This document shows positions 1 through 64,000 of a stretch of DNA of 64,000 nucleotides, piece after piece (position 1 is the stretch's first letter; the number at the start of each line of letters is the position of its first letter). The stretch covers positions 1 through 64,000 of the forward strand of contig JAFEBS010000033.1 of NCBI GenBank assembly GCA_018242525.1, in the 5' to 3' direction. This DNA is from Planctomycetota bacterium (lineage in GTDB: Bacteria; Planctomycetota; Planctomycetia; Planctomycetales; Planctomycetaceae). Position numbers and translations under genes: made by a program. Below the pieces are notes generated by a model. The model made no database searches. It saw nothing but the letters and a program-made list of their open reading frames with translations, and was not told the DNA's origin.

Positions 1-46
1 CACTAGGTCCTGAACCTAGCGCGTCTGCCAGTTCCGCCACCTGGGC
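1..46 (-). tRNA. tRNA-Leu (CAG anticodon), 5' part only
   Basis: Read on the minus strand from base 46, the sequence starts GCCCAGGTGGCGGAA, a typical leucine tRNA acceptor strand and D-arm. It continues into an anticodon stem-loop with stems CTAGG and CCTAG around TTCAGGA, giving anticodon CAG, which decodes CUG. The variable arm, T-arm and 3' end lie beyond the window start. Confidence 0.93.
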
Positions 47-271
47 GATTTCCAGTGCCGTTCAGTCATCCGCGTTCGCGGATCGCCGTTGGCATTGGTG
101 CGGAGAGTATAGCGATGCGGTGTCGTTTGGCAAGCTTCGACAGACCTGCCATCGACGACAAATAGCGGAAACGTCCGCCGCTACCGGAACTACTGATCTC
201 TTCAGTCTTTGCGGCCAACTCGGTGGTGTGAAGCGGTTGGCAGGTACGATTGAAAACACACCCGCGGCTAG

Positions 272-369
272 CAGTCCGTGGTAAAAGGGGTCAGACCCTC
301 TCCGGGCAATCGATTTTCAAGGTGAATCAACTGCCCTCCAAAGGGTCAGACCCCTTTTACCACGGACTG
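272..369. mobile_element. 98-bp palindromic element, copy A1, with flanking CTAG direct repeats
   Basis: The ends are CAGTCCGTGGTAAAAGGGG and its reverse complement, forming arms of about 28 bp around a partly paired centre that contains TTTTCAAGGTGAATC. CTAG lies immediately outside both ends (268-271 and 370-373). The flanks rejoin to the repeat CCCGCGGCTAG + YGCCTTGCGGCTCA, seen uninterrupted at 3149-3175. A second copy of the same length is at 31095-31192. No transposase is encoded, so if mobile the element is non-autonomous. Confidence 0.75.
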
Positions 370-414
370 CTAGTGCCTTGCGGCTCACATAGTAACCCGA
401 ACCGGCGAACTTCG

Positions 415-2670
415 TCAGTTGGCTCGACCCGTCGGGGAGGGGAATTGACGCAGTCGTTCGCCGATCAGGGCGGCGTCGGGGCGCAGGGTTCCCATGACGC
501 TGGCGAGCGCGGCTTTGACCGCCGGGTTTTCCGTGGCATTCCAGCCGGTTCTGACTTCGCTCACTTCGTCTTTTGTCAGCAGCAGGCCAAATCGTTGAAT
601 GTGGAAACCCAGTTGCGTCGCGGCGGCTTGTTGCAGGCTGGGGTCGAGTTGCATGTTGGTGGCGATCTTTGACAGTCGGCGTTGGACGTTGGCCGACGTG
701 ATGCCGCTCATGGCCGCCATCGCGTTGACCCCGATGTCCTGATCCTCGGCCACCACCATCAGTTCCCTTTCGGCCAGCGAGATGTCAAACACCTGTCCGC
801 GACTGGTTCCGATGGCGGCCAGCCAGTACGCCGCGGCATTTTTCTGCATGGTTCGTTCCTGAGCCGACAGCGGCGGCGACTTGCGATCGCGGGCGAACGG
901 GGCAAACTGGCGTTGGAAGTCAGAAAATGTACTCGATTCAGAAATGAACAGTGCAGGCTTGCTGCGGTTGATCAGGCGGGCCACGCTACCGCGGGTTTCA
1001 TCCGTTCCGTAGACAACGACGGGCAGGGCGGCCGTGCGCGAATCCGCGCGGAAATTCGCCAGCGTCTGAGTCAAATCCCAGCGGATGCAGTTGACGTGAA
1101 TCAGGATCACTTCGACCCCGGCGCTGGTGGCGGTCTGTTCAAATCCATCGCGACCGGTGCTGGAAACGGAAGCTTCGTAACCCAATTCTCCCAGGTACCC
1201 GGCCGCCTGGCTGCCACGATTCGGGTCTGCGTCGATGACGATCGCTCGAGACTTGCCGGGGTCGGTTAAGGCTCGCGACAACACGGTGACGACCCGGTTG
1301 GCATTCGAGAATCCAAACCGCGGTTCGATCCGCAGGATGGTCACCGCGGCCGCAAACTGAATCCGAAAATCGGGAGAATTGAGCGCGGCTAGGACCGGGG
1401 ACTTCAGCCCCTTCGGGTTCGCCAGTTGCTCGCGGGTTCCGATTTGAGCCAGCACTTCCAACGCGGCAACCGCCGTGGAGGGCTGGTCAGCGGCCAGAGC
1501 ATCCGCCAGGACACTGGCCACGGTCTCTTCGCCCGCCGTCATTGCCAGGTAGAAGGCCGACCCGGGAACTGGTCCGCGGGGTTTTTCCCAGCCACCCTGA
1601 AGCACTTCCAGGCCGAGCAGGGACGCCAGGTACTGGCGTTGTGGTTCGGGTTGATCGGGCGACAGAGCCAATGACTGGGCGGCAAACCGGGACGAAATCA
1701 ACATCGCGGCAACCGCGGGCGTGAATCTCTGCGAGGCCACGGTTTGTTCTGTGGCATCCCAGTTCCAGATCGTCACGCTGCCATCTTCCTGCAGCGGCAA
1801 CTGGCCGGGAGATTCATACACTCCCTTGGACAACCGGCGCAATTCGTTGGCGGCGGCGACAGAAGTGATTTGTTCCACTTTGGCACGTGACCCCGTGATC
1901 AACGTGGCCAACGCCTCATTGGCCGCCATACGAACTCCCAGGGGTTGCTCATCCGAGAACGCAGGAAACCAGAGGTATGGAACTGCTTCCCTGGCTTCCA
2001 GTGTGGCCAGGATTCCAATAATGGCGGCGCGGACTCGTTCCTGCGGACCGTCGAGCGCTCCGATCAACGGCGGTACGACCTGGCGGCCCATGCGAATCAG
2101 GGCCATGGTCAACTGTTCCTGCTTATTCACCATGTTGGGCGCGCCCATCTGGCGAATAATCTGAGGAACGGCTCGCGGCCCGGCATTCCGCAGTTCAATG
2201 ATGGCTAGTTCGCGCTGGACGGGATCCTGACCCAACCGGCCGATCAACTGATCGACGAAGGCGGGATCTTCGGATTGCTTGCGGGTGGCGGCATTCAAGC
2301 GGTCCAGCAACTGCGTCGACAACGGCTGCAGTTCCTTGATGCGTGCCAACTTCAGGAAGGCGGCCGTTCCCTGCTTGTCTCGCAACTTCATCAGCATTTC
2401 ATCGTCGGGAGACCCGGCTTCGAACTGCTCCAAGTACTTCAGGGCCAAGTCAATTCTGGCCAGGTCAACCATCAACAGTGCCGCGCCGAATGATTCCTCA
2501 GGAGTCTTAGGCTCAATGAGCAATGGCGATGGCTCGGCATCCGAAACGGCTTTCGCCGGAGCCGGTGCAGGTTCGGTTGCAGGTTCTTGTGCTGGCACAG
2601 GTGTGGAAGACGCAAGTAGCCAGACCCAGCAGGCGGTACTGACAACAAGCATTTCACGAAGCCGGGGCAT
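415..2670 (-). CDS. Secreted HEAT-repeat-like protein with a degenerate receiver-like segment
   Basis: A 751-residue protein starting with a signal peptide (charged MPRLRE, hydrophobic core, cleavage near VPAQ at residue 28) and an Ala/Pro-rich spacer. Residues about 60-270 and 375-470 are alpha-helical repeats of the HEAT type, for example the helix pairs around AIIELRNAGPRAVPQIIRQ. Residues about 475-575 resemble a CheY-like receiver: AIVIDADPN matches the acidic beta1 turn and VILIHVN matches beta3, with His525 where the phospho-Asp would be. The C-terminus (about 600-751) returns to helical repeats. It stands alone, divergent from the cytochrome gene at 3207. Function unknown; probably periplasmic. 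The receiver assignment is my reading of the pattern. Confidence 0.82.
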   Translation of the reverse strand: MPRLREMLVVSTACWVWLLASSTPVPAQEPATEPAPAPAKAVSDAEPSPLLIEPKTPEESFGAALLMVDLARIDLALKYLEQFEAGSPDDEMLMKLRDKQGTAAFLKLARIKELQPLSTQLLDRLNAATRKQSEDPAFVDQLIGRLGQDPVQRELAIIELRNAGPRAVPQIIRQMGAPNMVNKQEQLTMALIRMGRQVVPPLIGALDGPQERVRAAIIGILATLEAREAVPYLWFPAFSDEQPLGVRMAANEALATLITGSRAKVEQITSVAAANELRRLSKGVYESPGQLPLQEDGSVTIWNWDATEQTVASQRFTPAVAAMLISSRFAAQSLALSPDQPEPQRQYLASLLGLEVLQGGWEKPRGPVPGSAFYLAMTAGEETVASVLADALAADQPSTAVAALEVLAQIGTREQLANPKGLKSPVLAALNSPDFRIQFAAAVTILRIEPRFGFSNANRVVTVLSRALTDPGKSRAIVIDADPNRGSQAAGYLGELGYEASVSSTGRDGFEQTATSAGVEVILIHVNCIRWDLTQTLANFRADSRTAALPVVVYGTDETRGSVARLINRSKPALFISESSTFSDFQRQFAPFARDRKSPPLSAQERTMQKNAAAYWLAAIGTSRGQVFDISLAERELMVVAEDQDIGVNAMAAMSGITSANVQRRLSKIATNMQLDPSLQQAAATQLGFHIQRFGLLLTKDEVSEVRTGWNATENPAVKAALASVMGTLRPDAALIGERLRQFPSPTGRAN

Positions 2671-3206
2671 TCGCTGACTCCGCTCTTAACGGCCACCACC
2701 TCGCGCAGGCGAGGAAACGAACCGATGACGAATTGGACGCTTTGAGGACTTGCTACAGATGGTACGAACGCGCACGGGGGCGGACAACGACAAAGCAGTG
2801 CCGGGCGCGAAAATCATCGCACTCGTCCGAAGTCGAATCGACCAATGGCTGATTCGCGTCCAGCAAAGTCGGCTCATCTCTTCCCCCATCCCCCTGACAA
2901 GAGTTTGACGTTCGGGTCCTGCGGATCGCTCCGGTCATTCGGTTCCTGACTAACGTTCAGGGTGTGCGGATTGTAACGGTGGTAGGGACGTACCGACGCT
3001 GCCAGCGTCGGAGTAGCCTGGCAGGCCTCTTGGCTGCGGTTTTCCTCCACGAACCTCCGGGGCGGGCTGTTTGAGGTTCACACGGGAGGTGACACGTGTC
3101 ACAATGTTGATGGGTCCGAGAGCCAGGGAGAATTGTCGTGCGGAGGATCACCCGCGGCTAGCGCCTTGCGGCTCAAAAAGTCAGCGGGCCGGGATTGAGG
3201 ATTACG
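2671..3206. other. Intergenic region between divergent genes; short repeats
   Basis: I see no convincing gene in this stretch. It should hold the promoters of the two divergent neighbours, though no clear -35/-10 pair stands out. It contains a palindrome around CCGACGCTGCCAGCGTCGG (about 2988-3012) and the repeat at 3149-3175 that is also the host of element A1. Confidence 0.6.
3149..3175. repeat. Short repeat, uninterrupted copy (empty-site paralogue of A1)
   Basis: The sequence CACCCGCGGCTAG followed by CGCCTTGCGGCTCA is contiguous here. At 259-387 the same sequence is split after CTAG by the 98-bp element and resumes with a second CTAG. This copy therefore shows the unoccupied state of the repeat. 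Confidence 0.75.
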
Positions 3207-5675
3207 ATGAATCGATGGTTCTTCAGTTTGAGGCGACACGTCGCCAACGCTGGCAGCGTCGGGTACGTTGCTGCACTCGGAATCATAATCTGTTCTGCTG
3301 GAATGAGTTACGCTGCGGACCCAGCGGCGGAGCAGGTGCGACACTTTGAAACGGCCGTGCGTCCGCTGCTGATAGAACACTGTCTAAAATGTCACGGAGC
3401 GGAAAAGCAGTGGGGTTCGCTGCGGCTGGATTCTCGCGCGGCACTGCTGAAGGGGGGCGATACGGGCCCCGCCATTGTTCCTGGTCAGCCCGAGGACAGC
3501 CTGTTGATTCGTGCGATCCGCCATGTCGATGCCGATTTGAAAATGCCCCCGGCTCCCAAGGAACGGCTTTCTGACCGGCAGATTGCCGAGATCGTGCAAT
3601 GGGTCAAACAGGGAGCCCCGTATCCCGATTCAAAACCTCAACTCGGTCGCTATCGCGACCCCAATCACTGGGCCTTCCAAGCACCCGCTGTTCATGCCGC
3701 TCCGAATGTTCAGGATTCGAACTGGTCCCGATCGGAACTCGATCGATTCATCCTGGCTCGGTTGGAGCAGGCGAAACTGTCCCCCAGTCCATCGGCCGAC
3801 AAACGAACACTGCTGCGACGAGCCACGTTCGATCTGACGGGACTGCCGCCGACCGCGGACGAAATAGGCGAATTCCTGGCGGACGACCGGCCAGACGCGT
3901 TCGCCCGACTCATCGATCGACTGCTGGCTTCGCCTTCGTACGGGGAACGTTGGGGACGTCACTGGCTGGATGTCGCGCGCTACGCGGACTCCAACGGCTT
4001 GGATGAAAATGTCGCGCATGGCAACGCCTGGCGGTATCGCGACTACGTCGTTCAAGCTTTCAACGTCGACACTCCGTACGACCAGTTCCTGATCGAGCAA
4101 CTGGCGGGTGACCTGTTGCCGACGACGGATGCGACGGTCCGGAATCAGAACCTGATTGCCACCGGATTCCTGGCGATCGGTCCGAAAGTCCTGGCCGAGG
4201 TCGATGAGGCCAAGATGCAGATGGACATCGTCGACGAGCAGATCGACACCGTCGGTCGCGCCATCCTGGGCCTGACCCTGGGCTGCGCCCGGTGTCACGA
4301 CCACAAGTTTGACCCCATTAACACGGCCGACTACTACGGCCTGGCGGGAATCTTCAAAAGTACGCGGACCATGGAGCATTTCAAGAAGGTTGCGAAGTGG
4401 TATGAAAACCCGCTCACGACTCCCGAAGGGATTGCCTTAAAGGTCGCGTTCGATTCGCAACTCGCCAGCAAGCGGGCTGCCATTCAATCGCTCATCGAAC
4501 GGGCTGACGTGGCGGCAAAGGCGACGTTGCCTGCCGGATCCGAGCCTCCCGCCAAGTTGGAGACGTTGTACACGGACGAAACAAAAGCCGAACTGAAACG
4601 ATTGCGAGAGGACCTGGCTCAATTTGAAAAGACCGCTCCCGAACTGCCCTCGGCGATGGGAGCGACCGAGGACAAGGTGGTGGATGTCGCCATCCACATT
4701 CGCGGCAATCCGCAGAAACTGGGCGACATCGTCCCGCGCCGGATCCCGCAAATCCTGCAGGCAGCAGCACCGGCGCAATTCAATGCAGAGCACAGCGGCC
4801 GGTTGGAACTGGCGCGATCGTTCGTCACACCTCAGCATCCGCTGACCAGTCGCGTGATTGTGAATCGCGTCTGGCGCTGGCACTTCGGCAAGGGACTGGT
4901 TCGCAATCCGGATAATTTCGGCCTGCTGGGGGAACCACCCAGTCATCCGGAATTGCTCGACTGGTTGGCCGCACGCTTCACTGGGCAGGGCTGGTCGCTG
5001 AAACGCCTGCATCGACTGATCGTGCTGTCAAGCACCTATCAACAGGGCAGCCAGGTCGCTCCGAACACACTCGAACGCGATCCCGAAAACCGTCTCTTCG
5101 GGCGGGCGGATGTGCGACGACTGGAAGCGGAAGAAGTTCGCGATGCATTGCTCGCCGTCAGCGGTCAACTCGACCAGAGGATTGGCGGGTCGCTGCTGAC
5201 TGTCAAAAACCGGGCGTACTTTTTTGATCACACATCACGCGACCTGACGGACTATTCCAGCCTGCGGCGTTCGGTGTATCTGCCGGTGGTCCGGAACAAC
5301 ATCTATGACCTGTTCCAGTTGCTGGACTATCCAGACGCGGCGATCACAACCGGTGATCGCACGACCACGACAATCGCTCCGCAGGCGTTGCTCATGCTCA
5401 ACAGTGATTTCATCCTGCAAACGAGCAGTCGCATGGCCGAGAAGTTACTGGGCGACCCCAGTACGGATGACGAGAGTCGGATTCGGCAGATGTACCTGGT
5501 GGCCTATGGCCGTGATGCCGCCGCCGCGGAGATCTCCGAATCAACGGCGTTCCTGACCAGGCTGCAGACGGCCATGGAGTCTGCGCAGCCTGAACCGCAG
5601 GCGCGCCGCAAAGCGGCTTGGGATTGCCTGTGTCAGACCGTCCTGGCATCAAATGAATTCATCTATTTGAAATGA
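3207..5675 (+). CDS. PSCyt1-DUF1549-DUF1553 (PSD1) planctomycete cytochrome protein
   Basis: An 822-residue exported protein. The ATG at 3207 is preceded by GAGGA (3197-3201); an in-frame TTG at 3195 would overlap that ribosome site. After a signal peptide ending in MSYA comes a PSCyt1 c-type haem segment (CLKCH at residues 59-63), then DUF1549 (about 166-380) with a second CxxCH, CARCH, at about 360-364, then DUF1553 (about 530-800). The order and length match the family that is greatly expanded in planctomycetes and usually co-transcribed with DUF1501 genes. The DUF1501 gene starts 7 bp after the stop. The physiological substrate is not established; a periplasmic redox or polysaccharide-related role is only a guess. 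Confidence 0.93.
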   Translation: MNRWFFSLRRHVANAGSVGYVAALGIIICSAGMSYAADPAAEQVRHFETAVRPLLIEHCLKCHGAEKQWGSLRLDSRAALLKGGDTGPAIVPGQPEDSLLIRAIRHVDADLKMPPAPKERLSDRQIAEIVQWVKQGAPYPDSKPQLGRYRDPNHWAFQAPAVHAAPNVQDSNWSRSELDRFILARLEQAKLSPSPSADKRTLLRRATFDLTGLPPTADEIGEFLADDRPDAFARLIDRLLASPSYGERWGRHWLDVARYADSNGLDENVAHGNAWRYRDYVVQAFNVDTPYDQFLIEQLAGDLLPTTDATVRNQNLIATGFLAIGPKVLAEVDEAKMQMDIVDEQIDTVGRAILGLTLGCARCHDHKFDPINTADYYGLAGIFKSTRTMEHFKKVAKWYENPLTTPEGIALKVAFDSQLASKRAAIQSLIERADVAAKATLPAGSEPPAKLETLYTDETKAELKRLREDLAQFEKTAPELPSAMGATEDKVVDVAIHIRGNPQKLGDIVPRRIPQILQAAAPAQFNAEHSGRLELARSFVTPQHPLTSRVIVNRVWRWHFGKGLVRNPDNFGLLGEPPSHPELLDWLAARFTGQGWSLKRLHRLIVLSSTYQQGSQVAPNTLERDPENRLFGRADVRRLEAEEVRDALLAVSGQLDQRIGGSLLTVKNRAYFFDHTSRDLTDYSSLRRSVYLPVVRNNIYDLFQLLDYPDAAITTGDRTTTTIAPQALLMLNSDFILQTSSRMAEKLLGDPSTDDESRIRQMYLVAYGRDAAAAEISESTAFLTRLQTAMESAQPEPQARRKAAWDCLCQTVLASNEFIYLK

Positions 5676-5682
5676 GTGGACT

Positions 5683-7134
5683 ATGACTTCGAGATCCGCC
5701 GATGCTTCGCCGTGTCCCGGAATCGCCATCCAGGACTTTTCGCGACGGCAAATGCTGACGCGCAGTGCGGTGGGATTCGGCTCGCTGGCACTGGCGTCGC
5801 TCGTCGGTCAGAACCCGGCCACAGCGGCGGGTGCCGTTGATCCGCTCGCCGCCCGCCCGCCTCATTTTCCGGCTCGAGCGAAGCGTGTGATTTTTCTGTT
5901 CATGAAGGGTGGTCCGTCGCATCTGGACACCTTCGATCCGAAGCCGCTGCTGACGCGTGACGATGGCAAGCCGTTGCCGTTCGCCAAACCACGAGTTCAG
6001 TTCGCGCCGACGGGCAACTTGCTGAAATCCCCGTGGTCATTTCAGCAGTATGGCGAAAGTGGAGCCTGGGTCAGCGATCTGTTTCCGAAGCTGTCGCAGC
6101 GTGTGGATGACATGTGTTTTGTCCATTCGGTCCACGGGACAAATCCGGCACACGGCGGTGCCGTGCTGAAGCTGCATACCGGCAGCGACAATTTCGTCCG
6201 TCCGAGTATCGGTTCGTGGGTCAGTTATGGTTTGGGAACCGACAACAGCGACCTGCCTGCGTTCGTTACGATTTGCCCGACGCTGGCACACGGGGGGATC
6301 AACAACTGGGGTTCGGCGTTCCTGCCCGCAGTCTACCAGGGAACGCCACTGGGCAATGCCAGTGTTCCATCTGATCGGGCCCAAGTCAGATACATTGCCA
6401 ATTCCAAGTTGCCGCTGGCGATTCAGCGGCTGCAACTGGATCGGCTGCGGGAGATGAATCGGGAACACCAGGCGCACAGCGGCCCGGAAGCGTCGCTGGA
6501 GGCACGGATTAACAGTTTTGAACTGGCGTTCCGGATGCAATCCGAGATGCCTCGGGTGGAAGATCTTTCCCAGGAATCCGCACAGACGCAGAAGCTGTAC
6601 GGCATCGATGATCCGACGACCGCCAATTTCGGTCGGATGTGTCTCTTGGCTCGCCGATTCGCCGAAAACGGAGTCCGCTTCATCCAGGTGACTCACAGCG
6701 ACAGCAAGGTCCAGTGGGATCAGCATAGCGACTTGAAGAACGGTCACGAGAAAAACGCGAGAGAAGTTGATGGGCCGATTGCAGGCCTGCTGTATGACTT
6801 GAAAGAACGGGGCCTGCTGGAAGATACGCTGGTCTGGTGGGGCGGCGAATTCGGACGAACCCCCACCGTCGAAGGCAGCAACGGCCGAGACCACAATCCA
6901 GAAGGGTTTACGATGTGGCTGGCAGGAGGCGGTGCCAAGCCCGGCCTGCACCACGGAGCGACGGACGACTACGGGTTTTACGCCGCTCAAGACAAGGTGC
7001 ACATCCACGACATGCACGCGACGATCCTGGCGCTGATGGGAATGGATCACGAACGGCTGACATATCGCTACGCCGGTCGCGATTTTCGATTGACCGACGT
7101 CGAAGGGAATGTCGTTCGGGAACTCATGGCGTAG
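5683..7134 (+). CDS. DUF1501 protein, Tat-exported
   Basis: A 483-residue protein with a twin-arginine leader (FSRRQML near residue 20, then a hydrophobic stretch). The body has the DUF1501 hallmarks: FLFMKGGPSHLDTFDPKP near the N-terminus, WWGGEFGRTP in the C-terminal third and the closing block HDMHATILALMG. The family belongs to the alkaline-phosphatase/sulfatase-like fold group, but no activity is proven. It forms an operon with the cytochrome protein upstream (7-bp gap). Its 3' end overlaps the convergent TetR gene by 11 bp. Confidence 0.94.
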   Translation: MTSRSADASPCPGIAIQDFSRRQMLTRSAVGFGSLALASLVGQNPATAAGAVDPLAARPPHFPARAKRVIFLFMKGGPSHLDTFDPKPLLTRDDGKPLPFAKPRVQFAPTGNLLKSPWSFQQYGESGAWVSDLFPKLSQRVDDMCFVHSVHGTNPAHGGAVLKLHTGSDNFVRPSIGSWVSYGLGTDNSDLPAFVTICPTLAHGGINNWGSAFLPAVYQGTPLGNASVPSDRAQVRYIANSKLPLAIQRLQLDRLREMNREHQAHSGPEASLEARINSFELAFRMQSEMPRVEDLSQESAQTQKLYGIDDPTTANFGRMCLLARRFAENGVRFIQVTHSDSKVQWDQHSDLKNGHEKNAREVDGPIAGLLYDLKERGLLEDTLVWWGGEFGRTPTVEGSNGRDHNPEGFTMWLAGGGAKPGLHHGATDDYGFYAAQDKVHIHDMHATILALMGMDHERLTYRYAGRDFRLTDVEGNVVRELMA

Positions 7135-7780
7135 ACTCGCCGGGTATTTGCTGCTTGACCATCCCATCGAGCAGCGATTCGATCACCAGCCGTGCGAGAG
7201 CTGCGGGTTTGTAGTCTGCGAACAGGACCGTTCCCTGCAGAACACCGTCCAGCACCAGTGTGGTCGCACCGTGGATGGCGGACCAGCCGACGAGGGCGTA
7301 ATCCACGGTGTGGCCGGCTCGAAACAGGCCCTCGGCTTCGCCGGCGCGGATTTCCTGGGCGAAGAATTCAAACGTGGCCGCCTGCGCGGCGGCCAGTTCC
7401 GGAGTTCCGTTCGCCGCCACTTCACCCGAATACATCACTCGAAAATGCGCCGTGTGATCACAGCCAAACTGCAAGTAGGCTGTTCCCAAGGCCAGCAATC
7501 GCTCTCGACGAGTAATACGGCCGCCAACCGCTGTTCGGATGAATTCCAGCAGCAGTTGGTGGCCTTCGATCGCCAGCGCGACCAGCAATTGAGCCCGTGT
7601 GGCGAAGTGGCGGTAGGGAGCATTGTGCGAGACTTCGGCCGCGCGGGCCGCTTCACGCAATGTGAATCCCTGGACTCCCTGCTGTCCCACCAGATCGAGT
7701 GCCGCGTCGAGCAATACGCGACGCAGATCGCCATGATGATACGTCTTCGGCTTGGCGGTCTTCGCTGGTTTCTTGTTCAT
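7124..7780 (-). CDS. TetR/AcrR family transcriptional regulator
   Basis: A 218-residue protein with a basic N-terminus, then a TetR helix-turn-helix (about residues 15-65: YHHGDLRRVLLDAALDLV and TLREAARAAEVSHNAPYRHF). The HHGDLR opening and the C-terminal region resemble the WHG-domain subfamily (TetR_C_13 type). The inducer and target genes cannot be read from the sequence. The gene runs convergently into the DUF1501 gene. The region upstream of its start (7781-8024) also serves the divergent secreted protein, which is one possible target. Confidence 0.9.
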   Translation of the reverse strand: MNKKPAKTAKPKTYHHGDLRRVLLDAALDLVGQQGVQGFTLREAARAAEVSHNAPYRHFATRAQLLVALAIEGHQLLLEFIRTAVGGRITRRERLLALGTAYLQFGCDHTAHFRVMYSGEVAANGTPELAAAQAATFEFFAQEIRAGEAEGLFRAGHTVDYALVGWSAIHGATTLVLDGVLQGTVLFADYKPAALARLVIESLLDGMVKQQIPGESTP

Positions 7781-8024
7781 GCGGGTAGTTTAGCGATTGT
7801 CGCGTGAATTCAAAAACGCGAGTGGCTGGTTGCGGGATCGATGGCACGTTGGCCCATCCTTCTTCAACAACCGGAGTGGATTTCTAACGCCATCGAGCCT
7901 CCCTTCGTGAACTGAGAGTGCAACCTGATTGTCGAATGGGATTGAATACGCATCCACGCCCGCTATTATGACGTCGAGCCCGTCAAACATCTCCGTCCAT
8001 TTCCTGTTTCTCACGGCCAAACCC

Positions 8025-9107
8025 ATGAAAATCTCTACGTTGCGAATGATCGCCGTCATTGGCCTCGTCCTGGTTGGGGCTACCGCACCGGTGACTGCCA
8101 AGGTGACGACAATCGCCACTCCGGGTGGGGGGCAGCCGATGGTGGCCAAGACTGATCCGAAGGGGACGATTCACCTGGTGTTTGACACCAGGAACGGGCC
8201 TCAATACGTCAGCTCGATCGACAACGGGAGAACTTTGAGTCAACCGATTGACCTTGTGGACCCAGCCTCGCGGAAGCCGGGGTTGGAGTTCATCACGTGG
8301 GACATGGTCGTCAGTTCGGACGGGACCGTGCATGTCGCCCTGGGGACCAATGCCTGGAAATTGAAACTTCCGAAGGACGAATGGGGCTTCATGTATACCC
8401 GGTTGCTTCCAGGGGCGCGGGAGTTTGAACCGGTCAAGAACGTCAATCATAAGCCGAGTGAAGGGTTTTCGCTGGCGGTTGGAGATGACGGAGAGGTGGC
8501 GGCGGTCTGGATGGCGGACAAGCTGTTCTTCAATCTCTCGAAGGATCATGGCGCGACGTTCGGGCCGATCGTGGAAATTGATTCCGCACTGAATCCCTGC
8601 AACTGCTGCACGACCAGCGCGGTCTTCGCGGCCGACGGTCGATTGGCGATCCTGTATCGCGAAGAAACGAACAACGATCGCGACATGTACCTGGGACTGG
8701 TCGATCTGAAAACGAATCAAGCGACCAAGACGCGTGTCAGTTCCACCGGCTGGAAAATCGATTCGTGTCCGATGACGTATTATTCCGTGGCACGGACCGA
8801 AACTGGATTTGTTGCCGCGTGGCCGACCAAGGGGCAAATCTTTTTTGCGAAGCTGAGCGCCGATGGATCACCGATCACTCCCAAGGAGATTAAGACTCCG
8901 GGCGCCTGCGGCATGCGGACGGGAGTGCTGGCGCTGCCGACGACCGACGGGAAGACACTGGTCGCCTGGAAGAAGGACAAACAACTCGGCTGGCAGGTCT
9001 ATGATGGTCGAGGCCGTCCGATGGGGGCACCCGGCGGAGCCCCCAGTGACGGTAGCGGCGTGGCGGCGGTCGTGGTGAAAAACGGAGATGTCGTGCTGTT
9101 CAAGTGA
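8025..9107 (+). CDS. Secreted sialidase-like beta-propeller protein
   Basis: About 360 residues from the ATG at 8025, which gives a good signal peptide (MKISTLRMIAVIGLVLVG, cleavage near TAKV). A TTG at 7929 and an ATG at 7968 would place it behind an implausible leader. The mature part has blade-like repeats with Asp-box-type stretches (for example LSKDHGATFGP and SSIDNGRTLSQP), as in exo-sialidase/neuraminidase-like six-bladed propellers. A CNCC cluster sits mid-protein. Catalytic sialidase residues cannot be confirmed, so the enzyme activity is not claimed. It converges on the aldo/keto reductase gene, whose stop adjoins its own. Confidence 0.85.
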   Translation: MKISTLRMIAVIGLVLVGATAPVTAKVTTIATPGGGQPMVAKTDPKGTIHLVFDTRNGPQYVSSIDNGRTLSQPIDLVDPASRKPGLEFITWDMVVSSDGTVHVALGTNAWKLKLPKDEWGFMYTRLLPGAREFEPVKNVNHKPSEGFSLAVGDDGEVAAVWMADKLFFNLSKDHGATFGPIVEIDSALNPCNCCTTSAVFAADGRLAILYREETNNDRDMYLGLVDLKTNQATKTRVSSTGWKIDSCPMTYYSVARTETGFVAAWPTKGQIFFAKLSADGSPITPKEIKTPGACGMRTGVLALPTTDGKTLVAWKKDKQLGWQVYDGRGRPMGAPGGAPSDGSGVAAVVVKNGDVVLFK

Positions 9108-10040
9108 TCAGTTGTTTTCTGGCAATCCTTCGACGTGACCCAGGTTTTTGACCGGTGCGAAGATGGCCAGTACGTCGCTCAGCAATTGTTCATCAATCGG
9201 CTCCGACAGCCATTGAGCCCAGTTGCGAATGTTGTTGGGATTCGCACTGCCGGCGACCGTGGTGGCGATGTCGGGATGAGCACACGAGAACTGCACTGCC
9301 AGCTTGGCGATATCGACGCCGTTTTTCGCACACAGAGCGGCGGCCTGTCGAGCGGCGTTCTTGACGGCTTCCGGTTCCTTCAGCCAGGCGGGCAGGGGGG
9401 CATTTGTCAGTAGTCGGGCGCTGAATGGGCCCGCGTTCATCACCCCAACTCCCTTGGACTTCAGATAAGGGACTGATTCGTCCACGAACCTCGTGTTCTG
9501 CAATGTGTACTGGTTGTACGACAGGACGCAGTCGACATCGATCTGATCGCAGATAAACCGGAAGATCTTCTGAGGATACCCGCTGAATCCGATGAACCGC
9601 ACCTTGCCGGATTGTTGGATCTTCCTGAGCGCAGGAATCGTGACGTCGACAATCTGCTGCATCGGCACGAATTCGATGTCATGACACAGGATGATGTCCA
9701 GGTGATCGGTCCCGAGTCGATGCAGGCTGACATCGACACTTTCGGCGACGCGCTTGGCACTGAAATCAAAGTGTCCCAAGTCATATCGCCCCAGCTTGGT
9801 GCACAGAGTGTAGGAGTCACGGGGGATGCCGCGCAGGGCGATCCCGAGCATGACTTCACTCATTCCTCGACCGTAGAAAGGCGAGGTATCGATGAAATTC
9901 AGACCGCAGTCCAGCGCCACTTTGACACTCTGTAGGGCTTCGTCGAGTTGCACGCTGCGGAATTCCTGGCCCAGTGACGAGGCTCCAAAGCTCAGGATCG
10001 GAAGTTCCAGGCCAGTCTTTCCAAGCGGGCGGGTTTGCAT
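9108..10040 (-). CDS. Aldo/keto reductase
   Basis: A 310-residue NAD(P)H-dependent oxidoreductase of the TIM-barrel AKR family. The ATG at 10040 begins MQTRPLGKTGLELPILSFG, the usual family start; a TTG at 10064 is an alternative. The tetrad is visible: Asp and Tyr in FIDTSPFYG, Lys in LCTKLGRY and His in ILCHDIE. The sequence resembles the L-galactose / D-threo-aldose dehydrogenase branch. It is the second gene of a minus-strand pair, 54 bp downstream of the UxaE-like epimerase, which suggests sugar or sugar-acid catabolism. The exact substrate is unknown. Confidence 0.92.
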   Translation of the reverse strand: MQTRPLGKTGLELPILSFGASSLGQEFRSVQLDEALQSVKVALDCGLNFIDTSPFYGRGMSEVMLGIALRGIPRDSYTLCTKLGRYDLGHFDFSAKRVAESVDVSLHRLGTDHLDIILCHDIEFVPMQQIVDVTIPALRKIQQSGKVRFIGFSGYPQKIFRFICDQIDVDCVLSYNQYTLQNTRFVDESVPYLKSKGVGVMNAGPFSARLLTNAPLPAWLKEPEAVKNAARQAAALCAKNGVDIAKLAVQFSCAHPDIATTVAGSANPNNIRNWAQWLSEPIDEQLLSDVLAIFAPVKNLGHVEGLPENN

Positions 10041-10094
10041 GATGCGTTCTTCAGTGGAATCCAAAGTGGTTCTTCAGCGTGTGCAGACTGGCAA

Positions 10095-11345
10095 TCAGCC
10101 GATGAACAACGGACGCATGTGGCGTTCGTAGATGTTCTCGGTCACCTGCTTGGCAACGATGTCTTCGTTCGCCTTCAGCAGGTCGATATAGCGGGATCCT
10201 GCTTTGGCCGCGATCTTGAAGGAAACATGCAGCAGTTGCCGGACATGGGCGTTGAACTCAGGGTGAGTGGGAATGTGCCGCAAGGCACTGGCCAGTTGCG
10301 GCCCCGTCCAACTGTTGACGGTCGCGGCACTCGGCAGCTTGCCACGATCGATGTCGATGACACTGGCGTAGGGTGCACACAGTTCGTCGACATGCTCCAG
10401 AGCATAGGCGTAGATTTCCCGTGCCAGGGCCAGGCCATCGCCACCCGCTTCGGCCAGGCCGATCAACTCTTCCAGCCAGGTCGTTCCGGCCGTCTTCACA
10501 TGCAACCCCGCCCCGGTTCGCTGCAAAGCCCGGCGAATGATCGGATAGATGCTGAACTTGTCGCTGCCGCTATGAACACTCAACTTCAAATTGGCGGGCA
10601 GACCGTATTGATGGATGGCGTGAGCAATCACCGCCAGATCATCGTTGAATTCTTTTTCAAACTGAACCAGATCGCCGACATAGTCAACTCCCTTGTTGAA
10701 ACGGCCGGTGAACTTGGGCGCGATCGTCTGCAGTCGAACCTTTTCGTCCGCCAGTGCCGCCAGGATGATCAGTAGTTCTGGGGGAGTTTGCGGGGCGTCG
10801 GTTTCGTCCATCGACACTTCCGCAATGATGTTGCCTTCTCCCTTGGCGGCGACAATGTGACGGTAGATTTTCCCTGCGTCCTGGACAGCGAGCAGGTACT
10901 TGGCGGCGACACGTTCGACGTCGGCCTGAGTAATTGTCAGCGGGGTGCTGACTCCGGGGACATTCAGTGTCCCCACCAGTTCCGGGTGCCGGTTGACAAA
11001 GGCCTGAACGTCGGCTGCCGCGGCAGGCTTACCGATGGAATCGGCGACGTCGATCGTGAAGAAATCCGAACAGGCCATGAACCGGTCAACGGTTTCCAGG
11101 CGAATGTGGTCGGCGTCAATGTGCCAGCCTTGGGGCCATCCCAGTTCCTGGACGGCAACCTTGGCAGCATCGAAAACAGATTGCGGCTCGGAACCGATAA
11201 AGGTATGTTCGCGATTCGACTTATTCCAGACAGGAGCGACGTCAATCCCATCCCGGGCCAGCATCTGAAAGGCGCGTAATTGCGCCTTGGCCTGATGGGC
11301 AAACCGATCTCCAACACCAAACGAAAATCGTTCCAAAGTCAGCAT
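10095..11345 (-). CDS. Tagaturonate epimerase (UxaE) family protein
   Basis: About 416 residues from the ATG at 11345, which has GAGAGA upstream; an in-frame extension to 11450 overlaps the divergent DUF1559 region and is unlikely. The sequence (FSFGVGDRFAHQAKAQL, HIDADHI, SVHSGSDKFSIYP) matches my memory of the UxaE family, whose characterised members interconvert D-tagaturonate and D-fructuronate in hexuronate breakdown. His and Asp residues in HIDADHI and SVHSGSDK are candidate metal ligands. Co-transcription with an aldo/keto reductase fits sugar-acid metabolism. The family call is from recognition, not a search. Confidence 0.78.
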   Translation of the reverse strand: MLTLERFSFGVGDRFAHQAKAQLRAFQMLARDGIDVAPVWNKSNREHTFIGSEPQSVFDAAKVAVQELGWPQGWHIDADHIRLETVDRFMACSDFFTIDVADSIGKPAAAADVQAFVNRHPELVGTLNVPGVSTPLTITQADVERVAAKYLLAVQDAGKIYRHIVAAKGEGNIIAEVSMDETDAPQTPPELLIILAALADEKVRLQTIAPKFTGRFNKGVDYVGDLVQFEKEFNDDLAVIAHAIHQYGLPANLKLSVHSGSDKFSIYPIIRRALQRTGAGLHVKTAGTTWLEELIGLAEAGGDGLALAREIYAYALEHVDELCAPYASVIDIDRGKLPSAATVNSWTGPQLASALRHIPTHPEFNAHVRQLLHVSFKIAAKAGSRYIDLLKANEDIVAKQVTENIYERHMRPLFIG

Positions 11346-11498
11346 GGGGTCTCTCTCAGAAGAAGCGGATCGCACGAATGTTGACGCGGCACTGCAGATT
11401 TGGCAATGAATGGCGTGATTTTGCCGGTCCCGATTTTCGGCACCGGGCACACCCGTCGCTTTTCATTGCGATGCGGGTTACATGAGGAGTCCACCGCG

Positions 11499-12263
11499 AT
11501 GACCGGAAGCGCCGACGCATCCTCGGATCTCGATCGCCCCCCGTTCACGCACGGGTCGAGGCGGCGAGTCTGGGCGGTCAATGTCGCCATCGTCATCGGT
11601 GTTGTCGTCCTGGGACTGGCTCTGGTGCTGCCGGTGACTCGAAGCGCCGGACCGACAGCGCGCAAAATGGAATGTTTGAACAACCTCAGAAATGTTGGAC
11701 TCGAGGTGCACAACTTCGAAGCGAGCAGTGGCGCCTTGCCACCCGCCTTCACGGTGGATCCGGACGGTCAGCTGCTACACAGTTGGCGGAGTGCGATTCT
11801 ACCAGCCCTTGACGCGAAAGATGTCTATTTGAAAATCGACCGTTCGAAGGCTTGGGACAATCCAGCGAATGCCGAGGCCTACAACACCAGTCTATCCATT
11901 TTTCGTTGCTCAGCGTCGACTCTTCCGAAATCGCACACGACTTATCTGGCTGTCGTCGGGATTAACGCGGCTTTCCATCCCACCAGACCTCGGGCTCTTT
12001 CTGAAATCACCGATGGTCATGAGCAAACATTGATGCTGATCGAAGCTCCTCAGGATCAAGCGGTCCACTGGATGGCTCCCGTCGATGCCGATGAACAGCT
12101 TGTCACGGGGATTGGGGCGAGCCGAAAAACAGCGCACGCGCACGGTGTGCACGTTGTGATGATCAATGGAAGTGGTCGATTTCTGAGCGTCAATGTAGAC
12201 CCGAGGATTCTTCGCACACTCGTAACGATTAATGCCAATGACTCCATGAATTCGAGTCCGTAG
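11499..12263 (+). CDS. DUF1559 family prepilin-like protein
   Basis: A 254-residue protein. The ATG at 11499 is preceded by GAGGAG (11484-11489) at good spacing, better than the 11400 start. After a short polar N-terminus there is one transmembrane segment (about residues 22-43), then the motif ARKMECLNNLRNVGLEVHNFE typical of DUF1559, and a C-terminal block ending in GVHVVMINGSGRFLS. It lacks an obvious GFTLVELL prepilin site, so processing is uncertain. The family is abundant in planctomycetes and of unknown function. Confidence 0.86.
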   Translation: MTGSADASSDLDRPPFTHGSRRRVWAVNVAIVIGVVVLGLALVLPVTRSAGPTARKMECLNNLRNVGLEVHNFEASSGALPPAFTVDPDGQLLHSWRSAILPALDAKDVYLKIDRSKAWDNPANAEAYNTSLSIFRCSASTLPKSHTTYLAVVGINAAFHPTRPRALSEITDGHEQTLMLIEAPQDQAVHWMAPVDADEQLVTGIGASRKTAHAHGVHVVMINGSGRFLSVNVDPRILRTLVTINANDSMNSSP

Positions 12264-12302
12264 AACTTATTGTCGTTGGGAACCCCATCCCTCGATTCAC
12301 AG

Positions 12303-14162
12303 TTATTTCGTCGCGTGCGAGACTTCGGTTTGGCCAACGGTGTCCGCGAGATGCGGGCCACCCATGCGATTCATGGCCTGCATCGGGTTGACGCGCAGAT
12401 TGTGGGCGGGAATTCGGGCGATCTGTTGATCGAACTTCAGGCGGAACAGCGTCAGCTTGTCCCGGGAAGTCCGTGCCCGGGGAATTCTCTGGCTGGTTTC
12501 CAGGGTTTCGACAGTCCCGAAGGACTCGATTTCGTCCTTGAGCGATGCCATGGCCACTACCAGCACCTCCGGGGATTTGATCTCGGCAGCGCGTAGAAAG
12601 CTGAGGTTGTGCAGCAGTACGGCGTCATCGGGCATATAGAACAAGCCCATCATGCCGTGGAACGAATTGGCACTCATGTCGATCAGGATGGGCAATTTGT
12701 CCTTAACAACATGCTGACGAACGGATTTCAGAAACACGACATCCTGCCGGTTGCTGTCGATATGCTGAGCGGCATAGAAGTGGCCGCCGGCATAACAGCC
12801 GAACAGCACCGTAAATGCGACAGCCCCCGCTCGCCACGCATTCCGGTCGAGCATTGACCACGCCAGAGACGCGGTGATCAGTGGGGCAGCCAGCATCAGG
12901 ACGTACGGTAGCCAGGCGGGACCGGGCAGTTTACTGCCAGCCACAGTCAGTGCGATCACGGCCGGGATTCCGTAGGCAGCAGCAGCGGTCGCCGGATGAG
13001 TGATCCATTTCGGCCAGGCCAGGATCCAGGTTCGCATTTGACGAACACCCAACGCCCCCAGGATCGCCCAGGGTGCGATGGCATGCAACATGTAGTGGTG
13101 GTGTTTGCCGCCGGGAATGGAAAAGACCACCGGAACCAGCAGGGCCCAGCACCACAGAAATCGTTCGGGTGAAGTCCGATCGCGCCAGGCAGCCGTTCGG
13201 GTGACGTAGAATCCCGCGGGAATCATCACCGTCCAGGGCATCAGCATCCACAGCAGATTGACGGGGTAGTACCAGAGCGGCTCATTAATCTCCTTGTATG
13301 TTCCTCGCAAACGGCCAAACAGGTCGAAGTACCAGACGTCGAAGGCGTCCGGATATCGACTGTAGGCGGCCACGGGCCAGGCGAACATCACCGCTAGAAA
13401 CAGGATCACCCCCCAGACCCAGACATACTTGGCAATCCGCTGTGGCTGCAGGCTGAGCACCAGGAAACCAGCGAGTGGAATCGAGGCCATCACGGTCCCG
13501 AAAATCAGCCCCTTGACCAGATTGGTCGCCCCCATCAGCAGGAAAAAGGCGGTGACCCAGCGGGAACGCGGGCCGAACAGCGTATTCAAGACGGTGCCCC
13601 ACCTGGTCCGCGTCGCATTCACCAACCCGACCGCCTGACCGCCGACAAACTCAATCTTCACAAACACGGCGACAACGGTCGTGACGATGCCCGTCAGATA
13701 GATTTCATCTTCCGCCAGCCAGCCGTAACGCGTGAACTCAAGGGTTGTCGCCAACACCAACCCAGCCAGCAGTCCCAGCGACCGACCATACCACAGGGCC
13801 GCCATCCAGGCGGTGAGCAGGACGACATAGGTTCCCACCAGAGTTGGACCAATGCGGACAATGGCTTCACTGTCGCAGCGTCCGAACGGAGTGGCCAGCG
13901 CGACAGTAATCCACTGAGGCAGCGGAGGGCTTTCCAGCCAGGGCTCGATCGGCATCGCTGTCGGAGCGCGATCGGGTGCCTGGCCGTTGATTTTCGGGAT
14001 GACAAAATCGCCGTCGGCGAACATGGACCGGGCTGTTTGCGGCAGGACACATTCGTGCAACGTCAGCGGGCGACCGCTGATGATGGCGATGCCAAACAGC
14101 AGGATGCAGTATCCGATCAACGTCGCAAAGTCACGGCGATTCAGAGATTCGGACGAATTCAT
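12303..14162 (-). CDS. ArnT/PMT-type membrane glycosyltransferase
   Basis: A 619-residue polytopic membrane protein. ATG 14162 has AGGGGAG upstream at good spacing; longer starts at 14201 and 14216 exist. An N-terminal helix is followed by the lumenal loop LTLHECVLPQTARSMF, matching the acidic-residue loop of GT39/GT83 enzymes in which an aromatic-Glu/Asp pair near the first helix binds the donor. About ten hydrophobic segments follow, then a soluble C-terminal part (about 480-619). Known relatives move sugars from polyprenyl-phosphate donors to lipid A or protein. The acceptor here is unknown. It is a lone minus-strand gene. Confidence 0.87.
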   Translation of the reverse strand: MNSSESLNRRDFATLIGYCILLFGIAIISGRPLTLHECVLPQTARSMFADGDFVIPKINGQAPDRAPTAMPIEPWLESPPLPQWITVALATPFGRCDSEAIVRIGPTLVGTYVVLLTAWMAALWYGRSLGLLAGLVLATTLEFTRYGWLAEDEIYLTGIVTTVVAVFVKIEFVGGQAVGLVNATRTRWGTVLNTLFGPRSRWVTAFFLLMGATNLVKGLIFGTVMASIPLAGFLVLSLQPQRIAKYVWVWGVILFLAVMFAWPVAAYSRYPDAFDVWYFDLFGRLRGTYKEINEPLWYYPVNLLWMLMPWTVMIPAGFYVTRTAAWRDRTSPERFLWCWALLVPVVFSIPGGKHHHYMLHAIAPWAILGALGVRQMRTWILAWPKWITHPATAAAAYGIPAVIALTVAGSKLPGPAWLPYVLMLAAPLITASLAWSMLDRNAWRAGAVAFTVLFGCYAGGHFYAAQHIDSNRQDVVFLKSVRQHVVKDKLPILIDMSANSFHGMMGLFYMPDDAVLLHNLSFLRAAEIKSPEVLVVAMASLKDEIESFGTVETLETSQRIPRARTSRDKLTLFRLKFDQQIARIPAHNLRVNPMQAMNRMGGPHLADTVGQTEVSHATK

Positions 14163-14422
14163 ACGCAAGGCTCCCCTGGATCCGATGGACGGGGAACGCA
14201 TCTTCTGCCCCCCCATGAACCACCGGAACGGGTTCTAGGCGATCCCGATAACAGGGTCAACTCCAACTCTGCAACACGTCTGCAGGATTGAAGTTGAGTC
14301 CATTTGATGGGGAAGTCCCGCAGAACCAGACAATGGCCGCGATTGAAGCCCAGCAATCGCCAGGCATCGGCCGGAGCCCGAGTGAGGTCTACGTCAAGAA
14401 TGCATTCTGACGCCAACCGAGG

Positions 14423-15868
14423 TCATGCCAGAATCTCCCGAACCACGTGTCCGTGGACATCGGTCAGGCGATAGTCTCGCCCCGCGTGGCGATACGTGAG
14501 CTTGGTATGGTCGAAACCCAGCAAATGCAAGATCGTTGCATGCAGGTCGTGAACGTGAACCAGGTTTTCCACCGCGCGATAGCCGAAGTCGTCCGTGGCA
14601 CCATAGGCCATTCCGCCCTTGACCCCGCCCCCGGCCAGCCAGACTGTGAATCCCCAGTGGTTGTGATCCCGCCCGCCGCCCGGTTTACCATTCACCAGTT
14701 CCACGGCCGGTGTGCGTCCGAACTCGCCACCGCAGATGATCAGCGTTTCGTCAAACAATCCTCGCTGCTTCAGATCCGTCAGCAGCGCTGCGATCGGACC
14801 ATCGCATTCGTCAGCGAGTTTCTTGTGTTCGGTCGCAATGCTGTTGTGACTGTCCCAGGGTTGCACGTCGCCATGAAACAGTTGGACCACGCGCACTCCT
14901 CGTTCAATCAACCGCCGGGCCAGCAGTAATTGACGACCATGCAGTCCGCTTCCGTAGGCGTCCTGCACATGTTGCGGTTCCTGGCCAATATCGAAGGCAT
15001 CTGTCGCTTCCATCTGCATGCGATACGCCAGTTCAAAGGCCTGGATCCGGGCCTCCAGTTCGGGCTCGTCCGTGCGAGTTTTCTGGTGCAACCGGTTCTG
15101 CTTCTGCAGCAGATCCAATTGACGCCGCTGATCGTCGCGTGTGACAACTCCGTTGCGAATGTTTTCGATCAGCTCATCGACTTTGGTTTTACGGGTGTCC
15201 AGGTGAGTTCCCTGGAAGACGCCCGGCAGGAAGGACGATCGCCAGTTCGAGACATCCGCGACCGGCAGGCCCGGGCACATGGCGATGTACCCGGGCAGAT
15301 TCGCGTTTTCGCTCCCCAGGCCATAGGTGACCCACGACCCCAGGCTGGGCCGCGACAATCGTTCATCGCCGCAATTCATCAGCCGCATCGATTGCTCGTG
15401 ATTCGGCGTATTGGCGTGCATCGAACGGATGAAGCAGATGTCGTCCACATGCTGAGCGGTCTTGGCGAAGATCTCACTGACGGGCAGACCGCATTGACCA
15501 TACTGCTGGAACTTGAAGGGGGAAGCCATCGCCGCTCCGGTCGCTCGTTCGGTCGTCAACTTGTTGTCGGACGGCAGCGGCTGTCCGTCGTACTTGGCCA
15601 GCAGCGGTTTCGGATCGAACGTGTCGACTTGAGATGGCCCGCCATTCAGATAGATATGGATGATGTGCTTGACGCGGCCGGGAAACTGTGACGGGCGCGG
15701 AGTGAGCGGCGAGATTTCCACGGGTGCGGCACCCAGCCGGTGTTCATCTCCCAGCAATCCGTACAGGCCCAACATCCCCAGGCCGGTTCCCATCTGCGAC
15801 AGCATCTGACGGCGGGAATAAGCTGGTTGGAACCCGGCATTCCCCGGTCGGTTTCTATTCGTTGTCAT
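14423..15868 (-). CDS. DUF1501 protein, Tat-exported (second copy)
   Basis: A 481-residue DUF1501 protein with a twin-arginine leader (YSRRQMLSQMG near residue 17). Core motifs are YLNGGPSQVDTFDPKP, ICGGEFGRTP and the C-terminal HDLHATILHLLG. It lies 35 bp downstream of the PSD1-type cytochrome gene on the same strand, so the pair repeats the arrangement at 3.2-7.1 kb. The two DUF1501 proteins are clearly paralogous but well diverged. Role unknown; predicted periplasmic. Confidence 0.94.
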   Translation of the reverse strand: MTTNRNRPGNAGFQPAYSRRQMLSQMGTGLGMLGLYGLLGDEHRLGAAPVEISPLTPRPSQFPGRVKHIIHIYLNGGPSQVDTFDPKPLLAKYDGQPLPSDNKLTTERATGAAMASPFKFQQYGQCGLPVSEIFAKTAQHVDDICFIRSMHANTPNHEQSMRLMNCGDERLSRPSLGSWVTYGLGSENANLPGYIAMCPGLPVADVSNWRSSFLPGVFQGTHLDTRKTKVDELIENIRNGVVTRDDQRRQLDLLQKQNRLHQKTRTDEPELEARIQAFELAYRMQMEATDAFDIGQEPQHVQDAYGSGLHGRQLLLARRLIERGVRVVQLFHGDVQPWDSHNSIATEHKKLADECDGPIAALLTDLKQRGLFDETLIICGGEFGRTPAVELVNGKPGGGRDHNHWGFTVWLAGGGVKGGMAYGATDDFGYRAVENLVHVHDLHATILHLLGFDHTKLTYRHAGRDYRLTDVHGHVVREILA

Positions 15869-15903
15869 GTGAACCTCATCCTGGAATCTTCACTGTCAGA
15901 CCG

Positions 15904-18687
15904 TCAATCGACATACATCAGCTCGTTGGAACAGAGCAGTACCTGAGCCAGTTGTTCCCAGCGTAGCAACGCTGACCCGGGGTCAGGCGGGACTGCCAGG
16001 AATTCGTCGCACGCGGCTAGTTCTTCGGCGGTTGGTTCTCGAGTGAACACAATTCGATACAAGGCGGTCGCTTGAGTCACTCGCTGCTCTTTTGCCGCGG
16101 CTTCCGCACGCGCGGAGAGTCCGCGAGCCTGCTCAATCACAAACGGAGAATTCAGCGCGAACAGGGCCTGCTGCGGCACCATTGTCCGGGGTCGGCGTTC
16201 CACGGACTGATCGGGCGACGCGAAATCGAAGGCCCGGAACATCCCCGGCAAACTCTGTCGATCCACCAGGCCGTAGATTGTCCGACAACGGCTTTGCGGA
16301 TCGTTGATGTCTGACGGTCGTCCCCCATCCCGCTGTTCGAGCCGGCCCGAGATTGCCAGCAACGTGTCCCGCATTGCTTCAAAACTGAGTCGTTGAGCAC
16401 GTGGTGCCAAGCCGCGCTCCGCATCACCTGTTTCCCGATCCGTCGTCGATTGCTGCCAGGTGGCGGACAGCAGGATTCGTCGGTGCAGCGTCTTCAGCGA
16501 CCAGCCGTCGCGCATGAACTGTGACGCCAGATGGTCCAGCAATTCCGCGTGGACCGGAAGAGTACTCCGCTTGCCGAAATCGCTGGGGGTGGAGACCAGT
16601 GGTTCACCGAAGTGATACATCCAGACGCGATTGACCATCACGCGAGCCGTCAGCGGATTCTGTGAACTGGCGATCGCTCTGGCCAGATCCAGTCGGCCGC
16701 TGCCGGCCCCAAACGGCTGACGATCCGATCCTGCCAGGATTTCGAGGAACTGGCGGGGCACCCGTCGACCGGGCTGAGTCGGATTACCGCGGACAAAGAT
16801 CCGGGAATCGTAGGTCGATTCCGCATCGTTCAGAACCATTGCTCGTGGAGTCACGTGGGGCGACTTGACCGCCATGCGATCCAGTTCCTGCAGCTTGCCT
16901 CCAAACTGATCGGTCTGCTGTCGCGACATGTACCGTCGCGTCTGACTCCTGGGGAAATACAGCGGGCTGTCACGTCCCACCAGCAAATCGATCAACTGCT
17001 GCCGCGGATCATCGACAGATCCCAACTCGGCACTGACGGGCCGCGTTTTTTCCTCTTCGTACGTTCGTTTCAGCAATTCCCCGTAGACCCGCCCCACATC
17101 GGCCCGGCTGACTAACGTCGCCGTGCTGAGGGCTTCGCGCACCAGCGGATTGATCTGACCGGGGGCCGTTCCTGGTGCCCGGTTTTCCCACAACGATTTC
17201 GCCCGGGCGACTCGTTCCGGCTCCAGGTTCGGATGTTTGACATCCCCTTCCAGCAACAGATGCCACGGACCGAAGACGGGATCATCCGCGATCTCGGGGC
17301 GATCCAGAAACCGTCGCCAGCGGGCAATCACGGGCGGTCGCAGATCCTCGGGAGCCAGCGACAGGAAAAAAATGGCGGTTTCCAGGGGATCGGGCCGGGT
17401 CGTGGCGACATGCACCAGGTAGTCGCCGACACGCTGGCGAGATGTTTCTGTCAGCTCGTTGAACTGCTGATCGCGAAACGTCCGAACCTCTTCGCGTTTC
17501 GCGCCGTATTGCGTTTCAAACTCCGTCGCCTCACCCGCGGCCGGGACACCCGCCAGCGGCAGTTCCAGCGGAACTTCGCTGCTGGCGAATACACCATACA
17601 ACGAATAGTAATCGGCGGTCGAAACCGGATCGTATTTGTGATCGTGACAGCGGGCACAAGCCACGGTCAGCCCCAGGAACCCGCGTGAAACCGTGTCGAT
17701 TTGATCATCAATGACATCATGAATGTTGTTGTCGAACATTCGGCCCAGCGTCAGGAATCCCATCGCCCCCAGTCGCCAAGGTTCGACTTTCGGTTCGATC
17801 AGGTCTGCCGCCAGTTGTTCTCGGATAAACTGATCGAACGGCGTATCTTCATTGAAGGCGCGAATTACGTAATCGCGATAGGTGTAGGCAAACGGGCGAA
17901 TCCGATCATCTCCATACATCAGTACTCCATCCTTCGTGTCAGCAAACCGAGCCACATCCAGCCAGTGCCGCCCCCAGCGCTCTCCATACCGGGGCGACTG
18001 CAACAGCCGGTCCACGACCTTTTCGAAAGCGGTCGTGGTCGGTGCCGGATCATCCACGAAGGCCTGGACATCGTCCCAGGTTGGAGGAAGCCCGATCAGA
18101 TCCTGATAGACTCGCCGGATCAATGACCGGCGGTCCGCTGCGGCTGCCGGGTGTAATCCTGCCGCTTCATACCTGGCGAGGACAAACCGGTCGATCGATG
18201 TGCGCGCCCACGCGGCATCCTTCACCGCCGGAACGGCTGGATCGGTGACCGGTCGAAACGACCAGTGCTGTCGATCCGCGTCAGTGATGGCAAAATCCGC
18301 CTTCGATTTGCCAATCACCTGAGATTCGGGCCAAGGGACTCCCAGTTCCACCCATTTCGTCAACGAGGCGATTTCGGAATCACCCAGTTTTTCCTCGGGG
18401 GGCATTTTCAACTTGCCCCGCTGGTGGACCGCCTGCACCAGCAAACTGTCGGCAGCCTGCTTCTCGATCACGGCAGGACCCGATTGCCCCCCTTTGATCA
18501 GATTGGCTCGTGACGTCAGCCGCAATCCGGCTTCAGGATCATCGTCCCCATGACATTCAATGCATTTGGCGACCAGTAACGGACGCACAGACCGCTCGAA
18601 AAAATCGCCGGTCTCATCGGCACTTGCAGTGGCAGCGAATGTCATTACAAGCACGAACGGCATCAATTGCCGGGAAATCAGCGTCAT
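15904..18687 (-). CDS. PSCyt1-DUF1549-DUF1553 (PSD1) cytochrome protein (second copy)
   Basis: A 927-residue exported protein. ATG 18687 has GCGAGG upstream at good spacing; ATG 18708 is an alternative adding seven residues. The signal peptide ends near TASA. A PSCyt1 haem motif CIECH (about residues 42-46) is followed by DUF1549, with CARCHDHKYDP in its C-terminal part, and a long DUF1553 region at the C-terminus. It is about 100 residues longer than the first copy, mostly between DUF1549 and DUF1553. Same operon plan: cytochrome gene first, DUF1501 gene second. Confidence 0.93.
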   Translation of the reverse strand: MTLISRQLMPFVLVMTFAATASADETGDFFERSVRPLLVAKCIECHGDDDPEAGLRLTSRANLIKGGQSGPAVIEKQAADSLLVQAVHQRGKLKMPPEEKLGDSEIASLTKWVELGVPWPESQVIGKSKADFAITDADRQHWSFRPVTDPAVPAVKDAAWARTSIDRFVLARYEAAGLHPAAAADRRSLIRRVYQDLIGLPPTWDDVQAFVDDPAPTTTAFEKVVDRLLQSPRYGERWGRHWLDVARFADTKDGVLMYGDDRIRPFAYTYRDYVIRAFNEDTPFDQFIREQLAADLIEPKVEPWRLGAMGFLTLGRMFDNNIHDVIDDQIDTVSRGFLGLTVACARCHDHKYDPVSTADYYSLYGVFASSEVPLELPLAGVPAAGEATEFETQYGAKREEVRTFRDQQFNELTETSRQRVGDYLVHVATTRPDPLETAIFFLSLAPEDLRPPVIARWRRFLDRPEIADDPVFGPWHLLLEGDVKHPNLEPERVARAKSLWENRAPGTAPGQINPLVREALSTATLVSRADVGRVYGELLKRTYEEEKTRPVSAELGSVDDPRQQLIDLLVGRDSPLYFPRSQTRRYMSRQQTDQFGGKLQELDRMAVKSPHVTPRAMVLNDAESTYDSRIFVRGNPTQPGRRVPRQFLEILAGSDRQPFGAGSGRLDLARAIASSQNPLTARVMVNRVWMYHFGEPLVSTPSDFGKRSTLPVHAELLDHLASQFMRDGWSLKTLHRRILLSATWQQSTTDRETGDAERGLAPRAQRLSFEAMRDTLLAISGRLEQRDGGRPSDINDPQSRCRTIYGLVDRQSLPGMFRAFDFASPDQSVERRPRTMVPQQALFALNSPFVIEQARGLSARAEAAAKEQRVTQATALYRIVFTREPTAEELAACDEFLAVPPDPGSALLRWEQLAQVLLCSNELMYVD

Positions 18688-18896
18688 CCCAAAACCTCGC
18701 AAACGCATAAATCAACCCAACTTCATTGTCGCTGGTTTTGAGGTCGGGGCCAAGTGGTGAAACGCTGAGATTGGCAGATTCCACAGTTCGGGAAATCGTG
18801 AACAAAGTCGGTGCCCGCGTGTGAATGAGCAGGCTGCAGCCAATCAGAACGCGCCCTATAAGCCGCATGCACCACGAGTTCACCCGCTCACGACAA

Positions 18897-20774
18897 CTAC
18901 CTCTTGCGCTCGTACTGAAAATCCAAAGTCCCTTCTGCCAGCGTGATCTCCTTGATGGCGTCCAGCAGATTGGCGCGGCTGGCCTTTTCGGGCGTCAGTT
19001 TCACATCGGAGGACAGGGCGTAGACTGTGATGTGGTATTGCTTGACTCCGGGCCCCTTGGATTTCATCGGATCATACTCGCGCCGGTTCTTGTCATTGAC
19101 ACCGATCGTCCCGGCCCGCATTTCATTCCTGGCGAGTTTCGTGATGTTGGCCGGGATGTTGTAAACGACCCAGTACGACTTGATGTCACCCGGTCCGGGG
19201 ACATGCCAGACATTGACCGCGTACGACTTGGTCCCCTGGGGAGCACCAGCCCATTCGACCGGCGGCGAAGCACTGGCACCGTCGCCCGTGAATTCCACAG
19301 GAATGGTCCCTCCCGGCTGAAACGCCGGACTTGTGACGGTCAATTGAGGGAGATTGCTCTTCGCCCTGGTCGCGGTGTCTGTCCGGGGACCGTCCGGGCG
19401 ACCTTCACCAGGGCGCGGCTGTCCATCACGCGAGGGGCGGTCACCCCGGGGCGGTGGCGGTCCTTCGCCGCGTCGTGGAGGTGGGGGCGGTCGATCCTCA
19501 CTCCCCGGGCCGGGACCAGCCGGGCCACGACGACGCGGAGTGTAGTTTTCGGTGGTCGACTTTCCGTCGGTGTCCACGAACACAAATCGGGCGGATCCGT
19601 CATCGGACAGAGTGTACCGGACAGAACCTTTTCGGCCGTTCACGGAATAGGTCAATTCATAGCTGTTCGGCTTCGTTTCCTGGAAGTCGATGATCTTCGC
19701 TCCCCGCAGCGGTCGCAGGTCGGGACGCAGCGGATTCGCGCGAGGTTGAGGCTCCACCTGTCCGCCGCGTTCGGTCACTTCACCGTAGAACCCGCCGTTC
19801 AAATAGGGATAGGTCTTCGTCGCGTGATAGTGATAGTTCCCCCGCGCGTCCTTGTGTCCATTGAACGCATCCAACCCCGTTACCTTCGATCCATCGGGTT
19901 CGTCGTAACCGTAGATCGGATAGCCGTCCAGCGCGTACGCGATCGGCAGTCCCCGGCCGACGGTCTTTTCCAGATGGACCGGGGCGATGTGATAGTGGTA
20001 GTCGTCCGCTCGACCGCAGTGGCCTCCGAATTCATCAAGTTCCCCGAACAGAAACGCATCGTCGCCGCGATTGTTCAACGGATTGAAGATGGGGACACCA
20101 TTCGCCGCCAGGGCAATCGCACCCCGCAGGAAATTCCCCTTGGCTGATTGAGGACTCTTCGCGGGGACCGGATTCAACGGAATCCGCCAGGCGTTGTCAC
20201 CCAGATAGGCTTGAGGAATCGGAACCTGCTGCTGCCAGGCGGTGATCCCGACCATCATCTGGTGGTCGGGGATCCCCCTGGATTCGACGTAGAAGAACTG
20301 GTCGTCCCAGCGAGTGCGAATGGCCTTTGTCTTCACGAAGGCTGCGAACGCCGCCGCGATTTCCGGAGACCTGGTGTCACGTCCGCGATCCGTGTCTGCC
20401 TGAGCCAGCAGCATCGGCAATTCCTGGGCAGCCTGCAGGTTCAAGTTTCGATCCTCGCTTACATCGGCCAGAAGCGGCAAGGACAATTGGTCGTTGCCGA
20501 GTAAAATCCGGTTCATTCGCTGAGCGATCCAAGCCTGGTCGGCATCAACCAACTGCGAAATCTGAACGCTTTCGAGCGAACCGTCGCGGCGACGAATCTG
20601 CACCTGTCCTACCTTGAGCGTCACAAACGAACCACGGACCAGAATTGGACCATCGCGAAGAGTCCAGACACGGTCATTGTCATTCTGACGAGGCAAATGT
20701 CCCGGATGGGCCACGACGATAGATTCGGTACCCAAGGCCAGCAGTGCAGCGATCAAAACGATGAGTCGGACCAT
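18897..20774 (-). CDS. Secreted YHYH-domain protein fused to a PEBP (YbhB/YbcL-like) domain
   Basis: About 625 residues from ATG 20774; a TTG at 20801 is possible but spoils the signal peptide. After the leader (ending near VVAHPGH) comes a region reading KVGQVQIRRRDG, then a YHYH domain with two histidine motifs, DDYHYH (about residue 260) and GNYHYH (about 315), around DGYPIYGYDEPDG. A Pro/Arg/Gly-rich linker (about 410-460) leads to a phosphatidylethanolamine-binding-protein fold (about 473-625) with GDGASASPPVEW and HVPGPGDIKSYW. YHYH and PEBP proteins are usually separate. Substrate and role are unknown. Confidence 0.86.
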   Translation of the reverse strand: MVRLIVLIAALLALGTESIVVAHPGHLPRQNDNDRVWTLRDGPILVRGSFVTLKVGQVQIRRRDGSLESVQISQLVDADQAWIAQRMNRILLGNDQLSLPLLADVSEDRNLNLQAAQELPMLLAQADTDRGRDTRSPEIAAAFAAFVKTKAIRTRWDDQFFYVESRGIPDHQMMVGITAWQQQVPIPQAYLGDNAWRIPLNPVPAKSPQSAKGNFLRGAIALAANGVPIFNPLNNRGDDAFLFGELDEFGGHCGRADDYHYHIAPVHLEKTVGRGLPIAYALDGYPIYGYDEPDGSKVTGLDAFNGHKDARGNYHYHATKTYPYLNGGFYGEVTERGGQVEPQPRANPLRPDLRPLRGAKIIDFQETKPNSYELTYSVNGRKGSVRYTLSDDGSARFVFVDTDGKSTTENYTPRRRGPAGPGPGSEDRPPPPPRRGEGPPPPRGDRPSRDGQPRPGEGRPDGPRTDTATRAKSNLPQLTVTSPAFQPGGTIPVEFTGDGASASPPVEWAGAPQGTKSYAVNVWHVPGPGDIKSYWVVYNIPANITKLARNEMRAGTIGVNDKNRREYDPMKSKGPGVKQYHITVYALSSDVKLTPEKASRANLLDAIKEITLAEGTLDFQYERKR

Positions 20775-21109
20775 GATCGGTTTCACGTGAAAAGCGGGCA
20801 ATGTTCGTCAGGTATATTGTCAGGGGCACACATCGAGTTTGTTCTTTCAGCAGCAGGCCGGCAACAACGTCATTCTACTCTGTCCCCGGACAGAACAAAC
20901 AGCGTCATGCGGTTGTCGTTGCAATCTCTGGAGATACCCAAGGGGCAGTCCGCGTTTTCCAAGGGTTGGAGTGGAAAGAAGCAGATTCTTGACATCCCTT
21001 CCGCCGTAATGCAGACTTCTTCCGCCAGGTGCAGCATGTGTTAGGCCGACTTCGGTAGAACAGTCCTTCGCTGGCAAGCTCTCAGAAGCACGGCACCGGA
21101 GGTCTTTCA
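20775..21109. other. Intergenic region, no gene seen
   Basis: About 335 bp between divergent genes. It contains a short hairpin around TGTCCCCGGACA and no ORF with a credible protein. The last bases carry the GGAGG site of the next gene (21098-21102). Confidence 0.5.
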
Positions 21110-21523
21110 TTGTTTCTCACACTCCTTGCCGTCACGCTGGCGATTTCATTTGTTGTCTCGTTTCTCGTGGCGTTGCTCTTTCGTAAACCAATTGCCCAGA
21201 TTCTGGCACACACTGTCGCACACGAATCCAGCAAAGCATGGGCTCGTTTTGTCGTCTTCACCATCTTTGTCGCCGGTGCCTCGGGAGGCGCTGAAATCTA
21301 TCGCCTTGAACGGTACATCAATCCCCGTCACCAGGATTCGGAACCGATCGCGTTGAACACAGATCGCTGGGTCTTCGAAGTGTATCAGTCGATGGTCGGC
21401 GCGGTGCAGTCCATCGTGTGGATTCTCGCGACGTTTTTCATCATCACACTCATTGCAAATGTACTCGTTCGCATTTTCGAAAGTCGGCGTCACTCAACAA
21501 ATCCGCCCGAACCAGAATCCTGA
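21110..21523 (+). CDS. Small membrane protein, unknown function
   Basis: A 137-residue protein starting at a TTG codon. The start is supported by GGAGG seven bases upstream. There are three hydrophobic segments: about residues 2-24, 46-62 and 96-118. A loop with charged and aromatic residues (EIYRLERYINPRHQDSEP) lies between the second and third, and a polar tail ends in NPPEPES. I recognise no family. It is flanked by a divergent gene and a convergent gene, so it is probably a single transcript. Confidence 0.7.
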   Translation: MFLTLLAVTLAISFVVSFLVALLFRKPIAQILAHTVAHESSKAWARFVVFTIFVAGASGGAEIYRLERYINPRHQDSEPIALNTDRWVFEVYQSMVGAVQSIVWILATFFIITLIANVLVRIFESRRHSTNPPEPES

Positions 21524-21689
21524 CATCGCAATCAGGTGTGGGGAGTTGATTGGACGCCCGTCCATGAACGCACGGCAAGGTGTTTTGCTGGGGTTATGGG
21601 CCAGTGTAGGAACTTAGGCGGAAAAGCCCGGCAGTCGTCGGGCATACAGCGCTTTTCACGGAACTTCTCAGGGGCCGCGATCCCAAGTT

Positions 21690-23477
21690 TCACAGCGACT
21701 TGAGGAACTCGATCAATGCCTCACGCTCTTCATCGGTCAGGGTTTCACCGACGAGGTCTTCTGGCCGATGATATTTCGACAGAACGGCATCCAGGCTGCG
21801 GGCCTTGCCGGTGTGCAGGAAACGACGGCGCGAGGCGACTCCGCGTAGCGACGGAGGATTGTAGTGCGTGTCACGATCCCGGGTGTCGACCACCTTTCCG
21901 TCATACAACTCTTCGGAAGTGAATTGCGTACCGGTGTGACAGGTGGCACATCCCGCCTTGCCGGAGAATAGAACCCGCCCCAGGTCTCGCTTTCGAGCCG
22001 CAGCCGGATCGGTCGTCGTCGCCCGGGGATTGGCCGGGTGGTCGAGCGTCTTGAGGTACGCGACCAGTGCCGTGGCATCTTCGTCGGTGATTGGTTGTTT
22101 GGTGGACATGCTTTCGGTCAGCGATCGCTTCATGGCATCGTGCAGGTCCTTCTGCCAGCCATGCCATGTCCAGGGACCGGTCTCCGCCACCCCGCGCAGC
22201 GACGGCGTCAGCTTGGGAGTTCCGTAGCTGCGATCATTCCGCGTATCAAAGACCTGGCCCGCCGTGTGGCCGTCGGTGTGGCAGGTATGGCAACTGAACC
22301 ACGAATGCATTGATCGGTCCGCGTCGTAAAAAATGGCCTCGCCCTCCCGCGCCAGGTTCGGTTCCGACGAACTGCCCAACTCGACGGTGGTGGTGACGCT
22401 CCCCGATTCCAGGTCGACAACCTGCACGCTGTTGGACAGATAATTCGCCACCACGACGGTGTGATCATCCAGGACGTTGATTCCCAGGGGACGGCCTCCC
22501 AGTTTGATCCGGCGAAACCTGGACGGGTCCTTTTGCATGGCAGCGGGCAAGAAATCGCCAGGGTCGCCCTTCGGCCAGGGGATTGACGGGAAGTCGATGA
22601 TCAGCAGTTCGTGAGTTCCCCCGCAGGTGACCATCAACCGCGATTCATCGGGACTGAAGACCGCGGCGTAGGCGTCGCCGACCGCTTTTCCCCGGATATC
22701 CAGACCCAGTTGCTTTTGGGAGCTTGGTTCACCGTCCGGCAATGGCAGCTTGGAAATCCGGTTGTCGATGACCCAGCCAATGTCGATCATCTGTGCCGTC
22801 ACCGAAAACTCACGATTGACGGCATGTGGCATCACCAGCAGTTGCGAGTCGCGCGTCATCGCCGGAATGCCGGGGTTGAACGCACCGTCGAACAGCCTGC
22901 GTTCGCTGACCAATTGCCTGGTGTCGAGGTCATGCACGTACACCGTCGCCGGAACCGCGGTGCAGGTAATCAGCCAGCGTCCATCCGGAGAAACTCGAAC
23001 GGTCTTGGGAATGCCACTGGCAGGCAGCGTCGGAATGGATGTCCCTGGCGCGGCGGACAGATCCACGATGGCCACCGCATCTTCACCTCCGAGTGCTACG
23101 TAGACCGTCCGTCGATCCTTGGACAACGCCAGTCCGCGTGGCTCATCCCCGACGGGAATCGTGCGCAGCAGTTTCAGGGAATTTCCGGTTCGCGAAACTT
23201 CGACCAGCGCGTCGTCATGCAACAGGCTGACAATGGCGCGAGAATCGTTGGTCCACGCCAGATCGGCGGGGCCACGTCCGACGGCCAATTCGTCCAGGAC
23301 CCGGCCGGACGCCAAATCGATCAGGCTGACACTGCCGCTGGTGTGATTCGCGGTCAGACAGACGGATTGATCGCTGCTGACGGCCAGCGCGATGGGGCTG
23401 CGATCACCGTCGACGGCCGAGGCGGCAGCGGCGCATGACAGCAGCGCAATCGCGGAGAGTATTCTGACAGAGTCCAT
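21690..23477 (-). CDS. Secreted YVTN-type beta-propeller / di-haem cytochrome c protein
   Basis: About 595 residues from ATG 23477, which opens with a clear signal peptide (MDSVRILSAIALLSCAAAASA). The frame stays open to 23939 but that part encodes the hairpin repeat at 23654-23755 and is unlikely coding. Residues about 25-370 form propeller repeats with YVTN-like strands (RRTVYVALGGEDAVAIVDL). Two c-type haem motifs follow, CHTCH at about 392 and CATCH at about 511, in a region resembling MauG/cytochrome c peroxidases. Likely a periplasmic electron-transfer protein or oxidase. It diverges from the DUF1501 gene at 23854. Confidence 0.87.
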   Translation of the reverse strand: MDSVRILSAIALLSCAAAASAVDGDRSPIALAVSSDQSVCLTANHTSGSVSLIDLASGRVLDELAVGRGPADLAWTNDSRAIVSLLHDDALVEVSRTGNSLKLLRTIPVGDEPRGLALSKDRRTVYVALGGEDAVAIVDLSAAPGTSIPTLPASGIPKTVRVSPDGRWLITCTAVPATVYVHDLDTRQLVSERRLFDGAFNPGIPAMTRDSQLLVMPHAVNREFSVTAQMIDIGWVIDNRISKLPLPDGEPSSQKQLGLDIRGKAVGDAYAAVFSPDESRLMVTCGGTHELLIIDFPSIPWPKGDPGDFLPAAMQKDPSRFRRIKLGGRPLGINVLDDHTVVVANYLSNSVQVVDLESGSVTTTVELGSSSEPNLAREGEAIFYDADRSMHSWFSCHTCHTDGHTAGQVFDTRNDRSYGTPKLTPSLRGVAETGPWTWHGWQKDLHDAMKRSLTESMSTKQPITDEDATALVAYLKTLDHPANPRATTTDPAAARKRDLGRVLFSGKAGCATCHTGTQFTSEELYDGKVVDTRDRDTHYNPPSLRGVASRRRFLHTGKARSLDAVLSKYHRPEDLVGETLTDEEREALIEFLKSL

Positions 23478-23653
23478 TGAGTGAGTTCCCTTGGTTTCGA
23501 TGGACAGGGGATTGGAACCAGATCCCGGTTCCAGCCCACGCAGTATCCGCGGAAATGTGACGGCAAGCCAGAGAGATTGCCCGAGAAATCCGGGAATCCG
23601 CAGCGACCTGAGACACATTCCGCACCGGTTTTCCAAGTTTTTGCAATCCGCCC

Positions 23654-23755
23654 GGGGTCTGGCACTTCGGAAATTCGGAATTGGCTGGAGTGGGTCCATG
23701 ATGGCGGGCCGGAGTTGAGTCCAGCCAATTCCGAATTTCCGAAGTGCCAGACCCC
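23654..23755. repeat. Long near-perfect inverted repeat (hairpin)
   Basis: Arms of about 37 bp start GGGGTCTGGCACTTCGG and end in the matching CCGAAGTGCCAGACCCC, with a loop of about 28 bases. It lies between two divergent genes and so could form a strong cruciform or RNA hairpin in both leaders. The GGGGTCTG tip resembles the cores of elements A and B in this window. Confidence 0.85.
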
Positions 23756-23853
23756 TGATCGCCAGACCCCAGACGACAGCGTGACCTGCCTGGGCTTGCA
23801 TCCCTCGTCGGCAGTGTGGATCATCAATTGACACCGAATCGGAGGCTTGCCTG

Positions 23854-25308
23854 ATGATTGATCGTGCCGAACAACAACGCCTGCAGGAGATCACCCGCCG
23901 ACATTTCTTCCGCAATTGTGGATTGGGCGTGGGTTCCATGGCCCTGGGATCGCTGCTGGCCGACGGACGAACGGCGTTGGCTGATACTCAACCGCCCGGA
24001 TACACACCCGGCAGCCGGGGGTTGCACCATGATCCCAAGGCCAAGGCCGTCATCTTTCTGTTCATGGCCGGCGGTCCCAGCCAGTTGGAACTGTTTGACG
24101 ACAAACCCAAGTTGCGGGAACTGCATGGGCAGGTGATTCCCGAATCGTATGTCAAAGGGAAGCGGTTCGCGTTTATCAAGGCCGACGCCAAACTGCTGGG
24201 TTCCGTTCGAAAGTTTTCGCGGCATGGTCAGTCTGGGGCGGAAATCAGTGAACTTCTGCCTCACTTGTCGGGAGTGGCCGACGACCTGTGCTTCGTCAAG
24301 TCGATGTCGACCGATGTCTTTAATCACGGGCCCGCCAAGTTGTTCGTGAACACCGGTTCCCCTCAGTTCATGGGACGGCCGAGCATGGGGGCCTGGGTCA
24401 CGTATGGCTTGGGGAGTGATTCCAAGAATCTGCCGGGGTTCGTCGTCCTGCAGTCAGGGCCGCGGGGACCTCGCGGCGGTGCTCCCTTATGGGCCAGCGG
24501 GTTTCTTCCCACGAACTTTCAAGGTGTTCCCCTGCGGTCAGGCAAAGAACCGATCCTGAACCTGGAGAATCCGGCGGGGATCAACCTGCAACGGCAGCGT
24601 GAATTCGTGTCGGCCGTCAACGATTTGAATGCCCTGCGCCAGGACGCCACCGCCGATCCCGAAATCGCCACGCGGATCGCGTCCTACGAAATGGCGTACC
24701 GGATGCAAACCAGCGCCCCGGAGTTGATGGATCTGCACGGGGAAACCAAGGAAACCCTGGAGCTTTACGGCGCGGAACCGGGGAAACACTCATTTGCCAA
24801 CAACTGTCTGCTGGCCCGGCGGCTGGTCGAACGTGGAGTCCGGTTTGTCCAGTTGTATCACACCGACTGGGATCACCACGGTAATGCGGGGACGGACCTG
24901 GCCAAATCACTCGATGACCGCTGCCGAGAAACCGACCGTGCCTGTGCCGCACTGGTGGCAGACCTGAAGCAGCGCGGATTGCTGGACCAGACCATCGTTG
25001 TCTGGGGTGGCGAGTTTGGCCGGACACCGCAGGGCGAAGATCGCGAAACGCTGCCGGGTCGAGACCACCACATTGAGGCCTATACCATGTGGATGACCGG
25101 CGGCGGCTTCAAGACTGGACAAACCATTGGGGCCACCGATGAGATCGGTTACTACACGGTTGAGGACAAGGTCCACGTTCACGACCTGCAGGCCACCATC
25201 CTGCATCTGCTGGGGATCGATCATCTGAAGCTGACCTACAAGTTCCTGGGCCGCAATTTCCGGCTGACGGACGTGCATGGAAACGTCGTCCGTAAGCTTC
25301 TGGCATGA
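23854..25308 (+). CDS. DUF1501 protein, Tat-exported (third copy, unpaired)
   Basis: A 484-residue protein. ATG 23854 has GGAGG (23841-23845) upstream. The leader has a twin-arginine motif (TRRHFFRNCGLG near residue 15). Family motifs: FLFMAGGPSQLELFDDKP, VWGGEFGRTPQGE and HDLQATILHLLG. Unlike the other two copies it has no DUF1549/DUF1553 partner next to it. Its divergent neighbour is a different di-haem propeller protein, which may be the functional replacement. Confidence 0.94.
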   Translation: MIDRAEQQRLQEITRRHFFRNCGLGVGSMALGSLLADGRTALADTQPPGYTPGSRGLHHDPKAKAVIFLFMAGGPSQLELFDDKPKLRELHGQVIPESYVKGKRFAFIKADAKLLGSVRKFSRHGQSGAEISELLPHLSGVADDLCFVKSMSTDVFNHGPAKLFVNTGSPQFMGRPSMGAWVTYGLGSDSKNLPGFVVLQSGPRGPRGGAPLWASGFLPTNFQGVPLRSGKEPILNLENPAGINLQRQREFVSAVNDLNALRQDATADPEIATRIASYEMAYRMQTSAPELMDLHGETKETLELYGAEPGKHSFANNCLLARRLVERGVRFVQLYHTDWDHHGNAGTDLAKSLDDRCRETDRACAALVADLKQRGLLDQTIVVWGGEFGRTPQGEDRETLPGRDHHIEAYTMWMTGGGFKTGQTIGATDEIGYYTVEDKVHVHDLQATILHLLGIDHLKLTYKFLGRNFRLTDVHGNVVRKLLA

Positions 25309-25448
25309 CCTCGTATTGAGGGCCGTGCTCTCAACCCAATTCGAGCGACCGCTTGAAAATCGCAACTGCCGCTCGCCCGGCGCACCCCGCATGGACTCTC
25401 CTAAATCACTTTGCAGAATGTTGGGACGGAATCTGGGAAGCCTCAAAA

Positions 25449-25527
25449 CACTAGCCCGACGCGCGAGCGAGGGATTCGTCGATGCGTGTCCAACTTGTTT
25501 ATCCCTCGCTCGCGCGTCGGGCTAGTG
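25449..25527. repeat. Palindromic repeat family C, intact copy
   Basis: Perfect 27-bp arms (25449-25475 and 25501-25527) begin CACTAGCCCGACGCGCGAGC and flank a 25-base loop containing GATGCGTGTCCAAC. A related copy at 31070-31241 is interrupted by element A2, and a decayed relative lies at about 47590-47700. It is intergenic, between a DUF1501 gene and a thioredoxin-fold gene. Confidence 0.85.
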
Positions 25528-25576
25528 TCTCAGGTTCATGCAACGCTGTTTAGATCCATTTTTGAAAGCCACCGCC

Positions 25577-26197
25577 ATGCGATATCAAACCTGCAAATGG
25601 ATGCTCCTGGTCGGATTCCTGGTGAACGGATTTTGCGTTCGCGCCGGGGAATTCAATGAGGTCCTGAATATCGGCGATGCTGCTCCTGCCTGGACGGAAC
25701 TGCCGGGGACAGATGGCAAGAAGCATTCACTGTCTGACTACAAGGATCGTGATGTTGTTGTGCTGATCTTCACGTGTGCTTCGTGCCCCACGGCCGTCGA
25801 CTACGAAGACCGGATCATCGACCTGGCCAGGCGGTACGGGGGCGAAAAAGGGAAAGTGGCCGTTGTAGCGGTTTGCGTGAATCGCGTGAAAGGAGACACC
25901 CTGCCCGACCTGACGGAGCGGGCGAAGCAACGGGAGTTTCCGTTTGACTACCTGTACGACGAGTCCCAGCAAATCGCCAGGAACTACGGTGCGATTTTCA
26001 CACCCGAGTGTTACGTGCTGAACCGCGACCGCAAGCTGGTCTACATGGGGGCGCTGGACGATCGTTCGGATGCAGCCAAAGTGCAGAAGAAGTTCGTCGA
26101 GGAAGCCATTGCCGCAAGTCTCAACGGGCAGGCTCCCGCGGTTCAGGAAACGATCGCGCGCGGCTGCCGCGTCCGTTACGCCCGTGAACGCAAATAG
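25577..26197 (+). CDS. Secreted thioredoxin-fold (redoxin/AhpC-TSA-like) protein
   Basis: About 206 residues from ATG 25577, which gives an N-terminal export signal (MRYQTCKWMLLVGFLVNGF); ATG 25538 would start inside the repeat flank. The fold is recognisable from IGDAAPAWTELPGTDGKKHSL, then VVLIFTCASCPTAVDYEDR with a CxxC at Cys67 and Cys70, and a cis-Pro region IFTPECYVL. Such proteins act as extracytoplasmic thiol-disulfide reductases or peroxiredoxin-like enzymes. It is a single gene; the partner is unknown. Confidence 0.85.
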   Translation: MRYQTCKWMLLVGFLVNGFCVRAGEFNEVLNIGDAAPAWTELPGTDGKKHSLSDYKDRDVVVLIFTCASCPTAVDYEDRIIDLARRYGGEKGKVAVVAVCVNRVKGDTLPDLTERAKQREFPFDYLYDESQQIARNYGAIFTPECYVLNRDRKLVYMGALDDRSDAAKVQKKFVEEAIAASLNGQAPAVQETIARGCRVRYARERK

Positions 26198-26559
26198 CGG
26201 GGTTCGAGGCGAACAGCGGTGTTGCCAAGTTGCCACGCGCGTTTCCAATTCTCCACATGTCACTGCAGGCGGTCTTTGGGAACATGTCAGACAAGTTCCT
26301 ACAGACCCGTTTGCTGACCGGGTGTATCCGGTCCAAACGGTAGACAAGCTTACGATTCATCGCCTGAGCTTACGCCTTCGTCAGGCGAGCACGCACTGGC
26401 GTAAGGTGTGCAGTAGGGTTTGGCACCCAACACGTTTGTTTGGTTCTGAGCGGACCAGTTTTCGTCGACGGGGGACGCGGTTCCCCGGCAATTCGGAAAC
26501 GGCGAGTCCAGTACCAAATCGTCCCCGGATCGGGGGCGAAGTATCCAGAGTGCCAGGCA
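26198..26559. other. Intergenic region, no gene seen
   Basis: About 360 bp with short imperfect hairpins, such as CCTGAGCTTACGCCTTCGTCAGG-like pairing near 26365, and no convincing ORF. A frame open from 26440 joins the acyltransferase gene, but its protein is low-complexity and unlike the family. Confidence 0.5.
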
Positions 26560-27729
26560 ATGCATCACGATTCCACTGCTCTCCTTGAACCTGCTTCCGT
26601 TGACCGGATTCGAAACGTCTCCGCTCAGGTCCAACCCCCGTCACAGCGTGTACCAGGAGAATTGCCCGCTCCCGATTGGCTGGATCGGGGGCAGATCCCG
26701 GGATTGGACGGCTTGCGAGCGATCGCCGTCATGCTGGTGTTGCTGGTTCATGCGGAACAGACTCCAGGATTCCCGGACTGGCTCCGAGTGATCTCGCACC
26801 ACGGTGCCATTGGCGTGGACACGTTCTTCGTCATCAGCGGATTCCTGATCACGACCCTGTTGGCGCGCGAACTGGAACGTACGGGAAAGATCAACCTGAA
26901 ACGATTTTACGCGCGTCGGTTTTTGCGAATCATCCCTGCATATTGCGCCCTGCTGGTCGCAGTGGCCTGCTGCCAGCTTTGCGGCAAGTTTCACTTGCAG
27001 GCTCGCGACTGGGTGGCGGCCCTGACCTACACCACCAACTTTCTGTATCACCCGTCGTGGGAACTGGGGCATACCTGGTCTTTGTCGGTCGAAGAGCATT
27101 TCTACCTGTTGTGGCCGTTTGCCTTGTTTGCGGCCGGGATCATCGGCGGCTGGCGAACGGCCCTGGGCTGCATTTTCGGCTGCTGGGGACTGCGCTGTTT
27201 CGTTGCCCTGGTCCTGCCCGCACTGACGTCGCGGGAAATCGGGGCGTACTATTCGGCACTGTCAGAGAACTCAACATTCACTCGACTGGATACCATTTCG
27301 GCCGGTTGCCTGCTGGCCCTGGCCTGTCGCAATGATGTCTGGCGCGGCCGACTCGATCGGTTGACCCGACCGGGCCATCTGGTTGCGTATTTTGCGACGC
27401 TGTGTGTGTCGCTGGCCCTCTCCGTCTCGGCGAAGTACCACCTGTGTGCCTCGTACACCATAAACGCGTTTTGCATCTCCATGTTGATGTGGGGAATGAT
27501 TCGATCCGAAGGCTGGGCAGCCCGGATCCTGGCCAATCCGATTCTGACGACACTGGGGATCGGGTCCTACAGCATTTACTTGTGGCAGCAGTTGTTCATT
27601 CATCCCCGGCAAACCGACTGGATTCACGCCTTCCCGCAGAATATCGCCCTGTCGCTGGGAGTCGCCTGTCTGTCATTCTGGTGGATTGAACGCCCGTTCA
27701 ACCGCCTGAAAGATCGAATGGCGAAGTAG
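26560..27729 (+). CDS. Acyltransferase family 3 (OafA/YrhL-like) membrane protein
   Basis: About 389 residues from ATG 26560. After roughly 40 polar residues the family signature PGLDGLRAIAVMLVLLVHA appears, followed by HHGAIGVDTFFVISGFLI and the YARRFLRIIPAY block, then about ten hydrophobic segments and the C-terminal FWWIERPFNRLK. Members O-acetylate or otherwise acylate exported sugars using cytoplasmic acyl-CoA. The conserved His in LLVHA and Arg-Arg in YARRFLRI are present. Its likely substrate is an envelope polysaccharide; the next gene is a polysaccharide deacetylase. Confidence 0.91.
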   Translation: MHHDSTALLEPASVDRIRNVSAQVQPPSQRVPGELPAPDWLDRGQIPGLDGLRAIAVMLVLLVHAEQTPGFPDWLRVISHHGAIGVDTFFVISGFLITTLLARELERTGKINLKRFYARRFLRIIPAYCALLVAVACCQLCGKFHLQARDWVAALTYTTNFLYHPSWELGHTWSLSVEEHFYLLWPFALFAAGIIGGWRTALGCIFGCWGLRCFVALVLPALTSREIGAYYSALSENSTFTRLDTISAGCLLALACRNDVWRGRLDRLTRPGHLVAYFATLCVSLALSVSAKYHLCASYTINAFCISMLMWGMIRSEGWAARILANPILTTLGIGSYSIYLWQQLFIHPRQTDWIHAFPQNIALSLGVACLSFWWIERPFNRLKDRMAK

Positions 27730-27737
27730 CCCGGCTG

Positions 27738-27827
27738 TGCCCACCAAATGGGGTCTGACCCCCTCCCAATGTGGTGTCGATTCAAATCAGATTCCTGTGG
27801 CAGGGGTCTTACCCCATTTGGTGGGCA
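27738..27827. repeat. Palindromic repeat family B, copy B1
   Basis: Arms of about 25 bp start TGCCCACCAAATGGGGTC and close with the complement, with two mismatches. The centre contains ATGTGGTGTCGATTC and CCTGTGGCAGGGG. A second copy, in opposite orientation, is at 59062-59157. It directly follows the acyltransferase stop codon (27729) and could act as its 3' end structure. Confidence 0.78.
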
Positions 27828-28057
27828 AAGCCCAAGGTGGTCCGGCAGTCCATTGCGAAAATCGGATTTCTCCCGTCGTAACGATTATTCAGGTCGCCCA
27901 AAATCGATCGCTCGTAGGGAACGTCTTGAATCGTCGAATCGTTTGAGCGGGTTTTCGTAAGGTTCGAGGCAAACGAGCCGACTTGCCGTCAATCAATGTG
28001 CAAGAGTTGGTGGAATCGTCCGTACGACAACGCAACTCCTCATGCGATTTGGCCACA

Positions 28058-29068
28058 ATGTTGCTCGAACTCTCCAAACGAGCTTTACTTTCCCAGGCGC
28101 TCGACATCACGGGATGTGGACGAGCGCTGCGGGCCAGCCGGATTTGGCAGGGTGCGTTGATCCTGAACTACCACAGAATCGGCGACCCGTGTCGTTCGAT
28201 GCTTGATCGCAATCTGTGGAGTGCCACTCAAGAAGATTTCGACTACCAGGTCGGCCTGGCGAAGCAGGACTTCGACGTCATCGGACTGGATGATCTGGAA
28301 CAGGCGTTGCGTGAGCGGCACGGTCGCTTCGTCATGTTCACGTTCGACGACGGGTATCGAGACAATTACACGCATGGATTCCCGGTGCTGCGATCGCACG
28401 GAGTTCCGGCCACGTTCTTTGTGACGACCGGTTTTCTGGATCACCCCCAGGTTCCCTGGTGGGATGAAATTGCCTGGATGGTTCGCAGCAGCCCGCTGTC
28501 GGCGCTGGACGTGAACCGGTGGACATCAACCCCCGTTCCCTTCGATGATCCGCAGCGAGAAATCGCGATCCGCCGCCTGTTGAACGTCTACAAGGGACTG
28601 CCGGGCGAGTCGACCGATGATTACCTGGAATTCCTTTCCACCGCCCTTAAGTGCGGCCGCTGCCCCGATTCCGTGGCTCAAGATCTGTGGATGACCTGGG
28701 ACATGGTGCGTGAAATGCGTTTGGGAGGAATGACATTTGGCGGTCACACCGTGACGCATCCGATCCTGGCCAACATCTCGGCCGAACAGCAGGACTGGGA
28801 GATTTCCGAGTGCAAGCGGCGGCTGGTCGAAGAACTGGGGGAACCGGTCTTCGCCTTCAGCTTCCCCGTCGGCGGCCGTTCCAGTTTCAATTCCTTCACC
28901 CGCACGTCGTTGACTCAGCACGGCTTCCGCCTGGCGTTTTCGTACTACGGCAACTACGTCCGCCTGGGCCACAAGGATCTGCACTGCATCAGCCGGGCGG
29001 CGATTGAGACGGATATCAACCAGACCCAGTTCCGTGCCGTCGTCACGCTGCCACAACTGTTCGCGTGA
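28058..29068 (+). CDS. Polysaccharide deacetylase (NodB domain) family protein
   Basis: About 336 residues from ATG 28058; a TTG at 27983 is an alternative. The opening MLLELSKRALLSQ followed by ALILNYHRIGD is the pattern of bacterial polysaccharide deacetylases. NodB motif 1 is FTFDDGYRDNY (catalytic and metal Asp pair) and motif 2 lies in TFGGHTVTHP with its His pair, so the metal triad looks intact. The C-terminal FSFPVGGRSSF fits motif 3. Likely trims N-acetyl groups of an envelope or exopolysaccharide. It lies about 330 bp after the acyltransferase gene. Confidence 0.91.
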   Translation: MLLELSKRALLSQALDITGCGRALRASRIWQGALILNYHRIGDPCRSMLDRNLWSATQEDFDYQVGLAKQDFDVIGLDDLEQALRERHGRFVMFTFDDGYRDNYTHGFPVLRSHGVPATFFVTTGFLDHPQVPWWDEIAWMVRSSPLSALDVNRWTSTPVPFDDPQREIAIRRLLNVYKGLPGESTDDYLEFLSTALKCGRCPDSVAQDLWMTWDMVREMRLGGMTFGGHTVTHPILANISAEQQDWEISECKRRLVEELGEPVFAFSFPVGGRSSFNSFTRTSLTQHGFRLAFSYYGNYVRLGHKDLHCISRAAIETDINQTQFRAVVTLPQLFA

Positions 29069-29362
29069 ACCGATTCTGCGCAGGATGGATTCCTCATCGT
29101 CACAATTCTCGATGTCTCCGACGGCATTGCCGTCTGTTGTCCCGGATGGAACTGGAGCTTCATCGATCCTCACTGTCCAGAGAATTCGCATATCCCAGCG
29201 CCGCACCATTCCACAATGGGGATAAGTCGGACTTTTCCCTTTTCCGGACGCTGTCGCGCCGGGCAGACGTCGTGATGCCTTTCGTCAGAATTCCGTTGAA
29301 CGCTTGTGAAATCCAAGTCAAAATCGTTCCAGACAATCACGAAGTCTGATGGAGTCCGTGAC

Positions 29363-29728
29363 ATGAAACTGCAATTCTGGGGTTCAGCAGCCGTGGCCTT
29401 TCTCGTGCTGATTAATTCACAAATCCGTCCGGCCATCGGCAGGCCACAAAACGTGAAGACCTTCGGGAAGACGTACGAAAAGGAATATGCGAATGCCAAC
29501 GTCGAATTCCGTTGTACGGTGTGCCATCTGGATGGCGAGAAGAAAACCGTTCACAACAATTACGGGGATGCGCTGAAAAAAGTAATGGCCGAAAAAAAAC
29601 TGGACGGCAAGAACGCCGCCATGGTCGAGAAGGCACTCCGGGAGGTGGAGTCCCTGCCGAGTGCCATTCCGAACAAGTCGTTTGGCGATCTGATCAAGGA
29701 TGGAAAGCTGCCGGCGTCCACAAACTGA
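29363..29728 (+). CDS. Small secreted single-haem protein
   Basis: A 121-residue protein. ATG 29363 has GGAG upstream, preferable to the longer frame from 29306. A signal peptide (MKLQFWGSAAVAFLVLINS, cleavage near AIG) precedes one c-type haem site CTVCH (residues 51-55), then Lys-rich helical sequence ending in LIKDGKLPAS. The overall order YEKEYANANVEFRCTVCHLDGEKK suggests a small cytochrome-like carrier. No Met ligand position is certain. Stand-alone gene, convergent with argJ. Confidence 0.8.
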   Translation: MKLQFWGSAAVAFLVLINSQIRPAIGRPQNVKTFGKTYEKEYANANVEFRCTVCHLDGEKKTVHNNYGDALKKVMAEKKLDGKNAAMVEKALREVESLPSAIPNKSFGDLIKDGKLPASTN

Positions 29729-29819
29729 CGCGGATCGCCGGCACTGATTCTGTCAGCCTCAAGTCGCCAGCCACGGGTGTATTCCCATCCGCGTGTAGTT
29801 TCCCAATGACCACGGGCAG

Positions 29820-31019
29820 CTACGTCGTGTAGTCGGCGTTCAGTTCCACATATTCCTTGGTCAGGTCGGCCGTCCAATACCGGACCGCACCCGTGCCATG
29901 CGTCAGGGTCAGGTCGATGGTCACATTGCGGTTGTCGCGCAGGCTGGCCGAGACCTGTTTCGCGTCGAAGTCAACGGGGGCTCCGTCGCGATACAGCAGG
30001 AACCCGTTGACGACCAGTGACATGTCCACTTCCTGCAGTGGCACGCCTGCATAACCGGCGGCGGAAACGATGCGGCCCCAGTTGGGATCGGCACCGCAGA
30101 TCGCGGTCTTGACCAGCGGACTGTCGGCAATGACCTTGGCGATCCGGAACGCTTCGTCACGATTGCGGCAACCAGTGACATTCAATTGGACAAAATGGTG
30201 AGCCCCTTCGGCATCACGGATGATGTCCGTAGCCAGCTTCATGGCGACTTCATCCAGGGCCTGCTGAAACTCGGTTCGTTCGGCATCGGTCGTGGGACCG
30301 ACCCCGGCGGCGCCGTTGGCGAGCAGGATTACCGAATCGCTGGTGCTCTCGTGTCCGTCCACGCTGATGCAGTTGAACGAATCGGTGACGGCGTGCTTGA
30401 TGCCAGTCGCGGCGGCATCCAGTGAGAGCGCCGCATCGGTCATGATCACGCACAGCATCGTCGCCATGTTGGGGGCGATCATTGCGGCTCCCTTGCAGAC
30501 TCCGCTGATCCGGATGGTTTTGCCGCTGAGGACCACCGTGGCGGTGGCCTGCTTGGGAAACGTGTCGGTCGTCATCATGGCCCGGGCGGCATTGTGAAAT
30601 GCTTCCGGCGTCTCGGCCAGTTGCTTCGCGGCCGCAGGGATCCCCGTTTGAAACTTTTCCATGGGCAGGAATCGGCCGATGACGCCCGTGGAGCAAACCA
30701 GGACGTCGTCCGGAGCCGCCCCGATCTGCTGCGCAACCAGGGCCGTCATGGTCCTGGCATCCGCGATCCCTCGTTCCCCCGTGGCGGCGTTCGAGTTGCC
30801 CGAGTTCACGACCACCGCTCGAGCGGTCGCTCGCGGCAACCGTTCCCGTGAGACCTTGACCGGAGCCCCGCAAACCAGGTTGGTGGTAAACACCCCGGCA
30901 GCGGCACACGCGCGGTCGGAGACATACAAAGCGAGGTCCAGCTTCTCGGAATCGGCTTTGATTCCGCACAGGATGCCGGCAGCGGAGAAACCTTGGGGGA
31001 GCGGAAGCAAATCAGTCAT
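29820..31019 (-). CDS. argJ: Bifunctional glutamate N-acetyltransferase / amino-acid N-acetyltransferase
   Basis: About 399 residues from ATG 31019, which gives the family start LPLPQGFSAAGILCGIK; ATG 31061 would add a leader not typical of ArgJ. The enzyme makes N-acetylglutamate in the cyclic arginine pathway by moving acetyl from N-acetylornithine to glutamate. The autocleavage site is present in KGAAMIAPNMATML, where the Thr becomes the nucleophile of the beta chain. The oxyanion-hole and substrate region CSTGVIGRFLPM is also seen. It lies downstream of argC on the same strand with a 223-bp repeat-filled gap. Confidence 0.95.
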   Translation of the reverse strand: MTDLLPLPQGFSAAGILCGIKADSEKLDLALYVSDRACAAAGVFTTNLVCGAPVKVSRERLPRATARAVVVNSGNSNAATGERGIADARTMTALVAQQIGAAPDDVLVCSTGVIGRFLPMEKFQTGIPAAAKQLAETPEAFHNAARAMMTTDTFPKQATATVVLSGKTIRISGVCKGAAMIAPNMATMLCVIMTDAALSLDAAATGIKHAVTDSFNCISVDGHESTSDSVILLANGAAGVGPTTDAERTEFQQALDEVAMKLATDIIRDAEGAHHFVQLNVTGCRNRDEAFRIAKVIADSPLVKTAICGADPNWGRIVSAAGYAGVPLQEVDMSLVVNGFLLYRDGAPVDFDAKQVSASLRDNRNVTIDLTLTHGTGAVRYWTADLTKEYVELNADYTT

Positions 31020-31069
31020 TGAGCACCGTCTGTTGATAGTCAATTTGAAGAAATTGGTCATTCACAATA

Positions 31070-31241
31070 CACGAGCATGACGCGCGAGCGATAGCAGCCC
31101 GTGGTAAAAGGGGTCTGACCCTCTTCGGGCATGCGCTTTTCAAGGTGAATCTATTGCCCTCCAAAGGGTCAGCCCCCTTTTACCACGGGCTGATAGCGCG
31201 TTGGACACCCGTAGACCGGTCGCTCGCGCGTCGGGCTCGTG
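31070..31241. repeat. Palindromic repeat family C, copy interrupted by element A2
   Basis: The outer arms CACGAGCATGACGCGCGAGCG-like (31070-31090) and its complement at 31221-31241 match the arms of the intact copy at 25449-25527. The centre is displaced by the 98-bp element at 31095-31192, leaving a remnant with GTTGGACAC, the complement of the loop in the intact copy. It sits between argC and argJ. Confidence 0.78.
31095..31192. mobile_element. 98-bp palindromic element, copy A2, with flanking ATAG direct repeats
   Basis: Same length and same internal TTTTCAAGGTGAATC as A1. The tips are CAGCCCG and CGGGCTG where A1 has CAGTCCG and CGGACTG, a compensated base-pair change. ATAG flanks both ends (31091-31094 and 31193-31196); because ATAG is not self-complementary this is a true direct repeat. 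The element lies in the argC-argJ intergenic gap. Confidence 0.78.
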
Positions 31242-31242
31242 T

Positions 31243-32265
31243 TTACCTGCCGCACGGCAGTAATCCCATGGTCTCGGGCAACCCTGCCATCAGGTTCAGG
31301 TTCTGAATGGCGACTCCAGATGCTCCTTTGATCAGGTTGTCCAGGCACGAAATGATCAGCACCTTGCCTTTGACGATGCGGACCGTGATGTCGCAGAAGT
31401 TGGTGTACGAACTGTCCTTGGTCGCGGGAAGGTGATCCACGACGCGGATGAACGGCTTGCCGGCGTAGAACTGACGGTATTCCGCGAGTAACTCGTCCTG
31501 AGTGGCTGGCTTCTTCGGTGTCGCGTAGATCGTGGCCAGGATCCCCCGGTCCATCGGGACCAGGTGCGGCTGGAAAATCACTTCAACCGGTTGAGCGGAC
31601 GCCTGGGTCAGCACCTGCTCGATCTCGGGCATGTGTCGATGCGTTCCGACACCATAGGCCGAAAAGCTTTCGTTGCATTCGGCGTACAGGATATTCTGCT
31701 TGGGAGTCCGGCCGGCTCCGCTGACACCGCTCTTGGCGTCGATAATGATCCCGGTCGGTTCGACAAACCCGCCGCACAGGGCCGGGGCCAGACCGAGTAT
31801 CGAGGCACTGGTATAGCAGCCGGGATTGGCGACCAATTCGGCAGTCTTGATGCGTTCGGCGAACAGTTCCGGCAGGCCATAGGGAGTCGACCCCAGTCGA
31901 GTGGGATCGGTGTGGACATGGCCATACCACTGGGCGTAGACGCCGGGATCGGTCAGGCGATAGTCGGCACTCAGGTCGATCACCTTGCAGCCAGCGGCCA
32001 GGTATTCGGGGACAACCGCCATGCTGGCTGCATGTGGCAGGGCACAGAAAACGTATTCGGCTCGTTCCGCAACCTGTGCTGGCTTCAGATCTTCGCACCG
32101 GATATCGAGGCGGCCGGTCAAGCTGGGATGAACCGTCGAAATCGGCGGCGCCCCTTCCTGACGCGTCGTCACGGCGGTGACTTTGACCTCGGGATGGTTG
32201 ACCAGGATCTTGAGCAGTTCGAGCGCCGTGTAACCGGTCGCTCCCAGTATGCCGACGGTAACCAT
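31243..32265 (-). CDS. argC: N-acetyl-gamma-glutamyl-phosphate reductase
   Basis: A 340-residue enzyme that reduces N-acetylglutamyl phosphate to the semialdehyde with NADPH in arginine synthesis. The N-terminal Rossmann motif is [15 protein letters not shown]; the catalytic Cys is in [11 protein letters not shown], and KSGVSGAGR is the phosphate-binding region. The closing block [18 protein letters not shown] is diagnostic. Full length. First gene of an argC-argJ pair. Confidence 0.96.
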
Positions 32266-32605
32266 TGTTGTCGGGGCCTTTATCTTGTCGCCAATCTCGG
32301 CGTGAACAAGGGACGCGAGGAACTTGCCGACGCTGGCAGCGCCGGAGACATGCGCATTCTTGCGGGTGGAGCCCGGTGGAACAAGGTTGGCGATCTTCGG
32401 ATTGCGGGGTTTGTGACACGGACGACGACACGCGGGTTCACAATCGTGAAAGGATGATGTGGCATTGGTGGGATCGTTGCAGATTTGCCGTCAGTTCATA
32501 AGAATGGCCGCCCCAACCTGAGTAATGACCTCATGCACGATCGAGCGATTTGAGGGCTGTGGATTTCACGCGATTCATTCGGGGATCTTGGAGTTTACTG
32601 GCATC
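32266..32605. other. Intergenic region between divergent genes
   Basis: About 340 bp with no gene that I can support. It contains one more copy of the short palindrome around CCGACGCTGGCAGCGCCGG (about 32327), related to those at about 2990 and 3250. Confidence 0.5.
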
Positions 32606-33871
32606 ATGGCGAACGTGGCGAAACTGGCGACCGATGCATTGACCGCAGGAAATGGACTTCTGCGACTTGCACCGACGTGGGTTCCGCGTTCGTTCCTGCA
32701 GCCTGGCAAGCGGCTGAAGCTGCGTCCTCAGGATTACTATGCACTGGGCACTCACCGCGGTGGAATCGATGAGCGGTGGTTTGGTTCAACCACATTTGCG
32801 ATGAACGATAACCGGGCCGCCGATGAAGGTCTGAGCTATGTCGTGCACGCCGGACAGCGGTTCACTCTGAAAGACGCCGTGGAAGAATTGGGATCCGACA
32901 TTGTCGGATCCGCGATCTGGAAGAAATACAAGCGGTGGCCCGTCTACTCGAAGTTCTTCGACAACATGGGGCCCATTCCCCATCACATGCACCAGAACGA
33001 CAAGCAGGCAAAGCTGGTCGGCCAGGAAGGAAAGCCCGAGTCCTACTACTTCCCGCCTCAAATGAACCAGATCGGCAACAACTTCCCGTATACGTTCATG
33101 GGGCTGGAACCGGGGACCACCAGGCAGGACGTCATCGATGCCCTGGCTCGCTGGAATGATGGTGACAATGGCATCCTGGATCTGTCGAAGGCCTATCGCC
33201 TGAAGCCCGGGACCGGCTGGCTGATTCCTCCCTGCGTCCTGCATGCTCCCGGCAGCCTGCTGACTTACGAACCGCAATGGGGTTCGGACGTGTTCGGCAT
33301 GTACCAGTCGATGGTCGAAGGCCGCGCGGTTCCGCGAGCCCTGTTGACGAAGGATTTTCCAGAAAAGAAACACGACGACCTGGAATACCTGGTGGATGCC
33401 CTGGACTGGGACAAGAACGTCGATCCGAGCTTCAAGGACAACAATTATCTGGAACCGATCAACATTGGCGACACCGCCGCGGCCGGATACCAGGATCGCT
33501 GGGTTGTTTACGGTCGTGTCGACGGCAAGCAGTTGTTCTCGGCCCGGGAACTGACCGTGATGCCCGGTGCCAGGTGTGTCATCAAGGACAACGCGGCCTC
33601 CGGCTGGATCACGACCCAGGGCAGCGGCCGCATCGGCAATCTGATCCTGCAGTCGCCCGTCATGATCCGCTTTGGCGAGATGACCGAAGACGAAGTCTTC
33701 ATCAGCCAGCAGGCCGCCGCCGCAGGTGTGGAAGTCGAAAACACCGGGACCGAACCTCTGGTCGGCCTGCGGTACTTCGGCCCGGACGCCTTCCCGGATG
33801 CGGAATTGCCCAATGTCGGCGACCACAGGAAGTATGCTCCCGCCCCGACCAGCAAGAAAAAGAAGAAGTAA
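32606..33871 (+). CDS. Cupin-fold protein resembling class I mannose-6-phosphate isomerases
   Basis: About 421 residues from ATG 32606; the frame is open from 32525. Candidate metal-binding segments are IPHHMHQND, a His-rich stretch, and [13 protein letters not shown], which matches the cupin beta-strand His of type I phosphomannose isomerases. The tail is an Ala/Pro and poly-Lys end. The protein is longer than simple cupins, and no substrate can be assigned. The next gene, a TIM-barrel isomerase-like protein, starts 89 bp downstream, so the two probably act in one sugar pathway. Confidence 0.8.
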
Positions 33872-33960
33872 GCCTGTCGGCGAGCACGCGGCCTGCGTGC
33901 CTCATCGTCGGCTCCACGACCCTGCTCCACTGCTTGACCACCAACTTCGAGGATCTGAAC

Positions 33961-34986
33961 ATGTCGAATGTTTTTCCAAAGCTTCACAACGCGATGTGGC
34001 CCGGCCTGGTCGGCAAGGGGTCTCCCGGTGCCGAACCATTCATCGCGCTGGATCGCATGCTGGAACTGACGACGCAGGCTGAAGTGAATGGTCAGAAGTT
34101 TGAAGGCGTGGACCTGTTCCTGTTCGACCCGCACATCAACATCGATCTGAGTGACGATGATGTGAAGCGCGTGGCCGACAAGATCGCCTCAAAGGGGTTG
34201 GCGGTCGGTTCGCTGGTGGCACCCGTCTGGCCGGGCACGGTCGGCGACAGCTCGATGGGTGGACCGGAACAGCGTGCGAAGTTCGTCCTCGCGGTCAAGA
34301 AGGCCTGTCGAATTGCCGACATCCTGAAGGCCCACGGTGTTCGCAAGTACGGAGTCATCCGGATCGACGCCGCCGATGGTCCCGCTCACTGGTTGAGCGA
34401 TCCCGTCGGGAACACGAAGAAGATCGCCGCGACGTTCCGTGAAGCGGCTGTCGTGGCGGCCGCGCACGGGGAACGCCTGGCAGCCGAAGGCGAAATCTGC
34501 TGGGCCGGGATGCACTCGTGGAGGAACATGGTCAACCTGCTGGAACAGGTCGACATGCCCGGCACGGTCGGCTTCCAGGCCGATCAGGCGCACACGTACC
34601 TGTATCTGATGGGCTACAACGCCCCGGAAGATGCGCTGCTGCAACCGGGCTATTCGCAGGCCGAATTCGATGCGGCCTACACAAAGATGACCGACGTCCT
34701 GCGACCGTGGACGATCGATTTCCACGTCGCTCAGAACGACGGCACGGTTCACGGTTCGGGGTCGCACGACAAGACCGGTCGTCACTGCCTGGCCGACGAT
34801 CCGAACGGCAAACTGGACATCACGGCGACCGCCGGCTACTGGCTGAAGGGAGCCGCCGATCGCGGCATCCGACACATCTGCTGGGACGGATGCATGTTCC
34901 CCAACGCGACGCTGGAAAACCCCAAGACCTGGAACACGATCCTGGGGGCCATGGTCAAGGTCCGCGACGCCCACGGCTGGAACTGA
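33961..34986 (+). CDS. Sugar phosphate isomerase/epimerase-like TIM-barrel protein
   Basis: A 341-residue protein. ATG 33961 has GAGGATC just upstream; the open frame back to 33277 overlaps the cupin gene out of frame and is not coding. Strand motifs typical of xylose-isomerase-like barrels are present: [58 protein letters not shown] and [10 protein letters not shown]. The acidic and His residues at strand ends (Glu in AEGEICW, Asp in QADQAH, His in DFHVAQ) are plausible metal ligands. Operon with the cupin gene; exact reaction unknown. Confidence 0.88.
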
Positions 34987-35700
34987 CCGCCGCTGCGCAA
35001 TCCGTTCGGCGCAGGTCTCCGTTCGGCGCAGGTCTCCCGACCTCGCCGAAACGGCCGACCGCAGGTCTCCCAATCGTGTTACAACGTTGCCCGACGAACC
35101 CCTCCGACGAACCCCTCCGACGAACCCGTCTGGCCCTGGTCCATGGCTGGCAGAAGCGCGCCCGACGAAACCCCGTCCGCTCGGCGCAGGCATTGGGAGA
35201 CCTTCGATCGGCCGTCCCGGCGAGGTTGGCAGACCTGCACCGAGCCCAACGTGGATCGCGGGATCCCGTCGAGTACCCATCAATCCGCATTCAATTGTCA
35301 AAGAACTCACAGACCAGTTTCGTCCGCCGAGGTTTTGTCGTGCCGTCCTATCGGCTCGGCCAGGTCCGGCCAGGTCCGGCCCTGGCGAGCGAACAGACCC
35401 GGCCCCCGGCAACGGTTTCTGAACCGTGCATGTTGAAACAGTGACGGACGAGCGATCCATCATGGACCAGCGTCATCGTCTGACGGGGCGATCATCGCAC
35501 GCCCGGTTATCCAGCTTTCTCATACGATGGTCAATCGCAATTCGACGAAAATGCCGAGTCGTTTCCGTTTGCTTTTGGGTCGCCCAATCTCCCCCTGCCG
35601 AGGCAGGGGCGGCGGATGAAGGGGCAACTTCGCGCCGACCTGCAACAACGCCTTTCGGCATCAACGGACGAATCAGTGGCCATCCCGCGCAGCTTTCAGA
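34987..35700. repeat. Repeat-rich non-coding region with a large imperfect inverted repeat
   Basis: Two tandem copies of GTTCGGCGCAGGTCTCC (35004-35020, 35021-35037) start a block that pairs, imperfectly, with the reverse complement at about 35178-35246. Between them CCGACGAACCCCT is repeated three times (35091, 35104, 35117), the last copy with one change. A further copy of the 17-mer, reversed, is at 38269-38285. A short hairpin CCCCTGCCGAGGCAGGGG lies near 35593. No gene is convincing here. Confidence 0.7.
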
Positions 35701-35880
35701 ATGATCGAGACGATATTTACACTGCCTATCGTGGTCCGCAGGGTTGCAACCCGCGCCGGACCGCCGGGATTGTTGGATCGAATAGCCGAGCGAATACGTG
35801 GACAGTCGGTCAAGGACGAAACGGTATTGGCCGTTGCCGACTTGCTTTTCAATGTCGCAAACAAGCTGATGCCAAAATGA
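35701..35880 (+). CDS. Possible small protein of 59 residues, unknown
   Basis: The frame starts at an ATG and reads MIETIFTLPIVVRRVATRAG at its N-terminus, ending in LLFNVANKLMPK. The composition is protein-like (amphipathic helices, mixed charges), and a GC-rich hairpin follows the stop at 35885-35919. The start codon overlaps the stop of a weak upstream frame as ATGA. No Shine-Dalgarno is obvious and I recognise no family. It could be a remnant of a longer gene. Confidence 0.35.
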   Translation: MIETIFTLPIVVRRVATRAGPPGLLDRIAERIRGQSVKDETVLAVADLLFNVANKLMPK

Positions 35881-35884
35881 TTCA

Positions 35885-35919
35885 AAGCGCCCGGACCGCC
35901 TTGTGTGGCCCGGGCGCTT
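35885..35919 (+). terminator. Hairpin after the small ORF, possible terminator
   Basis: A 10-bp perfect stem, AAGCGCCCGG with CCGGGCGCTT, around a 15-base loop begins 4 bases after the stop at 35880. There is no downstream T-run, so intrinsic termination is uncertain. Confidence 0.4.
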
Positions 35920-35944
35920 CGCATTTGCAATGCGCAAGGATGCG

Positions 35945-36490
35945 CGTTGCGACAATGGCAGGGTAGGTCAGATTACGTTAATTGACATCTCCCCAACTGC
36001 GGAAATGCTCGCGCTCATGAAGCAGAAGCCGGACCGGTCGATTTTCACCGCTCCGGGAACGCCTGCGAACCCCTACGCTACGAAAGCCGATTGGTACGCC
36101 GTGGCCAAGCTGCCTGCGATCCTCGTTCGATCGACAACAGTTGCCTCGAATCCTGCGAGCGGACTGGAAATGTTGTACCGCAGTCCCGAAGACTTCCAAC
36201 GCCTCACCGACCAGGGTTGGAACGATTATCAAAAGCAATCGATCCGCGTGTCCCGAACGTACCCCGCGCTCAAGTCATTCTCGACGCCCGCGCAGGTCAG
36301 CTTTGGGGTCTTGTGTTCCACGTTCGGAGCATCGAAAACCAACGTGATTCAGAACATGTTGTGACAGGTTGGGGAATCAGATTCATGACGCTAGCGGGTT
36401 TCGATCCGGCAGCGTTTATTGGGATCGAAACCGAACGACCCCAGCGATATGCTGGGGTTTGTTCGGGTTTGTTCGTTTTCAGGGGGACAA
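35945..36490 (+). pseudogene. Possible frameshifted remnant, unknown protein
   Basis: One frame (to the stop at 36364) reads sensibly through ADWYAVAKLPAILVRSTT and GWNDYQKQSIRV, then loses quality. A second frame, ending at 36498, improves from about 36280 (QVILDARAGQLWGLVFHV) to the end. A shift near 36270 would join the better halves. I recognise no family. This is a low-confidence reading of a decayed stretch, and both frames may be chance. Confidence 0.25.
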
Positions 36491-36494
36491 ATAA

Positions 36495-36791
36495 ATGAGC
36501 AAATCTAATATCTGCAAGAGAGTATTCTGGATGTACCCCAGACTGTTCATCGGTCTCGGCGGCTGCGGACTACTTGCCTTCTGGTTGGCAGTGCCCCCGA
36601 TGGACGACATGCTCATCATGTTGGGCAATGGGCCGCCGCTTCCAGAATTGGAGCATCTGTTGTTTGCATTGCTTTCAGAATTGTTGCGCACTGTGGTCGG
36701 ACTCATTGGGATTGCAGCAATCATTGCGGTATTCGTCGCGCCGAGTCGGTCTACTACCGACTCATTTAGGAATCCGACATGGCGAGACTGA
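36495..36791 (+). CDS. Small membrane protein, unknown function
   Basis: A 98-residue frame with AGGGGG about nine bases before its ATG. Two hydrophobic segments are visible: about residues 13-34 (YPRLFIGLGGCGLLAFWLAV) and 64-83 (TVVGLIGIAAIIAVFV). A polar tail ends in FRNPTWRD. No family recognised. It lies in a decayed region between short remnants, so it may be a real orphan gene or part of a larger lost one. Confidence 0.5.
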   Translation: MSKSNICKRVFWMYPRLFIGLGGCGLLAFWLAVPPMDDMLIMLGNGPPLPELEHLLFALLSELLRTVVGLIGIAAIIAVFVAPSRSTTDSFRNPTWRD

Positions 36792-36861
36792 CGCAAAGAT
36801 GGAACTGAATGGACCGTAGGACACTTCCAGAGTTTTCTGCCGAAAAAACTCCGCGTTCTGA

Positions 36862-37060
36862 CCGTCTCGCCAACATCTCCATCACCCGCTTGCCTGACAA
36901 ATGCAATCAAGAGATGAAGGCCGATCTGCATCAGCCCGGCAAACAATTCCCGTTCGACTTCATCGATCCGATGACCGTCTGTTCCAGATTGTCGAACTCT
37001 TTCAATCAAATGCTCCAAGCAATCATGGGACTTGAGAAAGTCCAGTTCAGTGGTGATCAT
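36862..37060 (-). pseudogene. N-terminal fragment of an ISKra4-type transposase
   Basis: Starting at ATG 37060, with AGGAG upstream, the frame encodes about 66 residues that read like the start of ISKra4-family transposases: ELDFLKSHDCLEHLIERV, then VERELFAGLMQIGLHLLIAF and GDGDVGET. After that the match stops and the frame continues into unrelated sequence to 36479. More than four fifths of a normal transposase is missing, so this is a dead insertion-sequence remnant. Confidence 0.65.
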
Positions 37061-37216
37061 CGTCCTTGATCTCCTGGTTTTGGGGGAAACATTCCTTTGA
37101 CACTGAAATGTTCCCTCCCAGGAGGTCATTTCTCAAGACCCTCCTCGACGCAAACCCAAGCTGATCAGTGCCCCCCAACCGAGCGGAAGGCAAGTTACGC
37201 CCTTCAAAACTGGCTG

Positions 37217-37696
37217 CTACCAGGGACCGAGTAACCATAGAATACTCCCGGTGAATCCAGCGTCGAGTGCCGTTCCGTTTCCCACGACAGCCCAAATATG
37301 TTGACTTTCACCTTCGGCGCGAAAATCCACTGTCACTAAATCGAATGAAGCGCCGACTTCTCCATCGGATTCGACCCAAACGCGATCTCCGTTGTCGATG
37401 TACTTGAGCGTTACATAACCAAAGCCAGCATGGATCCGATCGACCCAGAAGTGATGCGTCTTGCCGCTAGGCTCAATCCAAGTCAATCGGTCATCCGTTT
37501 CGCGTCCTACCGGTCGGGCATCGAAGTAGATTTCATGGCGATTGGGCAGCACTCCACCAACTCGAGGCCCTCAAGGGCCCGTAAGCATCAGCGCGCATCC
37601 AACAAGCTTCATGCAAATCCAACCAACGAATGCCAACTTGAGCCAACGTGGAATCGCAAGTTTAGTAGCGCGCTGATCGGAAGTGATTTCTTTCAC
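37217..37696 (-). pseudogene. Unknown small protein gene broken by an in-frame TGA
   Basis: From a GTG at 37696 the frame reads MKEITSDQRATKLAIPRWLK and a hydrophobic segment (LAFVGWICMKLVGCALMLTG), then stops at TGA 37571-37573. In the same frame it resumes at once as GPRVGGVLPNRHEIYFDARP and continues for about 115 residues (ending LWLLGPW at 37217). Both parts look protein-like and the join is smooth: membrane anchor, then a beta-rich soluble part. A GTG at 37552 could restart translation. Either a nonsense mutation or two adjacent small genes. Confidence 0.45.
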
Positions 37697-37699
37697 GGT

Positions 37700-38366
37700 G
37701 ATCTTGCTGCCGAACGTATTGCGAAGGATCCGCGTTGAACTTTTCCGCGTCGTGGGTAGGTGGAACGACCGTATGCGGAATCAATCCCGACCGTTCCACG
37801 TCAGTGCCGGCACTCTACTCTGCGCAGAGCACGATGTCACGACGATTTCCGGACGGGGATCGAGGGGCCGGGCGCGGTGAGGGAGATCGTGCCGTAGTGC
37901 TAACCGGTCGCGCGACAATTCTCCCACGAGTCCGGGCGGACAGAGCCCCGGTTGTCGGTGCCGCGTAGCGGTAATCGCCTCGCGGAGGACGTCGGCGAGT
38001 TGGGCGGACAGCGTGGGGCTTTGGCGATACCGCATGCTTCAGGTTCCATCCAGGTACCAGCGTGCGAGTCCCCTGGATCGGCTGTAAGACGGAAGACAAT
38101 GTGCACCACGAAGGACGCGTAGGTCCACGAAGGAATGCATCGAGATCTTCCTTTCTCCCCTTCGTGACTCTTCGTGCCCTTCGTGGTCCAGCCGATCCCT
38201 CAGTCCGTGAGACAGCGTGCGATGCCATCTATGGGCAAGTGATTGAGGTTCTCCAGAGCGAAAAGGCAGGAGACCTGCGCCGAACGAGTGGACTCAATCG
38301 CATCCAAGAACCGGCGGCTAGCCACAATCGATCAAAGAGTCCTAACCCCATGCGAATGAACAGATG
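37700..38366. other. Non-coding region with short inverted repeats
   Basis: I see no credible gene. An inverted repeat built on CCACGAAGG / CCTTCGTGG units spans about 38104-38195, and the 17-mer shared with 35.0 kb lies at 38269-38285. Confidence 0.5.
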
Positions 38367-39083
38367 TCAGTGAAATTCGACGATGGCATCCGGGTATTTC
38401 TCAAACACTCGTTTGTAGAACGGGACACCACTGAGCAAGTCTTTCAGTCGACGCTGATACTGCGCCTGCTTGTTTGACACCATCCATTGCAGGCCAATTC
38501 CCGCGGCCAGAGCCACGGCCCCGATGACATAGTAGTACAGCAGAATGCCGATGATCCCGGCCCACAACAAGACTGAACCAGATATCTTTTGAACCTTTAG
38601 AACCTGATTGGTTGGTTTGCGAATCAGCCTGTCTCGACAGGACGCACAGCAGTGGATCGGTACCGGAATGTTGACCTTGCGTCCGTGGATTGTTGTCACC
38701 GTTTCGTCTTCACCGTTGATCCGAAAGGCAAACGCCAGTGAATTCGACAACAGACCCACCGCCATCACAATCCCCTGGACCAGCGGCCACTTGTCATGCG
38801 AAGTGTGTTCGTGAATCTGTTCACATTCCGCGACGAATGCAATGCGCTCCGCCTCATGACCGCAGCCGATGCACTTCGGCGGGGGAAGTTCGCCCGCATC
38901 CAGCATGGATTGGGCTTCCATCTCCAGGGGAATGTCAACGGCGGGCAATCCAATGCTTGTCCGGAGCGCCCCGAGCGATGGAATCTCGACGATCCCCCCG
39001 CAACTGCACGGAATGCGAGCCCCCGCGGATCCTTCCGAGACAACCATCTCGCGACCGCACTGACATCGAATCGAAACGTCCAT
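38367..39083 (-). CDS. Zinc-ribbon membrane protein, unknown function
   Basis: About 238 residues from ATG 39083 (an upstream ATG at 39143 adds a hydrophobic leader that would mislocate the ribbon). The N-terminus is a double CxC ribbon: IRCQCGREMVV and IPCSCGGIVEIPSLG, a common planctomycete module. A CIGCG pair follows near residue 72, then two or three hydrophobic segments (about 105-120 and 175-205) and a basic C-terminus. CCASC near residue 148 could bind a metal. No function can be given. Confidence 0.78.
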   Translation of the reverse strand: MDVSIRCQCGREMVVSEGSAGARIPCSCGGIVEIPSLGALRTSIGLPAVDIPLEMEAQSMLDAGELPPPKCIGCGHEAERIAFVAECEQIHEHTSHDKWPLVQGIVMAVGLLSNSLAFAFRINGEDETVTTIHGRKVNIPVPIHCCASCRDRLIRKPTNQVLKVQKISGSVLLWAGIIGILLYYYVIGAVALAAGIGLQWMVSNKQAQYQRRLKDLLSGVPFYKRVFEKYPDAIVEFH

Positions 39084-39237
39084 TTCAGTGGCCAGATGGT
39101 TTGAAACACTGAGGAACAGAGGAAGCAGAGAAACTACCAGCAACCAAAGGTGCCAAACAGTCTCACTGCCGAAAAAGGTAACTTGCCTGCGATCAGCAAC
39201 GGACTTCCAATCAACACGCCAACACTTTGAAGCGCCA

Positions 39238-39328
39238 GCAATTCACGAACGGTGACCCCGTGTCGCCGTGCAGAGAGTGTGTGCAGCAGTTTCCACTGAC
39301 GGACGAGCGGCGTGACATCTGCCATCAT
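39238..39328 (-). pseudogene. N-terminal fragment of a WYL-type transcriptional regulator
   Basis: About 30 residues from ATG 39328 or 39325 (MADVTPLVRQWKLLHTLS followed by ARRHGVTVREL) match the start of the helix-turn-helix of WYL-domain regulators. The usual continuation (second helix, then WYL domain) is absent; after VREL the frame is unrelated. It is a short remnant in the gap between the zinc-ribbon gene and the efflux operon. Confidence 0.55.
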
Positions 39329-39630
39329 GGCCCCGGAGTCGAGAAATGAGCAGGCTCTTGCGAATCCAAGGCGATACAGTAGCACATTGCGCGTCCATCC
39401 GCTGTCCAACCCCGGCACTTTTCCGGGGCGGCAACTGCCAGGGACTGGATGTCGAGCTCCAAAAGATCGACCGTTGCGGCCGTTATGCCACACAACACTG
39501 GCTGGCTTCCGGGCAGATCACGGCCCCTGTGCTGCTTCAGCGTTTCATGGCACTCCAGGCAGGTCCGCTGCAGGATGAGGATATCGCGTTGGCATCCCTG
39601 GCCCTGAGGAACTTCGGCCCGCAGGCACAA

Positions 39631-41241
39631 CTATTCCGCACCGACATGAGCCCCCTTCTCAGCCACCGAGCGTTTCATCAGCAGTACCAGGAACGCGAGT
39701 ACCACCGCCAGTACGGCGAATACGAGGAACACGTCGAAGTAGGCCAGCGATGCCGCTTGCTGTGACCGCAGGTTTGCCAGACTTTGCAAAGCCATTCGCT
39801 GTGCCCTGGGGGCATCCCCGGTTTGCTGGAAGAAGACCGCCCGGGCGCTCTCCAGGTAGGAACTCACGTTCGCGTTAAAGGGATCGAGGAATTCCCCCAC
39901 GCGCCATGTGTGGAATTGATCGCGACGTTCCTGGACGGTTCGGGCCATCGATGTGCCGAAGCTGCCTCCCTCGTTGCGAAGCAAGGCGAACAAGCCCACG
40001 GCCGCACCACGCATGTGACGCGGAGTGTACAGGAACGCGGCGACGTTGATCGGTGCAAAGGCCATCCCCAGGCCGGCGATCGTCACGACCCGCGGCAAGA
40101 TTGCCTGCCACGGGCTGATTTCCAGGTTCATGACCGACATCCAATAGCAGCCGATGGCCACGACGAGCATCCCCGCGCCGATCATCCAGCGGGCGTCCGT
40201 TCCCCGGCCAAGCAGTGTGCCGCAGATCAACAGCATGCTGACCGAGGCCAGGCCGGAGGGTGACATGACCAGACCCGATCGAAACGCGTCGTAGCCAAAC
40301 AGCGATTGAAGCAGTCCCGGCAGTGACGTGCTGACGCCATAGAGCACGGCGTATGCACAAAAGATGATGATGCAACACACCCAGAAATTGCGTTCGCCCA
40401 GCGGTCGAAAATTGATCACCGGGTTGTCGCGGCGCATCTCCCACACAACCAGACCGGCTCCACCCACCACAAAAACCAGCAGCAGTGTCTGGACTTTCCC
40501 GAACGGGTCCCACAGCCAGTCCCACTCCTGCCCCTTGGTGATCAGCACTTCCCAGGCGGACATCACCAGTCCTAAAAGCGCCAGGCCGATGTAATCGAAA
40601 TTGAGTGGCATGCGCAGCAGTTGGGCACGCTCTTGCTTGAGATAATCCGGATCCCTGACGACGAAGTACGAGATGAGCAGCGCCAGGCCGCCGATCGGGA
40701 TATTGATATAGAAGATCCAGCGCCAGCTCTGGTAGTCGGACAGATATCCACCAAGCGTTGGACCGACGACAGGTGCTGTCAAAGCCGCAATGCCGAACAT
40801 GGTCATCGCCGTCCCCTGCTTCTCGGGAGGGAAACTGTCGATCAGAATCGCCTGACTGGAGGGCTGCAGTCCGCCACCCGCCAGGCCCTGAATGACTCGA
40901 AACAGGACGATCTGCCACAGGCTGGTGGCCATGCCGCACAGCGCGGACGCGATGGTAAAGATTGCGATCGACCACAGGAAATAATTGCGACGGCCCAGGC
41001 GTGCCGACAGCCAGCCGGAGATTGGCAGGATGGTGGCGTTCGCCGCGAGGTAGCTGGTGAGGATCCATTCGGCGTCGACCACCGCAGCCGACAGATCGCC
41101 CGCGATGTACCGCAAAGACACAATCGCCACCGTCGTGTCCAGGACCTCCATAAACGTGGGGATGATCACTGCCACAGCAACGAACCAGGGATTGATCGCC
41201 GGGCGGCTGACTGCGACCGGCGCAAGCGCGACGCTACTCAT
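39631..41241 (-). CDS. MFS transporter, DHA2 (EmrB/QacA-like) family
   Basis: A 536-residue inner-membrane drug:H+ antiporter with about 14 hydrophobic segments. It starts MSSVALAPVAV, then FVAVAVIIPTFMEVLDTT with the conserved Asp of motif D1, and carries the motif-A-like loop SGWLSARLGRRNYF. Motif C-like GIAALTAPVVGPTLGGYL marks it as an antiporter. The start overlaps the end of the HlyD gene by 8 bp, so the two are translated together. Together they should form the inner-membrane part of a tripartite efflux pump; no outer-membrane TolC gene is in the window. Confidence 0.95.
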   Translation of the reverse strand: MSSVALAPVAVSRPAINPWFVAVAVIIPTFMEVLDTTVAIVSLRYIAGDLSAAVVDAEWILTSYLAANATILPISGWLSARLGRRNYFLWSIAIFTIASALCGMATSLWQIVLFRVIQGLAGGGLQPSSQAILIDSFPPEKQGTAMTMFGIAALTAPVVGPTLGGYLSDYQSWRWIFYINIPIGGLALLISYFVVRDPDYLKQERAQLLRMPLNFDYIGLALLGLVMSAWEVLITKGQEWDWLWDPFGKVQTLLLVFVVGGAGLVVWEMRRDNPVINFRPLGERNFWVCCIIIFCAYAVLYGVSTSLPGLLQSLFGYDAFRSGLVMSPSGLASVSMLLICGTLLGRGTDARWMIGAGMLVVAIGCYWMSVMNLEISPWQAILPRVVTIAGLGMAFAPINVAAFLYTPRHMRGAAVGLFALLRNEGGSFGTSMARTVQERRDQFHTWRVGEFLDPFNANVSSYLESARAVFFQQTGDAPRAQRMALQSLANLRSQQAASLAYFDVFLVFAVLAVVLAFLVLLMKRSVAEKGAHVGAE

Positions 41242-42853
41242 GATTCGTACTCACCTGACCTGTTGGGCTCACGGCGTTCCCCGGGCTTGCCGGGCCTTTT
41301 GTCAGTGCGGCGAACGGTTGCAGGACTTCCCCGGCATGGGGACCCGAGGGCGGCTCGTTGATGTAGACATACGGGACGACTGACAGGCCGATGAACAGGG
41401 GGCTGATTTCTGGATCGTAGTCAGTGAGTTCGATCCGGACGGGCAGTCGCTGGACGATCTTGACGAAATTGCCCGTGGCGTTCTGGGGCGGGAGCAGTGA
41501 CAGCGTTGTGCCAGTGCCCATGGTGAATCCGGTAATGCGGCCCTCGAACTCCCGCCGGTGGCCGTACATGTCGACCTCGCAGCGGACGCGCTGACCGATT
41601 CGCTGATCGGCCAGTTGCGTTTCCTTGAAGTTGGCGTCGATCCAGATCTCGGTCAGCGATCGCACGGCCATCAGGCCCTGGCCAATCTGCACATAGTTTC
41701 CGGGATTGACGTTGCGGCTGGTGACCTGTCCGTCGATGTCGCTGACGATGTCACAGTAGCGCAAATTCAGTTGGGCCTGAGCCAGATCGTCTTCAGCCTG
41801 GGCGACCTTGGCTTCGGCCTGCTTGACGGCGGGTGATTCGGGAATCAGCCGGTCGAAGATGCGGTCCAGGTTCTTGTCCGGGTCCTGCGAATAAAACGCC
41901 TTCTTGACCTGTGTCGGCGTCGCATTCCAGGACGGCGGAGTGTACCCCAACTGCGTGATGCTGCCGTACAAGCCTGCCAAGGCCTCCTGCACCGTCGAGA
42001 AATTCTCATCCAGATCCTCAGGTATATCCAGGGGGCTCTCGTGATTGATCGGCAGACCAAGACTGGCGCGCGTTTGCTGAATCGACTGCCTGGCGCTGCT
42101 CACCCGATTGATCGCCACTTCCAAAGCGGCCTTATAACGGTCAAATTCCTGGTGGCTGATTGCCCCCTTTCCCACAAGCTTCTCGCCGCGTCCGAAGTCC
42201 TGTTCTGCCAGCAACCGATTTGCTTCTTCGACCTTCAGTTGCGCGACGTCGGATTTCAGCAGTTCGATCTGATTCCGCACATCCTCCATCGCGTGATCAA
42301 GCTTGAAGCGGTTGCTACGGGCCTGTGCGGCCAGGCCGCGCGCCCGAGCCAGCGCGGTCGCCAGTTCCCGTTTCGCCGCCACCAAAGCGGATGTCTTGAT
42401 ATTCACCTGGACCTGGAAAGGTTCCGCATCCAGCCGGGCCAATAAATCGCCCGCTTTGACTCGCTGATTGTTATCTACGAAAACCGTCGTCACGTGGCCG
42501 GCAACCCGCGGTGCGATGAACGTGACATGTCCATTGACGTAGGCATCGTCCGTCGAGACCGTATTCAAGGCGGTCTCCACCAGCGGAAACAAGATGTATC
42601 CTCCCGCCGTCAGGCCGATCGCAATTCCCGCCAGAAGCAAGCCGCTGCGCCAGGAACGGGAGCGCGGTGGCCGTGGCTGCGGAGCGGGAGGTTTCAGCGG
42701 CGCAACCACCGACTCGTCCGGATGTGCCGCTGGTACTTCGGATGTCGCTGGCAGTGCCGGTAGTTCTCGCTGCGGTGCCGCCGTCACGGACTCGGGAGAT
42801 TGCAATTTGACTGCGGCTGTGTTTTCGGAATTCACATCATTTGTTGTTCCCAT
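41234..42853 (-). CDS. HlyD/EmrA-family efflux adaptor
   Basis: About 539 residues from ATG 42853, with GGGAG upstream; a TTG at 42883 is an alternative. A polar, Pro-rich N-terminus (about 70 residues) precedes one transmembrane helix (about 75-95), then the lipoyl/biotinyl-like half-motif STDDAYVNGHVTFIAPRV, a long coiled-coil hairpin (about 150-380) and the beta-barrel with GNYVQIGQGLMAV. It is longer than E. coli EmrA because of the extended N-terminus and hairpin. Bridges the MFS pump to an outer-membrane channel. Overlaps the MFS gene by 8 bp; divergent from the redox cluster. Confidence 0.94.
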   Translation of the reverse strand: MGTTNDVNSENTAAVKLQSPESVTAAPQRELPALPATSEVPAAHPDESVVAPLKPPAPQPRPPRSRSWRSGLLLAGIAIGLTAGGYILFPLVETALNTVSTDDAYVNGHVTFIAPRVAGHVTTVFVDNNQRVKAGDLLARLDAEPFQVQVNIKTSALVAAKRELATALARARGLAAQARSNRFKLDHAMEDVRNQIELLKSDVAQLKVEEANRLLAEQDFGRGEKLVGKGAISHQEFDRYKAALEVAINRVSSARQSIQQTRASLGLPINHESPLDIPEDLDENFSTVQEALAGLYGSITQLGYTPPSWNATPTQVKKAFYSQDPDKNLDRIFDRLIPESPAVKQAEAKVAQAEDDLAQAQLNLRYCDIVSDIDGQVTSRNVNPGNYVQIGQGLMAVRSLTEIWIDANFKETQLADQRIGQRVRCEVDMYGHRREFEGRITGFTMGTGTTLSLLPPQNATGNFVKIVQRLPVRIELTDYDPEISPLFIGLSVVPYVYINEPPSGPHAGEVLQPFAALTKGPASPGNAVSPTGQVSTNHE

Positions 42854-43260
42854 TCTGGTTGTCTCCCTTTCCAACTTCAGCAATCAACCTCAGCCGGACG
42901 CTGTCGACTTTTCTAAATGAAGATTTCTTCACTTTGTCGTCCATCAACTTCTCACGGAGAAGCTGATGAAGGCTAGAAACAGGGTTGGGAGGCGGCCATT
43001 GGACTTAGGTATCGGGTTGGCGAAGCGATACCAAAGTCCAATGTGATTTTTTCCGGACTCGTGCATCCTTATTCGAGTCACATGCGGGTGTCCGCGTCGA
43101 AGACGCCGAAGAGTCGCGCCGTTCATGTTGAGTGCGGCGTTGTGTGCGGCTGGCGGGGGCTTAAACGGCAAGGCGGTCAGGCCAGACGCCAGATCTGGAG
43201 ACGGCCATGAGTGGGAATCGTGACTTTCAAACCAGCCTGAATTCCAGAAAAGGGGATGCG
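42854..43260. other. Divergent intergenic region with a palindromic repeat
   Basis: About 400 bp that should hold the promoters of the efflux operon and the alcohol dehydrogenase gene. It contains the hairpin CTTCTCACGGAGAAG near 42950 and a 47-bp inverted repeat at 42997-43043. No gene is supported. Confidence 0.5.
42997..43043. repeat. Palindromic repeat family D (CCAATACCAAAGTCC type)
   Basis: Arms CATTGGACTTAGGTATCG and CGATACCAAAGTCCAATG are inverted copies with one unpaired A. Relatives are at about 47504-47538 (GGTATTGG / CCAATACC plus AAAGTCCAAT) and about 54618-54648 (ACTTTGGTATTGGTG). All three are intergenic. Confidence 0.75.
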
Positions 43261-44268
43261 ATGAATTACAGAGCATGGATCACGAAGGCGGCAAAGCAGC
43301 CGATGGAACTCGGGTCGGTGGATCCCGGACCGCTCGGGGTCGATGACGTTGAAGTTGCCGTCGAACACTGCGGTTTGTGCCACTCGGATCTGTCCGTCTA
43401 CAGCAATGACTGGGGCATCTCGCAATTTCCGGCAATTCTCGGTCACGAGGTCGTTGGGCGGGTGACGGCCGTCGGCGCGGCCGCCCGGGGCGTGACCGTC
43501 GGACAGCGTGTCGGCGTCGGCTGGAGTTCAGGAAGCTGCATGCACTGCCGCCAGTGCCTGTCGGGTAACCATCACTTGTGTCCGCAGGTGCAGTTCACCA
43601 TCGTCGGCCATCGCGGCGGATTCGCGAGCCACATCCGGGCACATTGGGCCTGGGTCATCCCCTTGCCGGAGAATCTGAACTATGCCGACGCGGGGCCGCT
43701 GCTGTGTGGAGGCATTACCGTCTTTGCGCCGCTGGTGATGCATGCCGCGTCGACCGACCGGGTGGGCGTGATCGGTGTCGGCGGGCTGGGGCACATGGCC
43801 GTGAAGTTCGCGGCCGCCTATGGCTGTGAAGTGACTGCGTTCACGTCGAGCGAAAGCAAGTTTGAGGAGGCGAGGGGCTTCGGAGCCCACCACGTTGTCT
43901 CCAGCAAAGACTCGGCAGCCATCAAAAAGTTGAGCGGCAGGCTGGACCTTCTGATCAGCACTGTCAACGTGAAACTCGATTGGGACACGTTCATCGGTAC
44001 GCTCGCGCCAAATGGTCGGTTGCACGTTGTCGGTGCCGTACTGGATCCAATCCCCGTGCCGGCGTTCTCGCTCATCTTGCAGCAGCGGAGTGTTTCGGGG
44101 TCGCCGACGGGTTCGCCGGTGGCAATCGCAACGATGCTGGACTTTGCCGCACGGCACAACGTCACGCCGCAGACCGAGCACTTCCCGATGAGCCAGATCA
44201 ACGAGGCGTTCTCCCGACTTGAATCAGGGAAGGCCCGCTACCGGATCGTGCTGGACGCCGATTTCTGA
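43261..44268 (+). CDS. Zinc-dependent alcohol dehydrogenase (YahK/cinnamyl-alcohol type)
   Basis: A 335-residue NAD(P)-dependent dehydrogenase. ATG 43261 has AGGGG six bases upstream. Catalytic zinc ligands are in CGLCHSDLS and GHEVVG; the structural zinc four-Cys loop is CMHCRQCLSGNHHLC; the nucleotide site is GVGGLGHMAVKFA. The sequence sits nearest to the broad-specificity NADPH aldehyde reductases of the YahK/CAD group. It opens a plus-strand run of redox genes (SDR 32 bp downstream). Confidence 0.94.
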   Translation: MNYRAWITKAAKQPMELGSVDPGPLGVDDVEVAVEHCGLCHSDLSVYSNDWGISQFPAILGHEVVGRVTAVGAAARGVTVGQRVGVGWSSGSCMHCRQCLSGNHHLCPQVQFTIVGHRGGFASHIRAHWAWVIPLPENLNYADAGPLLCGGITVFAPLVMHAASTDRVGVIGVGGLGHMAVKFAAAYGCEVTAFTSSESKFEEARGFGAHHVVSSKDSAAIKKLSGRLDLLISTVNVKLDWDTFIGTLAPNGRLHVVGAVLDPIPVPAFSLILQQRSVSGSPTGSPVAIATMLDFAARHNVTPQTEHFPMSQINEAFSRLESGKARYRIVLDADF

Positions 44269-44300
44269 ACCCCTTGAGACAACTTTTGGAAGTGAAACGC

Positions 44301-45029
44301 ATGAGCAGCGACACGAAGACAGTCATCGTCACCGGAGCTTCACAGGGGATCGGCGCGGGAATTGTCAACGCGTATGTTGAACGTGGTTTCAACGTCGTTG
44401 CCACCTCCCGGAAGATCAGCCAATCCGCCGAGGTTTCGGCTTCGGAGCAGGTGGCCCTTGTCGACGGAGACATCGGCGACGCGGCAACTGCCGTCAGGAT
44501 CGTGCAGACGGCGCTGTCTCGATTCAAGTCGATTGATGGGCTGGTCAATAACGCCGGCATTTTCTTCACCAGGCCGTTCCCGGAGTACACGGCTGAAGAC
44601 TTCAAATCGCTCGTTTCGACGAATCTTGAGGGTTTCCTGTACGTCACCCAGCTTGCCGTCAAGCAGATGCTGGCTCAGAAAACTGGCGGGAGCATCGTCA
44701 CCATCACTGCCGCACTGGCCCGCAATCCGGTCCGCGGCGTCACGGCGTCGGTGCCGATGATCACCAAGGGGGGCCTGGAAACGATCACCCAGCACCTGGC
44801 GATGGAGTACGCGAAAGATGGTATCCGTGTGAATGCGGTCGCGCCTGGCGTGGCCTACACGCCGTTGCACCGGAACACGCCGCCAGAGCTGATGGAAAGC
44901 CTGTCGCCCATGGGGCGGCCGTCGACAGTCGAGGAAATCGCGGATGCGGTGATGTACCTGACGGACGCCACAACGGTCACGGGGCACATTCTGTACGTTG
45001 ACGGCGGCGCGCATTTCGGCCGCTGGTAA
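44301..45029 (+). CDS. SDR-family oxidoreductase lacking the active-site tyrosine
   Basis: A 242-residue Rossmann-fold short-chain dehydrogenase. ATG 44301 has GGAAG upstream. The cofactor motif TGASQGIGAG and the NNAG motif are intact. Where the family has Tyr-x-x-x-Lys, this protein reads PMITK: the Lys is Lys156 but residue 152 is Pro. The usual Ser position also reads differently (ITAALAR). Some SDR groups have lost the Tyr naturally, so this may be a different chemistry or a non-catalytic member. Co-directional with the alcohol dehydrogenase before it and the nitronate monooxygenase after it. Confidence 0.92.
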   Translation: MSSDTKTVIVTGASQGIGAGIVNAYVERGFNVVATSRKISQSAEVSASEQVALVDGDIGDAATAVRIVQTALSRFKSIDGLVNNAGIFFTRPFPEYTAEDFKSLVSTNLEGFLYVTQLAVKQMLAQKTGGSIVTITAALARNPVRGVTASVPMITKGGLETITQHLAMEYAKDGIRVNAVAPGVAYTPLHRNTPPELMESLSPMGRPSTVEEIADAVMYLTDATTVTGHILYVDGGAHFGRW

Positions 45030-45041
45030 TGGGGGACAGCC

Positions 45042-45227
45042 ATGAGATTCTGGCAACGAATCGCAACCGCCCTGCGACTGCGATGCCCCCGCTGTCGCAA
45101 CGGTCAACTGTTCACGGGGCTGTTGAGCATGAACGACGTCTGTCCGCGGTGTGAACTGAAGTTGGAGCCGGAATCAGGCTTCTATCTGGGTTCGGCGTAC
45201 GCGAATTATGCTGAAGCCGAAAGGTAA
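45042..45227 (+). pseudogene. Truncated DUF983 protein
   Basis: Sixty-one residues that start like DUF983: MRFWQRIATALRLRCPRCRN with CPRC at 15-18 and CPRC at 34-37, then ESGFYLGSAYANYA, which normally leads into the first of two membrane helices. Here it ends four residues later and the membrane part is missing. The nitronate monooxygenase starts 4 bp after the stop and takes its ribosome site (AAAGG) from the last codons. A true deletion is likely. Confidence 0.7.
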
Positions 45228-45231
45228 CAGC

Positions 45232-46347
45232 ATGAACGACCCAGGCAGATTTCCGTTGTGGGCCAATACAGAGTTGTCCGCACGGCTCGGTATCAAGTAT
45301 CCGATTATCCAGGGACCGCTGGGTGGTCTGTCGTCACAACGGCTGACCGCGGCCGTTTCAAACTACGGAGGCCTTGGCTCGTTCGGCGCCCACGGACTGG
45401 CTCCAGGTGCGATCAAGGACGTCATCGCGGAACTGCGCACGATGACCGACCAACCGTTCGCCATGAACCTCTGGGTTTCGATGGAGGACGAAGGTGCAAG
45501 GACATCGGACGAAGCGGCCTTCAAGGAAAGCCTGAAGTCGATTGTGCCGCTCATTGAATCGATGGGCGGCGGACTGCCGTCTTACAAACCTTACTCGGGG
45601 ATGAAATTCGAAGATCAGGCGCGGGTGCTCATCGACGCGAACGTACCGGCGTTCAGTTTCATTTACGGGATTCCGCCGAAAGAGATTCTGGACGAGTGCC
45701 GCGCCAAAGGGATCGTGCTCATCGGAACCGCCACGACACTTGAAGAGGCGATCGCGTTGCAGAATGCCGATGTCGATGTCATCGTCGCTTCGGGCTTTGA
45801 GGCAGGCGGGCATCGTGGATCATTTCTGCGCTCGGCCGAAGACTCACTCACCGGGACGTTCTCACTTGTGCCACAAGTCGCGGACGTGGTGTCAGTCCCT
45901 GTCGTCGCGGCGGGCGGCATTGCCGACGCACGCGGAATCGTGGCCGCCTTCGCACTGGGCGCACAAGGCGTGCAGATCGGAACGGCCTTCCTGGCGTGTG
46001 AGGAGTCTGGCGCGACGGTGCAGCATCGTCAGGCCGTGCTGAGTGCCAACGCAGGCCAGACGACGCTGACTCGCGGCTTTACGGGGAGGCTCGCACGGGG
46101 CCTCAAAAACAAGCTCATGGAAACCATGAATGCACCGGGCGTGGAAATCCTGCCATATCCGCTCCAGCGATTCCTCATGCGATCTGTTTCTGGTCCGGCA
46201 GAAAACTCCGGAAAGGCGGAACTCATCCCGATGTGGGCCGGGCAGAGTACGAACCTTGTGCGCCATACAAAGGCGACCGAACTGCTCGACACGCTGGTGG
46301 CCGGTGTCTCGACCGTGATTGGTGAAACATCCGCTGCTGAGGGCTAA
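45232..46347 (+). CDS. Nitronate monooxygenase (2-nitropropane dioxygenase-like)
   Basis: A 371-residue FMN TIM-barrel flavoprotein that oxidises alkyl nitronates. ATG 45232 is chosen over 45208 because AAAGG lies seven bases upstream. Family motifs: LGIKYPIIQGPLGGLS at the N-terminus, VASGFEAGGHRGSFL for the phosphate loop with the conserved His region, and PVVAAGGIADARGIVAA for FMN binding. Detoxification of nitro compounds is the likely role. The next gene starts 20 bp after its stop. Confidence 0.93.
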   Translation: MNDPGRFPLWANTELSARLGIKYPIIQGPLGGLSSQRLTAAVSNYGGLGSFGAHGLAPGAIKDVIAELRTMTDQPFAMNLWVSMEDEGARTSDEAAFKESLKSIVPLIESMGGGLPSYKPYSGMKFEDQARVLIDANVPAFSFIYGIPPKEILDECRAKGIVLIGTATTLEEAIALQNADVDVIVASGFEAGGHRGSFLRSAEDSLTGTFSLVPQVADVVSVPVVAAGGIADARGIVAAFALGAQGVQIGTAFLACEESGATVQHRQAVLSANAGQTTLTRGFTGRLARGLKNKLMETMNAPGVEILPYPLQRFLMRSVSGPAENSGKAELIPMWAGQSTNLVRHTKATELLDTLVAGVSTVIGETSAAEG

Positions 46348-46367
46348 TGACATCCAGGGAGACAATC

Positions 46368-47309
46368 ATGTTGGTTGCCGACAACCTTCGCGATTCGAAG
46401 ATACCGCTCAACAACGGGTCCGGTGCAATTCCCGCACTCGGCTTTGGAACACTCATTCCCGACCCCGTCGCAACCAGGGTTGCGACCAAGTCGGCGCTGG
46501 AAGCAGGATTTCGCCTGCTCGACACTTCGGAACGGTACCGAACGGAAGGCGAGGTCGGGGAGGCGATGCAGGAGGTGTTCAGTGCGGGAAAGATCCGGCG
46601 TGAGGATGTGTTTGTCATCACGAAGCTGTGGAACACGAATCATCGTCCCGAACGCGTCAAGCCTGCGTTCGAGGCGAGTCTCAAGAGGCTCAAACTGGAA
46701 TTCGTCAATCTTTACCTGATCCACACCCCCTTTGCGTTCCAACCCGGGGACGAGCAAGACCCCAGGGATTCCAGCGGCAATGTGATCTATGACAAGTCCG
46801 TGACGTTGCTGGAGACATGGGAGGCACTGGAGAGCCTGGTCGACGAGGGGCGGTGTCGGGCGATCGGATTATCCGACGTCAACCTGGAACAAGTGAAAGG
46901 CATCGTGGATGTCGCACGGATCAAGCCTGCCGTTGTCCACGTTGAGTCTCATCCTTACCTTCCCGAATGGGACCTGTTGAACTACTGCAAACAGAATGGC
47001 ATTGTACTGCAAGCCTTCGCGGCACTGGGGCACAGTAGCGAGCCCAAGTTGCTGGAAGATCCCGTCGTCACCGCGGTTGCGAATCGCGTCAAAAAGACAC
47101 CGGCCCAGGTTCTGCTCGCCTGGGCGATCCAGCGCGGGACCGCCCTCCTGACCACCTCGAAGACACCCGCCCGCATCAAGGAGAACTTTGATGTCTCGGC
47201 CATTCCTGAAGACGCAGTTCGCGAGATCACGCAAGACATCAAGTTGCGAGTCCGGTTTAACGCCGTTGTCGAGACCGGCGTTCCCGGCTTCATTCCTCGA
47301 GGCAAATAG
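46368..47309 (+). CDS. Aldo/keto reductase (aldose-reductase-like)
   Basis: A 313-residue AKR. ATG 46368 follows AGGGAG at six bases, better than ATG 46347, which would overlap the previous stop. Catalytic residues: Asp and Tyr in RLLDTSERY, Lys in FVITKLWN, His in LYLIHTPF. The cofactor end reads TTSKTPARIKENFDV, typical of NADPH-specific members. Last gene of the tightly spaced redox run; substrate likely a small aldehyde or ketone. Confidence 0.94.
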   Translation: MLVADNLRDSKIPLNNGSGAIPALGFGTLIPDPVATRVATKSALEAGFRLLDTSERYRTEGEVGEAMQEVFSAGKIRREDVFVITKLWNTNHRPERVKPAFEASLKRLKLEFVNLYLIHTPFAFQPGDEQDPRDSSGNVIYDKSVTLLETWEALESLVDEGRCRAIGLSDVNLEQVKGIVDVARIKPAVVHVESHPYLPEWDLLNYCKQNGIVLQAFAALGHSSEPKLLEDPVVTAVANRVKKTPAQVLLAWAIQRGTALLTTSKTPARIKENFDVSAIPEDAVREITQDIKLRVRFNAVVETGVPGFIPRGK

Positions 47310-47781
47310 TGCTGTGAATGACTTCGCGCGACCCAGGGTAGCCGCCAGGCGCGGCAACCCTGGGCTTTCAGGCGAAACTCCTTGCGGAGTAAAAGACGTC
47401 CTTCGCCCAAACTCTTGCGAGTTTGATTCCATCTGAAAACACTGGCCCGAGAATTGTTACCCGCGTCAGGTGGCACCACCCCGAATCACTACCGTTGTTC
47501 TTCGGTATTGGTTCTTCGCCCCAATACCAAAGTCCAATAGTCGACTCTCTTCGCGGCCTCTAACCTTAACTCGGCCAGGCAGCGAATCGCATTGCAGAAT
47601 GTCGGGAGGAAATGGCGAAGGCCTGAAAACTGTGGCGCGATACGGCAGCGATGATCGAGTTGGACACGCATCGACGAATCTCCCTGATTCATGCAACGCG
47701 ATTGAGGAACTCTCAGACGGAGTGTTCCTACGCTACTTTTGTGTCCCAATGTGTAATGTGCACCATTAATGGTGGCCAACT
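47310..47781. repeat. Intergenic region with decayed palindromic repeats
   Basis: About 470 bp without a gene. It begins with a stem-loop ACCCAGGGTAGCCGC / GCGGCAACCCTGGG (about 47333-47368) that may end the upstream operon, then small hairpins (ACTCCTTGCGGAGT and AACTCTTGCGAGTT), a family D repeat (47504-47538), and a degraded copy of the family C surroundings (about 47590-47700, containing GAGTTGGACACGCATCGACG). Confidence 0.6.
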
Positions 47782-49251
47782 ATGGCTGGAGAAACACGAA
47801 AATACGACCTGATCGTCATCGGCGGTGGACCTGCCGGAATATTCGGTGCGACGACTGGCGCGATGGCGGGAATGTCTGTGGCGCTCATCGACCGCAATCA
47901 TGAGCTGGGCGGTGCCGGAATCAACACAGGGACTGTACCGAGCAAGACACTTCGTGAGACGGCTCTTGCACTGTCGGGCATGCGGTCGCGCGACTTGTAT
48001 GGAGTCGATCTGTCACTCCGTCGCGAAGTCACGATCGCCGATCTCCTGTATCATGAGCGTCGGGTTCAGAGCGGCTTGAATGCCATGTTTGCGCAGCGGC
48101 TTGAGGCAGTTCATACCGATTTGCATTACGGAACCGCGCAGTTCCTGAATCCAAATGTCATCCAGGTGACCAGGCCACCCGGCCAGGATAATGGACCGCC
48201 GACGGGTGTTGAAGTGTTGCACGGTGACAACTTCCTGATCGCAACTGGTTCCGCACCGGTTCGACCACGCGTCTTTCCATTTGGTCCCGGTGTCTACGAC
48301 TCCGACACGATCCTGGAACTGAAGCGGCTGCCGAAGTCGCTGGCGGTGATTGGCGCGGGAGTGATCGGAATCGAGTATGCATGTACGTTTGCCGCGCTGG
48401 GGGTTGAGGTTCACGTGGTCGACGGTCGGGATGCGATTTTGCCGTTTCTCGACGACGAAGTGTCGCAGACGCTGGCCCGTGCAATGTTAAAGCACGGCGT
48501 CAGGTTCCACTTGAACGAGCGTGCTGAGCAGTGCTCTGTGCTCGCCCCCGGCGGTCACGATCATTTGCCGCATGTTGCGCTGAGACTCACTTCCGGAACG
48601 GATCTTGTGCTTGAGGGAGTGCTTGTTGCTGCAGGACGAAAGAGCAACGTCCAATCGCTGGATCTGGATGCCGCCGGGGTCATCGTTGAGGAACGAGGGA
48701 TGGTCCCTGTGGACGAGCACTACCGGACGAACGTACCGCACATCTACGCCGCCGGCGACGTGATCGGCTTCCCCGCACTGGCGTCGACGAGCATCGAACA
48801 GGGACGCCGGGCTGTCTTGCACGCCGTGGGCCAACGAGGGCATGACGGCCTTCCAAAGCAGTTGCCACACGGCATCTACACCATTCCAGAAATCGGGTCG
48901 GTCGGAGAAACGGAGCAGACGCTGCGGCAACAGGGTGTGGAGATCGTTGTCGGGCGCGCCTTCTATCGTGATAGCGCACGGGGACGGATTATCGGCGACG
49001 ATGAGGGGTTCCTGAAGCTGATCTTCGACGCCCGCCAGATGAAACTTCTGGGTGCTCACGTGATCGGTGAGCAGGCCACTGATGTGGTACACATCGGGCA
49101 CTTCGTCATGCTCGCCGGCGGCGGAGCAGAGATGCTCGACGACGCGTGTTTCAACATGCCGACGCTCGGTGCACTTTATAAGTTTGCGGCGTTCGATGCG
49201 TTGCGGCAGCGTGGATTCCAGCCGTCAGTTCAAGAAAGGACCATCGTATGA
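47782..49251 (+). CDS. sthA: Si-specific NAD(P)+ transhydrogenase
   Basis: A 489-residue soluble flavoprotein that swaps hydride between NADPH and NAD+. N-terminal FAD motif DLIVIGGGPAGIFGA, NAD(P) motif AVIGAGVIGIEYACTF, and FAD motif IYAAGDVIGFP are in order, with the C-terminal dimerisation domain after about residue 350. The related disulfide reductases have GGxCxxxGCxPSK; here the segment is GGAGINTGTVPSK, with Gly46 and Thr51 at the two Cys positions, consistent with a non-disulfide transhydrogenase. ATG overlaps nothing upstream; its 3' end overlaps the next gene by 4 bp (ATGA). Confidence 0.93.
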   Translation: MAGETRKYDLIVIGGGPAGIFGATTGAMAGMSVALIDRNHELGGAGINTGTVPSKTLRETALALSGMRSRDLYGVDLSLRREVTIADLLYHERRVQSGLNAMFAQRLEAVHTDLHYGTAQFLNPNVIQVTRPPGQDNGPPTGVEVLHGDNFLIATGSAPVRPRVFPFGPGVYDSDTILELKRLPKSLAVIGAGVIGIEYACTFAALGVEVHVVDGRDAILPFLDDEVSQTLARAMLKHGVRFHLNERAEQCSVLAPGGHDHLPHVALRLTSGTDLVLEGVLVAAGRKSNVQSLDLDAAGVIVEERGMVPVDEHYRTNVPHIYAAGDVIGFPALASTSIEQGRRAVLHAVGQRGHDGLPKQLPHGIYTIPEIGSVGETEQTLRQQGVEIVVGRAFYRDSARGRIIGDDEGFLKLIFDARQMKLLGAHVIGEQATDVVHIGHFVMLAGGGAEMLDDACFNMPTLGALYKFAAFDALRQRGFQPSVQERTIV

Positions 49252-50711
49252 CTCGCGAGCGGACGTTGCCCAATTTCGTCAATGGCACATGGTCGACTCC
49301 ATCAGCCGTCGAGTTTCTGCCAGTGCTCAACCCGGCAACAGGAGAAACGATTGCCAGGATGCCGCTCTCGGATGGAACTGCGGTCGATGCCGCGGTCCGC
49401 GCGGCAGATGTGGCGTTCAAGTCATGGTCGCGCACACCTGTCGTCGACCGGGTCCAGTTCGTGTTCAAGTTCAAATTCCTGCTCGAACAACACCTTGAAG
49501 AACTCGCTCGCACGATTGTCGATGAATGCGGAAAGACGCGGCAGGAGGCACTGGGTGAATTGCGGCGGGGCATCGAAAATGTCGAGGTGGCTTGCGGCAT
49601 CCCCAGCCTGTTGCAGGGATACAACAACGAAGAGATCGCAGCCGGAATCGACGAGCACCTCTTTCGCCAGCCGCTGGGAGTCGTCGCTGCCATCACCCCC
49701 TTTAATTTTCCCGCCATGATTCCATTGTGGTTCCTTTCGTATGCCATCGCCTGTGGGAATAGCATTATTCTGAAACCCAGCGAGCAGACGCCGATGGCCT
49801 GCGGGCGGCTTTTCGAGTTGCTCGCCGAGACGGGGCTTCCCAAGGGCGTGGCGCAACTGGTACACGGCGGAAAGGAGACCGTCGAGGCGTTGGTCGACCA
49901 TCCGCTGGTGCAGGCGGTGTCGTTGGTCGGATCGACCGAGACGGCACGGGCCGTCTATCGCCGGGCGACCGCGCTGGGAAAGCGGGCTCAATGTAACGGA
50001 GGGGCAAAAAACCCGGTGATCATCCTGCCCGATGCCGACATGAAACTGGCGACGCAGAGCGTGGCCGACAGCACCTTCGGCTGTGCGGGGCAGCGGTGCC
50101 TGGGGACGTCGCTGGCAATCACCGTCGGCGAGGCTCGACGGCCATTTACCGAGGCAATCTCGGCGGCCGCGTCCGAGCGGCGGGTGGGTTACGGTGGTGA
50201 CGAAGGAGTCCAGATGGGCCCGGTGATATCGCGGAAGAGCCAGGCGCGAATCGAGAAACTGATTGCAGCCGGGATCCGCGAAGGAGGCGTCGCGCGTGTC
50301 GAAGGACGCGGACGAAAGGCGAGCGGACTCGCAAATGGCTCATTCGTGTTTCCGACAGTCCTCGACAATGTCGCTCCGCAGGGAGAAATCGCCCGCACTG
50401 AGATCTTCGGGCCCGTCCTGGGACTCATCGCAGTGGACAGCCTGGAAGAGGCGATCGAACTGGTCAACAACGCCCGCTACGGAAACATGGCATGCCTGTT
50501 TACGTCGAGCGGCGCGGCAGCGCGCACGTTCCGACATGACGTTGCCGCCGGAAACATCGGCATCAACGTCAAGGACGCCGCGCCGATGGCCTTCTTTTCG
50601 TTCGGCGGAACCAAGGAGAGTTTCTTCGGCGACCTGCATCCCCAGGGGCGGCACGCCGTCGAATTCTACACGCAAACAAAAGTCGTCATCGAACACTGGC
50701 CTCGCCGGTGA
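49248..50711 (+). CDS. mmsA: CoA-acylating methylmalonate-semialdehyde dehydrogenase-like protein
   Basis: A 487-residue aldehyde dehydrogenase. Motifs: ITPFNFPAMIPLWFL, the acyl/CoA-type segment QCNGGAKNPVIILPDAD, the nucleophile region FGCAGQRCLGTS, and EIFGPVLGLI. GGAKNP and the FGCAGQRC context are typical of MmsA, which makes propionyl-CoA or acetyl-CoA in valine, pyrimidine or inositol breakdown. A close non-CoA relative cannot be excluded. It starts inside the sthA stop (ATGA), so the two are translationally coupled. Confidence 0.92.
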   Translation: MTRERTLPNFVNGTWSTPSAVEFLPVLNPATGETIARMPLSDGTAVDAAVRAADVAFKSWSRTPVVDRVQFVFKFKFLLEQHLEELARTIVDECGKTRQEALGELRRGIENVEVACGIPSLLQGYNNEEIAAGIDEHLFRQPLGVVAAITPFNFPAMIPLWFLSYAIACGNSIILKPSEQTPMACGRLFELLAETGLPKGVAQLVHGGKETVEALVDHPLVQAVSLVGSTETARAVYRRATALGKRAQCNGGAKNPVIILPDADMKLATQSVADSTFGCAGQRCLGTSLAITVGEARRPFTEAISAAASERRVGYGGDEGVQMGPVISRKSQARIEKLIAAGIREGGVARVEGRGRKASGLANGSFVFPTVLDNVAPQGEIARTEIFGPVLGLIAVDSLEEAIELVNNARYGNMACLFTSSGAAARTFRHDVAAGNIGINVKDAAPMAFFSFGGTKESFFGDLHPQGRHAVEFYTQTKVVIEHWPRR

Positions 50712-50736
50712 GCAAGAGTTCCGACGAGGTATCGGG

Positions 50737-51366
50737 TTAACGGCCCGGTTCGGCTGCCGCTCGCAATCGTTCCGCCATTTTCACCAGTTCGGCGATTGAT
50801 GTCGCGTGCATTTTTTCCATGACCTTCCCGCGGTGAGCCTTGACCGTGATTTCGCTGATGCCCAGTTGGGCCGCGACTTGTTTGTTCATCAAGCCGGAAA
50901 CCACCAGAGTCATGACTTCGCGCTCGCGTGGTGTGAGGGACGCGAGGCGCTGGCGGAGTTGCTGCATTTCGGTTTGCAGGGCGAGTGTCGATTCGCTGCG
51001 CTCGATGGCCTCGCGAATGGCGTTGAGCAGGTCGTCGTCGCTGAAGGGTTTGGTGAGGAACTCGACTGCGCCGGCCTTCATGGCGCGGACCGTCTTGGGC
51101 ACATCACCGAAGCCGGAAATGAAAATGATTGGCATCTCATTGCGGTCACCGGCGATGAACTCCTGAAGTTCAAGCCCGTTCAGTCCCGGCAAAGTCAGGT
51201 CGAGCACGAGACAGCTTGGAGTGACTGCGCGCGGACGGGCGAGAAACTCATCGGCGGAGGGAAATGCTTCGGGCCGCCAGCCTTCGCAGCGGATCAGCGA
51301 CTCCAGTGACTCCCTCACTGAGATATCATCGTCGACGACGAATACAATTGGCGTTTCCCGGGTCAT
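50737..51366 (-). CDS. FixJ-type response regulator (receiver + LuxR HTH)
   Basis: A 209-residue regulator. The receiver has the acidic pair in FVVDDD, phospho-acceptor Asp56 in [10 protein letters not shown] and Lys106 in FLTKPF. The C-terminal LuxR/GerE helix-turn-helix (about 140-200) reads [20 protein letters not shown] and [17 protein letters not shown]. It is last in a four-gene minus-strand signalling operon, 28 bp after the stand-alone receiver. Its targets are unknown; the convergent redox cluster is a candidate. Confidence 0.95.
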
Positions 51367-51394
51367 GGCGCACCTCGATTGGACAGATTACCGT

Positions 51395-51766
51395 CTACTG
51401 TAATGCCAGGGCGGCGCACATCGCCTGAAACAAGGCCGTGTCGCTGAACGGCTTGAGCAGGCAGGCGACCGCACCATCTTCGACCACGGCTTTCCGAACG
51501 GTTTCATCCTTGTGCGCGGTGATGAACACGATCGGGATCCGTTGCTTGCGAAGCTTCAATTCACGCTGAACGTCGAAGCCGCTCATCCCCGGCATGGCGA
51601 TGTCCAGAATGAGACATTTCGTGTGCTCCGCATATTCGGACGCGAGGAATTCCTCGCCTGATCGAAACGGCTGCACCGCAAATCCAAATTCTCTCAGCAG
51701 GTCGGGCAACGATTCGCGTACGGATTCGTCATCATCAACCACCGAGACCAGCGAGCGAATGTCCAT
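51395..51766 (-). CDS. Stand-alone receiver domain protein
   Basis: A 123-residue CheY-like protein with no output domain: acidic pair in VVDDDES, Asp55 in CLILDIAMPG, Thr in FITAHKD and Lys105 in LLKPF. The ATG shares one base with the kinase stop codon (TAATG), so translation is coupled. It probably takes phosphate from the upstream kinase as an intermediate or sink, or competes with the FixJ-type regulator. Confidence 0.94.
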   Translation of the reverse strand: MDIRSLVSVVDDDESVRESLPDLLREFGFAVQPFRSGEEFLASEYAEHTKCLILDIAMPGMSGFDVQRELKLRKQRIPIVFITAHKDETVRKAVVEDGAVACLLKPFSDTALFQAMCAALALQ

Positions 51767-53937
51767 TACAGATTCCTCGCAACTTCCGCGGGTGAGTTGG
51801 CGGCGGATCCTCGAGACGAGTTCGGCGGGACCTCGACGAACTCGCTACTGGGGCTCCGAGGAATGCAGAACGAAAATGTCGTACCGGGGCCGTCGTTTGG
51901 CCTGGCCCAGATGCGGCCCTGATGATTTTCGATAATCGATCGACTGACCGCCAGCCCGATTCCCATGCCGCCGCTTTTGGTCGTGTAAAACGGATCGAAA
52001 GCCCGGCTGGCGGCCTGCGAATCGAGACCGACCCCGGTGTCCTGCACGGACAGGCACACGTGGTCGGCCTCATCGCGTCGTGTTCGGAGCAGTAACTGTC
52101 GCGAGCGGTCGTGGACGTCGATCATGGCGTCGGACGCGTTCTGCACAAGGTTCATGATGACCTGCTGAAGCTGCACGCGATCACCTGCCACCAGTGGTAA
52201 ATCGTCGGCCAGTTCGGACCGCAGACTCACACGAGCGCGTTGCAGCATGTTCAACAACAGGGCGATCACTTCTCGCGCGGCTTCGTTCAGATCAACAGTC
52301 TCGGTGGCGGCCTGCCGCTTACTGAACAAGGCCCGCAACCGGGAGATAACGTCTGCAGCGCGATTGCCGTCGCGAATCGTGCGGCGTGCCGTTTCACGCG
52401 CGCCTTCGACATTTGGAGGATCGGCATTGAGCATTCGCAAGCAGGTGCTGGCGTTGGTGACGATGCCGGAGAGCGGTTGGTTGACTTCGTGCGCAATCGC
52501 CGCGGTCAACTGGGCCATCGTCATCACCTGCGACAAGTTGGCCAGTTCTGCCTGTGTGTGGCGCAATGTTTCCTGCGCCTGTTTCCAATCGTGCATGTCG
52601 ACCACTGTGCCATGCCATTTCAAGATGCAGCCATCCTTGTCGAGCAGTGGCAGTGCATTCATCACGCACCAGCGATGCGTGTTGCCCGAGGCGTGAATGG
52701 CTCGAACCTCAACTCGATACGGTGTTCCACCGGCGACGCAGGCGGCCCATTCTCGAGCCGCTGCATCGACATCGTCAGGGTGAATCAGCCTGGTCCAGCC
52801 ATCGCCCATGATTTCGTCGGCAGCGACGCCAGTGTAGTCGAGAAACCGAGTATTGCAGTAATCGATGGCACCGTCGGGCGTGGCACTCCAGAGCATTTCT
52901 GGAATCGTTTCCGTCATCTGGCGCAAATTGAGTTCGCTCTGGCGCAGCTTTTCCTGCGCACGCCTGGATTCTGTGATGTCTCGAACGAAGGCACTGAAGA
53001 CCCAGTCGTCGCCGACTTTAAGGGGAATGACTTCCAGCTCTACAGGAAACTCGACGCCGTCGCGGCGGAACGAGTTGACCTCGATCCGCCGCTGCAGCAG
53101 CGGACCTTCGCCGGTGGCCAGAAAATGCCGCAGTCCGTTCTCATGCGACATTCGTTGCGGCGGTGGAATAATCAATTCCGACATGCGCTGACCGATCGCT
53201 TCGTCGCTGCTCCAGCCGAACACAGTTTCGGCCTGCTTGTTCCAACTGGTAACCATTCCGGAAGCATCCATGGTGACGACCGCATTCAGTGCGGTGTCAA
53301 TGATCATTCGCGTTCGTTCCTCCGTCTTGCAGAGTTGCTGCTGGGAGAGTTCGAGTTCCTGGTTGGCGGCGGCAAGTTCTCTGGTTCGCTGTGCGACTCG
53401 CCGGTCAAGTTCGTCGGCCTGCCGCTTCTGTTCGTTACGTCGCCGAAAGTCGTGCAGCGCGATCACCGCCTGGTTGGACGCGACTCTCAGCAGAAGCTCC
53501 TCAGTCGGTCCGGGGAAATCCGATCGCTCCGCCCCGGCGACGAGCAGGCCCAGTTCTCCATGCAATCCGAGTTGCAGCGGCACGAACGACAGCGACCTGT
53601 CGCCAACGCGGCCATCAATCCGCGCGATCCACTTTTGGGGATCGTTTCCCATGAACTGCTGAAGCATTGCGCCGACTTCACCGGGTGGCATCGCCCGAGA
53701 TGAACTTGAATCCATCCGCGCCATTTCGACACCAGGTTCACCCTGTGGGTCTTTCAGATTCACATAGATCAATTCCAGGTGGAGCATGCGGTGCAGGACA
53801 TCGATGAGCGTGCGACCAATTTGTGAGGGATCACCGCCACTCCAGAGTGCGGGAAGTGCCATTGTGCTGATCAGGTCGCTGATGCAACGCTGCAGGCGTT
53901 TGACGTCTTCGCCGGAATGTTTCGCCTGAAGTTCCAT
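51766..53937 (-). CDS. PAS/GAF sensor histidine kinase
   Basis: A 723-residue kinase without obvious membrane helices. Order: GAF-like domain (about 20-165), a charged coiled coil (about 170-210), two PAS domains (about 210-330 with ALNAVVTMDASGMVTSWN, and 335-455 with the PAC stretch), HisKA with the phospho-His in AAIAHEVNQPLSG (about residue 481), and HATPase with N-box NLVQNASDAM and G1/G2 boxes DTGVGLD and GGMGIGLAVS. The likely cytoplasmic signal could be redox or a small ligand. Follows the MEDS gene by 2 bp. Confidence 0.94.
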   Translation of the reverse strand: MELQAKHSGEDVKRLQRCISDLISTMALPALWSGGDPSQIGRTLIDVLHRMLHLELIYVNLKDPQGEPGVEMARMDSSSSRAMPPGEVGAMLQQFMGNDPQKWIARIDGRVGDRSLSFVPLQLGLHGELGLLVAGAERSDFPGPTEELLLRVASNQAVIALHDFRRRNEQKRQADELDRRVAQRTRELAAANQELELSQQQLCKTEERTRMIIDTALNAVVTMDASGMVTSWNKQAETVFGWSSDEAIGQRMSELIIPPPQRMSHENGLRHFLATGEGPLLQRRIEVNSFRRDGVEFPVELEVIPLKVGDDWVFSAFVRDITESRRAQEKLRQSELNLRQMTETIPEMLWSATPDGAIDYCNTRFLDYTGVAADEIMGDGWTRLIHPDDVDAAAREWAACVAGGTPYRVEVRAIHASGNTHRWCVMNALPLLDKDGCILKWHGTVVDMHDWKQAQETLRHTQAELANLSQVMTMAQLTAAIAHEVNQPLSGIVTNASTCLRMLNADPPNVEGARETARRTIRDGNRAADVISRLRALFSKRQAATETVDLNEAAREVIALLLNMLQRARVSLRSELADDLPLVAGDRVQLQQVIMNLVQNASDAMIDVHDRSRQLLLRTRRDEADHVCLSVQDTGVGLDSQAASRAFDPFYTTKSGGMGIGLAVSRSIIENHQGRIWARPNDGPGTTFSFCIPRSPSSEFVEVPPNSSRGSAANSPAEVARNL

Positions 53938-53939
53938 GG

Positions 53940-54563
53940 TTATGCTCGTCGTTCACGCAGCTCACGCAAAAACTCTTCCGGTGGCACATAGAACGGATTG
54001 GACTGAAGAATGCCCCCAATGATGACCATCGGATGCGTCCGCATGATGTCGATGACAGTATCTCCGCCGAACTTCGCCAGATCGTAGACGCAAATGACGG
54101 CATCCTCGTGGCAACGCCACACGTCGTTCACGCGCGATTCGAACTCCACGAGATTGTCAATTTGAGATCTGACATCCGCTGCCCAATCCATCTGACAGAC
54201 GATCCGGCTGAGTGGATATCCCGCTTTGTCATTGCCGCTGGACAGTAGCTCGAATTCCTCCAGCATGCGATCCTGATCGAATCGGCCATCGCGCAGGTAT
54301 GTCTCGACGTTGGTTCGAAGCTCCAATTGCCCGCTCCTCTGGGCCGCGGGCGCGTCGATTCCTGCGGCCGTCAATTGCTGAAGATGATCCTGACATCGGT
54401 TCGGGTTGACGACATGAACGGCCTTGTGGCCACATTCGAACCCATCCTTAATGAATGGCAGCAGGACGCGATACTCTTCATCAGCACTGTTAAAGAAAGC
54501 GCACACATGGCGCACTTCCCCAAGCTGGGAACCGGCAAAAGGTATCGGGGCCGTTGACTTCAT
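53940..54563 (-). CDS. MEDS-domain (DcmR-like) sensory protein
   Basis: A 207-residue protein. ATG 54563 has AGGGAG upstream; the open frame to 55172 runs through repeats and is not coding. The segment GEVRHVCAFFNSADEEYRVL and LPFIKDGFECGHKAVHVV is characteristic of MEDS (methanogen/methylotroph DcmR sensory) domains, with YDLAKFGGDTVIDIMRTHP at the C-terminus. Known for regulating halomethane or C1 metabolism in DcmR. Here it opens the operon directly upstream of a histidine kinase, so it may present the signal to it. Confidence 0.88.
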   Translation of the reverse strand: MKSTAPIPFAGSQLGEVRHVCAFFNSADEEYRVLLPFIKDGFECGHKAVHVVNPNRCQDHLQQLTAAGIDAPAAQRSGQLELRTNVETYLRDGRFDQDRMLEEFELLSSGNDKAGYPLSRIVCQMDWAADVRSQIDNLVEFESRVNDVWRCHEDAVICVYDLAKFGGDTVIDIMRTHPMVIIGGILQSNPFYVPPEEFLRELRERRA

Positions 54564-55073
54564 GGCCTGCTCCCTGTTTGTGCGGTTCACTACTACGAGA
54601 GGATACGCCCCGCGCACCAATGGCCGCATTAGACTTTGGTATTGGTGTAACCGTCCTCTGAGCTCTGTGCAACTGGATACTTCTTTGCCTGCATCGTCAA
54701 ACAGCATCGGCGTTGTCTCACTGCATGCATTCAGAAGAGTTCTTAGTTCCTGGTTGTCATTGGTTGTCATAAACGCTGAACAAGCACCCTTCCATTGAAG
54801 AATGAACCAAGAACGAAGAACCGTGAACCAAGAACCTCTCCCTTTTGCATGCTGAACAAGCGTTGCTCCATTGAACCATGAACCAAAAACCAACTGATCT
54901 TCCACCAAAAATCGGTCGCTGATATGCTCGGCGGGCTTCGAAAAAGTGCAATCGAGTGCGGATTCAATTGTCGGGCCGAACCTGAGCCAGATCATAAACA
55001 CTTCAGGTACCGAGTGTTCGGGCTGAGCGGGTGTCGTGAACAGAATGATTCGACGCGTGGCGGAGCAAGTGGG
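54564..55073. repeat. Intergenic region with tandem TGAACCAAG-type repeats
   Basis: About 510 bp with no supported gene. A roughly 77-bp unit starting GCTGAACAAGC and containing CCATTGAA and ATGAACCAA occurs twice (from about 54773 and 54850), with shorter GAACCAAGAAC repeats within. A family D fragment (ACTTTGGTATTGG) is near 54633. On the minus strand the repeat reads as FLVHGS-like peptide frames that are not genes. Confidence 0.65.
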
Positions 55074-56141
55074 ATGGATCGAGCATTGCCAGGCCGCATT
55101 GGAATCGTGATCGTCAATTGGAACAGCGGCCCGTTGTTGCGGGGCTGTCTGGAGTCGATCCTGGCTTGTCACGGCCTCGATCGAGTTTCGCAGGTGGTGG
55201 TGGTCGATAACGATTCACGGGATGGTTCGTGCGACGATCTGATGCAGACGGCTGTTCCTGTTTCTGTCATCCGGAATGACTCCAACTGTGGATTCGCATT
55301 CGCCTGTAATCAGGGGGCTGCCGCCTGTGTGATCCATGATTCTCACGTCGACTATCTTCTGTTCCTGAATCCAGATTCCAAGCTGCATGCCAATTCCTTG
55401 ATTGGCCCGCTGGCACTGCTGGATGCCCCTGAGCACCAGCACGTGGGGATTTGCGGAATTCAACTCCTGGATGACGATGGCAATGTTGCTCGTTCCTGCT
55501 CGCGGCTGCCGACATGCTACAGCCTGATCTCGATGGCCCTGCGGCTCAATCGGTGGTCGCAACGATTTTTCCCACCCCATTTCATGAAAGAGTGGGATCA
55601 TTCGGAGACCCGGATCGTCGATCAGGTGATTGGCGCATTCTTTCTGGTCCGTCGATCTCTCTTCGCGCAACTCGGCGGATTTGACTCGGATTTTTTCATG
55701 TATTTCGAGGAAGTCGACTTCTGCGAGCGTAGCCGGGCCTGTGGTTACCAGACGATTTTCCTGGCGACGGCCCAGGCGGTTCACTCGGGGGGCGGCTGTT
55801 CCAAAAATGATCGCGGCCGGGCGCTGTTCTATTCGCTCCGCAGCCGGACTCAATATGCCCGTAAGCACCTGAGTGGCTGGCAGGCGGCGCTGGTGTGGTT
55901 GGCAACATGTTTCTGCGAGCCACCAATTCGGATGGGTGGAGCGGCAGTGCGTCTGAAGTGGAAGCACCTGCGCGCATTGACGAATGGATTCCGTGCGCTG
56001 TGGTGGGACCAGCTTTCGACATGGAGAACAGGATTCCGCTTGGTCCGCCGCCACCCGAAATCAACCCGGAACAGGCGCGACGGACGATTGATCGGCACAG
56101 AGATGTCCGGACGCAAGGCTGGCGCACCGATTGCCCAATAA
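55074..56141 (+). CDS. Family 2 glycosyltransferase
   Basis: A 355-residue GT2 enzyme. ATG 55074 has GGAG upstream, better than the frame from 54924 which crosses repeats. The N-terminal fold reads GIVIVNWNSGPLLRGCLESI, the metal-binding DxD-type site lies in LFLNPDSKL, and the acceptor side contains FFLVRRSLFAQLGGFDSDFFMYFEEVDFCER, split here into the typical GGFD and EE-D-C-R positions. Resembles rhamnosyltransferase-like GT2 proteins. Likely builds an envelope or O-antigen glycan. Convergent with the next GT2. Confidence 0.92.
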   Translation: MDRALPGRIGIVIVNWNSGPLLRGCLESILACHGLDRVSQVVVVDNDSRDGSCDDLMQTAVPVSVIRNDSNCGFAFACNQGAAACVIHDSHVDYLLFLNPDSKLHANSLIGPLALLDAPEHQHVGICGIQLLDDDGNVARSCSRLPTCYSLISMALRLNRWSQRFFPPHFMKEWDHSETRIVDQVIGAFFLVRRSLFAQLGGFDSDFFMYFEEVDFCERSRACGYQTIFLATAQAVHSGGGCSKNDRGRALFYSLRSRTQYARKHLSGWQAALVWLATCFCEPPIRMGGAAVRLKWKHLRALTNGFRALWWDQLSTWRTGFRLVRRHPKSTRNRRDGRLIGTEMSGRKAGAPIAQ

Positions 56142-56166
56142 CGGCGACGCACCTGTCGACGAGTTT

Positions 56167-57228
56167 TCAGGGTATCGCAGGTCGGGAATCAGTGCTGGCC
56201 AGGCCCCATTGTTGGGTAGCGTTCGCCGTTCGCCGGATCAGGCGATGCCAGCCCCTCAGCCACCAGGGTTGGCTCAAATGTCGATGCTGCGCGGTCAGGT
56301 CCCGGACGGCACGGGTGGTCAGATGCACCCAGGATTCCCGCAGTGAAGCGCGCGACATGGCCGGCGATTCCAGATGAGACTGCAGATCCCGCAACCGCTG
56401 CAGTCCCTGTTGGAATCGACGTTCGGACTCCGTTCGGGCGGCCCTGCGGAACCATTTCGGGCGACGCAGCCCCAGTGTTTGACCACTGTGCTGACGGTAG
56501 TGGGTCAGCGACTCTGGAGTGGTGACGCCGTGGTGCCCGACGATCTCGCAGACCACGACCAGCCAGTGATCATGTACCCATGAGTCGGCCAGTGGAAAGA
56601 TATAGTCCCGCATCAACCTCGCGTTCAGCATCATGGTCGCGCCAGTCACACAATTGGCACGCAGCATGTGCAGTCCCCGCTCCGCGGGCGGCAACTGGGC
56701 GAGCAGTGGCGGAAAGATCCGCCATTCATTCCAAAGTTTGCGGTGCAGCGACTTCCCCTGCTCGTCAATCAGGTCCGCGTTGGAACAGGCGAAACCGGCC
56801 CGGGGATCGGCCACCAACAGAGCGGACAATTGCTGCAGCTTGTGCGGGTGCCAGAGATCATCCTGATCACACAGGGCGATGTGGTCGCCCGAACTGTGCG
56901 CCAAGGCTTGCTCGAAGTTCCTGGTCACCCCCAGTGTCCGGGAGTTGAAATGCAATTCGACGGGAAACGGTGCTGACCGGGCAAATTCTTCCAGCAGGGC
57001 TGCGGTGGAATCGGTCGACCCGTCGTCGCAGATCACAACCTGATCGGGCAATCGCGTCTGCTGCAGGATCGAATTCAACTGCTCGCCCAGGAATCTCACG
57101 CCGTTGTAAGTACACATGGCGACGGAGATCTGCGGATTCGACGGTTCGCTCGGTCGCAGTCCATCCTGGATCGTTTCGTCATGCGAGCCGGGCAGGTTGC
57201 TGGCGGGTTTGTCGTTCCAATCGTTCAT
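56167..57228 (-). CDS. Family 2 glycosyltransferase (second)
   Basis: A 353-residue GT2 enzyme. Motifs: SVAMCTYNGVRFLGEQLNSI, VVICDDGSTDSTAAL for the nucleotide site, and HIALCDQDDLWHPHK carrying the DxD-like QDD. The C-terminal part is basic and helical and has no membrane helix. Close in pattern to rhamnosyl- and galactosyl-transferases of O-antigen clusters. It lies 91 bp downstream of the GT39-like gene on the same strand, so both may share a transcript. Confidence 0.93.
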   Translation of the reverse strand: MNDWNDKPASNLPGSHDETIQDGLRPSEPSNPQISVAMCTYNGVRFLGEQLNSILQQTRLPDQVVICDDGSTDSTAALLEEFARSAPFPVELHFNSRTLGVTRNFEQALAHSSGDHIALCDQDDLWHPHKLQQLSALLVADPRAGFACSNADLIDEQGKSLHRKLWNEWRIFPPLLAQLPPAERGLHMLRANCVTGATMMLNARLMRDYIFPLADSWVHDHWLVVVCEIVGHHGVTTPESLTHYRQHSGQTLGLRRPKWFRRAARTESERRFQQGLQRLRDLQSHLESPAMSRASLRESWVHLTTRAVRDLTAQHRHLSQPWWLRGWHRLIRRTANATQQWGLASTDSRPAIP

Positions 57229-57319
57229 ACTGACCTTCCAGGCCCCGTCGCCGCAGGCGAAAGCGACGGCGAGTTTGGCGGTGATTCTAGAATCTTCAGA
57301 GCCTCGCTGATGCTTTGGA

Positions 57320-59029
57320 TTACTTGTCGCTCCAACGGGAATTCACAGTCGCCGGTCGTTTCATGGCGGTCAGACGCGTATGCACCGGTTCCACGACGAA
57401 GACCGACGGATCCTCACACAAATTGACATGAGTTCGTTGCGGATTCTTCCATTCTGTCGCCGTGATCCCGATCTCCTGCATGCGTGCAATTGTCACTTGC
57501 TGCCAGGATTTCATATAGACGCTTTCACGCCAGCCGTACTGGGGGTCCGGAGCGCCGGCGAGTACCAGCGGCGATTCCCCCGGCGGCAACAGTTCCAACG
57601 GTCCGATCCACCAGATTCTGCCGCCAGACTTCAAGACGGATTCAATTTTGCCGAGTTCAGCCTGGATTGCCTGCGGCGACGGTAAAGGCATCACGTGCGC
57701 CTTCTGATCGATATAACCCTGATGGTGGTCAATGTGATCGACATTGGGCAGGCAGATCCAGTCGGCGGGGCCGTGATAATACCGGCCGAACGAAATCCCC
57801 ACATACCACGGGGACACGACCACCAGGTCCCCCGGGCTGACGGTCTGTTCCAGGTCGCGGGCAATCAAATCGACTGTGGTCAGTCGATAGTTCACCGTGG
57901 GCATGACGTCTCGCAGAATCAGTCCACCCGATACGACCGCCAGCGTCGCAACCGTCAGTTTAAGTCGAGGCCAGTGGCGGGAAACGAGTTCGACACCCAG
58001 TTCCAGCGTGATCGCAAGCAGCGTCAGCCATGGCAGGTGATACCAATAGGCGGTCTGGACGCCGAGAAAGTTCATGTAGTACCAGAACCCGATGGTACCG
58101 ATCCAGTAAAACGGCGGCAGGAAGAGCGCGACATCCTGGTCGGCCGCGGATTGCCCGGATTGGCGGGTCTTCCACAGGTACAGGCGGCGCAGCAGTTCAC
58201 AAAAGCCTACCAGGCCCACGAGAATCCCCAGTGACCCGCGGAGGAACCCCCCGCGCCGGTATGTCCAGATGAAAACCCGCATCGGGAGCAGCATCGGGAC
58301 GGGATCGTGGATCGCGTGGACGGCATCTCGAAGTCGGGGAAGCACGAACAGCGCATACGGAAGCATGCTGGCGGCCGCAAGCAGTCCGATCAGTCCGAAG
58401 CCCAGGCAGATGCGGGTACGGCCGCGCTGCAACGCGACGAGTCCACAGGAAATGAATGTCCCGGCCAGCAGAAAGCAGTTGGTAAACGACGACTGGACGG
58501 CAAACAGCGCTGCCAGAACGAGCCAGAACCAATGCCAGCGCGACGGTTGCTGCAGTGTCCGCCACGCGGTGCCGATCAGGATCAGGAAGGAGATGATCCC
58601 CAATCCGTACCCGCGCACCTCACCGCCAAACACGATCAGGCTCGGATCCAACCCCAGCAGGATCATCATCCAGAACGGAAACGCGACACCAAACTGTCGC
58701 GCAGACCACCACATGGCCGGGATCACCGCCAATCCAATCAACAGCCCCAGCGTGCGTACGGACGAGTCTGTGCTGCCAAAAACGGCGATCCACCCACGCA
58801 ACAGGGTCTGCCAGCACAACGGGATCGAATCGTTAGTCAGGGAAAAGAACAAGTCGTCCGTCGTTTGAGTGGCGATATTGACGCTGTGGACTTCATCGCG
58901 CCACAGGCCGCCGGCCGACGACCAGGCCAGAATGCGGGGGATCACCAGCACCGCGATGACCAGGGCACGCATGAGCAATTGCCAGGCGTAATCACGTTGG
59001 GGAAGAGCGACAACCGGGGCTGTAGACAT
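57320..59029 (-). CDS. GT39-like polytopic glycosyltransferase
   Basis: About 569 residues from ATG 59029; the open frame continues to 59206 through repeat B2 and that part is not coding. After a cytoplasmic start comes a helix ending in GGLWRDEVHSVN, where the Asp-Glu pair in the first external loop matches the catalytic acidic residues of polyprenyl-phosphate-dependent transferases (PMT/ArnT fold). About ten more hydrophobic segments follow, then a soluble C-terminal domain (about 410-569). Adjacent GT2 genes point to a surface polysaccharide. Confidence 0.87.
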   Translation of the reverse strand: MSTAPVVALPQRDYAWQLLMRALVIAVLVIPRILAWSSAGGLWRDEVHSVNIATQTTDDLFFSLTNDSIPLCWQTLLRGWIAVFGSTDSSVRTLGLLIGLAVIPAMWWSARQFGVAFPFWMMILLGLDPSLIVFGGEVRGYGLGIISFLILIGTAWRTLQQPSRWHWFWLVLAALFAVQSSFTNCFLLAGTFISCGLVALQRGRTRICLGFGLIGLLAAASMLPYALFVLPRLRDAVHAIHDPVPMLLPMRVFIWTYRRGGFLRGSLGILVGLVGFCELLRRLYLWKTRQSGQSAADQDVALFLPPFYWIGTIGFWYYMNFLGVQTAYWYHLPWLTLLAITLELGVELVSRHWPRLKLTVATLAVVSGGLILRDVMPTVNYRLTTVDLIARDLEQTVSPGDLVVVSPWYVGISFGRYYHGPADWICLPNVDHIDHHQGYIDQKAHVMPLPSPQAIQAELGKIESVLKSGGRIWWIGPLELLPPGESPLVLAGAPDPQYGWRESVYMKSWQQVTIARMQEIGITATEWKNPQRTHVNLCEDPSVFVVEPVHTRLTAMKRPATVNSRWSDK

Positions 59030-59061
59030 CACATGTTCCGACTGAATGAGCGGTCCGGGCA

Positions 59062-59157
59062 GGCTTTGCCCAACAACTGGGGTCAGCCCCCTGCCACAGG
59101 CTTCTGATTCGAATAGAAACCACATTGGGGGCAGACCCCATTTGTTCGGGCAAAGCC
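59062..59157. repeat. Palindromic repeat family B, copy B2
   Basis: Ends GGCTTTGCCC and GGGCAAAGCC enclose a hairpin with GGGGTCAGCCCC on one side and GGGGGCAGACCCC on the other. The centre, read on the minus strand, contains ATGTGGTTTCTATTC and CCTGTGGCAGGGG, matching copy B1 at 27738-27827. It lies just upstream of the GT39-like gene, possibly in its leader. Confidence 0.78.
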
Positions 59158-59470
59158 GTTCAGGTACCACGGAACGAATCGGGCCGTGAAAAAAGGACGC
59201 TTTCACGGGAGGGAGGAATATGTCAGAAAGTCTGGGCGTGCAAGGCCAAAGTCAACCTGACTCGGTTTGATTCCCAGAGAAACTTCGCCTTGACTCCAAA
59301 CCAGATTTCGTCGAACGTTCGCACTGATTTCATGTTGGATTGTCTTTGGGGGCAGGCTCATCGTTCCACAAGTCATTCGCGGGACCATTTCTGTACGACG
59401 CGAAGTCTGTTGATGATGCGTCACTGACAGTGGTCAGCTTGAGCATGGGATTGATCGACAGTATCCAAAA
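59158..59470. other. Intergenic region, no gene seen
   Basis: About 310 bp between divergent glycosyltransferase genes with no credible ORF or clear structure. It is slightly AT-richer than its neighbours and presumably contains both promoters. Confidence 0.5.
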
Positions 59471-60526
59471 ATGATTGCAATTCACTCCGCCCATTCGATC
59501 CGATCCAGGACACTCCCAGAGAGTGCGATCCGCGTGTCGGTGGTCGTTCCTGTCTATCGAGGTGCGCCGTTTTTGCGAGATCTTGTGGCGTCGCTGGAAC
59601 AGGTTCGGAACGAATGGGAAAGCGAAGCGGCACCGCTGACCATGGCGGAAGTGATTTTTGTGGACGATGCGTCGGTCGACGATTCTTTTGCGATACTGCA
59701 AGAACTGCAGTCCCAGTATTCGTGGGTTCGGGTCCTGCAGCTTTCCCGAAACTTCGGACAACATCCCGCGACTGTGGCAGGAATTCTGCATACCAGCGGC
59801 GACTGGGTCTGCACGCTGGATGAAGATCTGCAGCATCCGCCCCAGTGCCTGTCCGGGTTGCTGACCCATGCCGCGACGCAGTCGCTGGATCTGGTGTACG
59901 CCCAGCCAATGAGCACGGTTCATGAATCGCCGTGGCGCGACCTGGGATCTCAGGTTTTCAAATCGTTGAACAGCCGACTGTCGGGCAATCCGCATGTGCG
60001 TCACTTCAACAGCTTTCGCGTCATTCGGGGGAGCGTGGCACGTGCCGCGGCCGCCGTTTCCTCGGCCGAGACCTACTTTGACGTGGCACTCTGCTGGTTT
60101 ACCAATCGCATTGGACACGTGCCGCTGGCTCTGAAAGACCACCGATACATCGAGCAGCGACAGAGCGGATACAACGTACTTGGCTTGTTGCGTCACGCAC
60201 GTCGAATGTTGGTGTCGTCGAAAATCGACGTGTTGCGAATCGGTGCGGCCGTCGGATTTCTGGCACTGCTGGGGGCGGTTGTCCTGGGGACGATCTTGAT
60301 CCTCTGCAAGCTGATCCTGCCAGAAATGATCGACGCGCCGGGCTGGACCTCCCTGTGCCTGATGGTCCTGTTTTTTGGCGGTCTCAGTTGCTTCATGTTG
60401 GGGATCGCGCTCGAATACATTTTGATCATCCTGCTAAAGGCGCAGGGGCAGCCAACCTTTCTGGTGATAGACCGCAGCCAGGATCAGTGGCTGACAAACT
60501 GGCTTCAAACGCGGATTGCAGCATGA
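59471..60526 (+). CDS. DPM1/GtrB-type family 2 glycosyltransferase with membrane helices
   Basis: A 351-residue enzyme. The catalytic domain (about 20-245) reads SVVVPVYRGAPFLRDLV, EVIFVDDASVDDSFAIL and WVCTLDEDLQHPP with the DxD-like DED site. Two hydrophobic segments follow near residues 258-280 and 298-322. This pattern matches polyprenyl-phosphate sugar synthases, which would supply donors to GT39/ArnT-like enzymes such as the neighbour at 57320. Overlaps the epimerase gene by 4 bp (ATGA). Confidence 0.93.
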   Translation: MIAIHSAHSIRSRTLPESAIRVSVVVPVYRGAPFLRDLVASLEQVRNEWESEAAPLTMAEVIFVDDASVDDSFAILQELQSQYSWVRVLQLSRNFGQHPATVAGILHTSGDWVCTLDEDLQHPPQCLSGLLTHAATQSLDLVYAQPMSTVHESPWRDLGSQVFKSLNSRLSGNPHVRHFNSFRVIRGSVARAAAAVSSAETYFDVALCWFTNRIGHVPLALKDHRYIEQRQSGYNVLGLLRHARRMLVSSKIDVLRIGAAVGFLALLGAVVLGTILILCKLILPEMIDAPGWTSLCLMVLFFGGLSCFMLGIALEYILIILLKAQGQPTFLVIDRSQDQWLTNWLQTRIAA

Positions 60527-61503
60527 TCCTGTTGATGCCCCAGCCTGCTTCCGGCACTCGTCGCCATGCCCCCGCGGTCCTGCTGTTTGGCAGCGGCATG
60601 ATCGGTTCGGCCATTGCAGCAGCATTGCACGAATCCGCGTCCTTCGAGGCCACGAATCTCGAATTGGACTGGAGAAACATCGAGCAGTTCCCGGTCCAGC
60701 TGCAGGCGATCGAATCGTACGTGAACGAACGGCTCACCAGTTCCCTGCAATCCACGGAGTCGGTCGAGGGAATTCGGTTTCTCTGGAGCGCCGGGTCGGC
60801 GGGTTTCCATTCGACTCTAGAAGTGGCTTCGAGTGAGCTCGATCTGTTTCAGCAGGTCCTGGGGTGTGTCGAGCGGTTGGCAGTGCGTTTTCCTGACGTC
60901 CCGTCGACGATGGCGTTGATGAGTTCCGCAGGGGGATTGTTTGAGGGCCAACGGGGGGTGGGGGCCGATTATGCACCGCTGCCGCTACGCCCCTATAGTC
61001 GCCTGAAGCTGCAGCAGGAAGAGTTGCTGCAGAGGAGCAGTGCGCCGCTTTACCGGAAGATCTACCGGCTGACATCTGTCTATGGGTATATCCGCAGTCA
61101 CCAGCGACGAGGATTGATTCCGACCCTGATCGCCAATGGCATGTGTCAGCGTGCCAGCCAGATCACTGGTTATTCGACGACCATGCGGGATTATGTCTGG
61201 ATCGAGGATGTCGCCACCTACGTCACGCAATCCCTGCTGGATGGCCGATCTGCCAGCACGGACAGTGTGGAAATCCTGGCGTCCGGCAAGCCGTCATCGA
61301 TCCTGGAAATTCAGCAGATTGTTGAACGGACGATCTGTCGGCCCCTGCTTCTGCGGTTTTCACCGGATGTGACAAACGGTGGCACAACCTCGTTTGATTT
61401 CGGTGTACTGCCGAGAAACTGGCGTCCCAGCGAACTGGCGACCAACGTTCGCAAAATAGCGATCGACGCGATGGCTCAGCAATCCGTCTTCATGGAACCG
61501 TGA
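60523..61503 (+). CDS. NAD-dependent epimerase/dehydratase family protein
   Basis: About 326 residues from ATG 60523, which overlaps the previous stop (ATGA). The extended frame from 60355 is out of register with the GT2 gene and not coding. An N-terminal Rossmann motif FGSGMIGSAIAAAL and a YxxxK site in YSRLKLQQEE (Tyr-Ser-Arg-Leu-Lys), plus a Ser-rich stretch MSSAGG before it, identify an extended SDR acting on nucleotide sugars. DYVWIEDVA is the usual downstream motif. Middle gene of a three-gene coupled run. Confidence 0.88.
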   Translation: MILLMPQPASGTRRHAPAVLLFGSGMIGSAIAAALHESASFEATNLELDWRNIEQFPVQLQAIESYVNERLTSSLQSTESVEGIRFLWSAGSAGFHSTLEVASSELDLFQQVLGCVERLAVRFPDVPSTMALMSSAGGLFEGQRGVGADYAPLPLRPYSRLKLQQEELLQRSSAPLYRKIYRLTSVYGYIRSHQRRGLIPTLIANGMCQRASQITGYSTTMRDYVWIEDVATYVTQSLLDGRSASTDSVEILASGKPSSILEIQQIVERTICRPLLLRFSPDVTNGGTTSFDFGVLPRNWRPSELATNVRKIAIDAMAQQSVFMEP

Positions 61504-62252
61504 TGAACTTCGATAATCATGTGGACAATTACTCATCGCAGATCGAACGTGCCGTGCCGTACGTGGGGTCGCAACATCGCGCATTCGTGGCGGAAAAGGG
61601 CCGGCAGTTGAAGTTGCTGATGAAGCGTCAATTCGGAGAAAGCGAGAAATGTCGCGTCCTGGACGTGGGATGCGGCATCGGTTTGATGGAGCAGGAACTG
61701 CAGGGGGATTTCGATCAACTGGTTGGCGTGGATGTGGCCTCGAAGGCGCTGGAGTTGGCGCGAGCGACGGTGCCGAATACCGATTTCGTTCATTATGACG
61801 GTCAACGTCTTCCGTTCGCCGATGAAGACTTCGACGTGGCGTTTGCGGCCTGCGTCTTTCATCACGTTCCCCCGGAACACCGGCAATCGTTGATTCAGGA
61901 AATGGCCCGGGTGGTGGCTCGGGACGGCCTGGTTGTCATCTTTGAGCACAATCCATTGAACCCGGTGACGCAGTGGATTGTGTCCCGGTGTGAGATCGAT
62001 CAGGATGCGATCCTGCTGGGAGGGCGCGAAACTGTCGGTCTGCTGTCGAACGCGGGACTCGATCAATTGACGCGGAAAGACATCCTGTTTTTTCCCTGGC
62101 GCGGTCGATTCTGGACCGGCGCGGAATCGCTGCTGTCCTGGATCCCCATGGGGACGCAGTATTGCGTGGCCGGGGTCAAGACCGGCGTGGCGACTCGATC
62201 GGAGAGCGAGCATCTCGACGTCGATGTAACCGGTCAGGACCAGGCCGCTTAA
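61503..62252 (+). CDS. Class I SAM-dependent methyltransferase
   Basis: A 249-residue methyltransferase. ATG 61503 shares a base with the preceding stop (TGATG); a GTG at 61500 adds one residue. SAM motif I is RVLDVGCGIGLMEQEL, with post-I VGVDVASKALELARA, motif II-like FDVAFAACVFHHVPPE and LVVIFEHNPLNP further on. The substrate is probably a sugar in the polysaccharide built by the cluster. Translationally coupled to the epimerase. Confidence 0.93.
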   Translation: MNFDNHVDNYSSQIERAVPYVGSQHRAFVAEKGRQLKLLMKRQFGESEKCRVLDVGCGIGLMEQELQGDFDQLVGVDVASKALELARATVPNTDFVHYDGQRLPFADEDFDVAFAACVFHHVPPEHRQSLIQEMARVVARDGLVVIFEHNPLNPVTQWIVSRCEIDQDAILLGGRETVGLLSNAGLDQLTRKDILFFPWRGRFWTGAESLLSWIPMGTQYCVAGVKTGVATRSESEHLDVDVTGQDQAA

Positions 62253-62399
62253 TGCGCCTGCGGGTGTTCGACTCAAGGGATTCAGTACGCTGCCTGATTG
62301 CCCGAGAACCGAGCTAATTGACGTCGGCACTTGTCCCCGTCATTCTTTCCGGCCTGAAAAGGTTCAAAATCAGGAGCGACGACCAACAGGAGGTTGCGG

Positions 62400-63155
62400 A
62401 TGAATGTCTACGGGATCATTCCGGCGCGATTGCAGTCGACGCGACTGCCGCGCAAGTTGTTGCTCGCCGAGACTGGGAAGTCGGTCATTGAATATACGTG
62501 GCGGGCGGCTTCACTGGCGCGGAATCTGAAACAGGTGTTGATTGCGGCCGACAGTGATGAGATTCAGCAGGTGGTGACGGCGTTCGGGGCTCGTTGCGAA
62601 TTGACGGGCGAGCATCCCAGCGGGACAGATCGGATCGCCGAAGTGGCTGCACGGTGCTGCCCGGACGGGGATGTCTTCGTCAACATCCAGGGGGATGAAC
62701 CAGAGATCGACCCCGCAAATATTGAAGCGGTGGTGGCGGCGCTGGTCGACTGTCCCACGGCCGAGATGGCAACACTGGCGACTCCAATGACCAGTCTGGA
62801 ACAGGTCCAGGCCTCGTCATGCGTCAAAGTCGTGGTGGCAGCCGATGGGCGGGCATTGTATTTCAGCAGGGCGGCGATTCCGTTCTGTCGGGATCGGGAC
62901 CCGGCCGAAGTTTTGCAGACGGATCGGCCGTGGCTGTTGCATCTGGGAATCTATGCGTATCGGGCAGATTTCCTGCGGAAACTGACGACACTGCCCCCTT
63001 CGCGCCTGGAAATGCTCGAAAAACTGGAGCAATTACGGGCGCTGGAAGCAGGAGCCCGGATTCAAGTGGCGGTCGTCCCGCATCACTCAGTTGGCATCGA
63101 CACTCCGGAGGATTATGCTCGCTTTGTCGCACGGCAATGTGCGACGACTGCCTGA
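62400..63155 (+). CDS. kdsB: 3-deoxy-manno-octulosonate cytidylyltransferase
   Basis: About 251 residues. ATG 62400 has GGAGG six bases upstream. The enzyme activates Kdo as CMP-Kdo for lipid A-core synthesis. Signature blocks: GIIPARLQSTRLPRKLL, CELTGEHPSGTDRIAEV, VFVNIQGDEPEIDP, YFSRAAIPFCRD and HLGIYAYRADFLRK. Full length. Its presence implies a Kdo-containing outer membrane in this organism. A 147-bp gap separates it from the methyltransferase gene; pyrG follows after 123 bp. Confidence 0.96.
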   Translation: MNVYGIIPARLQSTRLPRKLLLAETGKSVIEYTWRAASLARNLKQVLIAADSDEIQQVVTAFGARCELTGEHPSGTDRIAEVAARCCPDGDVFVNIQGDEPEIDPANIEAVVAALVDCPTAEMATLATPMTSLEQVQASSCVKVVVAADGRALYFSRAAIPFCRDRDPAEVLQTDRPWLLHLGIYAYRADFLRKLTTLPPSRLEMLEKLEQLRALEAGARIQVAVVPHHSVGIDTPEDYARFVARQCATTA

Positions 63156-63278
63156 GGTTTTCCTGCCGATGTCGATTCTGCCCGACGGATGTCCGTACGT
63201 TTCCTTCCCCGATTTCTCCGTTCGTTTCGGGGTCACCCCAGGTGACTCGGCCACGTCCGGGGGAGCAAGAATGCATTG

Positions 63279-64000
63279 ATGACCAAGCACATTTTCGTGA
63301 CCGGTGGCGTGGTAAGTTCGCTCGGCAAGGGCCTGACATCGGCGTCGATCGGGACGATTCTCGAACGTCGCGGCCTGAGGGTGCGGATGCAGAAGTTGGA
63401 TCCGTATATCAACGTGGATCCGGGCACAATGAGTCCCTTCCAGCACGGCGAAGTGTATGTGCTGGATGACGGTGCCGAAACGGATCTGGACCTGGGCCAC
63501 TACGAACGGTTCACCAACAGTCCTCTGTCACGCGAATCCAACTATACCTCCGGACGCATCTACCTGAAGGTGATCCAGAAGGAACGCGAAGGAAAATACC
63601 TGGGCAAGACCGTGCAGGTGGTGCCGCATATCACCGACGAAATCAAGGCTGCCGTACTCGGCCTGGCCGGGCCGGATGTGGATGTGGTGATTACGGAACT
63701 CGGGGGGACCGTCGGCGATATCGAAGGACTGCCGTTCCTGGAAGCCATACGACAGATTCCGCTCGACATCGGTCGCCAGAACTGCCTGTTCGTCCACCTG
63801 ACGCTGGTGCCCTACCTGAAAGCGGCCCGCGAGCTGAAAACCAAGCCGACTCAGCACAGTGTTCAGCAATTGCGCGAAATCGGAATTCAGCCGGACATCC
63901 TGATTGTCCGGACTGAACGTCCGCTGGGACGCGACAATGCCGACAAGATCGCACTGTTCTGCAATGTGGAAAAGCAGGCGGTCATCGAAGAGCAGGACAA
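63279..64000 (+). CDS. pyrG: CTP synthase, N-terminal part (cut by window end)
   Basis: The first 240 residues of CTP synthase, which makes CTP from UTP with glutamine-derived ammonia. ATG 63279 opens [18 protein letters not shown] (P-loop-like). [47 protein letters not shown] and [18 protein letters not shown] are all synthetase-domain signatures. A GGGGGAG site precedes the ATG at a longish distance. The glutaminase half lies outside the window. CTP is the co-substrate of the kdsB product upstream, a functional link as well as a neighbour. Confidence 0.97.

Follow-up and report, generated by a model that had tools for sequence, protein, structure and literature searches.

A 98-bp miniature transposon nested in a palindromic repeat between argC and argJ, and the target word that accounts for such nesting in aggregate

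Why does one palindromic element, here called A2, lie inside another, a family C palindrome, in the short gap between argC and argJ of a planctomycete genome? The locus belongs to a 64,000-nucleotide stretch of DNA (the window) in which a preliminary description had seen two copies of element A, both within other palindromic repeats, and had suggested either that the element prefers to insert into hairpin-forming DNA or that only palindromes offer it neutral sites. The first idea was reasonable because IS1272 and TnSha1 do target hairpins (PMC5678879, PMC4923244) and some insertion sequences target REPs. We followed it through the genome of origin, which comprises 8.45 Mb in 99 contigs, and through a 2.4-Mb sample of it (28% of the genome, in contigs partly picked for holding copies of A), using home-made gene calls. 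The account that we favor, with a probability of about 0.85, is that element A is a miniature transposon moved by an IS1182/IS5-like group of DDE transposases, that A2 entered an ATAG site in a family C hairpin, and that the enrichment of copies in palindromic families follows from a taste for CTAG and not from any preference for hairpins.

The nested insertion

That A2 is 98 bp long with ATAG on both sides proved exact to the nucleotide (Table 1), and its position within a family C hairpin is confirmed. The arms on either side of it are complementary at 21 of 23 positions, and the residual loop GTTGGACACCCGTAGACCGG agrees with the family C loop (GTTGGACACGCATCGACGAATCCC, reverse strand), so the resemblance is not the coincidence of alignment that had been considered. 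Once A2 and a single ATAG are taken out, the flanking sequence pairs into a stem of 23 bp around a 26-nt loop. The insertion point is not the center of the palindrome, as first described, but the stem-loop junction, 3 nt from the left stem. The hosting copy consists of the core only, and positions 25449-25527, previously presented as the intact version of family C, are also the core alone, here of a complete unit of about 153 bp whose ends, defined from aligned copies, are CTAAATAGCGTTGCA...TGCAACGCNATTTAG.

Table 1. Features of the argC-argJ locus and related repeats (window coordinates, except in the last row, which gives contig and position)
Feature	Position	Strand	Remarks
Element A1	272..369	+	Inserted in a family B half-unit at its CTAG; flanked by CTAG left and right
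Family C full unit, uninterrupted	25401..25553	-	About 153 bp, ends CTAAA.../...TTTAG
argJ	29820..31019	-	Start MTDLLPLPQGF (31019)
Interrupted family C palindrome, left arm	31069..31091	.	ACACGAGCATGACGCGCGAGCGA
ATAG, left copy of target duplication	31091..31094	.	Its first base doubles as the final base of the C arm
Element A2	31095..31192	+	98-bp MITE, ends CAGCCCGTGGTAAAAGGGGTCTGACCC / GGGTCAGCCCCCTTTTACCACGGGCTG
ATAG, right copy of target duplication	31193..31196	.	
Residual loop of family C copy hosting A2	31197..31219	.	CGCGTTGGACACCCGTAGACCGG
Family C palindrome, right arm	31220..31242	.	TCGCTCGCGCGTCGGGCTCGTGT; adjoins argC stop codon
argC	31243..32265	-	Stop codon at 31243
A copies nested in family B or C	C26:272, C26:31095, C10:132714, C42:8613, C42:22866, C15:4513		

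The two ATAG copies, earlier called a real direct repeat, read as a true target duplication. Together, A2 and family C fill most of the gap between the two genes, and as RNA the nested stretch has a predicted fold of -114.8 kcal/mol (z = -11). Our own gene call and the start of the homologue in genome G013 place the beginning of argJ at 31019 rather than 31061. An empty site for A2 was found in none of the relatives searched; the argC-argJ spacer of G013 contains neither A nor C and aligns too poorly to reveal one. In such comparisons by DNA, coding sequence is about 75 to 80% identical to that of congeners, and spacers are mostly unalignable.

Another way to bring A and C together would be recombination between repeats that share AGCCCG, with no insertion at all. 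A chimera elsewhere in the genome (C42:8613-8710) has the A palindrome in place of the C core palindrome, with AGCCCG joints on both sides and the outer parts of C intact, and C and A also meet at two further loci. At the argC-argJ site, however, the ends of A2 are complete, the ATAG duplication is exact, and family C sequence continues past the element, which makes a recombinational origin of this joint highly improbable. The chimera is missing from G011, where the gap is about 187 bp shorter. At the two further loci (C9:45724 and C38:4748), family C units stand beside pieces of element A, and the joints would suit either an insertion of C into A or recombination between the two.

Element A and its likely transposase

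A2 and A1 are one repeat, 88% identical over 112 nt, and A2 has many full-length matches genome-wide, the best at 95%. Across the whole genome the 21-bp end of A has 201 matches within 3 mismatches, compared with 1 for a reversed control, and the element is therefore present in at least about 100 copies in 8.45 Mb. The 2.4-Mb sample holds 51 near-full copies, a number from which genome-wide abundance should not be closely extrapolated given how the contigs were picked. None of 14 congeneric genomes, three of them with ArgC 93 to 95% identical, holds a full-length copy, and in one of them (G006) the inner motif alone finds a short match. Full-length relatives at 77 to 78% identity do occur in a genome of another genus in the same family (G020), one of them flanked by TTAG/TTAG.

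These features identify element A as a non-autonomous miniature transposon (MITE). It is 98 bp long, with long terminal inverted repeats and no capacity to encode a transposase, it makes a target duplication of fixed length (4 bp), and it has its ends in common with an autonomous element from another order of the phylum. Its copies are dispersed, and insertion is visible by comparison with congeners that lack full-length A and with protein homologues that lack an A block, a comparison that extends to other copies and not to A2 itself. Two widely spaced pairs of poor ends in the sampled genome were considered as a long autonomous copy, and neither was convincing.

The autonomous element came from an exact-pattern scan for A ends in the genome_contigs collection, which returned four stretches. 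Three carry end pairs 95 to 109 bp apart and are A-like elements, flanked by TTAG/TTAG, by CTAT/CTAT and, in one case, by a CTAG on a single side. The fourth marks one terminus of a 1,483-bp insertion sequence in a Phycisphaerales MAG (L306:7-1489), flanked by CTAG/CTAT, whose ends (CAGCCCGTTGAA...) match A and enclose a 463-aa transposase; two or three positions differ between the ends of A and those of the insertion sequence (GTGGTAAAA versus GTTGAAAAA). A DUF772 transposase domain is recognized in the protein, and a DDE match falls just short of its cut-off. Its best family is IS1182 (NCBIfam NF033551), at 155.8 bits for the L306 protein and 157.7 to 180.4 bits for five relatives, all under the 270-bit cut-off, which leaves the partner transposase outside IS1182 by that threshold. 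Homologues about 50% identical are found on plasmids, with similar, CAG-CCGTTGA-like ends, and each of the five examined is bounded by a perfect 4-bp direct repeat (CTAA, TGTA, TTAG, GTAG, and TTTG). The similar ends and perfect duplications of these relatives fix the mechanistic class.

A different kind of mobilizer would be a Y1 (RAYT) transposase, with A as a REPIN-type palindrome. The genome has 18 Y1_Tnp matches, and one of these genes (within C71:3065-6349) lies inside an array of seven matches to the family B palindrome (GTGAGCCGCANGGCGCTAGCCGCGGGT), the arrangement seen in REP/RAYT systems (PMC3733652); this gene is likely the RAYT of family B. For element A itself, one could point to a truncated A end adjoining a Y1 pseudogene (L226) and to the inner motif GGGGTCTGACCC, which resembles other palindromes in the window and the A-core-like repeats of genomes G019 and G028. 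Yet A copies form no array around any of the 18 Y1 loci, although family B does so around one, and the full insertion sequence with A ends carries a DDE-type transposase. Element A and its relatives also make 4-bp duplications, which Y1 elements are not known to do. We consider it very unlikely that A is moved as family B probably is. Two further palindromes in the window, at 27733-27832 and 23654-23755, have a GGGGTCTG core (in one case GGGGTCTGACCCC) related to the inner part of A and do not have A ends; A-core-like repeats are common in both G019 and G028.

The preferred account would thus begin with a DDE transposase of the IS1182/IS5-like group, borne by insertion sequences with CAGCCCGTTGA ends, that mobilized A and duplicated a 4-bp, NTAR-like target, with CTAG favored by A. 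A2 would have landed between argC and argJ in the loop of a family C hairpin that was already there, at an ATAG (CTAT on the opposite strand) that was duplicated in the process. No transposase of the L306 group was detected in A's own genome, in a search run without a positive control, and A therefore appears to be an orphan there. We infer that such a group moved A within its own lineage and has since been lost.

Some copies have entered genes. One copy plus its duplication amounts to 102 bp, or 34 codons, and one frame of the consensus is free of stops. Overlap with called genes exceeds 30% in four of the 51 sampled copies, and at least three extend genes in frame. At C8:15799, A extends a 788-aa membrane protein by a block that five congeneric homologues lack; neighboring indels blur the alignment too much to support an exact net insertion of 102 bp. 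At C41:16896 and C32:76717, an in-frame A lies within the first 13 codons, and from their sequences these copies would sit in signal peptides. Element A is thus a MITE specific to its species and abundant there, one for which a transposase group has been identified and which makes 4-bp duplications and has inserted in frame in genes.

Target word and nesting

In 14 of 49 copies the same 4-mer stands on both sides, where shuffling predicts 5.3 (p<1e-4); five of the 14 pairs are not self-complementary (2.2 expected, p=0.04). Inverted pairs that are not self-complementary are also in excess (6 compared with 2.0 in shuffles, p=0.008). Flanks within one base of CTAG make up 70 of 102, compared with 3.5% of random intergenic 4-mers. 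In the 2.4-Mb sample CTAG is depleted 25-fold (observed/expected 0.04) and there is a 1.5-fold enrichment of CTGG and CCAG; for that reason CTGG and CCAG flanks, in direct and inverted pairs alike, are best read as decayed CTAG duplications. The excess of inverted pairs would be explained by the same decay. CTAA/TTAG is depleted 12-fold in this sample, and together these biases would presumably fit very-short-patch repair.

Placement of the copies can be set against this target. Families B and C hold 6 of the 51 sampled copies (12%; Table 1) but make up 1.3% of intergenic DNA, a nine-fold excess over random placement (p=6e-5). That A1 and A2 are each nested in a palindromic family stands, while the impression given by two copies out of two was an effect of small numbers. 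These families contain 28.9% of intergenic CTAG sites, and since A favors CTAG, insertion directed by that word alone predicts 5.1 to 12 nested copies, depending on the number of CTAG targets. The aggregate enrichment is explained by the target word, not by hairpin structure; under the preferred account, it would reflect families that hold many of the few CTAG sites in the genome. A2 itself used ATAG, not CTAG, and since only about 1% of intergenic ATAG sites fall within these families, the nesting of this one copy is probably no more than chance.

Comparison with random intergenic placement, the check that the preliminary description had proposed, thus bore out an enrichment in B and C and no preference for hairpins. 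A strong hairpin is present at the empty site of 2 of 51 copies (4%); the share is 2.9% for points drawn at random from intergenic DNA (p=0.44) and 16.7% for CTAG sites in that DNA. On these figures a hairpin preference of A was rejected. Nor are palindromes the only neutral sites, as most copies lie in plain intergenic DNA and a few in genes.

The same numbers weigh on the proposal that A was inserted by a structure-recognizing transposase of the IS1272 kind, one that recognizes or replaces stem-loops. Such enzymes exist, A1 and A2 do sit in palindromic families, and the chimera at C42:8613 looks like an exchanged stem-loop. Yet the hairpin counts run against it, and both A and the elements with related transposases duplicate 4 bp where IS1272 duplicates nothing; we hold hairpin targeting to be very unlikely as the route by which A spread. 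A narrower idea, which the chimera brings to mind, is that A and its transposase might now and then swap an entire stem-loop in the manner of IS1272; this is a long shot, if slightly less so. If true, it would mean that a single transposase group works in two ways, by sequence-specific insertion that duplicates the target and by replacement of hairpins.

A measured negative thus replaces the suggested hairpin preference, and the nesting is real but ordinary. The case also carries a caution: where a target word is strongly depleted, as CTAG is here, a good share of what is left of it lies in older repeats, and new elements will pile up there with no structural recognition at all.

Comparison with known systems

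The closest relatives are the IS1182/IS5-like insertion sequences with CAGCCCGTTGA ends, namely the L306 element and plasmid copies in pLB1, Solidesulfovibrio, Novosphingobium, Rhodovastum, and Methylocystis. Element A has in common with them about 20 bp of terminal sequence (as at the L306 right end) and NTAR-type 4-bp target duplications, but they are 1.4 to 1.5 kb long with a DDE transposase, whereas A is 98 bp long and has none. IS1272 and TnSha1 have in common with A a broad transposase family by name, IS1182, and palindromes as a possible target. They differ in attacking hairpins without sequence preference and in deleting or replacing the target without duplicating it (PMC5678879, PMC4923244); A copies are not directed to stem-loops, and they duplicate their target and do not replace it, with C42:8613 as one possible exception.

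REP and REPIN sequences with their RAYTs (PMC3733652), represented here by family B, are like A in being short, palindromic, high in copy number, and mostly extragenic, but A ends as a transposon does, duplicates 4 bp, and lacks a linked RAYT array. REP-specific insertion sequences, such as ISPsy8, ISPa11, ISPpu9, ISPpu10, ISRm22, and ISRm19 (PMC1525189), are likewise mobile elements found inside palindromic repeats; their association with REPs is specific, whereas that of A follows its target word and involves 12% of copies. Rickettsia palindromic elements (reviewed in PMC10969869) are, like A, short palindromic elements that occur in frame in protein genes, although A is mainly intergenic.
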